A stretch of DNA of 64,000 bases, taken from NCBI RefSeq assembly GCF_013407165.1, contig NZ_CP026994.1, forward strand, positions 434,001 through 498,000, read 5' to 3'. The translations under genes were made by a program, and so were the position numbers. Under the pieces are notes generated by a model. That model had not been told where the DNA came from and did not search any database. It saw only the letters and a list, made by a program, of their open reading frames with translations. Positions 1-64,000 of this stretch are shown here, one piece after another (position 1 is the first letter of the stretch; the number at the start of each line of letters is the position of its first letter). Origin of the DNA: Nitrosopumilus oxyclinae. GTDB taxonomy: Archaea > Thermoproteota > Nitrososphaeria > Nitrososphaerales > Nitrosopumilaceae.

Positions 1-102
1 TTATGCAGATGTACTGCATCTGAAAACAAACCAAATTGTGATGGCTCACATGCAAAATCTGGTTTCAAAGCAGAAGCATCAGAAATCAAAGTCTGTGATT
101 AA
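1..102 (+). CDS. CDGSH iron-sulfur domain protein, C-terminal part
   Basis: An open frame entering from the left edge ends in a TAA at 100-102. Its 33 residues carry the full CDGSH signature: Cys-x-Cys, a Thr/Ser stretch, then Pro-x-Cys-Asp-Gly-Ser-His. In this family three Cys and one His bind a [2Fe-2S] cluster used in redox or cluster-transfer roles. The N-terminus lies outside the window, so neither the start nor the number of CDGSH motifs can be judged. The longer open frame at 38-232 on the same strand is an overlapping shadow. Confidence 0.85.
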   Translation, partial: LCRCTASENKPNCDGSHAKSGFKAEASEIKVCD

Positions 103-185
103 GTTTACAAGACCTTTTTTCTTATTTTCCGACTATCTACGTTCGTTTTTATCCTTAATTTGGGTACTTTTATTGATTAAATTAG

Positions 186-341
186 ATGGTGAAAAAGGAA
201 ATCACAAAAGAAAAATTTTGTATGAGCTGTAAATCAAAAAATAATCTACAAGCTAGCATTAATCTCCTCAGCGATCCCGCCTATCTTTGCAGTAAATGTA
301 TTTCAGATTATGATACCTGGAAAAAGAAAAAAAGACTCTAG
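186..341 (+). CDS. 51-aa zinc-ribbon-like protein
   Basis: ATG start, TAG stop, 51 codons. Two Cys-x2-Cys knuckles (around residues 12-15 and 35-38) are separated by about 19 residues, followed by a Lys-rich tail. This spacing fits a single structural zinc site. Function is unknown. It lies in a run of similar mini zinc proteins at 186-4091. The evidence is the paired Cys knuckles and the intact frame; no family can be named. Confidence 0.6.
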   Translation: MVKKEITKEKFCMSCKSKNNLQASINLLSDPAYLCSKCISDYDTWKKKKRL

Positions 342-414
342 AGATGTAACACAAAATGCATTATCGAGCTGTAACAAAGATCATTCTTAATTCTTAGTTT
401 GTTTTGAATGTATT

Positions 415-525
415 ATGGCTTTTACTAGATGTGGCAAATGTGGGGAACTAAGATTTGATGGAAAAATTAATCTTTGTGCAAATTGTGGTCATAGAATCAC
501 AAAGACTGCTAAGACATTTGAGTGA
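415..525 (+). CDS. 36-aa mini zinc-ribbon protein
   Basis: ATG start and TGA stop give 36 residues. Cys-x2-Cys near residues 6-9 and again near 21-24 form a minimal zinc ribbon (CGKCG and CANCG type knuckles). Very short zinc ribbons like this are common in archaea and often hypothetical. No partner or function can be assigned. It could also be a degraded remnant of a larger ribbon protein, but the frame is intact. Confidence 0.55.
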   Translation: MAFTRCGKCGELRFDGKINLCANCGHRITKTAKTFE

Positions 526-536
526 AATTAGAGATC

Positions 537-764
537 TTAAACTTTTTCCTTGCAATCTTTCTTGTGTTTTCTTAGATCATCCGTAGTGTGAAATTCAGAA
601 CCACATGCTCTGCATTTTTCCTTTTTCTTGTTATGTGCAATCTCTTTATGTTTTTTCAGTCTTTCAGGATACTTGAACCGTGATCCACATTTATCACATT
701 TTAGTTTCCTTACACTTTCATCAAATACCATACTATGCTTGATATCTTCTAGTACTAAAACCAA
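537..764 (-). CDS. two-finger C2H2-type zinc finger protein
   Basis: This 75-residue protein has two consecutive classical fingers. The first is Cys-x2-Cys-x12-His-x4-His (residues about 23-44). The second is Cys-x2-Cys-x12-His-x3-Cys, whose last ligand is Cys. Both have the hydrophobic Phe and Leu spacing of DNA- or RNA-binding C2H2 fingers. Such proteins are much rarer in archaea than in eukaryotes, and this one is probably a small nucleic-acid-binding regulator. Translation may instead begin at the internal Met (residue 12, position 731), which leaves both fingers intact. Confidence 0.75.
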   Translation of the reverse strand: MVLVLEDIKHSMVFDESVRKLKCDKCGSRFKYPERLKKHKEIAHNKKKEKCRACGSEFHTTDDLRKHKKDCKEKV

Positions 765-828
765 TTCTAACCTATGTACTAGTTAAATTCTGAAAAAATC
801 ATTAAAGTCATGATGATTCTATCTTGCT

Positions 829-1281
829 ATGGATAGTGTTGTAGTTAGACCATCATCTGGAAAAGATATCCCGATGATCCTTGGATTGTTGTATGAACTA
901 GGGCGTCCAAAACCCCAAAAAGACTCTGAGGTTGAAACATTTCGTAAACTAGTTACAAAATATGTGAAAGATTCAGACAAAACAATCCTTGTTGCCGAAC
1001 TTGATAGTGTGAGAATTATTGGTATGGTAAGTGTAGTGTATTTGTCAAGATTAAATCAATCAACATTGGAGATGTATATTCCAGAGTTAATTGTTCTTGA
1101 AAAATATCAAAATAATGGAACAGGCAAAAAACTAATCAATTATTGCATTACCCTTACAAAAGAGAAAAAATGTCATAGAATTAGATTGGAATCTGGAAAT
1201 CAACGCAAGGAATCTCATAAATTCTATGAACATTTAGGGTTTGAGCAATCTGCTCGTTCATTTACATTAAATCTAGATTAA
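829..1281 (+). CDS. GNAT-family N-acetyltransferase
   Basis: A 150-residue protein of typical single-domain GNAT length. Motif A, the acetyl-CoA pyrophosphate loop, is visible as Gln-Asn-Asn-Gly-Thr-Gly near residues 94-99 after a beta strand. Motif B follows, with a Phe-Tyr-x2-Leu-Gly-Phe stretch (residues about 132-138) close to the C-terminus. It would transfer an acetyl group from acetyl-CoA to an amine on a protein or small molecule; the substrate cannot be read from sequence. It stands alone, with no operon partner. Confidence 0.85.
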   Translation: MDSVVVRPSSGKDIPMILGLLYELGRPKPQKDSEVETFRKLVTKYVKDSDKTILVAELDSVRIIGMVSVVYLSRLNQSTLEMYIPELIVLEKYQNNGTGKKLINYCITLTKEKKCHRIRLESGNQRKESHKFYEHLGFEQSARSFTLNLD

Positions 1282-1330
1282 TTCAAAAATAGTACAAGCC
1301 GCAGCAAGTCTGATTTAATTACATGCAAAG

Positions 1331-1338
1331 CTATAAAG
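1331..1338 (+). promoter_or_regulatory. TATA box for the PEFG-CTERM gene
   Basis: A CTATAAAG box is centred about 27 bp upstream of the ATG at 1362. This is the archaeal TATA-to-transcription-start distance, so the mRNA would be leaderless and start at or near 1362. That argues against the in-frame ATGs at 1323 and 1353. Confidence 0.55.
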
Positions 1339-1361
1339 ACAAATTGAGATTGATGAATGTG

Positions 1362-2468
1362 ATGAAAAGTAAGTTAATTTTATTTTCAATAATTGTTCTA
1401 AGTTTAGTATCCTTTGGTATTGCTTCAGTAGGTATGTCAGATAATGCATTTGCTCAAACTGGAGTGAATGTAGGTGTTGAGACTGAAACCGAAGTAAAGA
1501 TTGGTGAAAAATCCGACGATGGTGAATCAAATGTATCCGTAGAGGGAAAAACAGAAACATCAGTAGAGGCAAAGGCCCAAACATCTTCAGAGACAAAGGC
1601 TGAAGAAAAATCATCAGAGGAAACATCTGAGACTAGTGCAAAGGCTGAATCTCAAGTACAGTTGGCAATCAAATCATCTTATCCTAAAGTTAAAGCCAGT
1701 TCTGAAAATTCATTTGCAGTTCAATCAAAACAAAAGTTGTATCAACCAGGTGAGATGATAAGAGTTGAAGGTTCTTTATTTTCTGGTTTAATGACACAAC
1801 TTGGCGCTTCTAACACAGTAAATGTCCAAATATTTGACAACAAAGGAATGATGGTTAAAGAAAGCACTGTCCAAATGAAAAGTGGTGGGGGCTTTGATGC
1901 TGAAGTATTGTTACCATCAAACTCTGTTAACGGTGAATACACAATAAAATCAAAAATTATTTCAGACTCTTCAGTACTTGGAACTCTTAGTGCAGAAACT
2001 AGAGCAAACTTGGAGACTAGTACAAAGGTAATAGTATCTACTCCTTCATCTGTAAAAATTAAAGTTGAAGGTCATGATGATTTTGAGGTTAAGGTTGCAA
2101 GTAATTCCAAAGTAACTGAAGTGAAATTCAAAGAACCTGAAAAGAAAGTCTCCTTTATGGTAGAGGGGGAATCTGGAACTAAAGGAGTTACTCAAATCAG
2201 TATTCCAAAGGCATTGCTCAGTGGACAAATGTCAGTAATGATAGATGGCAAAATAATGGCTGATGAGGATGTGATTGTTACAGCAAATACTGAAACCACT
2301 ACAAAGTTGGAATTAAACTACCATCACAGCATACACCAAATTGATGTTGTAGGAACTAATGCAGTTCCTGAATTTGGCTCAGTGGCATTAATCGTAATGG
2401 TTGTAGCCATAAGTGGAATAATACTTGTCTCTTCAAAGTATTCTAGACTTGGAATCAGAACAATCTGA
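1362..2468 (+). CDS. secreted PEFG-CTERM surface protein
   Basis: A Sec signal peptide (MKSKLILFS start, cleavage after a small-residue motif near residue 30) leads into a low-complexity Thr/Ser/Glu/Lys-rich region. A beta-rich body follows, resembling an extracellular Ig-like or macroglobulin-type domain. The C-terminus has the sorting signal Pro-Glu-Phe-Gly, a hydrophobic helix and a basic tail. PEFG-CTERM is the known thaumarchaeal archaeosortase signal; the protein would be cleaved and anchored to lipid at the cell surface. The start at 1362 is chosen because a TATA box at 1331-1338 places transcription there and the n-region begins with Met-Lys. No archaeosortase is in this window. Confidence 0.85.
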   Translation: MKSKLILFSIIVLSLVSFGIASVGMSDNAFAQTGVNVGVETETEVKIGEKSDDGESNVSVEGKTETSVEAKAQTSSETKAEEKSSEETSETSAKAESQVQLAIKSSYPKVKASSENSFAVQSKQKLYQPGEMIRVEGSLFSGLMTQLGASNTVNVQIFDNKGMMVKESTVQMKSGGGFDAEVLLPSNSVNGEYTIKSKIISDSSVLGTLSAETRANLETSTKVIVSTPSSVKIKVEGHDDFEVKVASNSKVTEVKFKEPEKKVSFMVEGESGTKGVTQISIPKALLSGQMSVMIDGKIMADEDVIVTANTETTTKLELNYHHSIHQIDVVGTNAVPEFGSVALIVMVVAISGIILVSSKYSRLGIRTI

Positions 2469-2509
2469 TTCTTTATTGATGAATAATCTCGCCAAAATCC
2501 GAAAAACTG

Positions 2510-2517
2510 TTTATATG
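2510..2517 (+). promoter_or_regulatory. TATA box for superoxide dismutase gene
   Basis: TTTATATG is centred 26-27 bp upstream of the sod ATG at 2540, predicting a leaderless transcript starting at the start codon. Confidence 0.6.
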
Positions 2518-2539
2518 ATGAAAATCACATTAAACCATA

Positions 2540-3193
2540 ATGGGCGATTTTCTATTACCTGATTTACCATATGCATATGATGCACTAGAGCCACATATCG
2601 ATGCGCAAACAATGGAGATACATCACTCAAAACACCATCAAGCATACACAAACGGATTAAATGATGCATGGGATGAGATGTCAAAAGAAAATCAAGACAA
2701 AGGATTACTAATTATATTATCGGATTTGGATCAACTAAAACCCGAAGTCAGAGGGCGAATCAATTTCCATGGTGGAGGTTACAATAACCATGAATTGTTT
2801 TGGAAGAGCATGAAACCTGGTGGCGGTGGAGAACCAGGTGGGAAATTAAAAGAAGCAATAGATAAGGAATTTGGAAGTTTTGAGAAGTTTAAAGAAAAAT
2901 TCTCAGCTGAGACTGCAGTAATACAAGGCAGTGGTTGGGGATGGCTGATATTTAATCCAGTTACAAAAAAAATTCAATTCAAAACAACTGCAAATCAAGA
3001 CAGTCCAATCACTGAAGAACTCGTACCACTATTAGGATTGGATGTTTGGGAGCATGCATACTATCTAAAATATGAAAACAAGAGACCAGCTTACATTGAA
3101 GCTTGGTGGAATGTAATTAATTGGGAAGAGGTCGAACTACGATTTACAAGAGCAGAAAATACTGCAAAGGCATTGTTTACAAAATATCGTTGA
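2540..3193 (+). CDS. sod: superoxide dismutase (Fe/Mn family)
   Basis: Dismutes superoxide to oxygen and hydrogen peroxide in the cytoplasm. The 217-residue length is normal. Metal ligands are visible: His28 in the EIHHSKHH motif, the His of NNHELFW, and the Asp and His of DVWEHAYY. The aromatic substrate funnel (GSGWGWL) is also present. The segment TANQDSP resembles the Mn-type Gln-containing active-site loop, so Mn or cambialistic use is more likely than strict Fe, but sequence alone does not settle this. A TATA box 27 bp upstream supports the start. An aerobic ammonia oxidizer would be expected to need it. Confidence 0.96.
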   Translation: MGDFLLPDLPYAYDALEPHIDAQTMEIHHSKHHQAYTNGLNDAWDEMSKENQDKGLLIILSDLDQLKPEVRGRINFHGGGYNNHELFWKSMKPGGGGEPGGKLKEAIDKEFGSFEKFKEKFSAETAVIQGSGWGWLIFNPVTKKIQFKTTANQDSPITEELVPLLGLDVWEHAYYLKYENKRPAYIEAWWNVINWEEVELRFTRAENTAKALFTKYR

Positions 3194-3213
3194 GCCTAGA
3201 GTAACACATAAAC

Positions 3214-3222
3214 TTTAAATTT
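3214..3222 (+). promoter_or_regulatory. TATA box with no downstream coding frame
   Basis: TTTAAATTT lies in the gap after sod. No open frame of useful length follows, but a foldable segment begins about 26 bp downstream (3244-3292). This is the main reason for proposing a non-coding transcript there. Confidence 0.4.
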
Positions 3223-3243
3223 TGGAACTCTTATCCCCATTTT

Positions 3244-3292
3244 GCCGTTACAAGGTTTGTAGGCAAAACCTAGTTGGCTAAAACCCACACGG
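3244..3292 (+). ncRNA. candidate structured small RNA
   Basis: The segment is more GC-rich than the flanks and can fold into a closed three-way form. CCGT (3245-3248) pairs with ACGG (3289-3292), enclosing a hairpin AGGTTT/AAACCT with a 7-nt loop and a second hairpin GTTGG/CCCAC with one mismatch. A TATA box at 3214-3222 sits at the right distance to start transcription at about 3244. It has no tRNA T-arm and no coding frame. The RNA class is unknown; the call rests on the promoter-plus-fold coincidence. Nothing else is seen in 3293-3356. Confidence 0.35.
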
Positions 3293-3356
3293 AAAGAAAA
3301 ACCTTCTATTACAATTAATATTTTAAATTAAAATTATTTAGATTTGTAAAACAAAT

Positions 3357-3385
3357 AAAAAAATGACAGAAGATGTCTTCTGTCA
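3357..3385 (-). terminator. hairpin plus T-tract terminator
   Basis: Read on the minus strand, a perfect 10-bp inverted repeat (3364-3385, TGACAGAAGA arm, 2-nt loop) is followed at once by seven T residues. It starts about 20 nt after the stop of the small membrane protein at 3405-3545, so it fits as its terminator. T-tracts are the usual archaeal termination signal; the strong hairpin is an unusual addition. Confidence 0.6.
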
Positions 3386-3404
3386 CGTTGAGGTGCTATT
3401 GAAA

Positions 3405-3545
3405 TTAAATATTGGTAGCAATAAAGGCACCAATACCCATTCCCATTACAACACCTAAGCCCATACAGAACAGATCAAATTTTACGACCTTTCTAAATGG
3501 TGCATGGACCATTTTATCTAGTGTGCTGGTTTTGTGAGTTTGCAT
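3405..3545 (-). CDS. 46-aa single-span membrane protein
   Basis: ATG start preceded by a Shine-Dalgarno-like GAGGTG about 6 nt upstream on the minus strand; TAA stop; 46 residues. The N-terminal half is polar and basic (His, Lys, Arg). The C-terminal half is one hydrophobic helix rich in Gly and Met, with glycine-zipper spacing (GLGVVMGMGIGAF). This topology suggests a small subunit packing against another membrane protein. Function is unknown. A strong terminator follows, which supports a real single-gene transcript. Confidence 0.6.
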   Translation of the reverse strand: MQTHKTSTLDKMVHAPFRKVVKFDLFCMGLGVVMGMGIGAFIATNI

Positions 3546-3676
3546 ATCTTTCACCTCGGGCAACCCATAACACGGCAAAATAATTAAACAAATGGCAAGT
3601 TGATTTAATTCTAAATGAAATCAACTATCATTTTCCTTAATTAGAAAAACAATCTTTAGATTATCAGAAAATTAAA

Positions 3677-3865
3677 ATGAATATCTACGATACAAAATCT
3701 ATCTACTGCAAGGATTGTGGAAAATCCATAGGTGAAATAGAATATGATGCAAAGGTAATCTTACCTGAATGTGGACAGTGTGCAAATCCTATGCCTGAAG
3801 GCGATAACATACTGTATACAGTAAATGCGATCAAAAATCAATCAAAACCTGTAATCACTATATGA
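3677..3865 (+). CDS. 62-aa zinc-ribbon protein
   Basis: ATG start; Cys-x2-Cys at residues about 11-14 and a second Cys-x2-Cys at about 32-35, separated by a short acidic hairpin-like segment, then a hydrophobic tail. The arrangement is that of a rubredoxin-like or zinc-ribbon fold. It is followed 20 bp later by another Cys-rich small protein, and the two may be co-transcribed. Function unknown. Confidence 0.6.
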   Translation: MNIYDTKSIYCKDCGKSIGEIEYDAKVILPECGQCANPMPEGDNILYTVNAIKNQSKPVITI

Positions 3866-3884
3866 TAATTGGAATTGAGAAATT

Positions 3885-4091
3885 ATGGGATTAGGTAACT
3901 GTAAAAATCAATGTATAGTGTTTGAAAAATCATCCAAACAAGAAGCATTCACTACTGGTGGATGTTTTTGCCAAAATTGTAATTACTATTACCAGGAAAA
4001 ATTTCCAAGATGTCCGTGTTGTAACAGTAGAGTTCGTTATACAACTCGTTCAAACAAACATCGATCAGAGTCTAATGTACAACGCATTTGA
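3885..4091 (+). CDS. 68-aa cysteine-rich zinc-binding protein
   Basis: The protein has Cys at residues about 6, 10, 27, 29, 32, 43, 45 and 46, giving at least one clear zinc ribbon (CFCQNC with CPCC) and a further N-terminal pair. The tail is Arg/Lys/Ser-rich. It lies directly downstream of the 62-aa ribbon protein on the same strand. An overlapping frame at 3922-4116 lacks this Cys pattern and is taken as a shadow. No function can be assigned; zinc or nucleic acid binding is likely. Confidence 0.6.
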   Translation: MGLGNCKNQCIVFEKSSKQEAFTTGGCFCQNCNYYYQEKFPRCPCCNSRVRYTTRSNKHRSESNVQRI

Positions 4092-4139
4092 TAATTATTT
4101 TTTTGATAGTTTGTAAAATTCGTAGTAAAATTATTTGAG

Positions 4140-4150
4140 TTTATATAAAA
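4140..4150 (+). promoter_or_regulatory. TATA box for the basic H1-like gene
   Basis: TTTATATAAAA is a near-consensus archaeal TATA box. It lies about 55 bp before the ATG at 4199 and predicts a 5' leader of about 27-30 nt, unlike the many leaderless genes here. Confidence 0.6.
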
Positions 4151-4198
4151 AAATTCTGACGTGCATGTTATTTACTTCATGTTTTATCGTGATCACTC

Positions 4199-4507
4199 AT
4201 GGCAACAAAAAAACGTGCAGCTAAACGAAAACCTGTAAGGAAAATAAAGAGAGCTGTAAGAAAAACTGCTAGTAAAGCAAAGAGAACTGTCACAAAAGCA
4301 AGAAAAACTGTAAGAAAATCAAAAGGTACAGTTAGCAAGGCAAAGAGACGAGCAACACTAGTAGCAAACAAAAGAAAAAGAGAACTTCTACAAGCAAACA
4401 ACAAGATCAAAGCTGTAAAGAAGGCTCTAAAAACTGCAGAAAAATCTGCTAAAACAAAGAAAACAAACTATCAAAAAGCATTGAAAAGAGCATCGACAAC
4501 TCAATAG
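4199..4507 (+). CDS. Lys/Arg/Ala-rich histone-H1-like protein
   Basis: A 102-residue protein made almost entirely of Lys, Arg, Ala, Thr and Val, with imperfect KKxxxKAKRT-like repeats in the first 60 residues and a Lys/Ala helix after that. This composition resembles eukaryotic H1 tails and bacterial AlgP/HctB-type DNA-coating proteins. It probably binds DNA or RNA non-specifically and may help compact the chromosome. It has a strong TATA box. Compare the larger Lys-rich protein at 43958-45103. Low complexity makes any finer assignment unsafe. Confidence 0.7.
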   Translation: MATKKRAAKRKPVRKIKRAVRKTASKAKRTVTKARKTVRKSKGTVSKAKRRATLVANKRKRELLQANNKIKAVKKALKTAEKSAKTKKTNYQKALKRASTTQ

Positions 4508-4537
4508 TTGTTAGTTTGAATTCTAATTTTTTTATTC

Positions 4538-6808
4538 TTATTTATTTATGGTATTGACTGCCCAGCCATATTGTATGAGTTTTTGAGCAGTAGGTGGTTT
4601 TACACATGCAGGTTCCAGTGACGTGTTTTTGAAAATTAAATCCAATCCCTCTTTGCATGTGACATCACTTGGATGAATTCCTAAAGTAAATTGTTTTAGA
4701 GGTGCAAGCGGATTGATTTCTTTTTCTATGTTATTTTCTAATGGAGTAATTCGCAAAATTCTATCATCATTGTATGCTGGATCTCCTCTGCCGTCTTGAT
4801 TGCTAGTTAGAATGTACAAGTGACCATCAGGACCCATGTTGGCATTACGTAGTCTTCCGTATTCTCCTGCAAGTATTGCCTCACTTCCAACCACTAGATT
4901 GTTTTCCAAATCCAAATCAAGCATTCTTAAATGATTTCCACGTAGTGTTGCAACAAAGTATTTTCCATACCAGTCAGAAATTTTATCTGAATCATAAAAA
5001 CTGGCACCAGATGGTGCCCATGTATCATCGCCTGTATGTATAATTGGATTCTCTAATCCTTCACTTGTTTCATCGCCTATAATTTCTGGCCATCCATAGT
5101 TTTTACCAGAAAATATTACGTTGATTTCATCATGTGCACGTCCTCGTTCACCTGAAGGACCATGCTCGCTTGCAACTAGAATTCCGCTATCTGGATGCCA
5201 ATCAATTCCCTGTGGGTTTCTGTGTCCATATGAAAAAATGGCAGAGTCTGTAAATGGATTGTCTTTAGGTATTGTTCCATCTGAATTTATTCTTAGAATT
5301 TTCCCTGCAAGTGAATTCAAATCTTGTGCTAGATTGTAGCTTGAAGCATCTCCAGTTGTAATGTAGAGTTTTTGGTCTGGTCCAAACTTTATTCTTCCAC
5401 CATCATGCCAATTACTTCCTGGAATTCTATCAAGTAATATGGTTTCATCAGATAATGTGTTTTCAGATTCTGTATAGCGAACTACTCTATTGAAAATGTC
5501 AAGAAAATCATTATAGCTATAATACAAATACAGATAATGGTTTTCCTCAAAATCCGGATCCAAGGCTAATCCAAGCAATCCCCCTTCTGTTCCAGACACT
5601 TTAAGTGAAATAATTGGTTCTGAAATAACTCCGTTTTCAATTACTCTTAGATTGCCAACTCTTTCTGTAAAGAAAATTCTTCCATCTGTTGCAAAATCAA
5701 TCTCCCATGGTATCTTCAAGTTATCTGCAATTGTTTCTACTTTGATGTTTGATTCTGGAAATTCTTGTGTGTCTATAATTGGAATGATACTTTTCTTTTC
5801 ATCATTTGATAAATTAGATGTTGTAACTGAATTAAAATTATCTTGTATTTGGTTTGTATTTTGTATAACTGATACTGCTTGATTCCCATAATACATTGAA
5901 TATAGTTTGTTTGTTTTTTCATTAATTACAATTTCAAATGGAGCATTTACTGGAATTGTTTTTACAATAGAATTGGTTTCCCCATCTATCACTGAAATGT
6001 TATTTGAAGCATGATTTGTAACATATATTAGATTAGCATCATGTTGTATTGCAATCCTTCTTGGTATTTCTCCAACTGGAATTGATTTTATCACTGTATT
6101 TTCTACACCGTCAATTACTGAAACAGTGTTTGTCTCTTGGTTTGTAACATAAATTATATTTGTAATTTCATTTACTGCAACACCGCGTGGACTTGATTCG
6201 ACTTGGATTACATCAATTAGATTATTTTTCTCATCAAAGACATGAACTGTATCATCTGTTTCACTTGTGACATACACATTTCCCGTTTTTTCATTAACTG
6301 CAATACCGCATGGCTTGTTTACATTTAATTTAGAAATTATTTCATTTGTAATTCCATCAATTACAAAAACTGAATTGGTCCTATCACTTGTAATGTAAAT
6401 TAAATTATTTTCTGAATTGACTGCAATATCATATGGACTGTTCATTTGAATGGTTTTTTCTACCTCTTTTGTGCCTGCATTTATGACTTTGACGACATTT
6501 GCAAATTCCCCTCCAACATAGATCAAATCAGTTCCAGGATTGTACCCCACACCAAAGGGGGTTTTTGTAGTATTGATGTATCCTGATATTTTCTCAGTAT
6601 TTCCATCAATTTCAACTAGTTTTCCTGCAAAAAAATCTGTAACATAAATGACATTTGCATTTTCATTTACAACTGCTGAAGCTGGCTTTCCAGAAAAATT
6701 TACAGTGTTAACATCGTAGAACAATTCTGAATATGCAGAATTTGTTTGTGAAAATAAAATTATTAGTGATGCAAATAATATTGTAATAACATAATTTGAC
6801 TTTATCAC
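4538..6808 (-). CDS. exported YVTN propeller / PQQ sugar dehydrogenase-like protein
   Basis: This 756-residue protein has three parts. After a signal peptide (about residues 1-27) comes a YVTN-type beta-propeller (about 35-320) with repeats of the NVIYVTN/SVIDG form. Next is a glucose/sorbosone dehydrogenase-like propeller (about 350-690) with HDGGRIKFGPD and GHRNPQG motifs typical of PQQ-dependent soluble aldose dehydrogenases. A C-terminal tail of about 50 residues has two Cys (DVTCKEG, PACVKPPTAQKL), a module I recognise from other thaumarchaeal exported proteins. The start is GTG at 6808, about 27 bp from a TTTAAG box at 6832-6837. Substrate and PQQ use are unproven. Confidence 0.82.
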   Translation of the reverse strand: MIKSNYVITILFASLIILFSQTNSAYSELFYDVNTVNFSGKPASAVVNENANVIYVTDFFAGKLVEIDGNTEKISGYINTTKTPFGVGYNPGTDLIYVGGEFANVVKVINAGTKEVEKTIQMNSPYDIAVNSENNLIYITSDRTNSVFVIDGITNEIISKLNVNKPCGIAVNEKTGNVYVTSETDDTVHVFDEKNNLIDVIQVESSPRGVAVNEITNIIYVTNQETNTVSVIDGVENTVIKSIPVGEIPRRIAIQHDANLIYVTNHASNNISVIDGETNSIVKTIPVNAPFEIVINEKTNKLYSMYYGNQAVSVIQNTNQIQDNFNSVTTSNLSNDEKKSIIPIIDTQEFPESNIKVETIADNLKIPWEIDFATDGRIFFTERVGNLRVIENGVISEPIISLKVSGTEGGLLGLALDPDFEENHYLYLYYSYNDFLDIFNRVVRYTESENTLSDETILLDRIPGSNWHDGGRIKFGPDQKLYITTGDASSYNLAQDLNSLAGKILRINSDGTIPKDNPFTDSAIFSYGHRNPQGIDWHPDSGILVASEHGPSGERGRAHDEINVIFSGKNYGWPEIIGDETSEGLENPIIHTGDDTWAPSGASFYDSDKISDWYGKYFVATLRGNHLRMLDLDLENNLVVGSEAILAGEYGRLRNANMGPDGHLYILTSNQDGRGDPAYNDDRILRITPLENNIEKEINPLAPLKQFTLGIHPSDVTCKEGLDLIFKNTSLEPACVKPPTAQKLIQYGWAVNTINK

Positions 6809-6916
6809 AATTTGTAAATGCTAATTGATTGTTTAAGTATAATTATTTTTTACTACGATCAAAATGTCTATTCTATACAGTTTAACTTGTTAGCACTATG
6901 AAATCTATAGCTAAAG

Positions 6917-6924
6917 CATATATA
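6917..6924 (+). promoter_or_regulatory. TATA box for giant surface protein
   Basis: CATATATA is centred about 26 bp before the ATG at 6944. It supports that start over the upstream in-frame TTG at 6935 and predicts a leaderless transcript. Confidence 0.6.
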
Positions 6925-6943
6925 GAAAAATGAATTGCAGACA

Positions 6944-9900
6944 ATGTTGAAAAATTTAATTGCAATTTTTGCTTTAACTGTTCTTTTTAGTACTATGGGT
7001 GTACAATCTGCCTTTGCAGAGCATCCAATCCTAGATGTAATTGCAAGTGGAGAGACTCATACTGTCACAATTAATGAAACTATTTTTGATTTAACAATAG
7101 AGCAAGGTGGAACTTTAGTTGTTGTTCCTGGAGTAACATTAACCATTGAAGGATTTGTTGAAAATTATGGAACAATTCAAAATAATGGAATAATTTCTAT
7201 AACTGGATTTGGAGGCTATGTATCATTTAATGAATTTGGTTTTCCTGAGATAACTCAAGTTGGTATAGCTTGTCCACCTGAAGAATGCGGTGGTGGTTTT
7301 GGCGAATTAATTAATTTTGGATTAATTGAAAACAATGTTGGGGCTTCAATTCTAAATGAGAATTTCTTTGTAAATGAAGTAGGTGGAATTGTTGATAACA
7401 GCGGTACATTATCTACTATTGGTGGTGCAATTCCACAGTCATTTAATGGATTTAGTTTCCCACCAATTTATCAAACAGGGGGAGGATTTGGCAACGGCGT
7501 AATTGATAATTTTTGGTTAATTCATAATCGAGCAGGTGCAGATATCCTAGTTGATGGGTCATTTTATAACGATAGAGTCGTCAACAATGAGGGAACAATT
7601 ACTGTTCAAAATGGATTTTTTAATAATTTCCAAGGAACAATCTTTAGTTGTTCTGGAACTGAAATTGGGCCAATCAATGGTGGAGTAATTACTGAAGAAT
7701 GTTTTGTATTTGGTGAAGTTCATGGATTCAAATGGAATGATCTTAATGCAAACGGTCTTCAAGACATAGATGAACCTGTTGTATCTGGAATTGAAGTATG
7801 TCTATATTCAGATAATGATAGATTTGGGGGAGGAGACTTTGGTATCGATGGTGTAGTTGGTACTGACATGTTTGGTATCCAAACAGCATTTGCAGGAGAA
7901 GGCTTTGGTTTTGATCCAATAGATTGTATTCTCACTAATGTTGATGGCGAATATTGGTTTACTGATTTACTTCCAGCATTTTATTATGTTGCAGAAACTT
8001 TACCTGATAATCTAGTTCAAACATTCCCAAACACTGAAGAATGTTTTGTATTTGGTGAAGTTCCAACTTTTGAAGTATTTGGATCTACTGCACACTGTGT
8101 TGATTTAGTTGAGGAACCAATTCAAAATGATGTTAATTTTGGAAATATCCTTGCAGCCTCATTACATGGTCAAAAATTAACTGATACTACTGGTGATGGA
8201 GTAGGTGATCAACCAAGAGCATTTGTTGAGATTAAAGCATGTAAAATTACTCCAACTAATTTAGAATGTTCAACTGACTTTAATGATCCAAATACTTTTA
8301 GAACTTATACAATGCAAGATGATCCAAATACTCCTGTTGATGAAACAGGAATGTTTTGGCTTAATGTTCTACCTGGTGACTATAGAGTTGAAGAACGTGC
8401 ACCATTTGGAACATCACAAATACTTCCACCTAATGGAGAGCCATACTTTGTAACAGTTGCAAGCGGTGATTTAGTTGAAAACTTGAACTTTGTAAATCAA
8501 GATATCCCACCTGGTGACATTCAAGGTTCTAAATTCCAAGATGCAAATGGAAATGGACTTAAAGATTTGGGTGAATCTGGAATTTCTGGTATAACATTTT
8601 GTTTAACTCCATCAAACACATGTACTCAAACTAACTTTAATGGTGACTTTTTCTTTAACAATATTCCAGCAGGTCAATACTCTGTAAATGAAATATTGCC
8701 ATTTGGTAGTGTAAACACAACCCCTCTAATTGTTCAGGTTGACGTTATTTCTGATGAAATCGCAATAGTCCCACCATTTGGAAATACTGCTCCTGTTCCA
8801 GCAAATCCTGAAGTTACAGTTGGCCCACTAAACTCATGGGGCTCTGGCGGATTGCCATCAGTTTATTGGCAAAATAACATTACAGTTTCTAAAGATACAT
8901 CCTTTGGATTTGATCATTGTGGTGTAGGCATTAGTCCAACCGCTGTTACATTACAACTTGAATTTACTGAAACAACTGAAACTATTCCAGTAATCCTTGT
9001 GCAAGATCCAACTAATCCAGATGTATTCACTACTGTTCCTGCATTGGAACCATTTTTCCCAAGACATGGTGTTTTGAACTTGAACTTTGATGTATTCTGT
9101 CCTGATGGTACAATAGAATTCCAACAAGGTGGAAGTGTCTACATTGACCCAAGTGGCCAAATAACTGATGTCTGTACTGATGAACCACTTGCAGGTGCAG
9201 AAGTTACATTACTCAAAGAATTCCCACCAGGTACAGGACTATTTGTAATTGCAGCAGAATCTGATTATATTCAAGATACCGGTTCAGTTCAGACAACTGG
9301 ATCAGATGGTAGATATGGTTGGGATACAGTTCCAGGAGTTTACAAAGTATCCGTTAGTGCACCTGGATTTATCACACAAGATAGTCCTGAAGTACCAATT
9401 CCACCACCAGAACTTGAATTAGATTTAATCTTGGATAGAGTTGATGCATGTCCAGTTAGCGGAGATGCTCTAAGAGAACTAAAGGGATCTACTGTAACTG
9501 ATTTAGAAAATATAAACACTGATGATAAAAAGGCTACAAAGGAAATAGCTAAAGCAATCAAATCAATTAACAAAAGTGTTGCAGATAAACTATGGGAAGA
9601 CTCTACTACACTAACTGAAAAACACGGACACAAAGTCTTTGATGAAGAAAAGAAGGCAGTAAAGAGTCTACTAAAGGCTGCAAAGAGTGACTCTTCAATT
9701 GATGTTTCAGGAATAATTGCCACTCTAGTTGAAGTAGATGCACAATTAGCACAAAATGCAATTAATGAAGCAGGAGTATTTGCAGGTGATAAGAAAGTAG
9801 ACAAAGAACTAGACAAGGCTAACAAAGAAATGGATAAGGCCCTAGAGCAACTAAACAAAGACAAACCAGACAAAGCAATAGATCAATACAAGAAAGCATG

Positions 9901-10012
9901 GAAACATGCACAAAAAGCATTAGAGAAAGCTCAAGAAAATGACGACGATGATAGTGAAGAAGAGGATGATGAAGACGAAGATGAAGACGAAGATGACGAC
10001 GAAGACGACTAA
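6944..10012 (+). CDS. giant exported surface protein with SdrD-B/Cna-B-like modules
   Basis: This 1022-residue protein opens with a signal peptide ending near AFA-EHP. A beta-helix-like N-terminal region follows, with recurrent Gly-Thr-Ile-x-Asn-Asn-Gly turns. Next come at least two SdrD-B-type domains (from about residues 256 and 523) with the D-x-N-x-N-G-x-x-D calcium-binding-like motif, a further prealbumin-like module near 407, and a carboxypeptidase-regulatory-like module near 738. The last 190 residues are a charged helical stalk ending in an almost pure Asp/Glu tail. Stalk and tail are shared with the protein at 10813-13746. Probable role is cell-surface adhesion or envelope structure. 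There is no PEFG motif or transmembrane anchor, so its attachment is unknown. Confidence 0.82.
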   Translation: MLKNLIAIFALTVLFSTMGVQSAFAEHPILDVIASGETHTVTINETIFDLTIEQGGTLVVVPGVTLTIEGFVENYGTIQNNGIISITGFGGYVSFNEFGFPEITQVGIACPPEECGGGFGELINFGLIENNVGASILNENFFVNEVGGIVDNSGTLSTIGGAIPQSFNGFSFPPIYQTGGGFGNGVIDNFWLIHNRAGADILVDGSFYNDRVVNNEGTITVQNGFFNNFQGTIFSCSGTEIGPINGGVITEECFVFGEVHGFKWNDLNANGLQDIDEPVVSGIEVCLYSDNDRFGGGDFGIDGVVGTDMFGIQTAFAGEGFGFDPIDCILTNVDGEYWFTDLLPAFYYVAETLPDNLVQTFPNTEECFVFGEVPTFEVFGSTAHCVDLVEEPIQNDVNFGNILAASLHGQKLTDTTGDGVGDQPRAFVEIKACKITPTNLECSTDFNDPNTFRTYTMQDDPNTPVDETGMFWLNVLPGDYRVEERAPFGTSQILPPNGEPYFVTVASGDLVENLNFVNQDIPPGDIQGSKFQDANGNGLKDLGESGISGITFCLTPSNTCTQTNFNGDFFFNNIPAGQYSVNEILPFGSVNTTPLIVQVDVISDEIAIVPPFGNTAPVPANPEVTVGPLNSWGSGGLPSVYWQNNITVSKDTSFGFDHCGVGISPTAVTLQLEFTETTETIPVILVQDPTNPDVFTTVPALEPFFPRHGVLNLNFDVFCPDGTIEFQQGGSVYIDPSGQITDVCTDEPLAGAEVTLLKEFPPGTGLFVIAAESDYIQDTGSVQTTGSDGRYGWDTVPGVYKVSVSAPGFITQDSPEVPIPPPELELDLILDRVDACPVSGDALRELKGSTVTDLENINTDDKKATKEIAKAIKSINKSVADKLWEDSTTLTEKHGHKVFDEEKKAVKSLLKAAKSDSSIDVSGIIATLVEVDAQLAQNAINEAGVFAGDKKVDKELDKANKEMDKALEQLNKDKPDKAIDQYKKAWKHAQKALEKAQENDDDDSEEEDDEDEDEDEDDDEDD

Positions 10013-10125
10013 TCGTCCACTTTAATAAAATAATTTTTTACCAACTTTTAATTTAAAATATTAATTTTCCTTTAAACCAATTTTTAAAATTATATTTGTA
10101 ATAATATTTTTTGACATTAGATCAG

Positions 10126-10133
10126 ATTTATAA
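10126..10133 (+). promoter_or_regulatory. TATA box for exported Hcp-like gene
   Basis: ATTTATAA is centred about 26 bp upstream of the ATG at 10156, so the transcript should be leaderless. It indicates that the Hcp-like gene has its own promoter separate from the giant gene upstream. Confidence 0.6.
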
Positions 10134-10155
10134 TGTAGAATAAATTAGTGATTTT

Positions 10156-10749
10156 ATGAAATTTACTATTTTCTTTGCTGCTCTTTTAGGATTATCACTT
10201 ATTGCAATGTCTGCATCTGATGCATATGGTGCAATCTATGTTAAAATTCCTGGAATTCCTGGCGATGTAACGACAGAAGGATATGATAAAAAAGAATGGT
10301 TTGTTGCAGATTCTTTTAGTTTTGGTGTAGAACGTGAACTTAAAGAAAGTGGTGAAAAGGGTGGCACTGCAGATATTAACATTGGTGTTGGTGAACTGCA
10401 AGAAGTTTCTATTTCAAAAAGTCTAGACAGTGCAACCTCTAAACTTTTCATAGCTAGTGTTGCTGGAAATTCTCATGGAAATTCACAAATCTCATTTGTC
10501 CAATCTTCTGGTACTCACGGACAACCTATAGTATTTTTGGATTATTGTCTTGGAAATACTTTTGTTAAATCTTGGTCAACTAGTGGTGATGCTGATGACA
10601 GGCCAACTGAGGAAGTTTCATTTTATTATAATAAGATAGCATTTAGATATTCTAGTACAATTGATGGTCAAACCTTCACGACCCAAGATCCAGTTGGATG
10701 GGATTTGGTACAGAATAAAGCACACAATCAATGGGATTGTGGAAATTAA
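10156..10749 (+). CDS. Sec-exported Hcp-like (T6SS tube-fold) protein
   Basis: A 197-residue protein with a clear signal peptide (cleavage near residue 25, AYG-A). The mature part follows the Hcp1 family pattern: an opening IYVKIPGIPGDVT strand, a D-SFSFGVER segment, the LQEVSISKSLDSATSKLF core, a LDYCLGNTFVKSWSTSG strand pair and a closing RPTEEVSFYYNKIAFRY strand. Hcp normally forms hexameric rings stacked into the type VI secretion tube and is cytoplasmic. Here it carries a Sec signal and no other T6SS genes are present, so it is probably an extracellular ring or tube protein. Two mature Cys (about residues 131 and 195) could form a disulfide. Confidence 0.8.
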   Translation: MKFTIFFAALLGLSLIAMSASDAYGAIYVKIPGIPGDVTTEGYDKKEWFVADSFSFGVERELKESGEKGGTADINIGVGELQEVSISKSLDSATSKLFIASVAGNSHGNSQISFVQSSGTHGQPIVFLDYCLGNTFVKSWSTSGDADDRPTEEVSFYYNKIAFRYSSTIDGQTFTTQDPVGWDLVQNKAHNQWDCGN

Positions 10750-10812
10750 TTAATTCTCTCGGTGATGTGATTTGCTGTGCTCTGCCCCATGTATTATTGG
10801 CAGGGATGAAAA

Positions 10813-13746
10813 ATGAAATTTTTTAATCTTTTAGTTATTCTGGTACTTTTTGCAACTGTTTTTACAGTACAAGGAGCCTATGCTGCAATTCTGGTTGAAA
10901 TTCCTAGTATTCCTGGAGAATCCAAAATCAAAGATTTTGAAAATCAAATAATTGTAGACTCGCTTAATTTTGAAATTGATAGAACTCTAGCTGAAAGTGG
11001 AAAGGACGGTACTGCTGATATCAATATTGGAGTTGGGGAAATTTCAGAAATAGCAATGAGTAAAAATTTAGATTTAGCATCAAGTGGAATTTTTAAAAGT
11101 TCTGTTTCAGGAAATAATGTTGGTGATGTAAAAATTAGTTTTCTAACTACTACATCTGACAAACCACACGTGTATCTTGAATACATTCTTCATAATTCTT
11201 TTATCAAAGATTGGCAAACTTCTGCAAATTCTGATGACAGACCTGATGAAGAATTTTCATTAATTTTCAACAAAATAGAGGCAACGTATACTCCAATTGG
11301 TCTTGATGGAAAACCAGGAACTCCAGTTACTGAATGTTGGGATAGAGTTAAAAATATGAAATGTGATTTTTCTCCACCACCACCAACTGATTCAGACGGA
11401 GATGGAGTGTCTGACTCTGTAGATAACTGCCCTTCAACTCCAAATGCTTCACAAACTGATTCTGATGGTGATGGGATAGGTGATGCATGTGATACTACTG
11501 GTCCAGTAGATTCAGATGGTGACGGTGTACCTGATTCTTCCGATAATTGCCCTGATGACTTTAATCCGACTCAAGAAAATTTTGACGGTGATGTATTAGG
11601 TGATGTTTGTGATTCAGACGATGATAATGATGGTATTCCAGATGATCTAGATACCAATCCATTTTTACAAAGTGGCGGATTTGCAGATAATGATCCTGCT
11701 CCAATAACTGAAGGAATGGTATTTGCAGGAGACCAAACTATCCGAGTTTCAGATGTTGAAGATCCTAGAGGTGTTAGAATTCTTGCATCAGGAGGAACAA
11801 TCCCTGCTACTGTAACTGCATGTTCAGCAAGTGCTGTATTCATACTTGATGCTGAAGAGGAAGTTATCATCACATGTGATAGTGCAAATATCCAAGTAGT
11901 TTCAGGGTCAATTGATGTTACATTTACTGATGTAAATAATGTGGTTGGAACTACTACACTCAATTCAGGTGATGACTTGACATTTGATGGAACATTATTT
12001 GAGTTTACAAACAATGGTGCATCTCAGGTTGTAATTATTGTTAATGGCAATCCTATTGATATTCCTGTGGGTCAAACAATTCTTGATGCAGATGGTGATG
12101 GTTTTCCTTCAACTTTAGATTGCAATGATGGTGATAGTACCATTTTCCCAGGAGCTACTGAAATTCCAAATGATGGAATTGATCAAGATTGTAACGGAGA
12201 AGACATTGATACTAATCCACCTACACTTACTATTCCATCTGATGTGACAGTTGAGTTCGGTGATGACACTTCTACTACATCTACAGGTACTGCTACTGCA
12301 ATAGATACTGTAGATCCTGCACCAACAATATCTTCTACTGATGTGATTATTTCTGGTACCATTCCTGGATTAGATACCATCACTAGAACATGGACTGCAA
12401 CTGACAATTCAGGAAATGCTGCAAGTGCAGATCAAACTATTACTATTGTTGATACTACTCCACCAGAATTTGATGGAACTCTAATTCAAGATATTACAGA
12501 GGAAGCTACAGGTCCTGATGGTGCCACTGTTGAATTTACATCTCCAATAACTGGTGATGCTGTAGATGGCCAAATTACATCTATCTGTATTCCACAAAGT
12601 GGATTATTGTTTAGCTTGGCTGAACACACAGTAGAATGTACTGCAACTGATGCATCAGGTAATTCTAGTTCAGAATCATTTAGAATATTTGTAGTTGATA
12701 CTACTGCACCATTTGTAATTAGTTCTGGTGATGTTACTGTAGAGGCAACAGCATTTGATACTCTTGCATCTGATGTGACATTGGGAATTCCAAGTGTATC
12801 TGATGCAGTAGACTCTGATCCTATTGTCACAAATAATGAGCCTGCAACTTATCCATTGGGACTAACATCCATACTTTGGACTGCAACTGACTTTTCAGAT
12901 AATGTCGGTGAAGATATTCAATTGGTAACTTTAGTTGATACTACAGCACCTGTTCTTACTATTCCAGATGATGTCAAAGTTCCACTTGATGGACTTCTTA
13001 CACTAGTTGATATTGGAACTGCTTTTGCTATTGATGCAGTAGATTCAAACCCATTAATTACAAATGACTCTCCTGTTGATGGATTTCCAATTGGGGATAC
13101 AACAGTTACATGGACTGCTACTGACTTTACAGGAAATTCTGTAATTCAAACACAGCTCGTCACAATCAATGGACCACAACAAGGTAAACAAGATATTATC
13201 TCTGAATTAGAATTACTAAAAATACAAGCAAATGAAAAGAACACTCCAAAGGAGATAGACAAAGCAATCAAAGATATTCAAAATAGTCTTGAATCCCAAC
13301 TATGGATTGATCAGATTAACTTAGACCCAAAGAAGGGTGACAAAGTCTTCAAAGAAGAAGGTGATGCTATACAGAGACTGCTAAAGATTCTAGGAGATAA
13401 CAATGACGATAAAAAGAAAAAATCAAAAGAAACTCTTGAATTCCAAAACCAAATTCAGAAATTCATTGATAATTTAGTTGATATTGATAGAATATTGGCA
13501 CAGCATGCAATTGACAAAGCAATTGATGAATTTGGCGGAGATAAAAAATCTGACAAAGAAATAGACAAGGCAAACAAGGAGATGGTAAAAGCCCAAGAAG
13601 AATTAGACAAGGATAAACCTGAAAAGGCCATTGATAGATTTGAAAAAGCATGGAATCATGCTCAAAAAGCAATGAAGCACGGTGATGATGAAGACGATGA
13701 AGAAGAAGAGAATGACAATGACGACAAGAAAGATAAGAAAGACTAG
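10813..13746 (+). CDS. exported Hcp - TSP3 - MopE-like - HYR modular surface protein
   Basis: 977 residues in visible modules. A signal peptide (1-25) precedes an Hcp-like domain (about 26-165) clearly related to the upstream protein. Next come calcium-binding thrombospondin type 3 repeats (about 191-282, DSDGDGVxDxxDNCP) and a beta domain. A MopE-like DADGDGF-DCNDGD-IDQDCNGED metal-binding motif follows (about 424-465), then three to four HYR/hyalin-type Ig-like repeats (about 469-786). The protein ends in a charged helical stalk with an Asp/Glu/Lys tail. It lies 63 bp after the Hcp-like gene with no clear TATA box between, so co-transcription is likely. Inferred role is a calcium-dependent surface filament or adhesin. 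The fusion of Hcp to these modules is unusual. Confidence 0.82.
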   Translation: MKFFNLLVILVLFATVFTVQGAYAAILVEIPSIPGESKIKDFENQIIVDSLNFEIDRTLAESGKDGTADINIGVGEISEIAMSKNLDLASSGIFKSSVSGNNVGDVKISFLTTTSDKPHVYLEYILHNSFIKDWQTSANSDDRPDEEFSLIFNKIEATYTPIGLDGKPGTPVTECWDRVKNMKCDFSPPPPTDSDGDGVSDSVDNCPSTPNASQTDSDGDGIGDACDTTGPVDSDGDGVPDSSDNCPDDFNPTQENFDGDVLGDVCDSDDDNDGIPDDLDTNPFLQSGGFADNDPAPITEGMVFAGDQTIRVSDVEDPRGVRILASGGTIPATVTACSASAVFILDAEEEVIITCDSANIQVVSGSIDVTFTDVNNVVGTTTLNSGDDLTFDGTLFEFTNNGASQVVIIVNGNPIDIPVGQTILDADGDGFPSTLDCNDGDSTIFPGATEIPNDGIDQDCNGEDIDTNPPTLTIPSDVTVEFGDDTSTTSTGTATAIDTVDPAPTISSTDVIISGTIPGLDTITRTWTATDNSGNAASADQTITIVDTTPPEFDGTLIQDITEEATGPDGATVEFTSPITGDAVDGQITSICIPQSGLLFSLAEHTVECTATDASGNSSSESFRIFVVDTTAPFVISSGDVTVEATAFDTLASDVTLGIPSVSDAVDSDPIVTNNEPATYPLGLTSILWTATDFSDNVGEDIQLVTLVDTTAPVLTIPDDVKVPLDGLLTLVDIGTAFAIDAVDSNPLITNDSPVDGFPIGDTTVTWTATDFTGNSVIQTQLVTINGPQQGKQDIISELELLKIQANEKNTPKEIDKAIKDIQNSLESQLWIDQINLDPKKGDKVFKEEGDAIQRLLKILGDNNDDKKKKSKETLEFQNQIQKFIDNLVDIDRILAQHAIDKAIDEFGGDKKSDKEIDKANKEMVKAQEELDKDKPEKAIDRFEKAWNHAQKAMKHGDDEDDEEEENDNDDKKDKKD

Positions 13747-13841
13747 TCTGATTTAGCCAAATAATTCAATTTTAAAATTTAACATTATTGAAGAAAATTG
13801 TCTTTTTTGTTCTGGTATCTAATTTTAGATAGAAATAAGCG

Positions 13842-13916
13842 TGCTCCCATCGGGATTTGAACCCGAGTCTTTGGCTTGAGAAGCCAAAATGCTTAACCGG
13901 ACTACACTATAGGAGC
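13842..13916 (-). tRNA. tRNA-Glu (CTC anticodon)
   Basis: A full cloverleaf can be drawn on the minus strand. The 7-bp acceptor stem is GCTCCTA with TGGGAGC and discriminator A. The anticodon stem TTGGC/GCCAA holds loop TTCTCAA, giving anticodon CTC. The T-arm is GGGTTCAAATCCC. There is no intron and no encoded CCA. A TTTAAA box at 13943-13948 is about 27-29 bp upstream of the 5' end. Glutamyl-tRNA is also the precursor for tetrapyrroles through hemA in this window. Confidence 0.95.
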
Positions 13917-14028
13917 TTGTTAAAAAACAAATCAAATCATAATTTAAAGGAAATGTTTTGACTTTGAATGAATTTGTAAAACTTTGTGAGTTGATTCCTT
14001 TATAGAAAAATCAAAGATATGAAATTCT

Positions 14029-14913
14029 ATGGAGATTCAAAAATTCATCAAAGAGAATCAATTATCTGGCGGTCCAATCGGTCTTGGCGGGTGTAGAATC
14101 TCTGAATTATCTTTTGATTCATGCGATTATGATCTTTTCATCTTTGATGGAAAATCAGAACCTGCAAAAATAGTCAAAGCAGGAGATGACTTTGTAACCA
14201 TTCATCATACATCTTTGTCTGAGACAAATTCTGAAAAACTTCTCCAATATCATAAACTAGAAATTCTACAAGACGAGTCTTGGGATCTTCGAATGTTCCT
14301 CTCAAAGATTGAGGAAAAACACACCTCATTATATTCTGATTTTGCAAAAAACTGCCTTATTGAATCACAGTTTTGTTCTCAAAAAGCAATGGAATCAATT
14401 CAATCCTTAGACGTGTTTGCACCTTGCTGGCAAAAATGTGCAACTTACTATTTGGCAAAAGCCATCTCATCAATTAACAATCTACGTCCTAGTCCATCAC
14501 ACATGCTTGATTCACTTCGAAAATTAAAGAAAAACACAATCAATGAGCATATCTCAATTGTAATGCAAACAGTTGGGATTGAGAGGGCTACGCCAACATT
14601 ACTTGAAAGAATGCTAAAATCAACAATTGGGTTCTCTGATATTGTAGAAAAAAATAACTATTCACAAATTATTCAACAAAAATATGATTTCTTTGTAAAA
14701 AATTCAATGCTTTCTGATTGCTATTTTTATTTGGGATATCTAAATCAAGAAAATTTTGTAAAAATCAAAGATTCCTTAAATCGAGAGCAGGATTTGATGC
14801 ATATTCTAAAGGTCGCATTTGATGTTGAGGCTGATTCCAATCTCCTTGAACAGCAATCAACACAAGTTCAAAAGTCCTGCAATGATATCCTTGGGATTCT
14901 CTCAAGTGCGTAG
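14029..14913 (+). CDS. conserved-looking protein with nucleotidyltransferase-like N-terminus
   Basis: 294 residues, not recognised as a named family. The N-terminal segment has GGCRIS followed by a CDYDLFIFDG stretch. This resembles the Gly-Ser/Arg...Asp-x-Asp pattern of DNA polymerase beta-type nucleotidyltransferases, but the second residue of the GS motif is replaced. The rest is alpha-helical with several Cys. No signal peptide or membrane segment is seen. It stands alone. The NTase idea is inference from a short motif only; the reading frame itself is secure. Confidence 0.6.
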   Translation: MEIQKFIKENQLSGGPIGLGGCRISELSFDSCDYDLFIFDGKSEPAKIVKAGDDFVTIHHTSLSETNSEKLLQYHKLEILQDESWDLRMFLSKIEEKHTSLYSDFAKNCLIESQFCSQKAMESIQSLDVFAPCWQKCATYYLAKAISSINNLRPSPSHMLDSLRKLKKNTINEHISIVMQTVGIERATPTLLERMLKSTIGFSDIVEKNNYSQIIQQKYDFFVKNSMLSDCYFYLGYLNQENFVKIKDSLNREQDLMHILKVAFDVEADSNLLEQQSTQVQKSCNDILGILSSA

Positions 14914-14966
14914 TGTTCTAGCTGGATGTACTAACCTTTTAAAATAAGTAAAATCTCTGGATTATC

Positions 14967-15110
14967 ATGGTAGATCAAGCATGTGGATGCGAAGCTGACA
15001 GCGGCGATCCAGATTATTCCTGCGATTGTGCAATGCAAGGTCATTGTATATGCAGTGCTGATTGCAAATGTAATACAGACGTTTGTAAAGAAGCAGTTAA
15101 AGAAATGTAA
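14967..15110 (+). CDS. 47-aa metallothionein-like Cys-rich protein
   Basis: ATG to TAA, 47 codons, with nine Cys arranged as CxC at residues 6-8, 19-21, 27-29 and 33-35, plus Cys40. One His and several Asp sit among them. Densely packed CxC motifs in a tiny acidic protein are the mark of metallothioneins, which bind Zn, Cu or Cd through thiolates. The closest general pattern is the bacterial SmtA/BmtA type. It lies about 55 bp after the previous gene. Copper handling would make sense in a copper-dependent ammonia oxidizer, but that is inference. Confidence 0.65.
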   Translation: MVDQACGCEADSGDPDYSCDCAMQGHCICSADCKCNTDVCKEAVKEM

Positions 15111-15146
15111 TTGGATTAGATCCAATACTAATTTTTTATTTTTTAA

Positions 15147-15314
15147 TTAATCCTCTTCGTCCTCAAAGCCCCATGATTTTACTAATTCTTTTTGGAACTT
15201 GTCAGCTTGTTTTTCATCTAGTCCAAATCCGCAGTTCTTGTGAGTGGGTACTACGGTCATTCCATCTAGTTTGAATTCGACTTCAAACAGGTGGACTTTG
15301 GAACATTCGCACAT
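15147..15314 (-). CDS. 55-aa small acidic protein with N-terminal CxC
   Basis: ATG start and TAA stop on the minus strand. The sequence opens Met-Cys-Glu-Cys, contains a further Cys in HKNCGFGLDE, and ends in a run of acidic residues. The Cys and His could bind one metal. It is convergent with the metallothionein-like gene. No family is recognised. It occupies most of the otherwise empty 15111-15420 gap. Confidence 0.5.
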   Translation of the reverse strand: MCECSKVHLFEVEFKLDGMTVVPTHKNCGFGLDEKQADKFQKELVKSWGFEDEED

Positions 15315-15438
15315 TTCTGGAATTTCTGTACTTATTCCTCTATATTTGCTTATTCGAATAAGATTTTACTGCCTCTTTTTCTCATTTTTTACATTTTTGA
15401 AAAACGTTTAACTATCCGTTTTGACAATTTTTTTTAGA

Positions 15439-16941
15439 TTGAAAGCATCATTATTACTAATTTTAGCAATTTCTGTACTTCTATTTGGATCACTTGCAGC
15501 ACCTTCTGCCTCTGCACAATTCCAATCTGGAGGTGTTGATAAAGAAGGTACTTGGTATGCCGGTGAAGGTCTCAGGCAAGGGGATTTCTTTTCTTACTCT
15601 ATGTGCCATGTGGATTACAAAGAATGTACAAATTTTGAATTGGATATGTGGATTAAAGGAGATAAAAAAGTTGGTACTGAAACCAAATGGTTAGCTGATG
15701 TTGCAGTATTTGATGGAAATAAAATAATAGTTGGCGAAATAGAATTTGGAAAAATTGCACCAGAGCCAACAGGTGGTAGTTCAGAATTAGGACTTTATCG
15801 TGGAGCTTTCAAATCTTCTATAGTATGGCTATCTGCATTTGCAACATCTGATGATAGTTCTGGCGGTAAAGGCCCAAAAAAATTCAGTGATAAATCTTGG
15901 GGTAAAATTGGAAACATTGGTGGAGAACAAGTTGTTCCAATGAAACTTGAAACAGTGGTAACTCCTGCAGGAACATGGGATACTGTTCAAGTTGGTTGGA
16001 AAACTGGTGGTGTCACAAGTAAGGTTTGGATTGTAGATGATTTCCCATTCCCTGTTAAAGCTAAAACATACACTCATGTCTCAGAAGGAATTCCTCCAAC
16101 AGAATACGAATTCACGTTATTAGATTATAAGCAAAATGTTCAAGTGTCTCCTATTGATCAATACAAATCTACCAGTACTGATGTGGCTCAAGCTGGATGT
16201 GAAACAAATATTGAAAAATCAATCAGCATAAAAAAACCTACAAATAATTTTGATTATCAAATTCACATTAACTATGGTCCTGAAGATTTAGTTCAAGGAT
16301 GTGAGTCCCAATGGCTCATTAAATTTATCAGTAAATACGATGACACTGAATTTTTAAATCAAGTTCAGTATGATTTCTTGGTTGTAGATGATAATTTGAC
16401 TCCATTACGATCCATTGCTCAAGAAGAGGGACAGTCTTTCTTGTATTCTCCATCCGGACAGGCCATACTTGATTTTATTGTTAAAGAAGAACCTGGTACA
16501 GCAAAATATGTTGTGTGGGTATATGGTCTAGCACCTCAAGGAATTGTACCTAGTGTTGCATCAGACTATCTGAAATTCTCTGTTCCAATATTTGCAAAAG
16601 ATGGAACAGCACCTGTACAAAAAATCCCTAGTTGGATTAAAAATAATGCAGGATGGTGGGCAGATGGTTCAATTGATGATAAATCCTTTGTTGAAGGAAT
16701 AAAATTCTTAATCAAAGAAGGAATTATGAAGATTCCTCCAACAACTCAGGGTAGTGGTGGAAGTACAAGTGCAATTCCTGATTGGATTAAAAATAATGCA
16801 GGATGGTGGGCAGATGGCTTAATTGATGATGATTCATTTGTACAAGGAATTCAATTCTTAATCAAAGAAGGAATAATGAAGATTCCAACTAGTAAAAGTA
16901 CTACAAGTTCAGGTTCAGAGCCTCCTGCATGGTACGACTGA
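15439..16941 (+). CDS. exported protein with two C-terminal WIKNNAGWWADG repeats
   Basis: 500 residues. Translation is placed at the TTG at 15439 because this gives a clean signal peptide (M-K-A-S-L-L..., cleavage near SASA-QF) and lies about 27-30 bp from a GTTTAACT box at 15405-15412. A TTG at 15421 would add six residues. The body is a beta-rich secreted domain of unknown function. The C-terminus has two copies of a roughly 37-residue helical module, I-P-x-W-I-K-N-N-A-G-W-W followed by F-V-x-G-I-x-F-L-I-K-E-G-I, which I recognise as frequent in thaumarchaeal exported proteins, including metalloproteins. Its function is not known. Confidence 0.78.
   Translation: MKASLLLILAISVLLFGSLAAPSASAQFQSGGVDKEGTWYAGEGLRQGDFFSYSMCHVDYKECTNFELDMWIKGDKKVGTETKWLADVAVFDGNKIIVGEIEFGKIAPEPTGGSSELGLYRGAFKSSIVWLSAFATSDDSSGGKGPKKFSDKSWGKIGNIGGEQVVPMKLETVVTPAGTWDTVQVGWKTGGVTSKVWIVDDFPFPVKAKTYTHVSEGIPPTEYEFTLLDYKQNVQVSPIDQYKSTSTDVAQAGCETNIEKSISIKKPTNNFDYQIHINYGPEDLVQGCESQWLIKFISKYDDTEFLNQVQYDFLVVDDNLTPLRSIAQEEGQSFLYSPSGQAILDFIVKEEPGTAKYVVWVYGLAPQGIVPSVASDYLKFSVPIFAKDGTAPVQKIPSWIKNNAGWWADGSIDDKSFVEGIKFLIKEGIMKIPPTTQGSGGSTSAIPDWIKNNAGWWADGLIDDDSFVQGIQFLIKEGIMKIPTSKSTTSSGSEPPAWYD
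16632..16667 (+). repeat. first copy of 36-nt intragenic direct repeat
   Basis: The 36 nt starting TTGGATTAAAAATAATGC are identical at 16632-16667 and 16782-16817, encoding the core of the WIKNNAGWWADG module. Exact nucleotide identity including third positions points to recent duplication or gene conversion between the two modules. Confidence 0.8.
16782..16817 (+). repeat. second copy of 36-nt intragenic direct repeat
   Basis: Exact copy of 16632-16667, 150 bp downstream in the same frame, so it marks the second WIKNNAGWWADG module of the exported protein. Confidence 0.8.
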
Positions 16942-16997
16942 TATTTTCTCTAGTTTACATTCAAATTACAAAAATCTATTCTAAATAACGAGCAAAT

Positions 16998-17357
16998 ATG
17001 GCAGGCCTTTTCAAACATCCTAAACGTCGCATTAAGAAATTACTTAGAGATGGTGAATATGATGCGGCTATAGCATTTGGTAAAAGCTTGGAATCACAAT
17101 ATTCTGATGATCATGATTTTATGTTTATTTTAGGTAGTGCTTTCTTTATTGTAGATGATGCAAAAAGGGCATTACCCTATTTTGAAAAAGCATTTGAATT
17201 AGATAATGAAGATGTAGAGACTCTGTCTCTTAAAACCAACGTGCATTTGGCATTGGAACAAAAAGATGAAGCTATTGCTTGTTGTAAATATATTATAAAA
17301 CTTGAACCAAAAAATACAGAAGCTCAGGATTTGTTAGAACAACTTGAGCGCGTTTAG
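16998..17357 (+). CDS. TPR-repeat protein
   Basis: 119 residues forming two to three tetratricopeptide repeats. Helix pairs have the A-x3-G and A-x2-Y-F-x-K-A-F-E-L-D pattern at residues about 20-50, 52-86 and 87-118. TPRs are protein-protein interaction scaffolds. The N-terminus is basic (FKHPKRRIKK). It lies 56 bp after the exported protein gene. Partner unknown. Confidence 0.75.
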   Translation: MAGLFKHPKRRIKKLLRDGEYDAAIAFGKSLESQYSDDHDFMFILGSAFFIVDDAKRALPYFEKAFELDNEDVETLSLKTNVHLALEQKDEAIACCKYIIKLEPKNTEAQDLLEQLERV

Positions 17358-17366
17358 TTTAGAAAA

Positions 17367-17879
17367 TTATTTTTTGCTTTTCATCTCATAAGCATTTTCC
17401 ATTAGCCAATTACAAAATGCTGTGACTTTATCATCAAAATCAGTCCAAATGTGAACTGAATGAGGTAAAATATCTATTTTCCAATTATCTGTAAATACTC
17501 TGACTCCTTCCTTATTTTCATACATGTATGCATCTTCAGTCTTTACATCACCTAGCATTTCAATTGCTTTTTGTTTTATGATCTCCCTGTCTATTGGAAA
17601 TCTTTTCTTGTCATAATCGATGATTAAACTCAAATCTCTTTTGCCATATTTTTCAAACTCGTCAATTCTGCCTTGCTTTGGAAAATTTACAATTAGTTTG
17701 ATGTTGTATTTTTTACCAACTTCTTTTCCAATCTCAACAATTCTGGTATATGCCATGGCGGGATTTTTCTTTAATAGAAATCTGATCTGTGCTAACTCTT
17801 TTTTTAGTTCAGATTGCAAATCTTCGACCACTTCTGAAAATATCATGCTTTTTATCTGAAAATTTCCTATTATAATCAT
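17367..17879 (-). CDS. uncharacterised alpha/beta protein
   Basis: 170 residues (159 if translation starts at the internal Met at 17846, which removes an unlikely hydrophobic lead). A helical N-terminal half contains QSELKKELAQIRFLLKKNP. The alpha/beta C-terminal half contains KIDILPHSVHIWTDFDDKV. No catalytic motif, signal peptide or membrane segment is seen, and I do not recognise the family. It is convergent with the TPR gene, 10 bp apart. Confidence 0.6.
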   Translation of the reverse strand: MIIIGNFQIKSMIFSEVVEDLQSELKKELAQIRFLLKKNPAMAYTRIVEIGKEVGKKYNIKLIVNFPKQGRIDEFEKYGKRDLSLIIDYDKKRFPIDREIIKQKAIEMLGDVKTEDAYMYENKEGVRVFTDNWKIDILPHSVHIWTDFDDKVTAFCNWLMENAYEMKSKK

Positions 17880-17927
17880 TAATTTTCCTCAAGATTAGTT
17901 TTTTTAGAACTTCGATTAGTTCAGAAT

Positions 17928-18572
17928 ATGGCAATGCCTATGGATTTTGATGGGATGAGAACAGATGATGCTTCACTGAGAACCGATAATGTTGATGACT
18001 ATAGACGAACATGTATGGACTTTATCGAGGATATCTCACATGATTATGAGGCATGGGTTGATTATTACAAATTGCCTGAAGATGAAGATAAACGACGACG
18101 TGTAGGAATTTGTGCTACAATCACTAGAACCAATGACTGGATAGCAAAAGTAGCCCAGTCCATTAAGGCAGTTGATGTTGTAATGAATGATGGAATTCAA
18201 AAAATGGCAGAAGCTACTGCAGGAAAGCCACTAGAAATTGGAGTTTTTGTAAATCACAAATCCGGTTACACTGAAACTAGTCCTGGGGTAATTGATGTGA
18301 ATGTGAAAGGTGCAGGTCGGGAAGGGAGAAAGATGAAACTTGGATTTCATTTTAAAGATGATAGATTTAGAATTGAATCTACATGTGATGCGTATTTGGA
18401 TGAGGAAAATTTACCTGATAAGGAATTTGATATTTTAGATATTCATCTTAAACTTCATGCAGAAAATGCAAAACCTCGTGATGTTATCTCATTTACTGTG
18501 ACTCTAAGTGAAGTTGAAAATGATGTTGAAATTGATAGACGTGGAGTTTCAACTATTGTTCATCTGGTATAG
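17928..18572 (+). CDS. uncharacterised cytoplasmic protein
   Basis: 214 residues, acidic, with no signal peptide. The N-terminal part is helical and rich in Asp, Arg and Tyr (DYRRTCMDFIEDIS, DYEAWVDYYKLP). The C-terminal half is predicted beta-strand-rich. Its 3' end overlaps the convergent beta-propeller gene by 20 bp. The ATG is followed four codons later by another ATG, so the exact start is uncertain by a few residues. No family is recognised. Confidence 0.6.
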   Translation: MAMPMDFDGMRTDDASLRTDNVDDYRRTCMDFIEDISHDYEAWVDYYKLPEDEDKRRRVGICATITRTNDWIAKVAQSIKAVDVVMNDGIQKMAEATAGKPLEIGVFVNHKSGYTETSPGVIDVNVKGAGREGRKMKLGFHFKDDRFRIESTCDAYLDEENLPDKEFDILDIHLKLHAENAKPRDVISFTVTLSEVENDVEIDRRGVSTIVHLV

Positions 18573-20787
18573 CTTCACGAATAACTTCTCCGCCAATATA
18601 ATCAATAAACTTTCCAGTGTTTTCGAGTTTTATTGAATTTATTTCATCCAAGTTATTCAAAGAATTCATCTTCAAATATCCTTGAGAAGCAGTATACAAG
18701 ACTTCATCGATGTAGAAACTTCTTGCATTACTCATTCCATAATATCGTGAATCTTCTGCAGAGTGTGTTACTGTTCCTTTAAGGTTGAATCCATCTAAAG
18801 TGTTCACATCAAATACATAGAATCCACTCCAACGATTGTAATCTGGAGCAATCTTTTTTGCACTTGATAATCCGCTGAGACTTTTTGCATCTCCACTAAT
18901 AGGAATTGATAGCACTCCACTTTTTTTATCAAAGAAAAATGACTTGTGTTCGTATAGTGCTTCTGAATGAGTTGAACTATCACCGATTATGATGTCATCT
19001 GCAACTTTGGGGTTTTTCACATCTGCCACATTAAACAATGCAATTTTGATGCCTAATTGCTGAACTCTGCCATTGTCTACTTCCTTTGTATCTCGTCCGA
19101 TTCCAATAACATGTTCTTCATCATATGGATGCAAATAGTTTGAAAATCCTGGGATTTTCAATTCACCTAGAATTTTAGGCGTATCTGTTGATAAATCAAT
19201 TACAAAGAATGGGTCAATTTGTTGGAAAGTTACCAAGTATAGTCTATCACCCATGAATCTTGCAGAGAAGATGCTCTCATCTGGGGCAATCTCATCTAAT
19301 TCACCTACGATCTTTAGTTGTTCATCTAAAACATAGACTGCATTTGCACGAACTGTACCTTGATGTTGAATGTAATATTCAGTAGTTGTTGCTACTCTGA
19401 ATCTATCTCCGTTTTCATCCATGGAGAATTGATTTAGTAATCTACCGGGAACTGATCCTTTGGCTACATATTCGATTTTATCTTCATCAATTGAAATTTT
19501 ATGAATTATTGTTTTTCTAGTATCTTCTTGGATTTTAACATCGTATTCATTAAGGGCTTCTCTGATTTTTTCAAATAATTCCTCTTTGTCTTTTTTATCC
19601 ATCTGGTTGTAAGATTTTTGCATTAGTTCTGAAATTTTTATCCATTGCACTGCTGAAGTAATTGAAGAATCATTTTGTATTGCTTTGATTTGTTCTTGAG
19701 TGTTATTTGGTAATAATGGTACAACTACATCAAAGAATCTGTCCCGTGATGAATTCTCATAAAATCCAAATGGCATGTTTTGTTGATATGTTAAATAGAA
19801 ATTATCTTCAGAAACATAGAATGCTCCAGTGTACCCCATGAGAAATGATTCTGAATTTATTTTATCGCCAAAAATATCAATTGCTGTTAATGTGTTAAAG
19901 TTTGAAAATTGTTCCATATTGTCAAAGTAAAATGCATCTGGTGTCATTATTCTAATTGAATCCTCCATTATTACTGGGAGTCTTGGATATTGATAATCGA
20001 CATTACTGTTTGTAACAAAGTAAGCATAATTTCCAATCATTCGTGCATCCATGAAATGCCCGTCTATGGAATAGTCTTTTAGGATTGTTGGGTTCTCTTT
20101 GTCTGATACATCTACAATCAATGCATGTGTGACTGAACTGTATGAACGTCTTGGAATAAAGTCGTACTGTGGGATGATTTCATCATCACTTTGACCGTTG
20201 TAGAAAATTACTAGTCTATCGTCATTTAGGAACATGTTCTGAATGTATTGTGATTCAATGTCTAATGCAATTTTTAAAACTAATTTTGCAGATTCTGCTG
20301 GATATGCATCAATTATTGAAAGTGTATTTTGAGATACAATGTATACGTACTTTGAATCATTTTTGAGATAGTCTGGTTCATCTACATTTTGTACTTGAAC
20401 ATTTGTTGTTGAATATTCTGATCCTCCTGTTTTAGCTGCTCCATCAGAAGGCATTGGTGCCATTGCTGGAACTCCTGTATTTTGAGCACTATCGAAACTT
20501 GCTGATTCTGCAACTGCAAATGATCTTATCATTCGATCATCATAGAAATTACCGCCTTGTGATGATGATGCCTCGAGAATACCTTTTAGCTCATCTTGAG
20601 ATGATATTTTTTTAACATTGTTAGTTCCTTCAAAGAATTCTGAAACTGTTTTTTCAATATAGACTATTTCAGTTTGAGGTGTTTGTGTGATTTGCGGCTG
20701 ATTATCACTTCCTACTGAAAACATTATTCCGGCAGTAACTATTACCGAAATGGCGATTACAATTGGTATTGTTATTTTTTGATTCAT
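18553..20787 (-). CDS. membrane-anchored secreted beta-propeller protein
   Basis: 744 residues. An N-terminal hydrophobic segment (about 7-27) acts as signal anchor. A Ser/Gly/Met-rich linker leads to a long beta-propeller of the archaeal/bacterial beta-propeller-domain family (PF09826 type), recognised by repeats such as DEPDYLKNDSKYVYIV, RLVIFYNGQ and KLYLV-type strands. The start has a Shine-Dalgarno GAGG about 8 nt upstream, so the transcript has a leader. It is divergent from a membrane HTH regulator across 140 bp containing a 28-nt palindrome. Its role is unknown; extracytoplasmic sensing or binding is plausible. Confidence 0.78.
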   Translation of the reverse strand: MNQKITIPIVIAISVIVTAGIMFSVGSDNQPQITQTPQTEIVYIEKTVSEFFEGTNNVKKISSQDELKGILEASSSQGGNFYDDRMIRSFAVAESASFDSAQNTGVPAMAPMPSDGAAKTGGSEYSTTNVQVQNVDEPDYLKNDSKYVYIVSQNTLSIIDAYPAESAKLVLKIALDIESQYIQNMFLNDDRLVIFYNGQSDDEIIPQYDFIPRRSYSSVTHALIVDVSDKENPTILKDYSIDGHFMDARMIGNYAYFVTNSNVDYQYPRLPVIMEDSIRIMTPDAFYFDNMEQFSNFNTLTAIDIFGDKINSESFLMGYTGAFYVSEDNFYLTYQQNMPFGFYENSSRDRFFDVVVPLLPNNTQEQIKAIQNDSSITSAVQWIKISELMQKSYNQMDKKDKEELFEKIREALNEYDVKIQEDTRKTIIHKISIDEDKIEYVAKGSVPGRLLNQFSMDENGDRFRVATTTEYYIQHQGTVRANAVYVLDEQLKIVGELDEIAPDESIFSARFMGDRLYLVTFQQIDPFFVIDLSTDTPKILGELKIPGFSNYLHPYDEEHVIGIGRDTKEVDNGRVQQLGIKIALFNVADVKNPKVADDIIIGDSSTHSEALYEHKSFFFDKKSGVLSIPISGDAKSLSGLSSAKKIAPDYNRWSGFYVFDVNTLDGFNLKGTVTHSAEDSRYYGMSNARSFYIDEVLYTASQGYLKMNSLNNLDEINSIKLENTGKFIDYIGGEVIREAIPDEQ

Positions 20788-20864
20788 TTTTCTTTCCTCA
20801 CTTTATCCATTTTTTGAAAACAGACATTTAGTGATTACTATCATTTCATAGTTTGGGATAAAAG

Positions 20865-20892
20865 GTTTAGTGAAATTCAAATTTCACCAAAC
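20865..20892. promoter_or_regulatory. 28-nt palindromic operator candidate
   Basis: The sequence reads GTTT-a-GTGAAATT-CA-AATTTCAC-c-AAAC: perfect 8-bp inner arms and 4-bp outer arms with one mismatch. It sits between the divergent beta-propeller and HTH genes and just upstream of the TATA-like TTACATATAC at 20895-20904 for the HTH gene. Size and symmetry fit a dimeric winged-helix repressor, so autoregulation by the adjacent HTH protein is the simplest reading. Confidence 0.6.
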
Positions 20893-20927
20893 AATTTACA
20901 TATACTAGAATTAGATAATCAACTCGA

Positions 20928-21680
20928 ATGTCCACTGATAAGTTACCTGATGATGGATTAACTGAAAATATTAAAATCCTTGCAACTGATGATGAAAAAA
21001 TAAAATCATTTGGGGAGATATTCACCAATGATTCTAGTCGTGAAATCCTCCAATTATTATTCAATGACGAATTAACTGCATCTCAGATTGCACAAAAAAG
21101 TGATGTGTCTCTTCAGCTTGTAAAGTACCATCTCAATAAACTACAAGATCTTGGAGTAGTGAAAATATCTAGGATTGAAAAAAATTCAAAATCACAAGAC
21201 ATGAAAATTTACACTGCATCAAAATTCAGTATTGTCATTGTTCCACCTAAACTTTCTGAGAAAACAAAAGAAAGTAAATTACTAGTTCGCTCCTTTAGGA
21301 ATATCTACAAAGTTGCAGGACTTGGAATTGCAACTGGTTTTTCTGGATTACTTTCATTATCTCAATTTCAAAACAAAACTATTCCTGTAGATAATTTTGC
21401 AATGGATGGTGGAATTCCTGTCATTGAGGAATCTGCTAAAAATATACAATCATTACCAAGTGATGAATCTGTAGAGTCCATCTCTGCATCTTCTCCAATG
21501 ATTGCAGAATCTGAATCACAAGAAATTGCACAGCGTAGTATGGATGTTGTAAATACTGCAGTAAGTTCTGAGATGACTGTAAGTTCTGATTTCTTTTTAC
21601 CCCTTGTTGTAATTACGATAATCCTAGGTGGACTGACAGCATTCTATTTGTGGAAATTTAGAAAATCTAGTTTAACGTAA
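20928..21680 (+). CDS. membrane-anchored ArsR-type HTH regulator
   Basis: 250 residues. A winged helix-turn-helix (about residues 25-95) contains EILQLLFNDELTASQIAQ and the recognition helix LQLVKYHLNKLQDLGVVK. A hydrophobic patch follows (about 128-146), then a Ser/Glu-rich region, a C-terminal transmembrane helix (about 222-240) and a short basic end. A cytoplasmic DNA-binding domain with membrane anchorage suggests a one-component sensor of an envelope signal. A TATA-like box 26 bp upstream makes it leaderless, with the palindrome at 20865-20892 just before it. Its likely target is the divergent beta-propeller gene and itself. Confidence 0.8.
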   Translation: MSTDKLPDDGLTENIKILATDDEKIKSFGEIFTNDSSREILQLLFNDELTASQIAQKSDVSLQLVKYHLNKLQDLGVVKISRIEKNSKSQDMKIYTASKFSIVIVPPKLSEKTKESKLLVRSFRNIYKVAGLGIATGFSGLLSLSQFQNKTIPVDNFAMDGGIPVIEESAKNIQSLPSDESVESISASSPMIAESESQEIAQRSMDVVNTAVSSEMTVSSDFFLPLVVITIILGGLTAFYLWKFRKSSLT

Positions 21681-21984
21681 CTTCAATTGTAACTCTTTTC
21701 TCTTTGGCTCTTTCTTCTCCTGGATATTTTAGAAAAGAAATTTTTTCATCTAGTGTTTTGTCCGTAACTAATTTTGCATTTCCAATGAATTCATTATCAT
21801 TGTATTGTATTTTGACTAGTGGATTTGCCAATGCATTTTGAAACCAATCCCCATCTGGTCTGTGCCTTGAAAAGTAAATTTTTCCATTATGATTAACTGC
21901 CCGAAGCATAACTTTGTGCTCCCTTCCTGTTTTTCTTCCCTTTGTAATTAGGATTGGACGAAACAATTCTTCCTTTATATCCAT
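21667..21984 (-). CDS. deazaflavin (F420)-dependent nitroreductase-like protein
   Basis: 105 residues from the ATG at 21984. The frame stays open to 22176, but that extension overlaps the divergent PRC-barrel gene and looks unlike the family. Motifs RPILITKGRKTGREHKVML and DGDWFQNALANP match the DUF385/F420H2-dependent reductase family, small split-barrel proteins that bind deazaflavin or flavin. Thaumarchaeota are known to make F420. Substrate unknown. It overlaps the HTH regulator gene by 14 bp at the 3' ends. Confidence 0.72.
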   Translation of the reverse strand: MDIKEELFRPILITKGRKTGREHKVMLRAVNHNGKIYFSRHRPDGDWFQNALANPLVKIQYNDNEFIGNAKLVTDKTLDEKISFLKYPGEERAKEKRVTIEVTLN

Positions 21985-22072
21985 GCGTAATTTTCTTCTG
22001 TCAAGTAATTTAACCTCATTGATAGAAATTTCTGATATTCGGTGTGATAAGCAAATCTGTTGATTTGGTGAC

Positions 22073-22525
22073 ATGTCCGTAAAACTTGAAGGCATGCCTA
22101 CCAATTTGGCAACTGCAGATACATTTACTGGAAAAAAAGTCATTGATAGAGAAGGAATCGAATATGGCAAAGTCAAACATATTCACATCAACCAAGACAC
22201 ACTAGCTGTCAACGGTGTAACTATCCATCAAGGATTCAGAAGAGATTTCTTTCTATCTGAGGATTATATTGACAAGTTTTCTGAGGAGACCTTGCTACTG
22301 AGCAGACCTCCTGTGAGAACTGGAATTCCTGTAACTGATATTGATAGACATAAAATTGGTAAAGTAAAACGATTGCATAAAAATCCAGAAACAAATGAAT
22401 TGGAATCAATCGAAGTCACTGATGGTTTAATGCATTCTAAAATCCTATCTAAAGCTGAAATTTGGGGTGTAGGAGAAAAAGTCATTTTAAGAATGACTAA
22501 AGAAGAATTCAAAAAACTTGAATAA
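22073..22525 (+). CDS. PRC-barrel domain protein
   Basis: 150 residues holding two PRC-barrel-like halves. The first is TGKKVIDREGIEYGKVKHI (about 21-60). The second is TGIPVTDIDRHKIGKVKRL (about 83-115), ending with a short charged helix. PRC barrels are small beta-barrels that mediate protein or RNA contacts, for example in RimM and photosynthetic reaction-centre H subunits. The start may be the second ATG at 22094. It is divergent from the reductase-like gene. Function here is unknown. Confidence 0.72.
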   Translation: MSVKLEGMPTNLATADTFTGKKVIDREGIEYGKVKHIHINQDTLAVNGVTIHQGFRRDFFLSEDYIDKFSEETLLLSRPPVRTGIPVTDIDRHKIGKVKRLHKNPETNELESIEVTDGLMHSKILSKAEIWGVGEKVILRMTKEEFKKLE

Positions 22526-22563
22526 TTTCTTTTAATTTTCTTTTTTCAAAATTCATCTATTGT

Positions 22564-22662
22564 TTATTCTGATTTTTTAGAGCAGACACCACAAACAGGA
22601 ATTCCTTCTTGTACTGTAACATCAACATTTGATGAGTGACATTTTTGACATAATCCTTTCAT
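22564..22662 (-). CDS. 32-aa mini zinc-ribbon protein
   Basis: ATG to TAA, 33 codons. Cys-x2-Cys at residues 5-8 is paired with Cys-x2-Cys at 24-27, giving a minimal zinc ribbon of 32 residues. It sits in the gap between the PRC-barrel and ABC transporter genes and explains most of it. Function unknown. Confidence 0.5.
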   Translation of the reverse strand: MKGLCQKCHSSNVDVTVQEGIPVCGVCSKKSE

Positions 22663-22754
22663 GCTTTAATTTGATTATTTGGTCTTTAAATTTTTTATGA
22701 GGATCGACTCAACCAATACTTAGCAATTTATAATTGATAACTGCGATCAATGTG

Positions 22755-23753
22755 ATGTATTCCATAGAGACACAATCTCTTACTAAATCATTTGGCGATA
22801 CTATTGCAGTTAACGATATTTCATTTTCAGTTAAAAAAGGAGAAATTTTTGGATTCCTTGGTCCAAATGGTGCTGGTAAAAGTACAACCATGATGATTCT
22901 AACTACTTTACTCAAACCAACATCTGGAAAAGCAATAATTTCAGGATTTGATGTATCTTCAAACCCCAAAAAAGTTAGAGAACACATTGGCTATGTTCAA
23001 CAAGAATCAACAGTAGATGAATACCTAACAGGGCGAGAAAATCTTCTATTACAAGCAAAATTAAATCACATCCCAAGAAACGAAATAAACACACGAATTG
23101 ATGATGTATTGGAATTAATCGAACTTGTTGACAAACAAGATCAAGCCGTTGTGACTTATTCTGGTGGGATGAGAAAAAGATTGGATATTGCAGGGGGATT
23201 ATTGCATAGACCCAAAGTATTGTTTCTAGATGAGCCTACAGTTGGATTAGATATTCAAACTAGGAGAAAAATTTGGGAATATATCAAGAAAATTCACACA
23301 GAATTTGATATGACTATTTTTGTTTCTACTCACTACATGGAGGAGGCTGACCAATTGTGTGATAGAGTTGGAATTATTGATGGCGGTAAAATTCAGGTAA
23401 TTGATTCTCCAGAAAATATGAAAAATGCAATGGGTAATGAAGTGATTTCTATTGTGATTGACGAAGGCGAAAAGCATGAAACTTTTATCTCAAAAATTAG
23501 AGAAATTGAATTTGTAAAGAAAATTAATGAAGATGGTTCAAAGCTTACTCTTTTTGCATCCAATGGCACTGAAGTAATCCCTAAAATTTTCCAAATTTCT
23601 TCAGAACTTGAAATTAAAATAAAATCTATCTCTCTAACACAACCAACACTTGATGATGTTTTCATTTCATATACTGGACATGAAATCAAAGGCGATGATG
23701 CTGGGTATAACAGAAAACGTGAGCATGCAAAAATGAAGAGGTTGCGTGCATGA
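22755..23753 (+). CDS. ABC-2 type transporter, ATP-binding subunit
   Basis: 332 residues from the ATG at 22755; an upstream in-frame TTG at 22734 would add seven. Walker A is GPNGAGKSTT, the signature is YSGGMRKRLDIAGG, and Walker B is VLFLDEPTVGLD, with the switch His in VSTHYMEE. The C-terminal extension of about 90 residues is typical of the DrrA/daunorubicin-type subfamily. It would power export of a drug-like, lipid or polysaccharide substrate with the permease encoded next, whose start overlaps its stop by 4 bp. Confidence 0.93.
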   Translation: MYSIETQSLTKSFGDTIAVNDISFSVKKGEIFGFLGPNGAGKSTTMMILTTLLKPTSGKAIISGFDVSSNPKKVREHIGYVQQESTVDEYLTGRENLLLQAKLNHIPRNEINTRIDDVLELIELVDKQDQAVVTYSGGMRKRLDIAGGLLHRPKVLFLDEPTVGLDIQTRRKIWEYIKKIHTEFDMTIFVSTHYMEEADQLCDRVGIIDGGKIQVIDSPENMKNAMGNEVISIVIDEGEKHETFISKIREIEFVKKINEDGSKLTLFASNGTEVIPKIFQISSELEIKIKSISLTQPTLDDVFISYTGHEIKGDDAGYNRKREHAKMKRLRA

Positions 23754-24535
23754 ATAATTTACTTTATGACACATATACTATTTTTTGGAGGGAGTTAAAG
23801 AGATACAAAAAATCTCGCAGTGGTGTTTTAATTCGTTTAATTCAACCTGCAATTTGGATTATAGTAATTGGCAATACATTTTCTGGAACACAACCATTAA
23901 TTCAGTCAGTTGGATTTGAAGGTGAATATATTGAATTTATGGCACCTGGTGTCATAATTCTCACTGCAATTTTCACAAGTATTTTTGGTGGTGTCAATAC
24001 TTTGTGGGATAGGCGGTATGGCTTTATGAACAAGGCTTTGTCTTCTCCAATTTCTCGCTCTTCAATCGCATTGGGAAAGATGGCTGCTATTTCTTTGATT
24101 GCTGCATTGCAAGCTAGTTTGATTATAGGGATTGCTTTAGCTATTGGTGTCAATTTCCCTAATCCGATAATGATTGCACCCATAATGGCAATAGTTATTT
24201 TGTTTTCTTTAGGATTTTCAGGAATATCTGTAATGATTGCAGCTACTGCAAAGTCTCAAGAAACTTTTTGGGGCATGATTAATTTTCTTGGTATGCCACT
24301 ATTCATGCTCAGTCCTGCGTTATTCCCATTAGAGTTACTTCCTGATTGGCTTGCAGTAATTGCCAAACTAAATCCTGTTACTTACACTGTTTTGCTTGTT
24401 AGAGAATTGATGACAGGAGTTTCTGAAGGTGGAATTCCTATAATTTTGAGCCTAGGAGTTTTAATTGCATTTGTTCTTGTAATGGTGGGACTTGCAAGCT
24501 ATGTCTTTACGCGTGAAGTGAATAAACCATTTTAA
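23750..24535 (+). CDS. ABC-2 type transporter permease
   Basis: 261 residues with about six transmembrane helices and the ABC-2 signature region (FLGMPLFMLSPALFPLELLP followed by LNPVTYTVLLVRELM). It overlaps the ATPase gene through ATGA, so translation is coupled. Together they form an export system of the DrrAB type. The substrate is not evident from the neighbours. Confidence 0.92.
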   Translation: MNNLLYDTYTIFWRELKRYKKSRSGVLIRLIQPAIWIIVIGNTFSGTQPLIQSVGFEGEYIEFMAPGVIILTAIFTSIFGGVNTLWDRRYGFMNKALSSPISRSSIALGKMAAISLIAALQASLIIGIALAIGVNFPNPIMIAPIMAIVILFSLGFSGISVMIAATAKSQETFWGMINFLGMPLFMLSPALFPLELLPDWLAVIAKLNPVTYTVLLVRELMTGVSEGGIPIILSLGVLIAFVLVMVGLASYVFTREVNKPF

Positions 24536-24603
24536 CAAAAAATTGACAATAATTACAACATAAGCTAACTCTGGTTATGTTTCTCATATTTTGTCATGAT
24601 TGA

Positions 24604-26172
24604 TTGTTGAAATTATTACTTTCCTTGTTGATTCTTTTTACAGTTTTAGTAACTAGCTCATTTACGCAAACATCTTTTGCATCTGGAGATTATGATTTAT
24701 TACACAAGTGGGGAAATTATGGACCTACAGACCCTAACAATTTTGCTTTTCCTCAATTCATTGCAATAGGTGAAGATGGTAGTATCTATGTTAGTGACTT
24801 TGGTAACAAACGAATTCAAAAATTTTCTAGCAGTGGAGAATATGTAACTCATTGGGGAAATAGCGGAAAACAATTAGGGGATTTTTACAATCCTACTGGA
24901 ATTGTTGTAAGTGATGATTCAGTTTTTGTAGTGGACCGTGATCTAAATAGAATTCAAAAGTTTTCTTTGGATGGTGAATTCATTTCATCATGGGGCAAAA
25001 AAGGAACTGCTGAAGGACAATTCTTCTATCCTAATGGAATAACACTTAGCAATGGACTTTTGTATGTAGTTGATACGGGAAATCAAAGAATCCAAGTATT
25101 TTCCACTGATGGGAAATTCATTTCATCATTTGGTTCTAGTGGTTTAGGTCCTGGACAATTCCTTAATGTTTCTGGAATTGATGCAGATGAATTTGGAAAT
25201 ATTTTTGTTACAGATAAAGGAAATGGAAAAATTGAGAAATTTAGTGCTGAAGGAGAATTCTTACAATCATTTCAATTTTACTTTCCTAGCTATGTCTTTG
25301 CTCCTGAAGCAATAGCCATTGATCCTAATGGAGATATGTTCGTTGTAAATTCTCACACTGCCAAAATTTTACATTTATCTCAAAATTCTGATTTACGATT
25401 AATTCAATCTGAACAAAAAGGTCCATACCTTGATTCCTTTAAACAAATCACTGACATGGCAATTGGGATTAATGGAGAATTACTAGTTGTAGATTCTCCA
25501 ACGCATTCAATAAAATCCTATGAAACGCCATTTTTTGTACCTCCAACTGAATCCTACTATGTTGCTCCTGCTGAAGTCAGACCTCCATCAAGAGATCAAA
25601 TTAAACCCGTAATTACTGCTCCAGAATCAATCACAATTGAGGCTGAAGATATGCTCACTGATGTATTTGTTGGAAATGCAGTTGCAACTGATGAAAGTGG
25701 AATTAAAATTATCATTAACAATGCCCCTGATGCATTCAAACCAGGTATCACCAATCTAATTTGGATTGCCTTTGATAACGCTGGACATAGTTCCACTGAC
25801 AATCAGAGAATTACTGTCAATACATGTGGAAACAATCATTCTGATTATAATCTGATAGAGGGAACTTCTGGAGATGATGTCATTTCAGGGACTGATGGCA
25901 ATGATCTAATATTTGGATTAGGAGGAAATGATCTAATCTCCGGAGGTTTAGGAGATGATTGCATCTTTGGAGGTGCTGGAGATGATATTATTTCTGGTGA
26001 TGAAGGTGATGATGTAATTCGAGGAAATTCTGGAAATGATATTTTAAAGGGTCAATCCGGCAGTGACTTGATTTATGCAAATTCAGGCTCAGATGTAATT
26101 GACGGTGGTTCTGACTTTGATAGATGTTACTTTGATTCTAGCAAGGATTTATTGATAAATTGTGAAAATTAG
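24604..26172 (+). CDS. exported NHL propeller - HYR - RTX calcium-repeat protein
   Basis: 522 residues starting at TTG (24604 or 24607). A signal peptide (about 1-28) leads into six NHL repeats forming a propeller (about 30-300; motifs such as GSIYVSDFGNKRIQKF). An HYR-like Ig domain follows (about 330-402). The last part is an RTX block (about 415-510) of nonapeptides GGxGxDxI type (GLGGNDLISGGLGDDCIF), which bind Ca2+ in a parallel beta-roll. RTX proteins usually leave through type I secretion without a signal peptide; this one carries a Sec signal instead. Probably a calcium-stabilised surface or extracellular protein. Confidence 0.82.
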   Translation: MLKLLLSLLILFTVLVTSSFTQTSFASGDYDLLHKWGNYGPTDPNNFAFPQFIAIGEDGSIYVSDFGNKRIQKFSSSGEYVTHWGNSGKQLGDFYNPTGIVVSDDSVFVVDRDLNRIQKFSLDGEFISSWGKKGTAEGQFFYPNGITLSNGLLYVVDTGNQRIQVFSTDGKFISSFGSSGLGPGQFLNVSGIDADEFGNIFVTDKGNGKIEKFSAEGEFLQSFQFYFPSYVFAPEAIAIDPNGDMFVVNSHTAKILHLSQNSDLRLIQSEQKGPYLDSFKQITDMAIGINGELLVVDSPTHSIKSYETPFFVPPTESYYVAPAEVRPPSRDQIKPVITAPESITIEAEDMLTDVFVGNAVATDESGIKIIINNAPDAFKPGITNLIWIAFDNAGHSSTDNQRITVNTCGNNHSDYNLIEGTSGDDVISGTDGNDLIFGLGGNDLISGGLGDDCIFGGAGDDIISGDEGDDVIRGNSGNDILKGQSGSDLIYANSGSDVIDGGSDFDRCYFDSSKDLLINCEN

Positions 26173-26270
26173 AGATTTACTAAATAGAATAATTGTATCT
26201 ATCTAGAACTATGTTCTACAAATAGAAAACCATCTTACAGCTTATAGGGTCAATATCTTGTTTTAATTTA

Positions 26271-27869
26271 ATGACTTTTAAAAATACAAAAAATATTGCA
26301 ATTTTTAGCATTGTCGCACTTGTTTCATTTGGATTTACTAATGCATATGCAGAAGAAAATCAAGGATACAAAATGATAGGTGATGTGCAACCTGTTCTAA
26401 CATTTACATTCAGAGATGGAGTTGAAACATATGAATTCCCTGTCTTTGAGATGGGTGAGAGTTTTTCAGATAATTCTGGAATTTCATTCTCAGTAGAAGG
26501 AACTGTTACTGATTCACCATTATTACATAAAGCAATGGATGAGGCATACAAGTACAGATTTTCTAATGCAGCATTTGATCATCAATTGAAATATTTTGAT
26601 GTTGATGTTAACTTTGTAAAAGATGATAAATCCATTATTACTCTTGATTATAGCACTTGTAGAATAGATAATTATCAAGTTGAGACACTTGATTCAAATG
26701 AATATGAGAGTTATTTCAAAGAAATTGGATTTGCAATCGTAGATAAAATTGATTTTGTATGTAGTGGTCTAAATTTAGATAAAACTTCCAAAATTCCTAG
26801 AAATTATTCTTTAACTGATTACGGTGATTCTGGATTTACATTTGCTAATAATATGAGCACTTCAGTGACCTTTAGTTTTGAGAATGGAGCAGAAAAAATT
26901 CATTTCCCTGTGTTTAATCTAATTTCAGGTTATGGAGAATCTTCTGAAAATGTTAATGCAGAATTTGCAGTAGAAGGTGTTTTAGATTATTATCCATTGT
27001 TATTTGATGCAATTGATAGATCAAATCAAGTATCTGGAATGTCTACTGCATCTAACATTGATTTTGATGCATTGGTGGAGTTTTCTAATACTGAATCAAC
27101 TTTAAGAGGATTTGATTTTACATCTTGTCGTGTATCTGATGCTCAAATTAGAACACAGACTGACAAAGAAGAAGGATTTACTGGAAAAAGTGGTTTTGTA
27201 CTAGTACTACAGTCTACCTTTACTTGTTCTGGAGTTAAAGGAATCAACATGCATTATGATGCTCTGAGAGGTGATGCTCCAACATGGAAGGTAACACAAA
27301 TCACAAATGAGTATGTAGAACCAATTCAAAATACAGATGGTGGTCTCGATGTCATTTCTACTTTTACATTTGCAGATGGTATTGAGACAATAGAATTTTC
27401 AATGTTCAAGCAAAGCGAAGTTCTATCAATCACTGAGGACACTAATACTGAAACAGTAACTGACAAGGCAACTTATCCTACAATAGAATTTAGGGGAATT
27501 GTTGGCGATTACCCAATACTGTATAATCATGTAGATGACAAAATCAAAGTTCAAGGAATGGCAGGAACAAGTCTTGTAGATCTTGTTGATATTGATGTTG
27601 ATATTATGTCTGATGGAAAAGTGATTCGTGGCTTTAATTATATGAATTGTAGGGCAATTGATTACACTGTTGAAACAGATCCTAATTCTGAAGAGAGTTA
27701 TGTCAAAAATAAATTTGCTCTAGAGAATATTTTTGATTTTGAATGTCAAGGATATCATCCAAACAATCCAGCATACGATGCAATGTATAAAGTAGAAAAA
27801 GCAAATACTCAAAGTTCGAAAGATCTTAGAAACACCCAAGATTGGCGTTCTGATTTCACATCAGAATAG
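26271..27869 (+). CDS. exported protein with three copies of an unknown domain
   Basis: 532 residues with signal peptide (cleavage near NAYA-EE). Three internal repeats of about 150-170 residues start with an FxDGxExxxFPVF-like strand (near residues 45, 205 and 365). Each ends with a CR-x-D/S-x2-(V/I)-x-T segment followed by an FxCxG strand, so two Cys per repeat could form a disulfide. The family is not recognised. The start is supported by a TTATAG box at 26242-26247, about 27 bp upstream (leaderless). Probable envelope protein. Confidence 0.78.
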   Translation: MTFKNTKNIAIFSIVALVSFGFTNAYAEENQGYKMIGDVQPVLTFTFRDGVETYEFPVFEMGESFSDNSGISFSVEGTVTDSPLLHKAMDEAYKYRFSNAAFDHQLKYFDVDVNFVKDDKSIITLDYSTCRIDNYQVETLDSNEYESYFKEIGFAIVDKIDFVCSGLNLDKTSKIPRNYSLTDYGDSGFTFANNMSTSVTFSFENGAEKIHFPVFNLISGYGESSENVNAEFAVEGVLDYYPLLFDAIDRSNQVSGMSTASNIDFDALVEFSNTESTLRGFDFTSCRVSDAQIRTQTDKEEGFTGKSGFVLVLQSTFTCSGVKGINMHYDALRGDAPTWKVTQITNEYVEPIQNTDGGLDVISTFTFADGIETIEFSMFKQSEVLSITEDTNTETVTDKATYPTIEFRGIVGDYPILYNHVDDKIKVQGMAGTSLVDLVDIDVDIMSDGKVIRGFNYMNCRAIDYTVETDPNSEESYVKNKFALENIFDFECQGYHPNNPAYDAMYKVEKANTQSSKDLRNTQDWRSDFTSE

Positions 27870-28013
27870 ATCTTTTTTCTTTTTTCTTATTTTTTTTAAA
27901 TAAATTATTTAGATATCCGATCAAAACAAAATATGCTCTTTGATCGTGTCACTATATAGAACAATAGACATTATGTTCACTAGGCTTATCTTACCAAACA
28001 CATTCCATGAGTT

Positions 28014-28643
28014 ATGGGACAATGGTTATCTTGGATTAAATCCAATGAAAAAGAACTCTTAAAGATTTTAGATGATTTGGCAAAAAAAGCAGTTGAAACA
28101 TCTGAAGCAGTAGTGGTATTATTTGACGATCTTACTAATCTTGAACAAGCAAAAAAGATTCATCAACTTGAAACTGAGGCAGATGTACTAACACGTGATA
28201 TTTTCTCTGAACTAAACAAGACCTTCATAACTCCTCTAGATCGTGAGGATATGCAGAGAATTGCATCAAAAATTGATGATGTGATTGATTTTATGGATGG
28301 GATTGCAGCAAGAATTTACAGCTACAAAATTACAACTCCTCCGCCATATACTGTTGAGATTGCAAATGAGCTACTCAAAGCCACAAAAGAAGTAGAGTAT
28401 ATGGTTTCAAAATTACAACGTATCAAAAATCCAAAAGATATGATTCAGCATTGCAGAAATACTAGTGATATTGAGCACACAGTTGATGACTTGTATAGAG
28501 ATGCCATCAAAGAACTCTTTGAGAGCACTGATGCAATCAAAATCATTAAACTAAAAGATATCTACGAAACAATGGAAACTGCATCTGATAGATGTGTTGA
28601 TGTTGCAGACGTCATCGAGGATATCGTTTTAAAATACACATGA
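28014..28643 (+). CDS. DUF47/PhoU-like Pit accessory protein
   Basis: 209 residues, all alpha-helical, with the DUF47 pattern (LETEADVLTRDIFSELNKTFITPLDREDM and IDDVIDFMDG). These acidic helices coordinate metal clusters and resemble PhoU. Members are encoded beside low-affinity phosphate transporters and are thought to regulate them. The Pit gene follows 9 bp later. A TTATC element 27 bp upstream fits a leaderless start. Cytoplasmic, probably membrane-associated through the transporter. Confidence 0.92.
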   Translation: MGQWLSWIKSNEKELLKILDDLAKKAVETSEAVVVLFDDLTNLEQAKKIHQLETEADVLTRDIFSELNKTFITPLDREDMQRIASKIDDVIDFMDGIAARIYSYKITTPPPYTVEIANELLKATKEVEYMVSKLQRIKNPKDMIQHCRNTSDIEHTVDDLYRDAIKELFESTDAIKIIKLKDIYETMETASDRCVDVADVIEDIVLKYT

Positions 28644-28652
28644 GTTGATTAG

Positions 28653-29639
28653 ATGTTAGAGATAGCAATAGGCGCAATCATAGTTGCATTAATCTTTGAT
28701 TTTGTAAATGGTTTTAATGATTCGGCAAATTCTGTTGCTACAGTTATTGGAACCCGTGTTCTAAAACCAATTCATGCTGTTGGTTTATCTGCAGCAATGA
28801 ATTTCATTGGACCTTTTGTTTTCGGTGTTGCTGTTGCAACTACTATTGCAAAAGGAATTGTCAGTCCTGATGACATTACAGTCTACATGATTGTTGGAGG
28901 ATTGGCAGGAGCAATTGGATGGAGTACTCTTTGTACTTATTTTGGATTACCTATTTCTAACAGTCATTCTCTGGTTGGAGGAATTATGGGTGCAGGTATA
29001 ATGGGATTAGGATTTGAAAAATTAGTTTATGGTGGATTGACCAAAGTCTTTGCAGGAATTATCATTGCTCCAATTGGAGGAATAATTTTTGGTCTTTTGT
29101 TAACTACCTTGATAATTACCGTATTTGCAAGTTGGAAACCTGGACCTGTGAATAAAACATTTGGTAAATTACAAATAATTTCTTCAGCATGGTTTGCTTT
29201 AACTCACGGAGCAAACGATGGACAAAAAACAATGGGTATTATCGTTTTAATTTTATTCTCAGCTGGAATGATTCCTGAACTTGAGATGCCCTTATGGGTA
29301 GTTTTTGCTGCAGCAACTGCTATGGGCTTGGGTACTTTCTTTGGAGGCTACAAAGTCATCAAAACACTTGGTGTGAAAATCACCAAACTTAGACCATACC
29401 AAGGATTTGCAGCAGAAACTGGAGGTGGACTGATGCTTGCAGTATTTGCAATTTTTGGTATTCCTGCTAGTACTACTCATGCAATTACTGGAACTATCAT
29501 GGGTTCAGGTGCTGCCCGAAGAAAACGTGCAGTAAGGTGGAAAGTTAGCAGACAAATTGTATTTTCTTGGATTATCACTATTCCAGGTGCAGCAGCTATG
29601 GGAATTGGGTTTACTTTTCTAATTCATCTATTTGTTTAA
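28653..29639 (+). CDS. PiT-family inorganic phosphate transporter
   Basis: 328 residues with ten or so transmembrane helices and both inverted PiT signatures: FVNGFNDSANSVATVIGTR near the N-terminus and THGANDGQKTMGIIV in the second half. It imports phosphate (or metal phosphate) coupled to H+ or Na+. It is translated right after the DUF47 partner, the usual two-gene operon. Substrate-binding Asn-Asp pairs are intact in both halves. Confidence 0.94.
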   Translation: MLEIAIGAIIVALIFDFVNGFNDSANSVATVIGTRVLKPIHAVGLSAAMNFIGPFVFGVAVATTIAKGIVSPDDITVYMIVGGLAGAIGWSTLCTYFGLPISNSHSLVGGIMGAGIMGLGFEKLVYGGLTKVFAGIIIAPIGGIIFGLLLTTLIITVFASWKPGPVNKTFGKLQIISSAWFALTHGANDGQKTMGIIVLILFSAGMIPELEMPLWVVFAAATAMGLGTFFGGYKVIKTLGVKITKLRPYQGFAAETGGGLMLAVFAIFGIPASTTHAITGTIMGSGAARRKRAVRWKVSRQIVFSWIITIPGAAAMGIGFTFLIHLFV

Positions 29640-29692
29640 TTTTCAATAATGCCTTGATTTTTATTTCAGCAAAAATTTTTTGAAATATTCAA

Positions 29693-30778
29693 ATGGAAAT
29701 TTTACAATTAATTCAATCAAATCTACTTACTCCGATAATTCTATTCTTTTTGTTTGGAATTATTGCAGCTAGAATAAAATCTGATTTAAAAATTCCAGAA
29801 GCTATCTCTGAATTTTTACCAATCTATCTTCTTGCGGCAATTGGACTTCACGGTGGAATAGAGATGAGAAACACTGGATTTGAAAACATGTTGATTCCAA
29901 TGTTAGTTGCAATAGGTTTGTCATTGTTGTTTACATTAAATCATTATCAAATTTTAAGAAGGTTGGGTAAGTTCAATATTTTTGATTCATATGCATTAGC
30001 ATCTACATACGGTGCAGTAGGAGCAGTCACTTTTTCAGTTGGGTTGTCATTTTTAAAGAATCAAGGAGTTACATCTGAAGGATATCTTGCAGCAGTCTTG
30101 GCAGTTTTAGAACCTGTTGCATTCATTATGGCGATATTTTTGACAAACATGGCAGTTTCAAAACAAATTCGTCAGAAAAAAGAATCTGTCTCTAAAGAAG
30201 ATACATCTGATCTTGATATGGGCATTCAAGAAACAAAAACAAAACTTTCTCAGGTACTGCACGACTCCATTACTGGCAAAGCAATTGTAATTCTCTTAGG
30301 AAGTATAGTTATTGGTTATATTATTGGAGAAGATGGGTTTAGTCCAATTAAAATTGTCTTTGATGAAATGTTCACTGGTGCAATTGTAATTTTTATGATT
30401 GAGATGGGAATCATTGCAGGTCAAAGATTAGAGGATATTAAAAAAGTTGGAATTTTCCTTACTGCATTTGCAATAATCATGCCAACATTCAATGGAATAA
30501 TTGGTGTTTTAGTTGCAACTGCCATGGGATTGAGCCTAGGTGGAGCAGTAATGTTTGGTTTACTATTGGCTAGTGCTTCATTTATTGCAGCACCGGCTGT
30601 ACTGCGCCATTCAATTCCGCAGGCAAAACCCAGTTTGTACATTACATCTGCATTAGGAATTACATTCCCTTACAATATCATAATCTTACTTCCTGTCATG
30701 TTTGCAATCTCAACATTCCTTCACAGTGGAGACGGAACGATAGACTTATTCCATTATATCACAAAGGGTTGGATATGA
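29693..30778 (+). CDS. sbtA: SbtA-family sodium-dependent bicarbonate transporter
   Basis: 361 residues with about ten transmembrane helices in two inverted halves. Family-specific stretches are LPIYLLAAIGLHGGIEM in the first half and MIEMGIIAGQRL with ASASFIAAPAVLRHSIPQA in the second. A cytoplasmic Lys/Glu-rich loop (about residues 158-190) separates the halves. In cyanobacteria SbtA is a high-affinity Na+/HCO3- symporter for the CO2-concentrating mechanism. The next gene encodes its PII-like partner and overlaps by 4 bp, which strengthens the call. Bicarbonate is a carboxylation substrate in thaumarchaeal autotrophy, so import is logical. Confidence 0.88.
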   Translation: MEILQLIQSNLLTPIILFFLFGIIAARIKSDLKIPEAISEFLPIYLLAAIGLHGGIEMRNTGFENMLIPMLVAIGLSLLFTLNHYQILRRLGKFNIFDSYALASTYGAVGAVTFSVGLSFLKNQGVTSEGYLAAVLAVLEPVAFIMAIFLTNMAVSKQIRQKKESVSKEDTSDLDMGIQETKTKLSQVLHDSITGKAIVILLGSIVIGYIIGEDGFSPIKIVFDEMFTGAIVIFMIEMGIIAGQRLEDIKKVGIFLTAFAIIMPTFNGIIGVLVATAMGLSLGGAVMFGLLLASASFIAAPAVLRHSIPQAKPSLYITSALGITFPYNIIILLPVMFAISTFLHSGDGTIDLFHYITKGWI

Positions 30779-31077
30779 AATTATACACAGTAAAATTACT
30801 TACAATCACTTGTGAGATTCTTGCTCAAAAGAACATTATTGATATTTTAGGCAAATATGATATCACTGGATATACAACATATGAGGTTGATGGAAATGGT
30901 GCACGTGGAATTCGTGGACAAGGATTAAAAACTGAAAAAAATGTTAAAGTTGAAGTAATTATGCGTGAAGAAAAATTACAAGACGTTGTTGAAGAGATTT
31001 CAAGAACACTATTTGCAAACTTTGCAATTGTACTCTATGTTAGTGATGTTGGCGTAGTACGAACTGAAAAGTTTTAG
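30775..31077 (+). CDS. sbtB: SbtB-type PII-like regulator
   Basis: 100 residues from the ATG at 30775, which overlaps the sbtA stop as ATGA; a TTG six bases upstream would add two residues. It has the PII-like ferredoxin fold pattern with the T-loop region YTTYEVDGNGARGIRGQG and a closing VGVVR strand. SbtB trimers bind adenine nucleotides (cAMP, AMP, ADP, ATP) and block or gate SbtA. The last 4 bp overlap the convergent arsR gene. There is no C-terminal CGPxGC redox extension as seen in some cyanobacterial SbtB. Confidence 0.85.
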   Translation: MKLYTVKLLTITCEILAQKNIIDILGKYDITGYTTYEVDGNGARGIRGQGLKTEKNVKVEVIMREEKLQDVVEEISRTLFANFAIVLYVSDVGVVRTEKF

Positions 31078-31373
31078 CAGCACTTGTCATCAGAACACAA
31101 AATTGGAATTTTTTTGCTTGCTTTTGTAACGTTTGAAATTAATTCTGATAACTGATTGCTTGAAATTGCATACATTGCTTTTTTACCTTCGTCCCTTGAT
31201 TTGACTATTCCGCATTTTTTTAATGTCTTTAGATGGTGTGAAACTAGTGGTTGATCTTTTTCTAATTTCTCTACAAAATCATTTACGCATAATTCTTTGT
31301 CTTTTTGCAATAGTTCTAAGATTTCAAAACGTGTCTCATCGCAAATACATTTTAAAAGACTAACTCCATTCAT
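31074..31373 (-). CDS. arsR: ArsR/SmtB-family metalloregulator
   Basis: 99 residues: a winged helix with ELCVNDFVEKL, the alpha-3 position where classic ArsR has the ELCVCDL metal site, and the DNA-recognition segment QPLVSHHLKTLKKCGIV. Only one Cys of that site remains here. Other thiols are Cys9 and Cys11 near the N-terminus and Cys93, Cys98 and Cys99 at the C-terminus, so the inducer site is probably relocated. It is divergent from arsC across 45 bp that contain overlapping TATA elements, so it likely represses both directions and is released by arsenite or antimonite. Confidence 0.88.
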   Translation of the reverse strand: MNGVSLLKCICDETRFEILELLQKDKELCVNDFVEKLEKDQPLVSHHLKTLKKCGIVKSRDEGKKAMYAISSNQLSELISNVTKASKKIPILCSDDKCC

Positions 31374-31384
31374 ATCAATTTAAA

Positions 31385-31394
31385 TTTATATAAA
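31385..31394. promoter_or_regulatory. symmetric TATA element between arsR and arsC
   Basis: TTTATATAAA is a perfect palindrome in the 45-bp arsR-arsC gap. Its centre is about 29 bp from the arsC ATG. A second AT-rich element (AATATTT, near 31397-31403) is about 27 bp from the arsR ATG. An ArsR dimer binding here would shut off both genes. Confidence 0.5.
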
Positions 31395-31418
31395 CTAATA
31401 TTTATGTGATAGTGAAGA

Positions 31419-31826
31419 ATGCCTGAAAATATTCTGTTTGTGTGCGTAGAAAATGCCGGTAGGAGCCAGATGGCTGAGGCTTTTTTTAGAAAATTTGCCT
31501 CAAATCAATTCAACGTTTCTAGTGCTGGAACAACACCGTCATCCCAACTTCATCCAATTGTAGTTCAGGTAATGAATGAAATTGGTATTGACATGACAAA
31601 TCAACAACCCAAACTATTATCTGATTCCATGATTGAGAATTCTTTCAAAACTGTTAACATGGGATGTATGGATAAAGAGTCATGTCCATCGTTGTTTGTT
31701 AAAGATGTAATTGATTGGGATATCTCTGATCCTAAAGAGAAATCACTTGATGATGTGAGAAAAATTCGTGATAAAATAAAATCTGAAGTAATTCATCTTA
31801 TTGAAACCCTTAAGGAACATGATTAA
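31419..31826 (+). CDS. arsC: arsenate reductase, LMW-phosphatase (ArsC) type
   Basis: 135 residues. The P-loop VCVENAGRSQMAE contains the nucleophilic Cys and Arg, with the Asn-Ala of arsenate reductases. Two further Cys in GCMDKESCP correspond to the redox relay of thioredoxin-coupled ArsC, and the DP motif (SDPKE) supplies the general acid. It reduces arsenate to arsenite in the cytoplasm. The last base overlaps the ATG of the aquaporin gene. A protein tyrosine phosphatase role is less likely given the relay cysteines and the arsR neighbour. Confidence 0.88.
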   Translation: MPENILFVCVENAGRSQMAEAFFRKFASNQFNVSSAGTTPSSQLHPIVVQVMNEIGIDMTNQQPKLLSDSMIENSFKTVNMGCMDKESCPSLFVKDVIDWDISDPKEKSLDDVRKIRDKIKSEVIHLIETLKEHD

Positions 31827-32509
31827 TGGCATATTCTAATTTACAGATTTTTACAGTAGAATTAATTGGAACATTTATTCTTGTAGTTTTTGCAACTGGC
31901 TCGATAGTTTATGATGCTAAGTTTTTTGATGGCCAATTAGGAATTCCATTTGCAGCTGTAGCCCCATTCATTGCACTTTTGATAGGTGTGTATTCTTTTG
32001 GAAAAATCTCTCTTGCTCATTTTAATCCTGCAGTGACTATTGGTTATTACATTACAGGACATATATCAAAAATTCAAGTCGTTTATTATTTAGTAGCAGA
32101 AATAATTGGTGCAATACTGGGGTCTCTATTTGTTTTATTGATAATTGGAGATGATGCAAATCTAGGAGCAAATGCCCCGAATCTTGATTTTTCAATATTT
32201 GTAATTTTTCCTGTTGAAGTTTTAGCATCTGCAATGCTTATGGGTGTCATTTTTTATGTTGTGTATACAAAAGGACTAAGAGGATTTAGCGGTGTTGCTA
32301 TTGGCGGAATCGTTGGATTGGATATTTTGTTTTTGGCTTTCATCTCTGGGGCATCTATGAATCCTGCCAGAGCATTGGCACCTGCGTTATTATCTGGAAC
32401 GTTTGAAAATCTATGGCTATATTGGAGTGCTCCATATGTTGGGACTATGATTGCAGCATTTCTATTCAGAAAGAAATTCCAAGCACAAAGAGCCACAAAT
32501 TACGAATAA
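31826..32509 (+). CDS. aquaporin/MIP-family channel (putative arsenite exit)
   Basis: 227 residues, six transmembrane helices and two half-helices with NPA boxes (HFNPAVT and SMNPARA). MIP channels pass water, glycerol or arsenite. Position directly after arsC and divergent from arsR matches the known arsR-aqpS-arsC arrangement of Sinorhizobium, in which the channel releases arsenite made by ArsC. Selectivity-filter residues cannot be settled here, so a plain water or glycerol channel is possible. hemL starts 2 bp after its stop. Confidence 0.88.
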   Translation: MAYSNLQIFTVELIGTFILVVFATGSIVYDAKFFDGQLGIPFAAVAPFIALLIGVYSFGKISLAHFNPAVTIGYYITGHISKIQVVYYLVAEIIGAILGSLFVLLIIGDDANLGANAPNLDFSIFVIFPVEVLASAMLMGVIFYVVYTKGLRGFSGVAIGGIVGLDILFLAFISGASMNPARALAPALLSGTFENLWLYWSAPYVGTMIAAFLFRKKFQAQRATNYE

Positions 32510-32511
32510 TA

Positions 32512-33813
32512 ATGACTAAAAATATCAATTGTGTGGTGTCTGAATCTAAAAAATTATTCAATATTGCTAAAAAAGTAATCCCTTCTGGTGTTAACAGCCC
32601 AGTAAGGTATTTTGAGCCATATCCGTTTTTCACAAAAAAAGCAAATGGGGCATACATTTGGGATGTTGATGACAAGCGTTACATTGATTTCTGCAATGGT
32701 TATGGTGCATTACTCTTAGGACATAGACGTAAAGAAATTCTCAAATCTGTTTCCAATCAATTGACAAAAGGTACTCTTTACTGTACTCCTACTGAGTCTG
32801 AAATTGAACTCTCAAAACTAATCATTGGAAATTTCCCCTCTATTGACAAAGTAAGATTGATGAATACTGGCGGTGAGGCTACGATGACTGCAATTAGATT
32901 GGCACGTGGTTTTACAAAAAAGAAAAAAATAATAAAATTTGAAGGATGCTATCATGGTGCACATGATTCTGTTTTAGTGAAAGCAGGGTCAGGCTCTGCA
33001 CATAACGGAATATCTGTTTCTGATGGTGGACTAGATGAGGTTTCAAAAAATACTTTGGTTGTAGAGTATAACAATATTGAAGATTTACAAAAAACTATTC
33101 AAAAACATAAAGACATTGCAGGAGTTATTGTAGAGCCAATACTTGCTAACATGGGTTTAATTTTACCTGAAAAGAATTTCCTTTCTGATTTAAGAAAAGT
33201 TACTAAAGAAAATAACATCCCATTAATTTTTGATGAGGTAGTTACTGGTTTTAGAGTTGCACCTGGTGGGGCACAAGAATATTTTGGAATTAAACCTGAC
33301 ATTACTACGATGGCTAAAGCACTAAGTAATGGATTTACAATTTCAGCAGTAGGTGGTAAAAAAGAAATCATGGATTTACTTTCTCCTGGCGGTAAAGTTT
33401 ACCAAGCAAGTACATTTGCAGGAAACCCCATTTCTGTTAGTGCTGCAATTAGTTCAATTAAAACAATAAACAAAATAAAAAATAAACTCTATTCAAAACT
33501 TGAACGATTCAATCTTTTGTTTTCTACTGCACTAGATGATATGGCTACTGATCTGAAAATACCTCATCAAATCAACTTTACAGCCTCGATGTTTCAGATT
33601 TTCTTTACTAACAAGCCTGTTGTAGATTATCAAACATCGAAGAATGCAAATGCAAAGAAATTCCAAAAAATGTTCCAGACTTTATTAAAAAATGGCATTT
33701 TCATTGCACCATCTCAGTTTGAAGTAGTTTTTCTCTCTGATGCGCACACACAAACTGATCTGAACAAGACACTTGATGCATATAATTTGGCATTAAAATC
33801 GGTGAAAAATTGA
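32512..33813 (+). CDS. hemL: glutamate-1-semialdehyde 2,1-aminomutase
   Basis: 433 residues from the ATG at 32512; the frame is open to 32413, but that part overlaps the aquaporin gene. PLP-dependent class III aminotransferase fold with MNTGGEATMTAIRLAR, YHGAHDSVLVKAGSG, the Asp of FDEVVTGFR and the Schiff-base Lys in TMAKALSNG. It converts glutamate-1-semialdehyde from HemA into 5-aminolevulinate. First gene of hemL-hemC-cobA-hemD, whose members overlap by a few bases. It may be co-transcribed with arsC and the aquaporin gene upstream. Confidence 0.96.
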   Translation: MTKNINCVVSESKKLFNIAKKVIPSGVNSPVRYFEPYPFFTKKANGAYIWDVDDKRYIDFCNGYGALLLGHRRKEILKSVSNQLTKGTLYCTPTESEIELSKLIIGNFPSIDKVRLMNTGGEATMTAIRLARGFTKKKKIIKFEGCYHGAHDSVLVKAGSGSAHNGISVSDGGLDEVSKNTLVVEYNNIEDLQKTIQKHKDIAGVIVEPILANMGLILPEKNFLSDLRKVTKENNIPLIFDEVVTGFRVAPGGAQEYFGIKPDITTMAKALSNGFTISAVGGKKEIMDLLSPGGKVYQASTFAGNPISVSAAISSIKTINKIKNKLYSKLERFNLLFSTALDDMATDLKIPHQINFTASMFQIFFTNKPVVDYQTSKNANAKKFQKMFQTLLKNGIFIAPSQFEVVFLSDAHTQTDLNKTLDAYNLALKSVKN

Positions 33814-34745
33814 AGTACATTGTAGGAGCTAGAGGAAGTCAGTTATCTGTTGCACAAACCAACTGGGTAATTTCTGAATTAAAAAAAGTTAATCCTGATT
33901 GTGAATATGAAATCAAACCAATCACTACAAAGGGTGATACTGATACAAGACCGTTATTTACAATAGATCAAAAGGGAATTTTTGAAAAAGAAGTTGATAG
34001 GGCTGTTGCTCTAAAGGAAGTAGATTTTGCAGTACATAGTTTGAAGGATGTTCCATCTGAACTAGATGAAAATCTAACACTTGCATCAATTCCTAAACGT
34101 GAGGTAGTCAATGATGTGTTTATTTCATCTGACGGTTCAACATTGGAAAACATCAAAGAAGGTTCAGTAATTGGAACTAGTTCATTAAGACGTGCAGTTC
34201 AGGTTTCAAGAAAAAGATCTGATGTAATAGTAAAACCAATACGTGGGAACATTGAGACTAGAATAAAAAAAGTCTCTGGAGGAAACTATGATGCTATAGT
34301 TCTTGCACAAGCTGGAATATCCAGAATTGGTGCGGATGTAAAATATTCTCCATTATCTATTGAAGATTTTTCCCCTTCTCCGGGTCAGGGTGCAATTGCA
34401 ATAGTTGCAAGGGCTGATGATGCTCAAACGATTTTAATGCTTAAAAAAATTGAAGATCCTGATTCTCGTTTAGAGATTGAGGCTGAGCGTTCCCTTTCTG
34501 ACTATGTTGATTCTGGATGTAGATTTCCATTAGGGGCATATGCAAAATCAAATGGCTCTGAGATGACTCTGTCTGTATCTGCATTTTCAGTAGATGGGAA
34601 ACAATCACTTTTTGTAAACAAAACTGGAAAGAAGGATGATCCTGCATCTCTTGGAAAAAGTGCTGGAATGGAACTGCGTGAGAAGGGAGTAAATGATCTT
34701 GCATTAAATTGGAGAGAGAAAGTGGAGGAATGGAATAAGTCATGA
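33810..34745 (+). CDS. hemC: hydroxymethylbilane synthase
   Basis: 311 residues, starting at TTG 33810 across the hemL stop. Family motifs: ARGSQLSVAQTNWV, TKGD, AVHSLKDVP, GTSSLRRAVQ and SPGQGAIAI. The dipyrromethane cofactor Cys is in DSGCRFPLGAYA. It joins four porphobilinogens into hydroxymethylbilane in the cytoplasm. Followed by cobA with a 4-bp overlap, so translation is coupled. Confidence 0.96.
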   Translation: MKYIVGARGSQLSVAQTNWVISELKKVNPDCEYEIKPITTKGDTDTRPLFTIDQKGIFEKEVDRAVALKEVDFAVHSLKDVPSELDENLTLASIPKREVVNDVFISSDGSTLENIKEGSVIGTSSLRRAVQVSRKRSDVIVKPIRGNIETRIKKVSGGNYDAIVLAQAGISRIGADVKYSPLSIEDFSPSPGQGAIAIVARADDAQTILMLKKIEDPDSRLEIEAERSLSDYVDSGCRFPLGAYAKSNGSEMTLSVSAFSVDGKQSLFVNKTGKKDDPASLGKSAGMELREKGVNDLALNWREKVEEWNKS

Positions 34746-35482
34746 CTGGAAAAGTGTATCTTGTTGGTGCAGGACCTGGAGATAGTAAATTAATCACATT
34801 ACGTGCAGTTGAATTACTTGAAAAAGCAGATGTTGTTTTGTATGATAGACTAGTTAGTAAAAAAATAATTTCAATGATTCCAAAAAAAGCCGAAAAAGTT
34901 TATGTCGGTCGTGCAGTAGGGGATGACACAACACATCAAAACACAACTAATGATTTAATGGTACAATATGCAAAATCTAAAAAAAATGTAGTTAGACTAA
35001 AGGGCGGTGACCCAATTATTTTTGGACGCGGTGGTGAAGAGGCAGAATTTCTTAAAGAAAATAAAATAAAATATGAAATTGTTCCAGGGATTACTTCTGG
35101 AATTGGTTCAGCAACATATGCTGGCATTCCGTTAACTCATAGAAAATATGCTTCATCAGTAGTATTTGTTACTGGACATGAAGATCCAGAAAAGAAAAAA
35201 GAGATTGTCAAATGGAAGAATCTTGCAAAATCAGTTGATACGATTGTAATTATGATGGGTTTGTCTAGAATTGATGTTATTTGTAAACAACTAATTGCTG
35301 GGGGGATGGATAAAAAAACACCTGTAGCTGTAATTCAAAATGGCACTACTCCTCAACAAAAAATGATCAAAGGAACAGTTACAAACATTGCAAAAAAAGT
35401 TAAAGAAAATAAAATTACTCCTCCAACAAATATCATCATTGGGTATGTAGTTGATTTATCCGATACTATAGGGTGGAAATAA
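34742..35482 (+). CDS. cobA: uroporphyrinogen-III C-methyltransferase (SUMT)
   Basis: 246 residues. S-adenosylmethionine-binding motifs: GAGPGDSKLITLRA at the N-terminus, VLYDRLV and RLKGGDPIIFGRGGEEAEFL, then PGITSG and a C-terminal GxxT/PP stretch. It methylates uroporphyrinogen III at C2 and C7 to give precorrin-2, the entry to siroheme, cobalamin and Ahb-type heme. There is no fused CysG dehydrogenase domain; that activity is encoded separately at 52819-53472. Overlaps hemC by 4 bp and hemD by one. Confidence 0.95.
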   Translation: MTGKVYLVGAGPGDSKLITLRAVELLEKADVVLYDRLVSKKIISMIPKKAEKVYVGRAVGDDTTHQNTTNDLMVQYAKSKKNVVRLKGGDPIIFGRGGEEAEFLKENKIKYEIVPGITSGIGSATYAGIPLTHRKYASSVVFVTGHEDPEKKKEIVKWKNLAKSVDTIVIMMGLSRIDVICKQLIAGGMDKKTPVAVIQNGTTPQQKMIKGTVTNIAKKVKENKITPPTNIIIGYVVDLSDTIGWK

Positions 35483-36279
35483 TGCTTGATGGAAAAACAA
35501 TTGCTATAACTCGCTCAAAAGATGATGCATCAGAATTTATCTCTCTTGCTGAGCAAAACAAAGCGATTCCAATTCCCTTGCCTACAATCGAGCTTGTCAG
35601 TAAGGGTGAAAAAATTGTTGATGACTTTTTGAATCTAGTTGAAACTGAAAATCCTGATTATTCTGTATTTTTAAGCTCAAAGGCAGTGAAGATTTTATTT
35701 GACACTGCAAAAAATATTGGAAATTTTGAGAAATTACAATTAGCAGTTGCAAATACTTCGGTAATGTCTGTGGGTCCTAAAACTACTGAATCGTTGAAAT
35801 CATATGGTATCAAAGTAAATCACGAACCCCAAAACTATTCTTCAGTTGGAGTTGGCGAGGAATTTTCTCAAATTCATGCTGTTGGTAAAAAAGTAATTAT
35901 TCCTCGCAGTGGTGCATCAAATTCTTTTCTTAAAGAATTACTAAACAAGATTGGAATTGATGTTGTAGAGATTCATCTGTATGATGTATGTGCATTTAGA
36001 GATACTACTCAATGGAATGGTTTTAGAGAATTATTTTCTCAAAACAAAGTTGACGGTGTTATCTTTACTAGTGCATCATCTGTTCGTGGGTTCTTTGAGA
36101 TTATGCTCAAAGATTATGAAAAATCTGATCTAATTGATCGACTCTCAAAATTAGCTCTGGTATGTATTGGTCCCTTCACTTCTGAGGAATTAAAGAAATT
36201 TGATGTTTCTTATGTTGTATCTGAAACGCATACAGTAGCAGGTGCATTTGACGCAATGAAAAGTACTTTGACTGCCTAG
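35482..36279 (+). CDS. hemD: uroporphyrinogen-III synthase
   Basis: 265 residues from the ATG at 35482, which shares a base with the cobA stop (TAATG). HemD sequences diverge strongly; support comes from length, the two-domain alternating pattern, motifs such as IAITRS, FLSSKAVKILF, VIIPRSGAS and FTSASSVRGFF, and above all the position after hemC-cobA. It closes and inverts ring D of hydroxymethylbilane. Confidence 0.9.
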   Translation: MLDGKTIAITRSKDDASEFISLAEQNKAIPIPLPTIELVSKGEKIVDDFLNLVETENPDYSVFLSSKAVKILFDTAKNIGNFEKLQLAVANTSVMSVGPKTTESLKSYGIKVNHEPQNYSSVGVGEEFSQIHAVGKKVIIPRSGASNSFLKELLNKIGIDVVEIHLYDVCAFRDTTQWNGFRELFSQNKVDGVIFTSASSVRGFFEIMLKDYEKSDLIDRLSKLALVCIGPFTSEELKKFDVSYVVSETHTVAGAFDAMKSTLTA

Positions 36280-36326
36280 TATGAAATTTAGCTGAAGCTA
36301 TTTAGCTGTGCCTATTTTTCCTCATG

Positions 36327-36337
36327 TATTTATAATA
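36327..36337 (+). promoter_or_regulatory. TATA region of the suf operon
   Basis: The AT-only stretch TATTTATAATA ends 19 bp before the ATG at 36357, placing transcription at about 36357. It supports the downstream Met rather than the ATG at 36348 as the leaderless start of sufB. Confidence 0.55.
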
Positions 36338-36356
36338 TAACGGGGTTATGTTGGAC

Positions 36357-37757
36357 ATGACTGCTGAAAATCTAGATATGGATTATTCAAAATATGATTT
36401 TAAAGACACTACAGAAATGTATGTCCACCTTAGCAAGAAAGGCCTGTCTAAGGATACTGTAATTGAAATTAGTAAAATGAAAAAAGAGCCACAATGGATG
36501 CTTGATTTCAGATTACGTTCTTATGAAATATTTATGCAAAAGCCAATGCCAACTTGGGGCGGAGATCTTAGTGTAATTGATTTCCAAAATATTTACTATT
36601 ATGCAAAAGCATCTGACAAAGTAGAAAAGAATTGGGATGATGTTCCAGAAAATGTAAAGAATACATTTGACAAACTTGGAATTCCAGAAGCTGAAAAGAA
36701 ATTCTTAGCAGGTGTCGGTGCACAATATGAGTCTGAAGTTGTATATCACAGTCTAAGAGAAGACTTGGCAAAACAAGGAGTTCTCTTTTTAGATACTGAT
36801 GCAGCTCTTCATGAACATCCAGAGTTATTCAAAAAGTACTTTGGTAAAATTATCCCTCCAGAGGATAACAAATTTGCAGCACTTAACAGTGCAGTGTGGA
36901 GTGGTGGCTCTTTCATCTATGTTCCACCGGGTGTCAAAGTTGACATGCCTCTACAAGCATACTTTAGAATTAATGCAGAAAACATCGGTCAATTTGAAAG
37001 AACATTGATTATAGTTGATGAAGGTGCAGAAGTACATTACATTGAAGGTTGTACTGCTCCTGTCTATTCTTCAGAATCACTACACTCTGCAGTTGTAGAA
37101 TTAGTTGCACTCAAAGATGCAAAACTAAGATACACTACAATTCAAAATTGGAGTGCAGATGTTTACAACCTTGTAACAAAACGTGCTTATGCACATGAAG
37201 GTGCAACTGTTGAATGGATTGATGGAAACATTGGTAGTAAACTAACAATGAAGTATCCTGGTGTTTATCTTATGGGTGAGAGAGCCTATGGTGAAACATT
37301 ATCAATTGCATTTGCAGGTAAGGGACAACACCAAGATACAGGTGCTAAAATGGTCCATCTTGCACCAAATACTACTTCCAAAGTCACATCAAAGTCAGTA
37401 AGCCGACTTGATGGACGTTCCACTTACAGAGGAATGTTACATGTAGCAAAAGGTGCTACTGGTGTAAAATCTACTGTAAGATGTGATGCATTACTCTTAG
37501 ATGATACATCTAAAACTGATACCTATCCATACATGGAAATTAATCAAGAAGATGCAACAATTACCCACGAAGCAACTGTTGGAAAAATTGGTGATGAACA
37601 AATCTTCTATCTTATGAGTAGAGGATTTAATGAGGAAGAAGCACTATCTCTAATTGTTAATGGTTTCATGGAACCATTTACAAAAGAATTACCAATGGAG
37701 TATGCTGTTGAATTAAACAGACTCATCAAACTAGAGATGGATGACTCAGTGGGATAG
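36357..37757 (+). CDS. sufB: Fe-S cluster assembly scaffold protein SufB
   Basis: 466 residues (469 if the ATG at 36348 is used). Recognised by SufB blocks: [54 protein letters not shown] and [17 protein letters not shown]. The conserved Cys in EGCTAP and the C-terminal Glu and His region are present. With SufC and SufD it forms the SufBC2D scaffold on which [Fe-S] clusters are built. First gene of sufB-sufD-Rieske-sufS-sufU; sufC is about 20 kb away. Confidence 0.96.
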
Positions 37758-37785
37758 TCTTCCCAAAATATAATTTTGATAAATC

Positions 37786-39186
37786 ATGTCTCAAGCCATT
37801 CTCTCAAAACTCAATACGACCCATATTGATGAGATTTCCTCATCTAGAAATGAGCCTGATTGGTTAAAGGATTACAGAAAAAGCTCTCTATCTGTCTATG
37901 ATGGTTTAGCACTTGAACTATCTCCACTTTACAACAAATACACTGATGCCAAAAAAATGGATCCAGAAAAAGTATCCCTTTCAACATCTACAACTGACAC
38001 TGTTCCAGATTTTCTTAAGAAAAGATTAAGCGAACTTGACAATGAAATTTGTATTATTCAAATTGGAACTAATATTCATAAAATCAATCTCCCTGATGAT
38101 TTAAAATCTAAAGGACTAGTGATCTCTTCAATATCTGATGCAATTAAAAATAATCCTGATTTAGTAAAAAAAGCATTAGATGCATCTAAATCTCAAGAAG
38201 ATAAATTTACTGCACTAAACAATGCTGCATTTAATTCTGGAATATTCATTCACATTCCACGTAATTTAGTCTTGGAAAAACCTGTTTACTTTTTGACATG
38301 CCTATCTGATGATGATCACTCTGTAATTTCTAGAAATATAATATTTGCAGATGAAAGTAGTAAAGCTGCAATTGTCCAAGAATTGTATTCTCCAAAAACT
38401 GAAGCACAACAAGCATATCTTGAATTGTTAAACACAAATCTTGCAGCAAATGCACAACTCGATATTACCAGTCTTCAAATGATGGACCAACATGCTGTAA
38501 CCTTTACAACAAGACGAACTGATTTAGCACAAGATTCCAAAGTAAATTGGTATTCTGGATTGTTTGGATCAATGTTGTCTAGATACAAAATTGAATATTT
38601 CCTTAATGGTAATGGTGCATCATCAAATGACTCTGAAGTAATTTTTGGAAATAATGAGCAATCTTTTGATATTCAAACTAACGTAAACCATGAAAGCCCA
38701 TCTACTGAAGCAAGAGTAGTTGAGAAATCCATTCTAAGAAATAAATCAAAATCCCTCTTCAAGGGAATGATTAGAATAAAAGAAAATGCAGCAAAATCAA
38801 ACTCATTTTTGTCTGGCCGTTCTATTCTTTTAGATAAGGATGCAAAATCTGATGCAATTCCTGGATTGGAAATTTTCACTAACGATGTAAAGGCTACTCA
38901 CTCAGCATCTGTTGCACAAATTGATGAGGAACAAGTATTCTATTTGAAAACTAGATGCCTTACTCATGCAGAAGCTGAGAGAATAATTATTGAAGGATTC
39001 TTGGAACCTCTTTCAAGAAAAATGTCTATCCAGGTCAGAGCATGGATTGCTTATCTTATTGAATCAAAATGGGAAAATAGGGAACTTACAATTAACACTG
39101 ATGAAGAATTAGCCAAATTTGTTGAAATTGAAGAGACTCGTTACAACGAAGACTCTGAAATGGAACAACACTACAAGTATCGGTGA
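37786..39186 (+). CDS. sufD: Fe-S cluster assembly protein SufD
   Basis: 466 residues, paralogous to SufB but more diverged. Visible blocks are EPDWLKDYRKSSL, KFTALNNAAFNSGIFIHIP, GMIRIKENAAKSNSFLSGRSILLD and DEEQVFYLKTRCL. The SufB catalytic Cys is absent, as is normal for SufD. It pairs with SufB on the scaffold complex. It lies 28 bp after sufB, and the Rieske gene follows 4 bp after its stop. Confidence 0.94.
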   Translation: MSQAILSKLNTTHIDEISSSRNEPDWLKDYRKSSLSVYDGLALELSPLYNKYTDAKKMDPEKVSLSTSTTDTVPDFLKKRLSELDNEICIIQIGTNIHKINLPDDLKSKGLVISSISDAIKNNPDLVKKALDASKSQEDKFTALNNAAFNSGIFIHIPRNLVLEKPVYFLTCLSDDDHSVISRNIIFADESSKAAIVQELYSPKTEAQQAYLELLNTNLAANAQLDITSLQMMDQHAVTFTTRRTDLAQDSKVNWYSGLFGSMLSRYKIEYFLNGNGASSNDSEVIFGNNEQSFDIQTNVNHESPSTEARVVEKSILRNKSKSLFKGMIRIKENAAKSNSFLSGRSILLDKDAKSDAIPGLEIFTNDVKATHSASVAQIDEEQVFYLKTRCLTHAEAERIIIEGFLEPLSRKMSIQVRAWIAYLIESKWENRELTINTDEELAKFVEIEETRYNEDSEMEQHYKYR

Positions 39187-39190
39187 TATT

Positions 39191-39499
39191 TTGTCTGAAT
39201 GGATTAAAGCTTGCAGTGTGGAGCAGGTAAAAGAAGGTCAACTTTTTGGGTTTGTTCATGAAGGTAAAAAACTCCTCATTGCAAATCTAAAGGGAAAAAT
39301 CCATGCTACTGATTTGATATGCACTCATGCTGATGCAGATCTTTCTACTGGATTTCTTAGTGATGAAGGTGTTAGATGTCCGTTACATCTTTCTGTTTTT
39401 AATTTAGTAAATGGTGAACCACAAAATCTTCCTGCAGAAACTCCTCTTTCCATATATAATGTTAAAATAGATGCTGACGAAATTTACGTGGAGATTTAA
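39191..39499 (+). CDS. Rieske-type [2Fe-2S] ferredoxin
   Basis: 102 residues from the TTG at 39191, 4 bp after the sufD stop; the frame continues upstream inside sufD, but that part is out-of-frame coding for SufD. Cluster ligands are visible as Cys-Thr-His (CTHADADLS) and Cys-Pro-Leu-His (RCPLHLSVF), the Rieske Cys-x-His and Cys-x2-His pairs. It has no transmembrane helix, so it is a soluble NirD/ferredoxin-like electron carrier. Its place inside the suf operon suggests it supplies electrons for cluster assembly. Confidence 0.88.
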   Translation: MSEWIKACSVEQVKEGQLFGFVHEGKKLLIANLKGKIHATDLICTHADADLSTGFLSDEGVRCPLHLSVFNLVNGEPQNLPAETPLSIYNVKIDADEIYVEI

Positions 39500-39502
39500 G
39501 AT

Positions 39503-40747
39503 ATGCAAAGTACAGAATCATTATTTGAAAATATTAAAAATGATTTTCCAATTCTAAAAAGAACTGTTAGAGAAAACAAACAGCTTGTTTATCTTGATAA
39601 TGCATCCACTACACAAAAACCAAATCAAGTAATTGATGCTATTACTGATTATTATCAAAACCACAATGCAAATATTCACAGGGCAGTGTATGCTCTTGCT
39701 GAAGAAGCAACTGAGGCCTATGAGGCAGTACGAGATAAGATTGCAAATTTTATTAACATAAAAAATCGCCAAGAGATTATTTTTGTCCGCGGTACAACTG
39801 AGGCAATTAATTTAGTTGCATATGCATGGGGTAGAACTCACATCAATGAAGGTGATATTATTATTACAACTGAGTATGAACATCACAGCAACATTGTTCC
39901 ATGGCAACTTCTCACTCAAGAGAAACGTGCAAAATTAGAATATGTTGGAATGGATGATAATGGGGAATTGATTTTAGATGATCTTGATAAATATCTTGCA
40001 ACAGGTAAGGTAAAACTTGTAACTTTTAGTTTAATGTCCAATGTTCTTGGAACAATTACCAATGCTGAAAAAATTATTGAGAAATGCAAAGCTGCAGGTG
40101 TACCTACTCTAATTGATGGGGCACAGGCAGTTCCCCACATGAAAGTTGACATTGAAAAATTAGGATGTGACTTCTTTGCATTTTCTGGGCATAAAATGCT
40201 CGGACCTACAGGAATTGGTGTCTTATGGGTCAAAAAATCTGTTTTAGAAACCATGAGTCCATTTCATGGTGGCGGTGATATGATTAGAGAAGTTCACAAG
40301 TATGAAACTACCTGGAATGATTTGCCTTACAAATTTGAAGCTGGTACTCCAAATATTGCAGATGTTGTAGGTCTGGGTGCGGCAATTGACTATCTTACTA
40401 AACTTGGAATGGACAATATTCGAGAACATGAAATTGAATTAACAAAATATGCTATTGAAAAACTATCTGAAGTTAAAGGACTTCATATCTATGGCACAAA
40501 AGATATTTCAAAACGCGGTGGGGTTATCTCATTTAATTTTTCAGATGTCCATCCTCATGATGTTGCTCAAATTATTGATGGTGAGGGAATTGCAGTTAGA
40601 TCTGGCCATCACTGTGCACAAGTATTGATGGAGAGATTAAATGTTGCAGCCACATCTCGTGCTAGCTTTTACATTTACAATACTAAACAAGACATTGATA
40701 TTCTGGTAAATTCATTAAATATTGTGGCAAAGGTGTTTAAATTATGA
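39503..40747 (+). CDS. sufS: cysteine desulfurase SufS
   Basis: 414 residues, class V aminotransferase fold. Visible features are YLDNASTTQKP, the PLP-contacting TEYEHHSNIVPW, the Schiff-base Lys in FSGHKMLGPTGIG and the persulfide Cys in RSGHHCAQ. It removes sulfur from cysteine as a persulfide for transfer to SufU and then SufB. Four-base overlap with sufU shows coupled translation. Confidence 0.96.
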   Translation: MQSTESLFENIKNDFPILKRTVRENKQLVYLDNASTTQKPNQVIDAITDYYQNHNANIHRAVYALAEEATEAYEAVRDKIANFINIKNRQEIIFVRGTTEAINLVAYAWGRTHINEGDIIITTEYEHHSNIVPWQLLTQEKRAKLEYVGMDDNGELILDDLDKYLATGKVKLVTFSLMSNVLGTITNAEKIIEKCKAAGVPTLIDGAQAVPHMKVDIEKLGCDFFAFSGHKMLGPTGIGVLWVKKSVLETMSPFHGGGDMIREVHKYETTWNDLPYKFEAGTPNIADVVGLGAAIDYLTKLGMDNIREHEIELTKYAIEKLSEVKGLHIYGTKDISKRGGVISFNFSDVHPHDVAQIIDGEGIAVRSGHHCAQVLMERLNVAATSRASFYIYNTKQDIDILVNSLNIVAKVFKL

Positions 40748-41187
40748 GTAGTAACGCAGACATTTACCATGAAATGATCGTTGATTATTCAAGAAATCCG
40801 ATAAACTATGGAGAAATTGAAAATCATGATGTTACATTCCATGATTCTAATCCTCTATGTGGGGATAGTATTGACATTGATATGAAAATTGATGATAACA
40901 AAGTGACTGATATTAAATTCCATGGAAAAGGCTGTGCAATTTGTATGGCATGTACTTCAGTTTTGACTGAAATTACAAAGGGGAAAAGCATTGATGAAGC
41001 AAGAGCAATTGAAAAAAATGACGTGTTAAGTGAATTAGGCCTTGAACATCTACAAGCAGTCCGAATCAAATGTGCTCTACTTTCTCTCAAGGTACTCAAA
41101 TCTGCTCTTTATACCTACATTGGAAAGAATCTGAGTGATACTCAAGATGTGGATAAATTGAAAGAAGAGGCAGATAATCTGTACTAG
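40744..41187 (+). CDS. sufU: SufU-type sulfur-transfer/scaffold protein
   Basis: 147 residues of the IscU/NifU-N fold. Zn or cluster ligands are Cys in NPLCGDSI, Cys in GKGCAICMACTS and Cys in RIKCALLSLK. The approximately 18-residue insertion typical of SufU compared with IscU appears to be present between the second and third Cys (KGKSIDEARAIEKND). It accepts persulfide from SufS. ATGA overlap with sufS. Confidence 0.93.
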   Translation: MSSNADIYHEMIVDYSRNPINYGEIENHDVTFHDSNPLCGDSIDIDMKIDDNKVTDIKFHGKGCAICMACTSVLTEITKGKSIDEARAIEKNDVLSELGLEHLQAVRIKCALLSLKVLKSALYTYIGKNLSDTQDVDKLKEEADNLY

Positions 41188-41188
41188 T

Positions 41189-41536
41189 ATGAGTGATTTT
41201 ACTCCTAAACTTCCAATTGCACTCCAAATTAGAAAAATAATCTTTGAAAAATTCAATGACATTGATACTAAATTTACAAATGATGAAATTTTTGAAATTA
41301 TAAAATCAAATGGTGATATGGATCCTTCTTGGACGATTAATAATACTGAGTCTCTTTTTACAGATATTTGTGATTCTGGTCTTGCAAGAAATATTGCCCA
41401 GAATTTAACTACGGTATATCTAAAATTATTTGATCCTATTGAAAAATTTCATTGTAATGCTTGCAACAATGATGTTCATCTTGGTGCATCTGAAGAAAGA
41501 CTGTGTCCAAACCCTTCTTGCAAATCTACTCTTTAG
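41189..41536 (+). CDS. small protein with C-terminal zinc ribbon
   Basis: 115 residues starting 2 bp after sufU. The N-terminal 80 residues look like a winged-helix or helical domain (LPIALQIRKIIFEKF, SLFTDICDSGLARNI). The C-terminus is a zinc ribbon with Cys-x2-Cys (FHCNACNN) and a second CPNPSC knuckle. The tight spacing suggests it belongs to the suf operon, perhaps as a regulator, but no family is recognised. Its 3' end overlaps convergent pgk by 11 bp. Confidence 0.7.
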   Translation: MSDFTPKLPIALQIRKIIFEKFNDIDTKFTNDEIFEIIKSNGDMDPSWTINNTESLFTDICDSGLARNIAQNLTTVYLKLFDPIEKFHCNACNNDVHLGASEERLCPNPSCKSTL

Positions 41537-42737
41537 ATCTGTGTTTTGTTGCAGCATCTTCTAATGCTTTAATCATTGGTAGTTTTTCTCCTGTGAGATA
41601 AAGTACTAGTGCACCGCCAGCTGTACTGACATGATTGATCTTATCTGCTAATCCTTGTTGTTTTAATGCCGTGGTGAGATGTCCGCCACTTACAATAGTC
41701 GTTGCCATTGAATTTGCAACTGCATCAAGTAATGCTTTTGTTCCATAGCTGAAATTTTCTTTTTCAAAAAATCCTGCAGGTCCACTGATAAATACAGTTC
41801 CAGCACCTGCAATTAATTTAGAGTAATACTCTACAGTCTTTGGACCTAAATCAAAAATCTTATCCCCCTTTCCCATCTCTCGTACGTCCATCTCTACTCT
41901 TTCTCCATCTTTGTTAATTGCAATATCTACAGGAGTAGCAAAAACATCTGGATACTCTCCAATCAGTGCATGTGCCTTTGCTACAACTTCATCTTCTCGT
42001 TTTATTCCAAGAGGTGATTTTATTCTAGCTTGGGCCCTCATGAACACATTTCCAATTAATCCAGTTAACAAAACATGATCTGCCCGACCATTTTGAATTA
42101 ATAATTTAATTGCCTCTAATCTATCTGGAATTTTAGATCCTCCTAAGACAATTACATGAGGGGCTTTGGCAACTGTCATTATTTCATTTAGGTTTCTAAC
42201 TTCTCTTTCTACAATTCTTCCTGCACATGCAGGTAATGCCTGTGGAAATCCAACTATTGACGGATGTGATCTGTGTGCACTTGGAAATGAATCCAACACA
42301 CATAGATCAAATAATTTTGATAAACGAGAAACCATGATTGTTTTAGCTGCGTTTTCTGGAGTGAATTCATAATTTTCTTCTGCACATAATCTGAGATTAT
42401 CTAAAAGTAAAATTTCACCATCTTTTAAATTCTTGATCGCATTTTGTGCAGCTTCCCCAATTGTATCTTCTACATATTTTATTTCTCTACCCATTAATTT
42501 TTCAAGAACTTTGGCATGTTTGTCCATCCCTGTATACTCGTAATTTCCAACTCTTCCTTGGTGAGATCCAATGACGACTTTTGCCTCTTTTAATGACTGT
42601 AAAGTTTCAATTGCTTCTTCAATCCTTTTTGTTCCTGAAATCTCAAATGTCTCAGGATTTATGGGACAGTTCATATCAACTCTCAAAAAAACGGTTTTAC
42701 CTTTTAGGTCAAAATCATCTAGTGTGAGTACCTTCAC
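41526..42737 (-). CDS. pgk: phosphoglycerate kinase
   Basis: 403 residues. Substrate-binding VDMNCP (the family form is VDxNVP), GSHQGR with catalytic Arg, LRLCAEEN, SAHRSHPS, the nucleotide GGSKIPDR loop and the C-terminal VSTAGGALVLYL segment are all recognisable. It interconverts 1,3-bisphosphoglycerate and 3-phosphoglycerate. In a 3HP/4HB autotroph it would mainly serve gluconeogenesis. The archaeal features are a rather short C-terminal region and GGSK. Confidence 0.94.
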   Translation of the reverse strand: MKVLTLDDFDLKGKTVFLRVDMNCPINPETFEISGTKRIEEAIETLQSLKEAKVVIGSHQGRVGNYEYTGMDKHAKVLEKLMGREIKYVEDTIGEAAQNAIKNLKDGEILLLDNLRLCAEENYEFTPENAAKTIMVSRLSKLFDLCVLDSFPSAHRSHPSIVGFPQALPACAGRIVEREVRNLNEIMTVAKAPHVIVLGGSKIPDRLEAIKLLIQNGRADHVLLTGLIGNVFMRAQARIKSPLGIKREDEVVAKAHALIGEYPDVFATPVDIAINKDGERVEMDVREMGKGDKIFDLGPKTVEYYSKLIAGAGTVFISGPAGFFEKENFSYGTKALLDAVANSMATTIVSGGHLTTALKQQGLADKINHVSTAGGALVLYLTGEKLPMIKALEDAATKHRSKE

Positions 42738-42863
42738 AACTTGTCTATTGATACCTTGGTTAAATTCTTTGAGTCGATCTAAGTTTCATTTCTGAATTAT
42801 ATCTGAATTTCAAAACTTATCTATTGACAAAAATTAAAAGACACGTGTTTGAGGTTTCGATAA

Positions 42864-43532
42864 TTGCAAAATTGGATTTTTGATATTAGGTCTCGTTCAT
42901 TTGTTCTACTTACAATTTTATTTCTAATTATAACGACTCTGGTATATTCTGGAGTTACAGAAACTTTTGATCAAAATGTAATATTGTTTTTTTCTGAAAA
43001 TGTTGGAAATCCATCACTTGACCTCATAATGCAATCTATCACTGAAAGTGGGGAGGCTTTGTGGATGCTAGGGTTTGCAATTCTGATATTGATAATTCCA
43101 AGAACAAGAAGAGTTGGAATAACTTTGATGATCTTGATTGTCATTTCTACATTGCTTACTGGTTATGTGAAATGCGGTGTGGATCGTGATAGGCCTGATT
43201 TTGAGTATGATTCAGTAGAATTCCCTGTGCCTGTAAGTAAAGATACCTTTGCCTTGTTTTGTGAGGGTGGCTATGATGCCTCATATCCATCTGGACATGC
43301 TGCAAGGTCGATGATATTTGCAATCATTTTAGGATATGCGTTATCTGATAGATTCCCACGTGGGGCATATTTGATGTTCTTGTATCCTATCTTGATTTCT
43401 TTGAGTAGACTCTATGTGTTAGAACACTATCCAATTGATGTGATTGGTGGCTCTGTAATTGGAATGATGCTAGCCGGAGTAATGGCCAAGAGAACTAAAC
43501 TTTACAAAATTTTTGATAAATCAAAAACCTAA
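42864..43532 (+). CDS. PAP2-superfamily membrane phosphatase
   Basis: 222 residues starting at TTG 42864, about 27 bp from an AATTAAAAG box (leaderless). Five or six transmembrane helices and the three-part PAP2 signature: K-x5/6-RP (KCGVDRDRP), PSGH (YPSGHAARS) and SRxYxxxHYPxDVxGG. These enzymes remove phosphate from lipid phosphates or polyprenyl pyrophosphate at the membrane face. Its exact substrate, possibly a polyprenyl or archaetidyl phosphate, is inference. Confidence 0.9.
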   Translation: MQNWIFDIRSRSFVLLTILFLIITTLVYSGVTETFDQNVILFFSENVGNPSLDLIMQSITESGEALWMLGFAILILIIPRTRRVGITLMILIVISTLLTGYVKCGVDRDRPDFEYDSVEFPVPVSKDTFALFCEGGYDASYPSGHAARSMIFAIILGYALSDRFPRGAYLMFLYPILISLSRLYVLEHYPIDVIGGSVIGMMLAGVMAKRTKLYKIFDKSKT

Positions 43533-43832
43533 TTCTGTCAAAACATCTCTGTGTATCAAAACAATTGCAAAATGTTCATCATCATGATGATATGTCCAAT
43601 ATTTGATGTCTCTGTCTTCCTTTTTTCGTCCCAGCCCTGTAGTTATTCCAGTAGTAACGGTGTATCCTATTCTTTTTGCTAGTTTTGATTCTTTTGGCAT
43701 TAAGACTTTGTATCCTTCTTTTTTCCCCTTGAATCCTAGATTTACCATGTCCTCAACTGCACTAATTGCTTCTTTTTCACTTTTCAGATCATATGTTTTT
43801 GCTATTGCCAAATCTTTTGGATGAAATTCCAT
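43521..43832 (-). CDS. uncharacterised 103-aa protein
   Basis: A small soluble protein with an alpha/beta look (EFHPKDLAIAKTYDLK, YWTYHHDDEHFAIVLIHRD) and a Lys-rich centre. No signal peptide, metal motif or catalytic signature is seen. It overlaps the PAP2 gene by 12 bp at the 3' ends. Family not recognised. Confidence 0.6.
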   Translation of the reverse strand: MEFHPKDLAIAKTYDLKSEKEAISAVEDMVNLGFKGKKEGYKVLMPKESKLAKRIGYTVTTGITTGLGRKKEDRDIKYWTYHHDDEHFAIVLIHRDVLTELGF

Positions 43833-43957
43833 GTTGTCTGCTATTTCTTTTGACTAATATTTTTTAAAAAATTTGTTTTTGCGATCAAACCATGTTAATT
43901 TTCTTTACATGAAAGTCAAATCATGGTCATATTCACCACTTAACCGACTCTTTTATC

Positions 43958-45103
43958 ATGATTGATTCATTGGTATCATTAGAAAAATTAGTAATACAAT
44001 TACGAAAAAAGAAACAAGAAGCAACAAAACTTCGTCAAAAAGCTGAAAAACAAGTTAAAGAATTTCGTTCAGCAGAAAAACGCTCTTCATCAGGTCTAAA
44101 TACAATTGAGAAAAAAATTGAATCAGAACGAGAAGAGTCTGGTGATGTTTCAACTGTTCTTTTAAGAAAAAATGCTCAATTGGAAAGTATTGGAAGATTG
44201 ATAGCAGTAGCCGAAGAACGTCTATCTAAAGAAAAAGAGGCAATTGAGCAGGCAGAGCAAGAAATTGAATTTGCTGATAATCCTGTAGAAAAGGAAAATG
44301 CTGAGGCTAGATTACGCTCATTAAATGATCATGTAAGTGAATTAGTTGAAGAAATCAAAAGTAGAGAAAAGACCTCAAAGAAGATTTCAGGTGATGTTGA
44401 AAATTTCTCTGATATTAAATCAAAAATTGTCTCAAAAATTCAAAAACAAACTCAATCAAAACCCTCTTTGCGTGAGACCAAAGTTTCAAGTCGCAAGGCA
44501 GCACAAAAATTCCTCAAAGAATTAGAAAAAAGAACAAAGGCTGAAGAATCTGCTCAAAAATCTTTGGAAAATGCATATTCAAAATTAAAAGAATTGATGG
44601 CAAAGAAAAAGACTGCAGCTAAAAAGAGACCCGCAAAGAAAAAGACTGCAGCTAAAAAGAGACCCGCAAAGAAAAAGACTGCAGCTAAAAAGAGACCCGC
44701 AAAGAAAAAGACTGCAGCTAAAAAGAGACCAGCAAAGAAAAAGACTGCAGCTAAAAAGAGACCCGCAAAGAAAAAGACTGCAGCTAAAAAGAGACCCGCA
44801 AAGAAAAAGACTGCAGCTAAAAAGAGACCAGCAAAGAAAAAGACTGCAGCTAAAAAGAGACCCGCAAAGAAAAAGACTGCAGCTAAAAAGAGACCAGCAA
44901 AGAAAAAGACTGCAGCTAAAAAGAGACCCGCAAAGAAAAAGACTGCAGCTAAAAAGAGACCAGCAAAGAAAAAGACTGCAGCTAAAAAGAGACCCGCAAA
45001 GAAAAAGACTGCAGCTAAAAAGAGACCAGCAAAGAAAAAGACTGCAGCTAAAAAGAGACCAGCAAAGAAAAAGACTGCAGCTAAAAAGAAATCTAGAAGA
45101 TAG
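43958..45103 (+). CDS. coiled-coil protein with long Lys/Ala/Pro repeat tail
   Basis: 381 residues. The first 215 or so are a long, charged coiled coil with heptad-like Lys/Glu/Leu spacing. The rest is the 11-residue repeat AKKKTAAKKRP, 14 full copies and a partial, ending KKSRR. The tail resembles histone H1, AlgP and other DNA-coating C-termini and should bind nucleic acid, while the coil may dimerise or bridge. Encoded by a nearly perfect 33-bp tandem repeat (44600-45088). Probable nucleoid-associated protein; repeat number may vary between strains. Confidence 0.75.
   Translation: MIDSLVSLEKLVIQLRKKKQEATKLRQKAEKQVKEFRSAEKRSSSGLNTIEKKIESEREESGDVSTVLLRKNAQLESIGRLIAVAEERLSKEKEAIEQAEQEIEFADNPVEKENAEARLRSLNDHVSELVEEIKSREKTSKKISGDVENFSDIKSKIVSKIQKQTQSKPSLRETKVSSRKAAQKFLKELEKRTKAEESAQKSLENAYSKLKELMAKKKTAAKKRPAKKKTAAKKRPAKKKTAAKKRPAKKKTAAKKRPAKKKTAAKKRPAKKKTAAKKRPAKKKTAAKKRPAKKKTAAKKRPAKKKTAAKKRPAKKKTAAKKRPAKKKTAAKKRPAKKKTAAKKRPAKKKTAAKKRPAKKKTAAKKRPAKKKTAAKKKSRR
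44600..45088 (+). repeat. 33-bp tandem repeat, 14 full units plus partial
   Basis: The unit starts GCAAAGAAAAAGACTGCAGC and encodes AKKKTAAKKRP. Units differ only at one synonymous site, the Pro codon CCC or CCA, in the order C C C A C C A C A C A C A A across the 14 units. The alternation in the second half implies that a 66-bp pair of units was amplified. The near-absence of other third-position change means the array is young or homogenised. Confidence 0.92.
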
Positions 45104-45163
45104 TCTTTTAATTATTTTCTATAAAATAAACGCAGGATTGTTTTGTTGTTATTAAAAAAATTC

Positions 45164-45706
45164 TTAGGATGATAATTCTGCACTGCCAAATAAGACGCCA
45201 AATGCTTTACACCAAATCAGAACTTTGTTGTATTTGCTAAGATCAGTTCCATTAGGAATTTCATAGTTTTGGTTTCCTCTGTTTGCCTTTAGATCACCTA
45301 AGTTGACAAAGTCTGATGCTTTATCATCCGTAGCCAAGTAGACAAACAAGTCTGGACCATTTGTTGATTCAAAGTTTTCCAGTCTTAGTATAGTACTTTC
45401 ATTTTCTAGTGGTATTGTGTATGCATCTCCTTGCGCATCATGAATTCCATCACCAACACCGATGAATGTTCCAGCATAAGATATTGGGGGTGTTTCTATG
45501 GATTCTTCCTCCATCATTTTATCTTCCATCCTAGTGGAGTCATCTTTCATCAACATTGCATCCTTATCTTCCATCATTGGTTGAGTAATGGCGCCAGCTG
45601 GTATTGCCTCATCTACAGTTGATTCTGTAAAGTACGGGTATGTGGCAAATACTGTGACCCCACCAACCACTACTATTGCAACAATTACTAGTATGGATTT
45701 ATTCAT
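45164..45706 (-). CDS. membrane-anchored DM13-domain protein
   Basis: 180 residues from the ATG at 45706; the frame is open to 45757, but a TATATA box at 45728-45733 sits 26 bp upstream of 45706. An N-terminal transmembrane anchor (about 3-23) is followed by a Met/Asp/Glu-rich linker (MEDKDAMLMKDDSTRMED) and a DM13 domain (about 70-178) with GPDLFVYLA, LKANRGNQNYEIP and VLIWCKAFGVLFGSAEL. DM13 domains are thought to take part in redox or electron transfer through the conserved Cys. The Met-rich linker could bind copper. Extracytoplasmic. Confidence 0.85.
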   Translation of the reverse strand: MNKSILVIVAIVVVGGVTVFATYPYFTESTVDEAIPAGAITQPMMEDKDAMLMKDDSTRMEDKMMEEESIETPPISYAGTFIGVGDGIHDAQGDAYTIPLENESTILRLENFESTNGPDLFVYLATDDKASDFVNLGDLKANRGNQNYEIPNGTDLSKYNKVLIWCKAFGVLFGSAELSS

Positions 45707-45727
45707 AATTGCATGATGTGGATTTAG

Positions 45728-45733
45728 TATATA
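45728..45733 (-). promoter_or_regulatory. TATA box for the DM13 gene
   Basis: TATATA centred 25-26 bp upstream of the ATG at 45706 on the minus strand; decides that start over 45757, which would lie upstream of the transcription start. Confidence 0.6.
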
Positions 45734-45850
45734 GGATATTTTCCATTTTTTATCCAAATCTTTAGGAGTGCAAATTTAATTCATGAGTAAAATTAACTGA
45801 AATTATAAGCCTTATACTTTTAATTATCTGATTTTATCTTAATCTGTAGA

Positions 45851-46063
45851 ATGAAGATTATCATAAAAAATGGTGAATCCATTAAAGAATATCATGATGC
45901 TAGTGATGTATCTGTTCTTCCGAAAAGCAAACTCGTAAGAACATTCACTGAGGATGGCTCTTTGATTGAAGAATTCAAACTTTTGGATAAAAAAATTACC
46001 TTGGATGATGACCTTGAAAATGATGAAACAGAAATTGTAGTAACTTTAGATGTTACAAAATAA
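45851..46063 (+). CDS. uncharacterised 70-aa protein
   Basis: 70 residues, alternately charged, with beta-strand-like starts and ends (MKIIIKNG, EIVVTLDVTK) that suggest a small beta or ubiquitin-like fold. ATG start, AT-rich upstream region with TTATAC at about 45809-45814. No motif or family is recognised. It stands alone between the DM13 and OB-fold genes. Confidence 0.5.
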   Translation: MKIIIKNGESIKEYHDASDVSVLPKSKLVRTFTEDGSLIEEFKLLDKKITLDDDLENDETEIVVTLDVTK

Positions 46064-46089
46064 AATAAATTAAAAATCTGATTTATCTC

Positions 46090-46404
46090 TTAAGGATTGA
46101 TTTCCATCTTACCAAATTTACCTTTGGTTAGGGATACTTCGCCTTTGAACTCGTTTGTATATCCATTTGTAATGACAACTTTATCTCCGACATTCACTGC
46201 TTTGATATCGTCACCCCACAATGTGAGTTTCATTTTGTTTTCTTCAGATTTATCTTCGTTGGCAATTTCTGCATCGCAGACATCTACTGTTCCTCCACTT
46301 TTGAGATTAACAGTTCTAGGATCTCCTTTGCTTACCACTTCAGCTTCTACATTAACTCCACTTCGCATTTTTCTTGCGTCGGAAATTGGTATGAATTCTG
46401 ACAT
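46090..46404 (-). CDS. OB-fold single-stranded nucleic-acid-binding protein (RPA/SOSS-B-like)
   Basis: 104 residues forming one OB fold. The ISDARKMRSGVNVEAEVVSKGDPRTV start, the KLTLWGDDIKAVNVGDKVVI middle and the NEFKGEVSLTKGKFGKMEI end match the archaeal single-OB RPA/SOSS-B-like family. Such proteins bind ssDNA or RNA in replication, repair or transcript handling. A TTATAA box at 46427-46436 lies 27 bp upstream, giving a leaderless start. No zinc finger or acidic tail. Confidence 0.82.
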   Translation of the reverse strand: MSEFIPISDARKMRSGVNVEAEVVSKGDPRTVNLKSGGTVDVCDAEIANEDKSEENKMKLTLWGDDIKAVNVGDKVVITNGYTNEFKGEVSLTKGKFGKMEINP

Positions 46405-46523
46405 ATTTTTGAATCATTTGCGCACGATTATAAGCTTTGTTAAAAAAATGTCAAAATTACAGATCAGTTTTTAATTTATCTCAAATAGTAATCGAGAAAT
46501 ATCGGTTAATGCGCAATCTCATT

Positions 46524-46624
46524 GCAGAGGTATCGAAGCCCGGTCAACCGAGAGGGACTCAAGATCCTCAAAATAGGAAATCCCTTCTCTTAGGAGTTCG
46601 TGGGTTCGAATCCCACCCTCTGCA
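46524..46624 (+). tRNA. tRNA-Leu (CAA anticodon) with intron
   Basis: Acceptor stem GCAGAGG/CCTCTGC with discriminator A, T-arm GTGGGTTCGAATCCCAC, and a long variable arm (CTC-TTAG-GAG) as in tRNA-Leu. The anticodon stem AGGGA/TCCCT is complete only if 16 nt at 46564-46579 are removed; the loop then reads CTCAAGA with anticodon CAA. The intron sits at the canonical archaeal position 37/38. No CCA is encoded. Confidence 0.92.
46564..46579 (+). other. 16-nt tRNA intron
   Basis: The insert between positions 37 and 38 of tRNA-Leu contains a TCCT/AGGA mini-hairpin with a 6-nt loop. Boundaries are set by restoring the anticodon stem and loop. The bulge-helix-bulge that the archaeal splicing endonuclease needs is not the strict 3-4-3 form as drawn, so a relaxed motif is likely. 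Confidence 0.75.
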
Positions 46625-46667
46625 CTAAATTTTAATTAAAATTGATATATCCTGTAAAAATTTGCAA

Positions 46668-46781
46668 TTATGCAACAATAGACTTTACTTTAGTGACTGA
46701 ATGCGCTGAGATTTCTTTATGCATTTCTGCTATTTCGTCGTCTTTGAAAGAGAGATTGCATCGGAAACATTTCCAAACCAT
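46668..46781 (-). CDS. 37-aa single C2H2-like zinc finger protein
   Basis: ATG to TAA, 38 codons on the minus strand. The motif Cys-x2-Cys-x12-His-x5-His with Phe and Met at the hydrophobic positions makes one zinc finger occupying residues 5-27. A TTTATAA element lies about 35 bp upstream. It fills most of the gap between tRNA-Leu and the next membrane protein gene. Function unknown; nucleic acid or protein binding is possible. Confidence 0.5.
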   Translation of the reverse strand: MVWKCFRCNLSFKDDEIAEMHKEISAHSVTKVKSIVA

Positions 46782-46977
46782 CTCTGACATATATAGTGCA
46801 GGCAAAAATAACTTATAAAGATATTGCATCATTGATCCAATTTTTTACAATACATGATCATTGTTTTGAAAAACTTGTAATTTTTTTAATTTTTTAGATC
46901 AGAATGAAATTTTTTCATGACTGAATGTGAATCCAAGGGTTTAGAAATAAAAAAAATACTATATTTTTTGAAAGATC

Positions 46978-47595
46978 ATGGATATTTTAGAAATTTTTGG
47001 AGAATTTTCATATTTTGGAATTTTTCTTGTACTAATTGGAGTAAATGCAGCTCCAATCTTGATGCCTCCAAGCTGGATTATTCTGACATCATTTTACCTC
47101 CTTGATCCAACTCTGAATGTAGTTATTCTCGCTATGGTCGGAGCTACAGGTGCTACTATTGGTAGATTTGTTCTTAAACGGATTAGTGTAGTTTTTAGAC
47201 GATTTGTTGCAGAAGAGCAAAAATCCAATCTGGATGTAATTGGAAATTATTTGAATAATAAAAAATATGGTTATGTTATTGCATCTTTTCTGTTTGGTGC
47301 AACTCCACTTCCAAGTAACATGTTGTTCATTGCTTATGGATTAATGCGTGCAAAAAGTCTGGGAATTTATGTAGGATTCTGGTTTGGTAGAGTCATTTCA
47401 TATATTGTTATGATTTATTTTGGAAATGCAGTTCTAACTCCTTTCTTAGAATTATTTGAAGATCGATTAACTGCTATTTTATTAATTGACGGTGCAGGTA
47501 TTGGATTGATTGTCCTTTTTGCATCAATTAATTGGACTCTTTTAATTACGAAAAGAAAAATTAAATTTGTCAAACCAAAAATATGGAGAATTTAA
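46978..47595 (+). CDS. DedA/VTT-like integral membrane protein
   Basis: 205 residues with five or six hydrophobic segments. Motifs such as APILMPPSWIILTSFY near the start and FGATPLPSNMLFIAYGLMR in the middle recall the DedA/SNARE-associated (VTT) fold, in which two re-entrant loops with Gly/Pro form the transport path. Members move lipids or small solutes. The assignment is by pattern only. The next gene starts on the last base of its stop codon. Confidence 0.68.
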   Translation: MDILEIFGEFSYFGIFLVLIGVNAAPILMPPSWIILTSFYLLDPTLNVVILAMVGATGATIGRFVLKRISVVFRRFVAEEQKSNLDVIGNYLNNKKYGYVIASFLFGATPLPSNMLFIAYGLMRAKSLGIYVGFWFGRVISYIVMIYFGNAVLTPFLELFEDRLTAILLIDGAGIGLIVLFASINWTLLITKRKIKFVKPKIWRI

Positions 47596-48221
47596 TGAAC
47601 CCTATTGATTCTATAAAAAATGAGGTTAAAGAAATCATGGATAATGATTCTGCTCATGATTTTGATCATGTTATGAGGGTATACAAGAATGCTCAAAAAA
47701 TATGTGAAAAAGAAAAAGCCAATAAAAAATTGGTCCTAAGTGCTGCCTTACTACATGACATTGTTTCATATCCAAAATCTGATAAACGCTCAAAAATGTC
47801 TTCAATAGAAAGTGCAAAAAAATCTAAACTTGTACTACAAAAATATGGTTTTTCAAAAGAAGAAATTTTAATTATTTCCGATGCTATTGCAGACCATAGT
47901 TTTTCTCAAAACAAAACACCATCAACTTTGGAAGGGAAAATTCTTCAGGATGCAGATAGACTAGATGCAATAGGTGCAATAGGCATTGCTAGAGTTTTTG
48001 CTACAGGAGGATCACTGAAACGATCATTTTACAATGTTGATGATCCATTTTGCAAAACAAGAACTCCTGATGATAAAACTTGGACTGTCGACCATTTTTA
48101 TAAAAAATTGTTGAAACTTGAATCATTAATGAATACTAAATCAGGTAAGATTGAGGCTAAAAAGAGAACCAAAGTGCTTAAAGAATTTCTTAAACAACTA
48201 AAAAACGAAATTTCATCCTAA
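47595..48221 (+). CDS. HD-domain metal-dependent phosphohydrolase
   Basis: 208 residues from the ATG at 47595 (TAATG junction with the upstream gene); an ATG 12 bp upstream would add four residues. Metal ligands of the HD fold are visible: His in SAHDFDHVMRV, the His-Asp pair in ALLHDIVS, His in AIADHSFS and Asp in LQDADRLDAIGA. This matches the YedJ-like subfamily acting on nucleotides or other phosphoesters. It is coupled to the membrane protein gene, but a shared role is not evident. Confidence 0.88.
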   Translation: MNPIDSIKNEVKEIMDNDSAHDFDHVMRVYKNAQKICEKEKANKKLVLSAALLHDIVSYPKSDKRSKMSSIESAKKSKLVLQKYGFSKEEILIISDAIADHSFSQNKTPSTLEGKILQDADRLDAIGAIGIARVFATGGSLKRSFYNVDDPFCKTRTPDDKTWTVDHFYKKLLKLESLMNTKSGKIEAKKRTKVLKEFLKQLKNEISS

Positions 48222-48382
48222 GTGTTTTTCTTGTGTTTTACGCACAAAACCTGCCTTGAAACTAGAATTAGCTCAAAATGATATCATTTTAAAATCAAAA
48301 TCCAAACTATGGCTAATATGCTGTATTCTGAAATTGTGCTGATTCTGAATTAGCACAACTATTAAGATCATTTCATGAAGAC

Positions 48383-48712
48383 TTGACAAAGAGGTTAGAA
48401 AAAAACACAGTTCTAAAAACAACAGAGGATTGTGAAAGATATGCAAATGACTATCTAAATACACTTGATGAGATTGCTTTTCTTACATTAAAAAATAAAA
48501 TTCCTCTTGAAATAGGAACGTATCTGAGACGTTTCTTTGGATATGGACTAATCATAATTGATTGGTATGATAAAATGGTTAGTGATGATTTTGGAAGAAT
48601 TGCAAAATCAAATTGGCCTAACAACTTTGAGTATTGTAAAAAATATAATGTAAAAAAGAACCCTGATGATAAATTACCACAAATTATGCAGGACTATAAT
48701 CAAATAAAATAA
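48383..48712 (+). CDS. uncharacterised 109-aa protein, start uncertain
   Basis: 109 residues if the TTG at 48383 is used. The same frame is open upstream to a TGA at 48329 and reads like coding sequence (ADSELAQLLRSFHEDL), but has no ATG, GTG or TTG start there. A short out-of-frame ATG frame (48309-48353) lies just upstream, behind a TTTTAAAA box at about 48287. So either the TTG is the true start or the 5' end is frameshifted. The protein is helical with IIIDWYDKMVSDDFG; family not recognised. Confidence 0.5.
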   Translation: MTKRLEKNTVLKTTEDCERYANDYLNTLDEIAFLTLKNKIPLEIGTYLRRFFGYGLIIIDWYDKMVSDDFGRIAKSNWPNNFEYCKKYNVKKNPDDKLPQIMQDYNQIK

Positions 48713-48714
48713 AA

Positions 48715-49659
48715 TTAAAATCCTTTCTCAAGTTGATATAATTTTTCAATTCTTTTGAAAGTTAGTGGATGTGTTCTAAAAATTTCCCCAAATTTACTAA
48801 AACTACTATTTCGCTCCCAATCCATTGCTTTCTTTACTTCGTCTTCTGAAATGTTTTGATCTTCATAATATGAAGAAAATTTTGTTATCTCATAACTTGA
48901 TGAAATTGGATCTACGGCATAAAATGAACGTAGAGTGGAGTTTTTTGCTTGTTGTTTTTGTAAGCTTAATCCATATGTGATCTTTGCCAAAGCATTTGCA
49001 AGAATTGTTGGTTTTACTTGTCTTGCTGCAAAATTATCTGCATAATATTCCCTAAGACGTGAAAAGTAGAGGATCAACAAATTTGTAATAAAATAAACTG
49101 CAAATGCGCCAATTCCAATTAGCATTGCAGATCCTCCCTGATTTCGTGTTCTTCCTCCAAACATCGTTGATAATGCAATAAAATATGCAATAGTTGGAAT
49201 CACTGAGATGATGGTCATTACAACCATATCGTTATGTTTAATGTGACCTATCTCATGAGCAATGACTCCTCGGACTTCGTCTTTTGTCAACGTGTTTAGT
49301 AATCCTCTGGTTAGTGTCATTGTTGCAGATTTACTAGTTCTGCCAAAAACAAACGCATTAGGCATACTTGTATTGGCTATTGTTATTTTTGGGATTTTCA
49401 CTTTATTTTTAATACATATCTCATTTGTTGTTTCTTCAATCCAGGGGTACTCTTCTTTGTTCAATGGAGTCATGTTTGTACTCCATCTTACTATTGATGG
49501 GCCAATGGCCCATTGAAACAAACCTAGGGCTACTGCTAAGCCTACTGTTACAAAGATTCCTAGGTTAAAATAGAAACTCAAACCTGCAAGTAATGCAAAA
49601 AGTAAACCAAAAACTAGAACCATTGTAAGGCTCATTGAAACCACAAGTCCCTTGATCAT
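48715..49659 (-). CDS. htpX: HtpX-type membrane zinc metalloprotease
   Basis: 314 residues of the M48 family. Two N-terminal transmembrane helices (about 8-60), the catalytic VIAHEIGHIKHND (HExxH), two more helices and the third ligand Glu in RLREYYADNFAAR. HtpX degrades misfolded membrane proteins, with the active site facing the cytoplasm. It is convergent with the uncharacterised gene, 2 bp apart. Likely stress-related, but no regulatory site is seen. Confidence 0.94.
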   Translation of the reverse strand: MIKGLVVSMSLTMVLVFGLLFALLAGLSFYFNLGIFVTVGLAVALGLFQWAIGPSIVRWSTNMTPLNKEEYPWIEETTNEICIKNKVKIPKITIANTSMPNAFVFGRTSKSATMTLTRGLLNTLTKDEVRGVIAHEIGHIKHNDMVVMTIISVIPTIAYFIALSTMFGGRTRNQGGSAMLIGIGAFAVYFITNLLILYFSRLREYYADNFAARQVKPTILANALAKITYGLSLQKQQAKNSTLRSFYAVDPISSSYEITKFSSYYEDQNISEDEVKKAMDWERNSSFSKFGEIFRTHPLTFKRIEKLYQLEKGF

Positions 49660-49736
49660 AGTAATCTATAGTTTGGTGTTGAGATATATTTGTTATAAAA
49701 AATGAATTCTTTTACTGTATCTGTATGATTTTACTA

Positions 49737-50177
49737 TTATTTTGTTGTTAAAAGATGACAATGGGATTCGTGATGAATTGTGTTTATAATGTCATCATAT
49801 AGTGTCATTTCTATTGTTGACAATTTGGGATAGTCTACGATTAATAGATCAATTTTGTTATCTTTTACATAGTCTATCATCCAATGAGTGATAGAGTCAG
49901 TTAAGGCAAATTTGGTTTTGACATTGACTCCTTGCTCTTTTGCAATTTTTTTCCAATTCGCTAATTCTGTTTTTAGCTTAGAAATTTGTGTTGCAGCTAT
50001 TTTTTTGTCTGATTTTGTCTCAAAAAAATATAGCTTTGGCTGTATCTTATACATGCATTCAATTATTGTTAGTTCAGAACCTAATTCTTTTGCCAATTGA
50101 ACTCCAATGTTAAATGATTTTTTTGTGTGAGTTGGAGTAATTATCCCGACTGCTATATTTTTGAATATTTTTGACAT
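49737..50177 (-). CDS. universal stress protein (UspA) family, atypical
   Basis: 146 residues with the Usp alpha/beta pattern: KNIAVGIITPTHTKKSFNIG at the start and KIDLLIVDYP near the C-terminus. The family ATP-binding G-x2-G-x9-G-S/T motif is missing; the matching region reads STIEMTLYDDIINTIHHES. It is therefore likely a non-nucleotide-binding Usp. Role unknown. Confidence 0.75.
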   Translation of the reverse strand: MSKIFKNIAVGIITPTHTKKSFNIGVQLAKELGSELTIIECMYKIQPKLYFFETKSDKKIAATQISKLKTELANWKKIAKEQGVNVKTKFALTDSITHWMIDYVKDNKIDLLIVDYPKLSTIEMTLYDDIINTIHHESHCHLLTTK

Positions 50178-50237
50178 TGTGTGTGATTAGATATTTCCCC
50201 TCTATTCGAATATTTAATTATGTAGTTTTGGGTTTCT

Positions 50238-50549
50238 CTACCCATAATCGACATATCTGTCATAACGAGTCTCAATTTCTTTATTCTCGCCTGATTTTAT
50301 TTTGGAATATTCTTCATTTTTTCTAAATTCGATATATTTGATAATTTCTTCAAATTCCTTATTGTTTGGATAAGAGCCAAAAACAGGCTCAACTAGTTGT
50401 AAGTATTCCAAAGTTTTCTCTCTAAATTCTTCTCTAGTTGGTTTTTTGATACCATTCATTCTAAACCAGACAGCAGTCCAGCTAGCACCAACTACATGTG
50501 GCAATAAATCAAAGGCTCTTTGAATTTCAAAACGCTCGTCGTTTCTCAT
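50238..50549 (-). CDS. uncharacterised protein coupled to hemB
   Basis: 103 residues. Its ATG overlaps the hemB stop by 4 bp, so it is translated in the same operon as hemA and hemB. It is helical with several Trp, Tyr and Arg residues (SWTAVWFRMNG, RYDRYVDYG). No Cys or metal motif. Family not recognised; position suggests a tetrapyrrole-related or regulatory role, which is inference. Confidence 0.65.
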   Translation of the reverse strand: MRNDERFEIQRAFDLLPHVVGASWTAVWFRMNGIKKPTREEFREKTLEYLQLVEPVFGSYPNNKEFEEIIKYIEFRKNEEYSKIKSGENKEIETRYDRYVDYG

Positions 50550-51526
50550 GATTCTTGAAGAAATCTAGAAGCTGATTTTGCAAAATATGTTACTATCATA
50601 TCTGCTCCTGCTCTTTTAATTGAATGTAGAATTTCCAATGTGATGTCTTTCTCATTTACATATCCTAACTGTGAAGCTGCTTTTACCAATGCATATTCTC
50701 CAGAAACACTGTATGCTGAAACTGGAACATTGTATTTTCTTCTAGTCTCTGAAATTAAATCCAAATATGCCAAAGCTGGTTTGATCATGATAATATCTAC
50801 TCCTTCTTCAATATCTGTCTCTACTTCCATCATTGCTTCTCTTGCATTTGTATATGGAACTTGGTATGTTTTCCTATCTCCAAACTTTGGAGCACATTCT
50901 GCAGCATCTCTAAATGGAGAGTAAAAGTTTGAACGGTGTTTTGCAGAATGTGACATTATTGATACGTCTGTAAACCCTGCAACATCCAATGCTTTTCGTA
51001 TTGCTGAAACCTGACCATCCATCATTGCTGATGGTGATACTGTATCTACTCCGGCTTTTGCTTGACTAACTGCAATTTTTGCAAGAGTGTCTAGACTTGT
51101 ATCGTTGTCAATTTTATCTCCCTGGATAATACCACAATGTCCTGTGGATGTAAATTGACATAGACAAACATCTGCCATGATTACTATTTTATCTCCAAAT
51201 TTTTCTCTAATTTGAGAAATTGCCTTTTGAACTATTCCGTTATCATCAAATGCTGAACTTCCCGCTTCATCTTTTTCTGATGGAATTCCAAATAACATGA
51301 TTGCTGGAATTCCTAAATCAATAATGGTTGCAACTTCTTCATTAACATCGCTCAATGGGAGTCTTTCAATTTCTGACATTGATTCGACTTTGATCCTTTC
51401 ATTCAAACCTTCTTGAACAAATACTGGACAAATGAAATCATTTGGAGATAGTGTTGTCTCTTGAACTAGATTTCTCATCTTTTCAGATGTTCTTAGTCGA
51501 CGCAAACGTCTAGTTGGAAATGACAT
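50546..51526 (-). CDS. hemB: porphobilinogen synthase
   Basis: 326 residues. Active-site Lys motifs: SHSAKHRSNFYSPFR and MIKPALAYLD. The metal-site region VCLCQFTSTGHCG has a Cys/Cys/Cys arrangement, pointing to the Zn-dependent type. It condenses two 5-aminolevulinates into porphobilinogen. It follows hemA by 30 bp on the same strand. Confidence 0.96.
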   Translation of the reverse strand: MSFPTRRLRRLRTSEKMRNLVQETTLSPNDFICPVFVQEGLNERIKVESMSEIERLPLSDVNEEVATIIDLGIPAIMLFGIPSEKDEAGSSAFDDNGIVQKAISQIREKFGDKIVIMADVCLCQFTSTGHCGIIQGDKIDNDTSLDTLAKIAVSQAKAGVDTVSPSAMMDGQVSAIRKALDVAGFTDVSIMSHSAKHRSNFYSPFRDAAECAPKFGDRKTYQVPYTNAREAMMEVETDIEEGVDIIMIKPALAYLDLISETRRKYNVPVSAYSVSGEYALVKAASQLGYVNEKDITLEILHSIKRAGADMIVTYFAKSASRFLQES

Positions 51527-51556
51527 GATAAAATTCTCTTTAGGTAAAATATAATC

Positions 51557-52822
51557 CTAGTCTGCCTGGTTCTGTTTTTTATAGTCAAACAGCTTGCCTG
51601 CTAATTCTACCACGTCAGGATTGCCTTGCTCTGATGCTTTTCTGATATTGTTCATTGGAGTAGATACAATACTTTCGACAACTGCTTTTGTTAGTTCTTC
51701 GATAATCTTGATTTTTTTCTCATCTTTTTCATTTAGCATTTGAAGTGCTTTTTGTAATTCTTTTTCTCGAATATTTTCAATATTCTTGAATACGTCTATT
51801 ACAAGTGGTTCTGCATCTAATCTTTTCATTGAGGCTTCTAATACAGATACTTCCTCACTAATTATATTTTCAACGCTTTTTACCTTGTTTAATCTGGCAT
51901 TCATGTTTTTCTCTACCATTTCTGCAATTTGATCTAAATTCATTAGTTTCACACCGCCAATAGTTGCAACTTTTTCATCTACAGTTCTAGGATTTGATAA
52001 ATCTAAAATCATCATTCCATTTTTTTTATTTTTCATAGCTTCTGTAATTTTTTCATTTGTAACAAGAAAATATGGTGCAGTTGTTGCTACAAATATCACA
52101 TCATAATTATCAAATCCTGAGAGCACTGATTCAAACTTGATTGGACTACCTCCCATTGTTTCACAAAATGTATTTGATCTTCCAATCGTTCTACTTGTAA
52201 CATCAAAGGCATAGCCACGTCTTTGTAATGATTTTGCAACTAGGGTTGAGACTTCTCCAGTTCCAATTAGTAACACTTTTTTTGTTTTTAATTCATCAAT
52301 GTTTTCTTCTGCTAACTTTACTGCCATGGACCCAACTGAAATACCTCCTGCGCCAATTCCACTTGAATTTCTGATTCTGGTTCCTATTCGAATTGCTTTA
52401 TCAAATAGTGTGTTGAGATGTTGGCCTGATGCTTTTTCTTCTCTGGCTGATGTAATTGAATTTTTAATTTGACCTAGAATTTGGTCTTCTCCCAATACCA
52501 TCGAATCCAACCCTGATGTTAGTTTCAATAAATGGTGTAATGCATCATGGTTTTCTACAAATTCTATATTTTCATTAAATGTCTCTTCTTGAAGCCCTGT
52601 AATTGTAGCCCAAGTTTTCTTTATCTTTTCTAAATCATATGTTTCTGATTTTCCAAATATCTCTATTCTGTTGCATGTTTGAATAATTACACATTCGTCC
52701 AACCCTGAATCTTTTTTGAATTGCTCATACGCATTCTTCATATCCTTAATTGTAAATTGTTCAAGAATGTGAATTGGTGAGTTACGAAAAGTAACGCGTG
52801 CATTGATGATATTTTGTTTCAT
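51557..52822 (-). CDS. hemA: glutamyl-tRNA reductase
   Basis: 421 residues from the ATG at 52822, which overlaps the upstream stop as ATGA; an ATG at 52828 would add two. The catalytic Cys is in VIIQTCNRIEIF, the GLDSMVLGEDQILGQ block is intact, the NADPH site is LLIGTGEVSTLVA, and a helical dimerisation tail follows. It reduces glutamyl-tRNA(Glu) to glutamate-1-semialdehyde, the committed step of tetrapyrrole synthesis. tRNA-Glu is encoded at 13842-13916. Confidence 0.96.
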   Translation of the reverse strand: MKQNIINARVTFRNSPIHILEQFTIKDMKNAYEQFKKDSGLDECVIIQTCNRIEIFGKSETYDLEKIKKTWATITGLQEETFNENIEFVENHDALHHLLKLTSGLDSMVLGEDQILGQIKNSITSAREEKASGQHLNTLFDKAIRIGTRIRNSSGIGAGGISVGSMAVKLAEENIDELKTKKVLLIGTGEVSTLVAKSLQRRGYAFDVTSRTIGRSNTFCETMGGSPIKFESVLSGFDNYDVIFVATTAPYFLVTNEKITEAMKNKKNGMMILDLSNPRTVDEKVATIGGVKLMNLDQIAEMVEKNMNARLNKVKSVENIISEEVSVLEASMKRLDAEPLVIDVFKNIENIREKELQKALQMLNEKDEKKIKIIEELTKAVVESIVSTPMNNIRKASEQGNPDVVELAGKLFDYKKQNQAD

Positions 52823-53472
52823 TTCCAATTCCTCAATATTGTACTAACTTTCTTTTCAGCTTTTTTCATCTGGCCGTCTTTAATTAACTGATCAATCTCA
52901 TTATCCCTCATGATGCTACGTAGGCATTCTCGTCTCTGATCTGGAGTATCGATTACTTCTTTTGCTAATTTCCTTGCCATTTTTTGAATTTTGATCTGTG
53001 CAATGTCTTCTTTTGTGATTGTTTTTTTGAGTGCTTTTTCTGATTTTTCTTTGATCTTCTTTGACATGGCTGGACTTTGGCCTCCTGTAAAAATTGCAAT
53101 CTGTATCATGTTTTCAAAATCAATGATTGCAGGATTAGAAAAGTCACTATCTTCAGGATTGTCTGAACTATACACTGTGATGCCTTTCTTTTTTGCAGCG
53201 TTGATGATTTTCTGATTTATCTTTCTATCATTAGTAGTTGTAATGATCATATTGGGTTTTAATTTTGAAATAAATTTTGTATCTACAACTTTTTGTTTTA
53301 TGACTTTGATTTTTTTAGTTTTGGTTAGTTTGGTTATTTGTGAATTTATTGAATCTGCAATTATGGTAATGTCACATTCTTGTTTGAGTAGAGAATTGAT
53401 TCTTTTTTGTGCCTCATTTCCTCCCCCTATAATGATGATTTTTTTGTTCTGGAGATTTAGATTAACTATCAT
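52819..53472 (-). CDS. precorrin-2 dehydrogenase / sirohydrochlorin ferrochelatase (Met8/CysG-N type)
   Basis: 217 residues. N-terminal NAD-binding Rossmann motif KIIIIGGGNEAQKRINSLL, ITTTNDRKINQKI, then NPEDSDFSNPAIIDFENMIQIAIFTGGQSPAMS, the siroheme-synthase central block. It oxidises precorrin-2 to sirohydrochlorin and may also insert iron. The methyltransferase half found in bacterial CysG is the separate cobA gene. First gene of the operon with hemA and hemB. Whether it has chelatase activity cannot be told from sequence. Confidence 0.9.
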   Translation of the reverse strand: MIVNLNLQNKKIIIIGGGNEAQKRINSLLKQECDITIIADSINSQITKLTKTKKIKVIKQKVVDTKFISKLKPNMIITTTNDRKINQKIINAAKKKGITVYSSDNPEDSDFSNPAIIDFENMIQIAIFTGGQSPAMSKKIKEKSEKALKKTITKEDIAQIKIQKMARKLAKEVIDTPDQRRECLRSIMRDNEIDQLIKDGQMKKAEKKVSTILRNWK

Positions 53473-53565
53473 CGATCAAAGGCACCCCAGTTTCTATTTA
53501 TGTATTAAATTTCAGAGCGTGAAATACCAGCTACATTTTTAATTGAATGGTCAGGTTACTGACTT

Positions 53566-54591
53566 ATGACTTCTATGGATGAATCTGATAAAGAACTTCT
53601 AAATGAAATTCAATGGACGTTTCCTCTAGTAACAAGACCTTTTGATGCAATTGCTAAAAAATTCAATACTACTCCTGAAGATATCAAGTCTCGTCTAAAA
53701 GAACTAAAAGAAATTGGTGTTCTGAGACAATTAAGTGCAATTTTTGATACTCGAAAACTAGGATATACTAGTTCTCTAGTAGCTATGGAAATTGAATCTG
53801 ATAAATTAGATTATGTTGCAAGCCAAATCAATCGTCATCCTGGTGTAAGTCACAATTATGAACGGGATCACGAGTTTAATCTATGGTTTACTTTAGCTGT
53901 TCCTCCAGGTGCTGATTTGAAAGCAGAGCTTGAAAAATTCAATGTCTTAAAAGGAATTAAAAAAGTAAGAATGCTTCCTACATTACAATTATTCAAAATT
54001 GGTGTTAAACTTGACATGGTAGATGACAAGAAACATGAAATTGCACCTAGTGAAGAGAAAAAAGAAGTTAAAAATGTAGAATTTAATCCAACTGAAGAAG
54101 ATAAAGACTTTATCCGTGAATTACAAAAAGACATGGATATTATTGATGAACCATTTGTCCTTGCAGCAAAAAATCTTGGAATAACTGAAAATGAATTATT
54201 TGAAAAAATGAAACACTATGAAAATATTGGAGTCATGCGAAGATTTGCTGCAATCTTAAGACACAGACAAGTTGGATTTACTGCAAATGGAATGATTGTA
54301 TGGAAAGTTCCAGAAGATAGAATTAAACAAGTTGGAGAAACATTGGGCTCATTTCCACAGGTAAGTCATTGTTATGAAAGACCAACATATGCTGATTGGC
54401 CATACAATGTCTTTTCAATGATTCATTGTAAAACTCATGATGAGGCATATGAGGTGGCAAAAACCATTCAAGATCAAATTAATGTAGATGAATACAATAT
54501 CCTTTTCAGCTCCCGTGAATTCAAAAAAACACGTGTTGAATATTTTGTAGAGAATTCTTTTAGTTTAGAAGAAACACTTTCAGCATCTTAG
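53566..54591 (+). CDS. ahbAB: fused siroheme decarboxylase AhbA-AhbB
   Basis: 341 residues made of two homologous halves (about 5-150 and 180-335), each an Lrp/AsnC-like HTH plus ferredoxin-like domain. The conserved stretches HPGVSHNYERDHEFNLWFT and PQVSHCYERPTYADWPYNVF are hallmarks of siroheme decarboxylases (AhbA/B, NirDLGH). They carry the His and Tyr used for siroheme decarboxylation to 12,18-didecarboxysiroheme. AhbA and AhbB are usually separate subunits; here they are one chain. Divergent from the siroheme dehydrogenase gene by 93 bp, which supports a metabolic role over a transcription-factor role. Confidence 0.88.
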   Translation: MTSMDESDKELLNEIQWTFPLVTRPFDAIAKKFNTTPEDIKSRLKELKEIGVLRQLSAIFDTRKLGYTSSLVAMEIESDKLDYVASQINRHPGVSHNYERDHEFNLWFTLAVPPGADLKAELEKFNVLKGIKKVRMLPTLQLFKIGVKLDMVDDKKHEIAPSEEKKEVKNVEFNPTEEDKDFIRELQKDMDIIDEPFVLAAKNLGITENELFEKMKHYENIGVMRRFAAILRHRQVGFTANGMIVWKVPEDRIKQVGETLGSFPQVSHCYERPTYADWPYNVFSMIHCKTHDEAYEVAKTIQDQINVDEYNILFSSREFKKTRVEYFVENSFSLEETLSAS

Positions 54592-54926
54592 ATCTCGTTT
54601 TTATCGTGCCCTACGACATGAATTGTACAAAAGTACTGATCATTCATGTTGCAATAGTAGGTTGAATCATCTCCACATTCTTTACATGGAGGTTTTTCAT
54701 CTAATTCTGATAATTTAGTGTGGTATACTTTACTTCTAGTAGTGATGTTTGAATTTTTGTAGATTCTTGTTATGTTGGCATAATATTCTAATTCTTCAGG
54801 ATTTAATTTCTGTTCATTTTTTATCTTTTTAATCATAGATTCCCATTTTTTGTATTTGCCAATTTTGGCTAGTTTCATCCTTTCAATTATTTCAATGGTT
54901 TTTTCTGAATCTATGGGGGTATCCAT
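54588..54926 (-). CDS. small protein with C-terminal zinc-binding motif
   Basis: 112 residues: a helical N-terminus, then Cys and His ligands in PPCKECGDDSTYYCNMNDQYFCTIHVVGHD, resembling a B-box or zinc-knuckle arrangement (C-x2-C, C-x7-C, H, H). It overlaps the ahbAB gene by 4 bp at the 3' ends and lies 7 bp after the aldo/keto reductase gene on its own strand. Function unknown. Confidence 0.65.
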   Translation of the reverse strand: MDTPIDSEKTIEIIERMKLAKIGKYKKWESMIKKIKNEQKLNPEELEYYANITRIYKNSNITTRSKVYHTKLSELDEKPPCKECGDDSTYYCNMNDQYFCTIHVVGHDKNEI

Positions 54927-54933
54927 TTACAAA

Positions 54934-55932
54934 TTAACTTGCTTGTGGTGTTGCTTTTAATTCGTATGGAGGCCAAGAATTGTACAACTCTTCAACTTCT
55001 TTCATATCTGAGTCTGAAATGTATTTTCCATCTGACATTTGAGCATAATTTACAATCTCTTCTTCACTGATCATTGTTGGAAGTACTGTTGCAAATCCTT
55101 TCTTAGTCATCATATGCTTCATTGCAAATTCTGTAATGCTTAGACCATTTCTGTCTGCAATTGGTTTGAATTGTTCGACTTTTTCTAATGATGCTTTGAG
55201 CCATTCTCTTTTTCTAACTGATCTATGATCATTGTCATCAAATTTTGTATCTGCATTGACTTTTCCTGTTAAAATTCCTGATGCCTCTGGAACTCTAACT
55301 AGAATTCCTACATCTTTTTCTTCAGCTTTTTTCATTAATTCGTTTCCTGGTGTTTGTTCTAAAATATTGTAAACTGTTTGGACTGCACTGATGTTTGGTT
55401 TATCCATAGCTTCCAATCCTTCTTGTGTCCATCCAATTGCTGGACCTAGAGCAATTTGATATGTTTTGATTGAACCATCTTTGATGAAACTATCAAGTAA
55501 ATTGTATATTGAATCATCTCTTACGTCTTTGAGTTTTGGATTGTGTACTCCATACATGTCAAGATGATCTGTTTGTAATCTCTCTAAACTATTTCTTAGT
55601 GCCATTCTAGTATAATCTTCATCAAATTTTTGTGGAAGTTCTTTATGTCCAATTTGTTCAACATTTCTAAAATCATAACCGTATTTTGTTGAAATGACAA
55701 CCTCGTCTCTCATGTCTTTGAAGACTTCGCCAATTAATTTTTCACTTAATCCTTTACCATACAAATCTCCGGTTTCAAAGAAATTAATTCCAACGTCATA
55801 AGCTTTTTTGAGCATTCTTTTTGCTTCATCTTCTTCAATTTTTTTGCCCCACCAATCAAGAGCAATCGCCCATGCTCCAAATCCAATCTCTGAGATTTCG
55901 ATATCTGTTTTTCCTAGTTTGTTGTATTTCAA
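54934..55932 (-). CDS. aldo/keto reductase
   Basis: 332 residues, TIM-barrel AKR family. The start IGFGAWAI, active-site Tyr in DLYGKG, Lys in VISTKYG, His in MYGVHNP and the C-terminal NADPH region are present. At the catalytic Asp position (normally N-F-F-D-T-A) this protein has Glu (NFFETGD). This may lower or shift activity. Likely NADPH-dependent reduction of an aldehyde or ketone; substrate unknown. The ATG is preceded by an AT-rich stretch. Confidence 0.9.
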   Translation of the reverse strand: MKYNKLGKTDIEISEIGFGAWAIALDWWGKKIEEDEAKRMLKKAYDVGINFFETGDLYGKGLSEKLIGEVFKDMRDEVVISTKYGYDFRNVEQIGHKELPQKFDEDYTRMALRNSLERLQTDHLDMYGVHNPKLKDVRDDSIYNLLDSFIKDGSIKTYQIALGPAIGWTQEGLEAMDKPNISAVQTVYNILEQTPGNELMKKAEEKDVGILVRVPEASGILTGKVNADTKFDDNDHRSVRKREWLKASLEKVEQFKPIADRNGLSITEFAMKHMMTKKGFATVLPTMISEEEIVNYAQMSDGKYISDSDMKEVEELYNSWPPYELKATPQAS

Positions 55933-56011
55933 AACTGTTTTCTGATCTGAAATTTCATCATTTATGTTTATCCAAGATTTGCACCTGTGATTTTAAAATT
56001 ATTTGAATGGA

Positions 56012-56692
56012 TTAACCTAGACTGGAAATCAGTGGAACTAGGTCTTTTTTGACACATACGATCATCGGAATGTCATTTTTTACATATGTTGAGACTTGGG
56101 TTTCTCGTAAATCCATGATCAAATCTTGAAAATCTCTGATATCATCTACTTCAAATGCTAACATGAAATCTTCATCATGTATTCCAAAAGAGTATGTGGT
56201 GTTGAGAATAATCTGTGGGTATTTTCGACTTACTTCAATATGCTCATCCATAATTTCTTGACGCTTTTCTTTAGGAAGTAGATACCACTCTCTTGTTTTT
56301 GTAAATGGGTATACTATGACGTGTTTTTTTGGATCATTTCCTGTAAGAAACCCATGCACCTTTTGTTCTTGTACATAGAGAGATGGTCTTGTGCATGACA
56401 GATATGTTCTTGATGGAACTATGTATTTCCCAAATACAGTTTTGTAAATTTTTTCAATGACTGTTTGAATTTCTTCAACTGTTTTTGCTGCAAACCAAAT
56501 TAGAAAATCAGCATCATCTCTTAATCCTAAATTTGAATATGTTCTATACATAATCCCTGAATTGTTCATTACATTTTCCACTTCTTTTGCAGACTCTTCT
56601 TTTGCCAAGTCTGCCATCCATCTCCATTTAGGATCCACTTTGAAAAATGAGAAATTGAAATAATATTGGTTATCTTCTTCTGACATATCCAT
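56012..56692 (-). CDS. chlorite dismutase / HemQ (coproheme decarboxylase)-family protein
   Basis: 226 residues with the two ferredoxin-like repeats of the Cld superfamily. Recognisable blocks are MYRTYSNLGLRDDADFLIWF, YPFTKTREWYLLPKEKRQEIMDEH and NTTYSFGIHDEDFMLAFEVDD, where the His is the likely proximal heme ligand and the Tyr of YPFTK matches the HemQ catalytic Tyr. HemQ decarboxylates coproheme to heme b. True chlorite dismutase has a distal Arg, and this protein does not clearly show one. Near other tetrapyrrole genes (50.2-54.6 kb), so a heme role is likely. Confidence 0.85.
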   Translation of the reverse strand: MDMSEEDNQYYFNFSFFKVDPKWRWMADLAKEESAKEVENVMNNSGIMYRTYSNLGLRDDADFLIWFAAKTVEEIQTVIEKIYKTVFGKYIVPSRTYLSCTRPSLYVQEQKVHGFLTGNDPKKHVIVYPFTKTREWYLLPKEKRQEIMDEHIEVSRKYPQIILNTTYSFGIHDEDFMLAFEVDDIRDFQDLIMDLRETQVSTYVKNDIPMIVCVKKDLVPLISSLG

Positions 56693-56731
56693 CTCAATTT
56701 TGAAACCCTATTTAAACAAAAACTAGATTCT

Positions 56732-56944
56732 CTACTGTGAAATCTCTATAATTTTTTCTGATGTTTTATGTCCTGACTTTATTTGTACAAGTGCTGTAGA
56801 TATTTTGAAATGTTTTGCAATTTTTTTAATAATTTCTTTGTTTGCCTCACCTTTAATTGGCTTTGATTTTATTCCGATAATAATTTCATCATTAATTATT
56901 TCTAAAACATCTTTAGAAAATTCTACATGTACTTTGTATATCAA
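56732..56944 (-). CDS. DUF167/YggU-family protein
   Basis: 70 residues with the family core: a V-x-V strand, then IKSKPIKGEANKEIIKKIAKHF and VQIKSGHKTSEKII. Members have a small alpha/beta fold and no established function. ATG start; 33 bp separate it from sufC upstream on the same strand, so they may be co-transcribed. Confidence 0.85.
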   Translation of the reverse strand: MIYKVHVEFSKDVLEIINDEIIIGIKSKPIKGEANKEIIKKIAKHFKISTALVQIKSGHKTSEKIIEISQ

Positions 56945-56977
56945 TAGTTTTTTAGAATGTTCTTTGGTTAAAATTGA

Positions 56978-57748
56978 TTAGGCTGATTGTTCTAAAGCCC
57001 ATTCGTATCCTTCTGCTTCGAGTTTGTCTGCAAGTGATGCATCACCTGTTTTCAATACTTGACCTCTTGCAAATACGTGAACAAAATCTAATTTATCTAG
57101 GAATTTTAAAATTCTGGCATAGTGAGTGATGATAATAATTGTTGCATCTTTATCTGCAACTTTACTGATTGCCTGTGCTACTGCTTGTACGGCATCAATA
57201 TCTAATCCTGAATCTGGTTCATCTAAAATTGAAATTTTTGGTTTTAGGACTGCCATTTGTAATACTTCGGCACGTTTCTTTTCTCCACCGGAAAATCCTT
57301 CGTTGAGATATCTTGAAAGGAATTCTTCTTTCAAACCAACTTTTTCTAAATTTTCTTTAAGATATTTTTGAAATTCTCTAACTGTGATGAATACTTCTCT
57401 GTTGTCTCCTTGCATTGCTTTACTTAGAGAGTTGTATGCAGTTCTTAGAAAGTGAGAAAATCCTACACCTGAAACTTCAGTTGGGTATTGAAATCCTAAG
57501 AATAATCCTTTCTTTGCTCTCTCATCTGCTGATAATTCTAAAATGCTTTCACCATCTAACAAAATATCTCCTTTTGTGACTTCATATTTTGGGTGTGCAA
57601 GTAATGTGTATGCTAATGTACTTTTTCCTGAACCGTTTGGTCCCATAATGGCATGCACTTCTCCTGGGCCTGTTTTCAAATTGACTCCTTTTAGAATCTC
57701 TTTACCTTCTCTAGATACGTGAAGATCTTTGATTTCTAATACTGCCAT
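56978..57748 (-). CDS. sufC: Fe-S assembly ATPase SufC
   Basis: 256 residues, ABC-type ATPase. Walker A MGPNGSGKSTLAYTL, the Q-loop in FLGFQYPTEVSGV, signature FSGGEKKRAEVLQM, Walker B ISILDEPDSGLDIDAV and switch His in ITHYARIL are all intact. It drives SufBC2D scaffold remodelling. In many organisms it sits between sufB and sufD; here it is about 20 kb from sufBDSU. TATTATATAG about 28 bp upstream supports its own leaderless promoter. Confidence 0.96.
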   Translation of the reverse strand: MAVLEIKDLHVSREGKEILKGVNLKTGPGEVHAIMGPNGSGKSTLAYTLLAHPKYEVTKGDILLDGESILELSADERAKKGLFLGFQYPTEVSGVGFSHFLRTAYNSLSKAMQGDNREVFITVREFQKYLKENLEKVGLKEEFLSRYLNEGFSGGEKKRAEVLQMAVLKPKISILDEPDSGLDIDAVQAVAQAISKVADKDATIIIITHYARILKFLDKLDFVHVFARGQVLKTGDASLADKLEAEGYEWALEQSA

Positions 57749-57824
57749 GTTTCGATTTGTTTTGATTCTCTATATAATACCGACGAAATTTAGCTAATCC
57801 TAACCGTGATGATAAATAATAAAA

Positions 57825-57840
57825 TGAAAAAGGGGGGTGT
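57825..57840 (-). terminator. T-tract terminator after tfb
   Basis: On the minus strand, a few bases after the TFB stop, there is a run of six C then six T (CACCCCCCTTTTTTCA). A poly-T stretch is the main archaeal termination signal. There is no hairpin. Confidence 0.45.
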
Positions 57841-57842
57841 AA

Positions 57843-58796
57843 TTAGTTGGCCAGAGATGGTCTCAAAGTAATTTTGAGCTTATAGCATGTTAGAATCTCT
57901 TTACATCTATTTCTGATAGTGACTTCTGTAACTCCTGCAACACTTGAAACGTCTCTTTGTAGGACATTTTGACCAAGTAGAACTGATGCTACATACAGAT
58001 ATGCTGCGGCTATACCATTTGGTGCCTTTCCGTCAGCGATGCTGCTGTCTTTAGTTTTCTCAGCAATTTCTAAGGCTAGTCTTTCAACTCTTACCTCAGT
58101 CTGAGTCATATTTGCTATCTTTGAGATGTATTTGTCCATGGTTACAACTGGGGCGTGTAGATGTCCCATTTCCATTACCATGGTTCGATAGTATCTAGCT
58201 GCAAGTTTTGTTTTTGATTTAACATCTTTTGCTGGACAAATTCCTCGACAAATTTCTTCTAATGATCTTACTACATCACATTGTTTGCATGCCATGTAAA
58301 TCGTAGCTGCTGTAATGCTTACTACTGATTTTCCCTTTACATCGACATGTCCATCCAAGTTTCTGTAGATCATAGATGAGGTTTCCAAAACATTCTTTGA
58401 AAGATTTAGACTTTCACATGTTTCACCCATTTTTGTTAAAACATTTGCTAATCTTCTTTCTTTTGGTGAGGAAACTCGTACTCTTTGTTGCCACTTTCTG
58501 AGATTGTTCATTTGATTTGCGACACCGTGGTTGATTGTTTTTCCACTGTAGTCTTTTGAACTAATTGATATCTCGGTAGTTATTCCCAAATCATGTTGGG
58601 AGTAGGTTGTTTGTCCTGTTGCTCTTGCTAGCTTCATCTTATCTTCGAAGTTTGAGCTTATTGTTTCTGGACCAAAGTCTGCAATCTGATCATCGACTAC
58701 TACGCCGCAACCAGAGCAGATTATTTCACCATTCTGCATGTCGTCTACTAATGTAGATTTACATTCAGGACAGTTTTGTTTTTCTAGTATGTTCAT
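57843..58796 (-). CDS. tfb: transcription initiation factor IIB (TFB)
   Basis: 317 residues. N-terminal zinc ribbon CPECKSTL...IICSGCGVVV, B-reader/linker region (about 45-95), then two cyclin-like repeats (about 115-205 and 210-310) with SITAATIYMACK and NGIAAAYLYVASVL. TFB bridges TBP-DNA and RNA polymerase. Thaumarchaea often have several TFBs; this one is with gar1, srp19 and rps8e and looks housekeeping. Start shares a base with the gar1 stop (TAATG). Confidence 0.95.
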   Translation of the reverse strand: MNILEKQNCPECKSTLVDDMQNGEIICSGCGVVVDDQIADFGPETISSNFEDKMKLARATGQTTYSQHDLGITTEISISSKDYSGKTINHGVANQMNNLRKWQQRVRVSSPKERRLANVLTKMGETCESLNLSKNVLETSSMIYRNLDGHVDVKGKSVVSITAATIYMACKQCDVVRSLEEICRGICPAKDVKSKTKLAARYYRTMVMEMGHLHAPVVTMDKYISKIANMTQTEVRVERLALEIAEKTKDSSIADGKAPNGIAAAYLYVASVLLGQNVLQRDVSSVAGVTEVTIRNRCKEILTCYKLKITLRPSLAN

Positions 58797-59041
58797 TATT
58801 TTTTTCTCCTAAATCTTTTTGGTTTGTTAGCAGGGGATTCTTGATCAACGTAAACTTGTTTGCCGATGTATTTTTTGATATTATTTGTTAATGGCGTTGC
58901 TGATGCATACGGTCTTTTTATTGGACCTATCAGTTCGTTTACTTTTGCAACTCTAGTTCCCGTTTTGTCACAGAGTATCTGTCCTTCAACTAATTCTGTT
59001 GATAGTTGAATGATTACCCTGCCACTACCGGCTAGGTGCAT
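58796..59041 (-). CDS. gar1: H/ACA RNP protein Gar1
   Basis: 81 residues from the ATG at 59041. A GGAGGT Shine-Dalgarno lies 10 nt upstream of that ATG and decides the start over a TTG at 59062. The domain is a small beta-barrel (HLAGSGRVIIQL, GQILCDKTGTRVAKVNELIGPIKRPYAS) ending in a Lys/Arg-rich tail (RFRRKK). Gar1 joins Cbf5, Nop10 and L7Ae in pseudouridylating guide RNPs. Located between srp19 and tfb. Confidence 0.9.
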   Translation of the reverse strand: MHLAGSGRVIIQLSTELVEGQILCDKTGTRVAKVNELIGPIKRPYASATPLTNNIKKYIGKQVYVDQESPANKPKRFRRKK

Positions 59042-59136
59042 TATTTCGCCTACCTCCTGCAATTAGAATTACTAATGATCGTAGTCTTATCATAGACTTC
59101 TGTCAACTTTACTTTAGCTAAGAGCTAGAATTCATT

Positions 59137-59436
59137 TTATTTGGACTGCTTTGATCTTTTTGCCACTAACTTTTCTGAAATTTTGTTTAGTATTTTTGTC
59201 TTGGAGGATCCTTTTGGTACGATAACATACCCTGACCTTACAAATGGTCTTTTAGGAAATCTTACCTTGTCATCTGATTCTGTAATTTCCAATCCCCCAG
59301 CTTTTGTCGCATCCATTAATTCTTTTAATGAAGGATCAAAAACACATTTTTCTAAACCTAATCTTCTACCTTTAGATTTTTTTAAATTCTTGTTGAAATA
59401 ATCTAACCAGATTACGACATGCTCGTAATCTTTCAT
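59137..59436 (-). CDS. srp19: signal recognition particle 19 kDa protein
   Basis: 99 residues with the SRP19 core: VIWLDYFNKNLKKSKGRRL and a KRPFVRSGYVIVP strand, then a basic Lys-rich tail. It binds the tetraloops of 7S RNA helices 6 and 8 so that SRP54 can bind. 2 bp after rps8e, so co-translated. The 7S RNA itself is not in this window. Confidence 0.92.
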   Translation of the reverse strand: MKDYEHVVIWLDYFNKNLKKSKGRRLGLEKCVFDPSLKELMDATKAGGLEITESDDKVRFPKRPFVRSGYVIVPKGSSKTKILNKISEKLVAKRSKQSK

Positions 59437-59438
59437 GT

Positions 59439-59822
59439 TTACTCCTTTACTAAAATTGCGTTAACTATTCCGTTTTGTCCTGGTTTTGAAACAACTTTGC
59501 ATTTGCCTTCTGCTGTTTCAAGAATTGCACCCTTTGTAATGATGCCACGTCTTTGATAATCATTGTTTGTAGCGTTTTCTAATACTTTGATAATTTTTGT
59601 TTTCTTTACTTTAGCTTCACCTGTTGCTAAATTAACAAAGTCAATTGTCTTCAAAGCTGTTTTTTTATTATTGCCTCTAACTCTTCTAGTTACTGTAACT
59701 TGAGCTCCATTGATTGGCTCATTTGGATATCTATCAGTTTCATATTTTCTTCTAATTCTAAGTGGAACTCTTCTTCCACCAGTAATTTTACTGGTTGCTA
59801 AGTTCTCTACGGATTTTCTCAC
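59439..59822 (-). CDS. rps8e: 30S ribosomal protein S8e
   Basis: 127 residues of the archaeal/eukaryotic S8e family: KITGGRRVPLRIRRKYETDR near the N-terminus, NDYQRRGIITKGAILET and NGIVNAILV at the end. It is a small-subunit rRNA-binding protein found in archaea and eukaryotes but not bacteria. ATG start. Followed by srp19, gar1 and tfb. Confidence 0.96.
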   Translation of the reverse strand: MRKSVENLATSKITGGRRVPLRIRRKYETDRYPNEPINGAQVTVTRRVRGNNKKTALKTIDFVNLATGEAKVKKTKIIKVLENATNNDYQRRGIITKGAILETAEGKCKVVSKPGQNGIVNAILVKE

Positions 59823-59885
59823 GAATGTTGTCTAAATTACTCTAATTTATACAAAACGCAAAAAATTAGCCTTGAGTTAAAATTT

Positions 59886-60461
59886 CTAGTTAACTTCTGA
59901 TGCAACAGGTGGTGTTGGAGTTGTTTGTCTGCTGGCAGTTTTTCTCACTTTGGAGAATAATCTTTGTTTTAGATCTTCTACGTCTCCTTGAATTCCAAAG
60001 TATTTTTGGAATTTATCAGTTGTTGAAAAAATTTTCATTCGTCCAACGTTTTGACTAGAGATGTAATCTAGTTGTCTTAATTCTTTGAGATGTGCATACA
60101 CTCCAGATCCTCTTGTCTCGACAAGTTGTTTTGATGAGATGGGTTGCATATATGCAATGTATGATAATGTCTTGAGTGTTGCATTTGGTAACACTGGTTT
60201 TGATGCATACCTTTTGACAGTTGAACTGTATTCTGGTTTTAATTGCATCACGTATGATCCGTCTGGAAGTATGACAATTTCTAATGCCTTGAAAGCTGAC
60301 TTTGTCTTTTTCATAATGCTCTCAAGTAAGGCAAGTGTTTTTGTTCTAGATTCTGTGCCTGAAGCTCGTACAATGTCTTCAATTCTAAGTGGCCTGCCTG
60401 CAGAATACAATGCTGCTTCTATTCTTGCTGTAGCCTCATCTAAATTCTCAACTTTTACCAT
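59886..60461 (-). CDS. scpB: SMC-ScpAB complex subunit ScpB
   Basis: 191 residues with the two winged-helix ScpB layout: ARIEAALYSAGRPLRIEDIVRASG at the start, KPVLPNATLKTLSYIAYMQPISSKQLVETRGSGVYAHLKEL in the second half. With ScpA and SMC it forms a condensin-like complex that organises and segregates the chromosome. 16 bp after scpA on the same strand. The C-terminal 30 residues are Thr/Pro-rich and variable. Confidence 0.92.
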   Translation of the reverse strand: MVKVENLDEATARIEAALYSAGRPLRIEDIVRASGTESRTKTLALLESIMKKTKSAFKALEIVILPDGSYVMQLKPEYSSTVKRYASKPVLPNATLKTLSYIAYMQPISSKQLVETRGSGVYAHLKELRQLDYISSQNVGRMKIFSTTDKFQKYFGIQGDVEDLKQRLFSKVRKTASRQTTPTPPVASEVN

Positions 60462-60477
60462 TTTTTTACACCTTTGA

Positions 60478-61155
60478 TTAATTTGTCAATTCATCTTTCA
60501 TGACGATAATTTTGATGTCATCTTCTGCTTGTTCGAGGTCAACTTTTTGGTCTCTTGCCAAAAATAATGCTGCAAAGAAACATCTGATGGAGTCGACTTG
60601 ATCCAAGTCTACGATGATGTCTTGTAATAATCCAAATCCTGCAGCAGCTATTTTTTTCATAATGAGGTCTTCGTATTTTCCAATGATGCTTTCAAGTGAT
60701 ATGAAAAAGTCTTGAAAGTCTGGGGCTTCAATTGGCTCAATTTCTAAATGTCTGTTTCGTCTGGATTGTGGGTTTGCAATTGTACCTATGAGATTTTGTA
60801 ATAATCCTAACAAGTCATCTAATGAAACTGGATATGTGGATTCATGTCTATATGGAATATCAATTAATTCAATATCTGCATCGGTTCTTTGATGCATTGG
60901 TTTTCTCTCCATTGCTGCTTTTTGTAGTGCAAAAATACTTTCTACTTTCATTCTGTAAATTAGTGATGATGATAAAGCGGCCATTCCTGCAACTTTGAGA
61001 TCTTTCTTTCCTGTTTTTTCAAGAATTTTTATTAATAAATTTAAAATTTGAATTAGGTCAATTTCCCAAACGTCTTTTTTAACAACTGATGACGGGCTAA
61101 ATAGAATGTTTACTGGTTCCTGAGAAATACTGTTGGGAGTTTGTGATTCGCTCAC
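60478..61155 (-). CDS. scpA: SMC-ScpAB complex subunit ScpA
   Basis: 225 residues. The N-terminal kleisin part begins about residue 25 (VWEIDLIQILNLLIKILEK) and the C-terminal winged helix is near residues 170-220 (RCFFAALFLARDQKVDLEQ). ScpA is the kleisin subunit that bridges SMC heads. Slightly shorter than bacterial ScpA. Pairs with scpB downstream. Confidence 0.88.
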   Translation of the reverse strand: MSESQTPNSISQEPVNILFSPSSVVKKDVWEIDLIQILNLLIKILEKTGKKDLKVAGMAALSSSLIYRMKVESIFALQKAAMERKPMHQRTDADIELIDIPYRHESTYPVSLDDLLGLLQNLIGTIANPQSRRNRHLEIEPIEAPDFQDFFISLESIIGKYEDLIMKKIAAAGFGLLQDIIVDLDQVDSIRCFFAALFLARDQKVDLEQAEDDIKIIVMKDELTN

Positions 61156-61249
61156 ATACTTTCTCTTTGACTATTCAATAATATCTAAGGGCTCTACTTT
61201 TTTCTCACATCCAGTCAACTCTTATATTGTTAGTGTGGAAAAATGAACT

Positions 61250-62302
61250 ATGAAATCTGCTAGGATCTTAGGCCCAAATGAGCCTCTTGCAGTCTCTGAA
61301 AGTGATACCCCAAAACCACAAGGTGCACAAGTTCTAGTTAAAGTGAAATCAGTTGGTGTATGCCATAGTGATTTACATTTGTGGGAAGGTGGATATGATC
61401 TAGGTGATGGTCAATTTATGAAAGTCACTGATAGAGGGGTAAAATATCCTGTAACGCCTGGTCATGAAATTGTGGGAACTGTTGAAGAGATTGGAGATTC
61501 TGTTTCTGGAGTTTCAAAAGGAGATCAAGTTTTAGTTTTTCCATGGATTGGATGCGGTGAGTGTCCTGCTTGTAAAGTAGAAAATGAAAATCTATGCGAT
61601 GCCCCAAGATCTATGGGTGTTTTTCAAGATGGGGGTTATTCTGATTATGCATTAATTCCTGATTCAAAATATTTGGCAAAACTTGATGGTGTTGATCCTG
61701 ATGCTGCTACTTCACTTGCATGTTCTGGTCTAACTGCTTACACTGCTATCAAAAAAGCAAACCAAAATTCACCTGAATTTATTGTGATTGTTGGCGCTGG
61801 TGGCTTGGGATTGATGGGTGTACAAATTGCATCAGCCATAACTGATGCTAAGATTATTTGTGTTGACTTGGATGATAAAAAATTAGAAACAGCAAAAGAA
61901 ATGGGTGCTCATTTCACAGTAAATTCCAAAGACCCTGAAACAACTAAAAAAATAATGTCAATCTGTAATGATAAAGGTGCAGATAGTGTTGTTGATTTTG
62001 TTAATGCTCCTCCAACTGCAAAATTAGATTTTGCAATACTTAGAAAACGTGGTAACTTGGTTCTTGTTGGATTATTTGGCGGTTCTATTGAATTATCCCT
62101 TGTTACAATTCCTCTAAAATCAATTATCATTCAAGGTGCATATACTGGAAATTACACTGATATGGTGGAACTACTTGATCTTGCACGAAAAGGTACAATT
62201 AATCCAGTAATTTCAAAAAGATATTCCTTAGATGATGCAAACACTGCTCTTGAAGATCTCAAAGCCCGAAAAATTATTGGGCGTGCTGTGATAAATCCAT
62301 AG
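61250..62302 (+). CDS. zinc-dependent alcohol dehydrogenase (MDR family)
   Basis: 350 residues. Catalytic Zn ligands Cys (VGVCHSD), His-Glu (PGHEIVG) and Cys (LACSGLT). Structural Zn is held by four Cys in GCGECPACKVENENLC. Rossmann motif VGAGGLGLMG followed by an acidic residue (CVDLDD), which favours NAD(H) over NADP(H). It reduces aldehydes or oxidises alcohols. In related crenarchaea, members reduce acryloyl-CoA or semialdehydes of the 3HP/4HB cycle, so a carbon-fixation role is possible but unproven. Confidence 0.92.
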   Translation: MKSARILGPNEPLAVSESDTPKPQGAQVLVKVKSVGVCHSDLHLWEGGYDLGDGQFMKVTDRGVKYPVTPGHEIVGTVEEIGDSVSGVSKGDQVLVFPWIGCGECPACKVENENLCDAPRSMGVFQDGGYSDYALIPDSKYLAKLDGVDPDAATSLACSGLTAYTAIKKANQNSPEFIVIVGAGGLGLMGVQIASAITDAKIICVDLDDKKLETAKEMGAHFTVNSKDPETTKKIMSICNDKGADSVVDFVNAPPTAKLDFAILRKRGNLVLVGLFGGSIELSLVTIPLKSIIIQGAYTGNYTDMVELLDLARKGTINPVISKRYSLDDANTALEDLKARKIIGRAVINP

Positions 62303-62344
62303 TTCATTAGGCTGCTACAAAATTTTATAACAGAAAAAATTTGA

Positions 62345-63103
62345 GTGTTATTATTGGATACTAAAACAAGCTGTGAAATAGCATTAACTCATCTTAAAAA
62401 TAAACAATTCATTACTGCTCATAATCTTTTTCTAAACCAAGCTGAATTGATAAAAAAATCAGACCTTCTAAAGTCTGCTTTGTTATACATGCTAGCAAGT
62501 GAATGCAGAAATAGACAAGGAAAAAATTCTGAAAATGAAATTAAACAAGCAAGTGATTTGTTTTTAAAATATTCTAAAGCAAAAGATTCTACAAATGTTA
62601 AAGGTGCTTTACTATGTGCATCAAAATGTCTTTTAAGTTTAGGTGAATTTGACAAAGCTAAAGTTGCATATCAAAAAGCAAAATTAATGTTTCAAACACC
62701 TATCTCCACTATTCGACCTATTGTAATCATTGATGACAGTAAATCAATTGCAATGAAACTAAAAACATATGCTGAAAAACTGGGCTATTCTGAAATTCAT
62801 GTCTTTGAAAATGGAAAAGATGGAGTGAAGGGATGCAAAAAACTATTTTCTGAAAACCAAACACCTGTAGTATTACTTGACATGGGATTGCCTGATTTAG
62901 AAGGTGATGTGGTTGCTACAAAATTATTAAATGAAAAAATTGATTTACAGATTGTAGTAATTACTGCTGATGAAAAAACAACTACTCGTGTTAACAAAAC
63001 TATTAGTTCTGGTGTTTCTGCATTTATTCAAAAACCATTCACACTTGATGAAGTTAAAAATGCAATAGATATTGCAGAATCTGAATATTCCTTACTACAA
63101 TAA
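62345..63103 (+). CDS. TPR-like protein fused to a response-regulator receiver domain
   Basis: 252 residues starting at GTG 62345 (a TTG at 62354 is possible). The N-terminal 110 residues are helical and TPR-like (NLFLNQAELIKKSDLLKSALLYMLASEC). The C-terminal part (about 119-250) is a complete receiver: acidic pair in IIDDSKS, phospho-Asp in VVLLDMGLPD, Thr in VITADE and Lys in IQKPFT. There is no DNA-binding output. It probably acts by phosphorylation-controlled protein binding. No histidine kinase is nearby. Confidence 0.85.
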   Translation: MLLLDTKTSCEIALTHLKNKQFITAHNLFLNQAELIKKSDLLKSALLYMLASECRNRQGKNSENEIKQASDLFLKYSKAKDSTNVKGALLCASKCLLSLGEFDKAKVAYQKAKLMFQTPISTIRPIVIIDDSKSIAMKLKTYAEKLGYSEIHVFENGKDGVKGCKKLFSENQTPVVLLDMGLPDLEGDVVATKLLNEKIDLQIVVITADEKTTTRVNKTISSGVSAFIQKPFTLDEVKNAIDIAESEYSLLQ

Positions 63104-63595
63104 CAATAATGACATGTTCAGAATGTTTACATCTTTAATGTCAATTTCATTTATTCTATAATCAATCAACTCATCTGAAAATTTCTCTACAATTTTTTGA
63201 GATGTGTTTGTTTTTTCTGAATTTATTTGTAATAGTACGAGCATGTTCCATTCCCCCTCCATGTTTGATATTAGTAGATAATTGTCCATTTTTGTAATAA
63301 AATCTTTGATTGAATCTTTTACTGCTTCAAGTGATTTGGATGGTTTTAATTTCATTAACACTGCTTGGTATTGATTAATTCCTGATACGTCTGTTAGAAC
63401 TGCTTTGTATCCTTTGATGATTCCACTTTTTTCTAAACGCTCTATTCTTTTTCTAATTGTTCTATCTGAAACGTCATGACCTGATTTTTTTAATTCAGAT
63501 GCAATTTCTTTTGATGGGGTCCTTGCATTATTGTTAAGAATTTCAATAATTTTTTGATCAACCTTGTCTAAATTTGACCAAGCATCTTCGCTCAT
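63095..63595 (-). CDS. Lrp/AsnC-family transcriptional regulator
   Basis: 166 residues. N-terminal HTH (about 8-60; DQKIIEILNNNARTPSKEIASEL, DRTIRKRIERLEKSGIIKGYK) and C-terminal RAM ligand-binding domain (about 70-160, QYQAVLMKLKPSKSLEAV). Typically senses an amino acid or other metabolite. The effector cannot be predicted. Overlaps the TPR-receiver gene by 9 bp at the 3' ends. Confidence 0.93.
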   Translation of the reverse strand: MSEDAWSNLDKVDQKIIEILNNNARTPSKEIASELKKSGHDVSDRTIRKRIERLEKSGIIKGYKAVLTDVSGINQYQAVLMKLKPSKSLEAVKDSIKDFITKMDNYLLISNMEGEWNMLVLLQINSEKTNTSQKIVEKFSDELIDYRINEIDIKDVNILNMSLLLL

Positions 63596-63664
63596 GTTAT
63601 TGCAAATATGTAATGCCTTTTGAATTTTTGGCTGAATTTGTACTGATTTGTATGCTTGGGATAT

Positions 63665-64000
63665 TTACTGCTCTAAAATCCAACCTGATTCCAATACCTT
63701 TTGATCCTCTATCTCTCCAACGTTTGTAGCATATCTCCAGATGACTTGAGCATCTGGAATCATTTTTTCTTTAATTTTTAAAAGCGCTTCAGTTTCAGCA
63801 TGTAAATTCCCATCTGCATTCCCATGCTCTTTGCAAAATTTGCATTTTTGATCTAGTGTGATTGGCTCTGTTTCAATCAAAGGATATGCAGTACATGCAA
63901 GAGGTCTTTGATTGTATATCTTACATGGGAATCCGCCATGTGGTGATTTATCTCCACTATCTTTATCTAAAAATGGGCATGTGTTCCCGTTTTTCTCTGC
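63665..64000 (-). CDS. YkgJ-like cysteine-cluster protein, N-terminus beyond window
   Basis: The frame is open to the right edge: 111 residues visible, with Cys in NTCPFLD, FPCKIY, LACTAYPL and the CKFC pair. The order CPFL, CxIYxxRPxxCxxYP and CKxC is that of the YkgJ/UPF0153 cysteine cluster, proteins binding zinc or an Fe-S cluster. A TTG at 63880 would cut off three of these Cys, so it is not the start. The N-terminal part lies beyond 64000. Confidence 0.8.
   Translation of the reverse strand, partial: AEKNGNTCPFLDKDSGDKSPHGGFPCKIYNQRPLACTAYPLIETEPITLDQKCKFCKEHGNADGNLHAETEALLKIKEKMIPDAQVIWRYATNVGEIEDQKVLESGWILEQ

Follow-up and report, generated by a model that had tools for sequence, protein, structure and literature searches.

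Ammonia-oxidizing archaea count among the most abundant marine cells, and to our knowledge little is known about how they regulate their cell surface. A divergent gene pair in a marine-type member of this group, Nitrosopumilus, raises the question of whether a winged-helix protein tethered to the membrane could govern, through a strong palindrome between the two genes, both its own transcription and that of an envelope beta-propeller protein. The pair lies in a 64-kb stretch of DNA, hereafter the window, which spans positions 434001-498000 of the single 1,585,110-base contig of the genome. A first-pass annotation had proposed such a one-component circuit; the coordinates it gave for the two open reading frames and the palindrome all proved correct, and the divergent layout of regulator and propeller gene was borne out (Table 1).

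Table 1. Features of the regulator-propeller locus, in positions of the window
Feature	Coordinates	Strand	Extent	Basis or remark
Envelope beta-propeller protein (PF09826), N-terminal signal or anchor	18553..20787	-	744 aa	ORF, Pfam, hydrophobic N-terminus, fold matches
Second conserved element, ATTTAGTGATTACTAT, near the propeller start	20826..20841	.		conservation over loci
Propeller TATA-like element, TTTTATC	20857..20863	-		1 nt left of the palindrome
Palindromic operator (predicted)	20865..20892	.	28 nt	core TGAAATT-CA-AATTTCA at 20871-20886 most conserved
Regulator TATA-like element, TTTACATAT	20895..20903	+		about 25 nt before the start codon
Membrane-anchored winged-helix regulator	20928..21680	+	250 aa	ORF, HTH_20/HTH_24/HTH_5, orthologs in 45 of 95 congeneric genomes
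Winged-helix DNA-binding domain, ArsR-like	20994..21218	+	aa 23-97	AlphaFold2 pLDDT about 80-96
First, weaker membrane helix	21303..21365	+	aa 126-146	hydropathy; model helix 117-146 at low confidence
Acidic disordered loop, probably extracytoplasmic	21366..21584	+	aa 147-219	charge, low pLDDT
C-terminal membrane helix	21594..21650	+	aa 223-241	hydropathy, AlphaFold2

The palindrome, GTTTAGTGAAATT-CA-AATTTCACCAAAC, has arms of 13 nt with one mismatch. Its description as strong holds: it is the sole one of its geometry in the 64 kb, and dinucleotide shuffling of the 140 nt between the genes yielded an equal palindrome (arm of 13, at most one mismatch, spacer of 0-8) 11 times in 3000. As annotated, it lies beside the regulator TATA-like element, which begins 2 nt to its right; with the propeller TATA-like element on its left, the palindrome is thus sandwiched between both boxes. 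The distance from its centre to the middle of each box is 18-20 bp, and it overlaps both BREs. The short distance from TATA-like element to start codon indicates that the regulator transcript is probably leaderless. Across 30 orthologous loci, conservation peaks at the palindrome, at both TATA-like elements (90-100% identity for that of the propeller) and at the second conserved element, with the conservation of the palindrome arms partly reflecting the overlapping BRE elements. TATA-like elements occur at equal spacing in paralogs and at orphan sites. Most orthologs carry a palindrome less perfect than that of the window, position 20885 being C in only 20%; similarly, per-locus palindrome scores within the genus were not significant in several orthologs, many of them being less symmetric. 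The second conserved element is retained, in the form AATTTAGTGTTTACTAC, at propeller loci from which regulator and operator are gone, and could be a proximal promoter or initiator, a regulator-independent second promoter, or the site of another factor.

The regulator matched HTH_20, HTH_24 and HTH_5 above the Pfam cut-off (E 2.5e-7 to 1e-6), and Foldseek searches with its AlphaFold2 model returned Phr (2p4w) and PH1932 as best matches, followed by the ArsR-type proteins NolR, CzrA and SmtB. A metal sensor of the ArsR/SmtB kind was discarded, as the protein has no cysteine and scored 24.5 bits against NF033788 (HTH_metalloreg), the cut-off being 55. In the model, the winged helix and a C-terminal helix (aa 220-249) are confident, the helix at aa 117-146 is of low confidence, and the loop at aa 143-218 is disordered, with pLDDT below 50. 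The anchor had initially been read as one C-terminal helix. That helix was indeed found, as a strong hydrophobic segment at the C-terminus of all 40 family members compared by hydropathy, but it does not stand alone: each of these 40 proteins has a second, weaker segment (window aa 126-144), located about 75 residues before the C-terminal one. Together with this second segment, the charge pattern (+5 in the juxtamembrane stretch preceding the first segment, -10 in the loop at aa 149-222 and +3 in the tail) suggests an N-in/C-in topology. A lone C-terminal helix would leave the KFRKSSLT tail outside, so that a hairpin keeping both ends cytoplasmic is the simplest reading. Hydropathy, charge and model thus indicate that the anchor is probably a two-helix hairpin around an acidic disordered loop. 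No recognisable sensor domain was found in this predicted extracytoplasmic loop.

The divergent partner belongs to PF09826 (Beta_propel), with a match at E 3.8e-151 and 504.8 bits, above the curated cut-off of 22.4, that covers the whole domain (profile positions 1-494 of 495). Structural matches of its model were propeller-type but corresponded to generic propellers, so no function was drawn from them; a search of solved structures with the propeller sequence found nothing. Residues 346-423 of this protein form an inserted helical segment with a weak match to DUF2299, below cut-off.

Gene pair and palindrome are conserved as a unit: all 30 orthologous loci combine regulator, divergent propeller and conserved palindrome, and none that holds both genes was found to lack the site. 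A regulator ortholog occurs in 45 of the 95 genomes of the genus, with the propeller adjoining it, by coordinates, in every case, and 23 further genomes have a propeller homolog and no regulator ortholog. The opposite situation was never found. No genome carries the regulator without the propeller, and none of the 27 propeller-less genomes has a regulator, for which the chance probability is 3e-10, a figure that ignores phylogeny. The operator is missing from seven loci where the propeller gene is intact and the regulator absent, their best score being 2.0 or less versus 37.5 in the window, on a scale trained on the regulator family itself (the training set scores 14.9 or more); in these loci, the usual neighbour gene directly follows the propeller and both TATA elements are gone. 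The site therefore goes with the regulator, although both could have been removed by one deletion of the shared stretch, and several of the seven loci may descend from a single event, since the genomes are related. Three loci with a deleted or truncated regulator keep the operator, with scores of 27.5-33.7. In L070 and L071 (genomes G071 and G044), the regulator next to the propeller has been deleted but the operator still comes close to the consensus. A paralogous regulator of the family is present in each of these genomes and might exert cross-control. Within the host genome, the operator is unique up to three mismatches of the strict pattern (0 for the control), and weaker sites (2-3 mismatches) that could delineate a regulon occurred at chance level, 35 versus 36 for the reversed pattern. 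In the absence of a second site, control here should be local.

The system is wider than the first-pass annotation had noted, reaching family scale across Nitrososphaeria. The search for the palindrome in related genomes that it had recommended revealed the same operator at related regulators and its loss where the regulator is absent. Paralogous regulators, which align along their full length at 23-40% identity, are found next to other genes and have the same operator upstream. Indeed, a set of 114 family ORFs from Nitrososphaeria, the host among them and extending to Nitrosotalea and soil lineages, contained 76 with the operator, which usually lies some 35 nt ahead of the start. Where it is missing, the ORF is in most cases one of the remotest homologs (E weaker than about 1e-35), a fragment, or close to a contig end. 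In 16 non-redundant operators, the core T.AAATTnnnATTT.A is near-invariant and dyad complementarity reaches 0.767 versus 0.702 +/- 0.018 for shuffled columns, with 1 of 2000 shuffles as high. Nearly all operator-bearing regulators (72/76) are divergent from a gene for a protein with a hydrophobic signal or anchor at its N-terminus, namely the propeller, a 103-aa secreted protein, SIMPL (PF04402), a cupredoxin-SIMPL fusion, or one of several unnamed proteins. The fusion, at L095:4461-5882, joins a cupredoxin domain to a SIMPL domain and is the partner of one paralogous regulator. Each main partner class keeps its own version of the operator arms. When partner types are placed on the regulator tree, a minimum of three changes is required to account for the propeller, and regulators of a single clade are paired with four kinds of cargo, which indicates that partners were exchanged while the operator stayed. 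From these genomic patterns, the best reading is a family of one-component membrane regulators, each of which would control itself and a divergent envelope gene via one shared operator. More tentatively, and in our estimation improbably, the two-sided promoter-operator and the tethered regulator would make up a swappable cassette whose envelope partners are exchanged, with the regulator reading its own partner through the hairpin and loop.

Of 49 exact sites across the genus, 46 are located at a regulator of the family or at what remains of one. Exact and one-mismatch sites elsewhere numbered 28, versus 14 for the reversed pattern in the same genomes, so perhaps half of these orphan sites arose by chance. 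Twelve of the 28 are intergenic and upstream of a gene, all with the left arm toward the gene and an abutting TATA-like element; 11 of the 12 genes encode secreted or membrane products, DUF4377-Kazal proteins among them, and the start is 28-57 nt away. Some orphan sites, e.g., L225, have a TATA-like element on the other side too and may be remnants of lost regulators. At L213, L214, L216 and L218, a single-sided operator precedes the promoter of DUF4377-Kazal secreted proteins, with no adjoining regulator gene.

Together, these comparisons support the assignment of the palindrome as the operator of the regulator, and we put at roughly three in four the probability that the regulator acts through it on both the propeller gene and its own. 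Two explanations would dispense with a regulator site altogether. Back-to-back core promoters, each with a BRE and a TATA box, might by themselves generate fortuitous symmetry, and the outer arms (AAAC on each side) do match the expected BRE positions; yet the invariant core T.AAATTnnnATTT.A sits inside those positions, and the motif is unique in a genome with many promoters, tracks the regulator family in its exact form, and is missing from regulator-less propeller loci, which makes this origin very unlikely. Even less credible is an RNA element, i.e., a hairpin or terminator in one transcript, as the inverted repeat (arms of 13 nt around a 2-nt centre) might suggest: two nucleotides leave too little room for a hairpin loop, the palindrome is not followed by a T-run, the repeat lies upstream of both predicted start sites and hence outside both predicted transcripts, and at family members it keeps the position of an upstream DNA site.

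The circuit first proposed thus stands, by comparison, in linking one anchored regulator to one palindrome within the promoters of the propeller and of its own gene, and probably falls short in its single-helix anchor. We envisage that the regulator, held in the cytoplasmic membrane by its C-terminal helical hairpin, would act as a one-component transcription regulator, probably binding as a dimer to the palindrome between the two back-to-back core promoters and controlling both genes together. The hairpin and loop would either read the signal themselves or receive it, perhaps from the envelope protein encoded opposite; the strict pairing of the two genes makes this last suggestion a reasonable guess. 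Archaeal activators usually bind just upstream of BRE/TATA, whereas repressor sites usually cover the core promoter or lie downstream of it (PMC4158304, PMC5512572). The fixed position of the operator just upstream of each TATA box, also at one-sided orphan promoters, slightly favours activation over repression, although the BRE overlap would suit repression as well. In its explicit form, repression would entail a bound dimer that masks the two BREs and keeps both promoters silent until it is released by an envelope signal. The 28-bp site does overlap the BRE side of both TATA boxes, these boxes are largely intact in the three loci with a decayed regulator, and the best structural matches of the DNA-binding domain are to ArsR-type proteins and to the Pyrococcus heat-shock regulator Phr. 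ArsR-type proteins and Phr are mostly repressors. Against such a mechanism, the family-wide fixed spacing upstream of TATA, single-orientation orphans included, is the activator position described in reviews, and the distal TATA box is also lost in the seven regulator-less loci. We therefore regard this repressor model as a serious contender that falls somewhat short of even odds, and retain control of both genes by the tethered regulator, with a slight preference for activation.

The closest known systems include ArnR and ArnR1, one-component regulators that in Sulfolobus acidocaldarius are bound to the membrane and activate archaellum and pili genes (PMC6396743); with them the locus shares an N-terminal HTH, a membrane anchor, inverted-repeat sites upstream of BRE/TATA and a link to surface structures. 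ArnR has a putative HAMP domain and its boxes, TCGAC-N5-GTCGA, lie at -43 to -84 (PMC6396743); the operator here, TTTAGTGAAATT-CA-AATTTCACCAAAC in the form compared, does not follow that pattern, abuts the TATA box and has a single divergent partner gene, and the regulator has the HTH and membrane segments but no Pfam match to HAMP, ArnR having been compared by description only. By analogy, the regulator may work like ArnR/ToxR-type transmembrane regulators. It combines a DNA-binding domain and at least one transmembrane segment in one protein, the hallmark of the TTRs (ToxR, CadC and many others), which have been surveyed by architecture in a study whose passages on the subject do not include this regulator family, operator or envelope-gene pairing (PMC10269533). 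Similarly, VtrA/VtrC and ToxR/ToxS, as outlined in part of one report, couple a membrane-anchored winged-helix regulator to a partner acting outside the membrane that forms a receptor with it, whereas the candidate partner here is a large, divergently encoded envelope protein (PMC9214523). ArsR-type regulators and Phr of Pyrococcus furiosus share the winged-helix fold but are soluble, without the membrane hairpin predicted here. No earlier description of this regulator family or operator was found in the open-licence literature searched. Regulator family, DNA site and likely targets can thus be named together from sequence, and one gel shift plus one promoter assay would cover the whole family. 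The operator also places several uncharacterised envelope families, namely PF09826, SIMPL, the 103-aa protein and DUF4377-Kazal, in a shared regulatory context.

In four genomes, the regulator ortholog (L078, L079, L080 and L171; L156 and L159 duplicate the records of L080 and L078, respectively) shows single-base indels shortly downstream of the winged-helix region, in or close to a run of A. A poly-A frameshift switch is unsupported as one mechanism, given that the indel positions differ. These changes could be either MAG errors or recurrent truncation; the resulting protein would be a soluble DNA-binding domain that lacks the membrane part.
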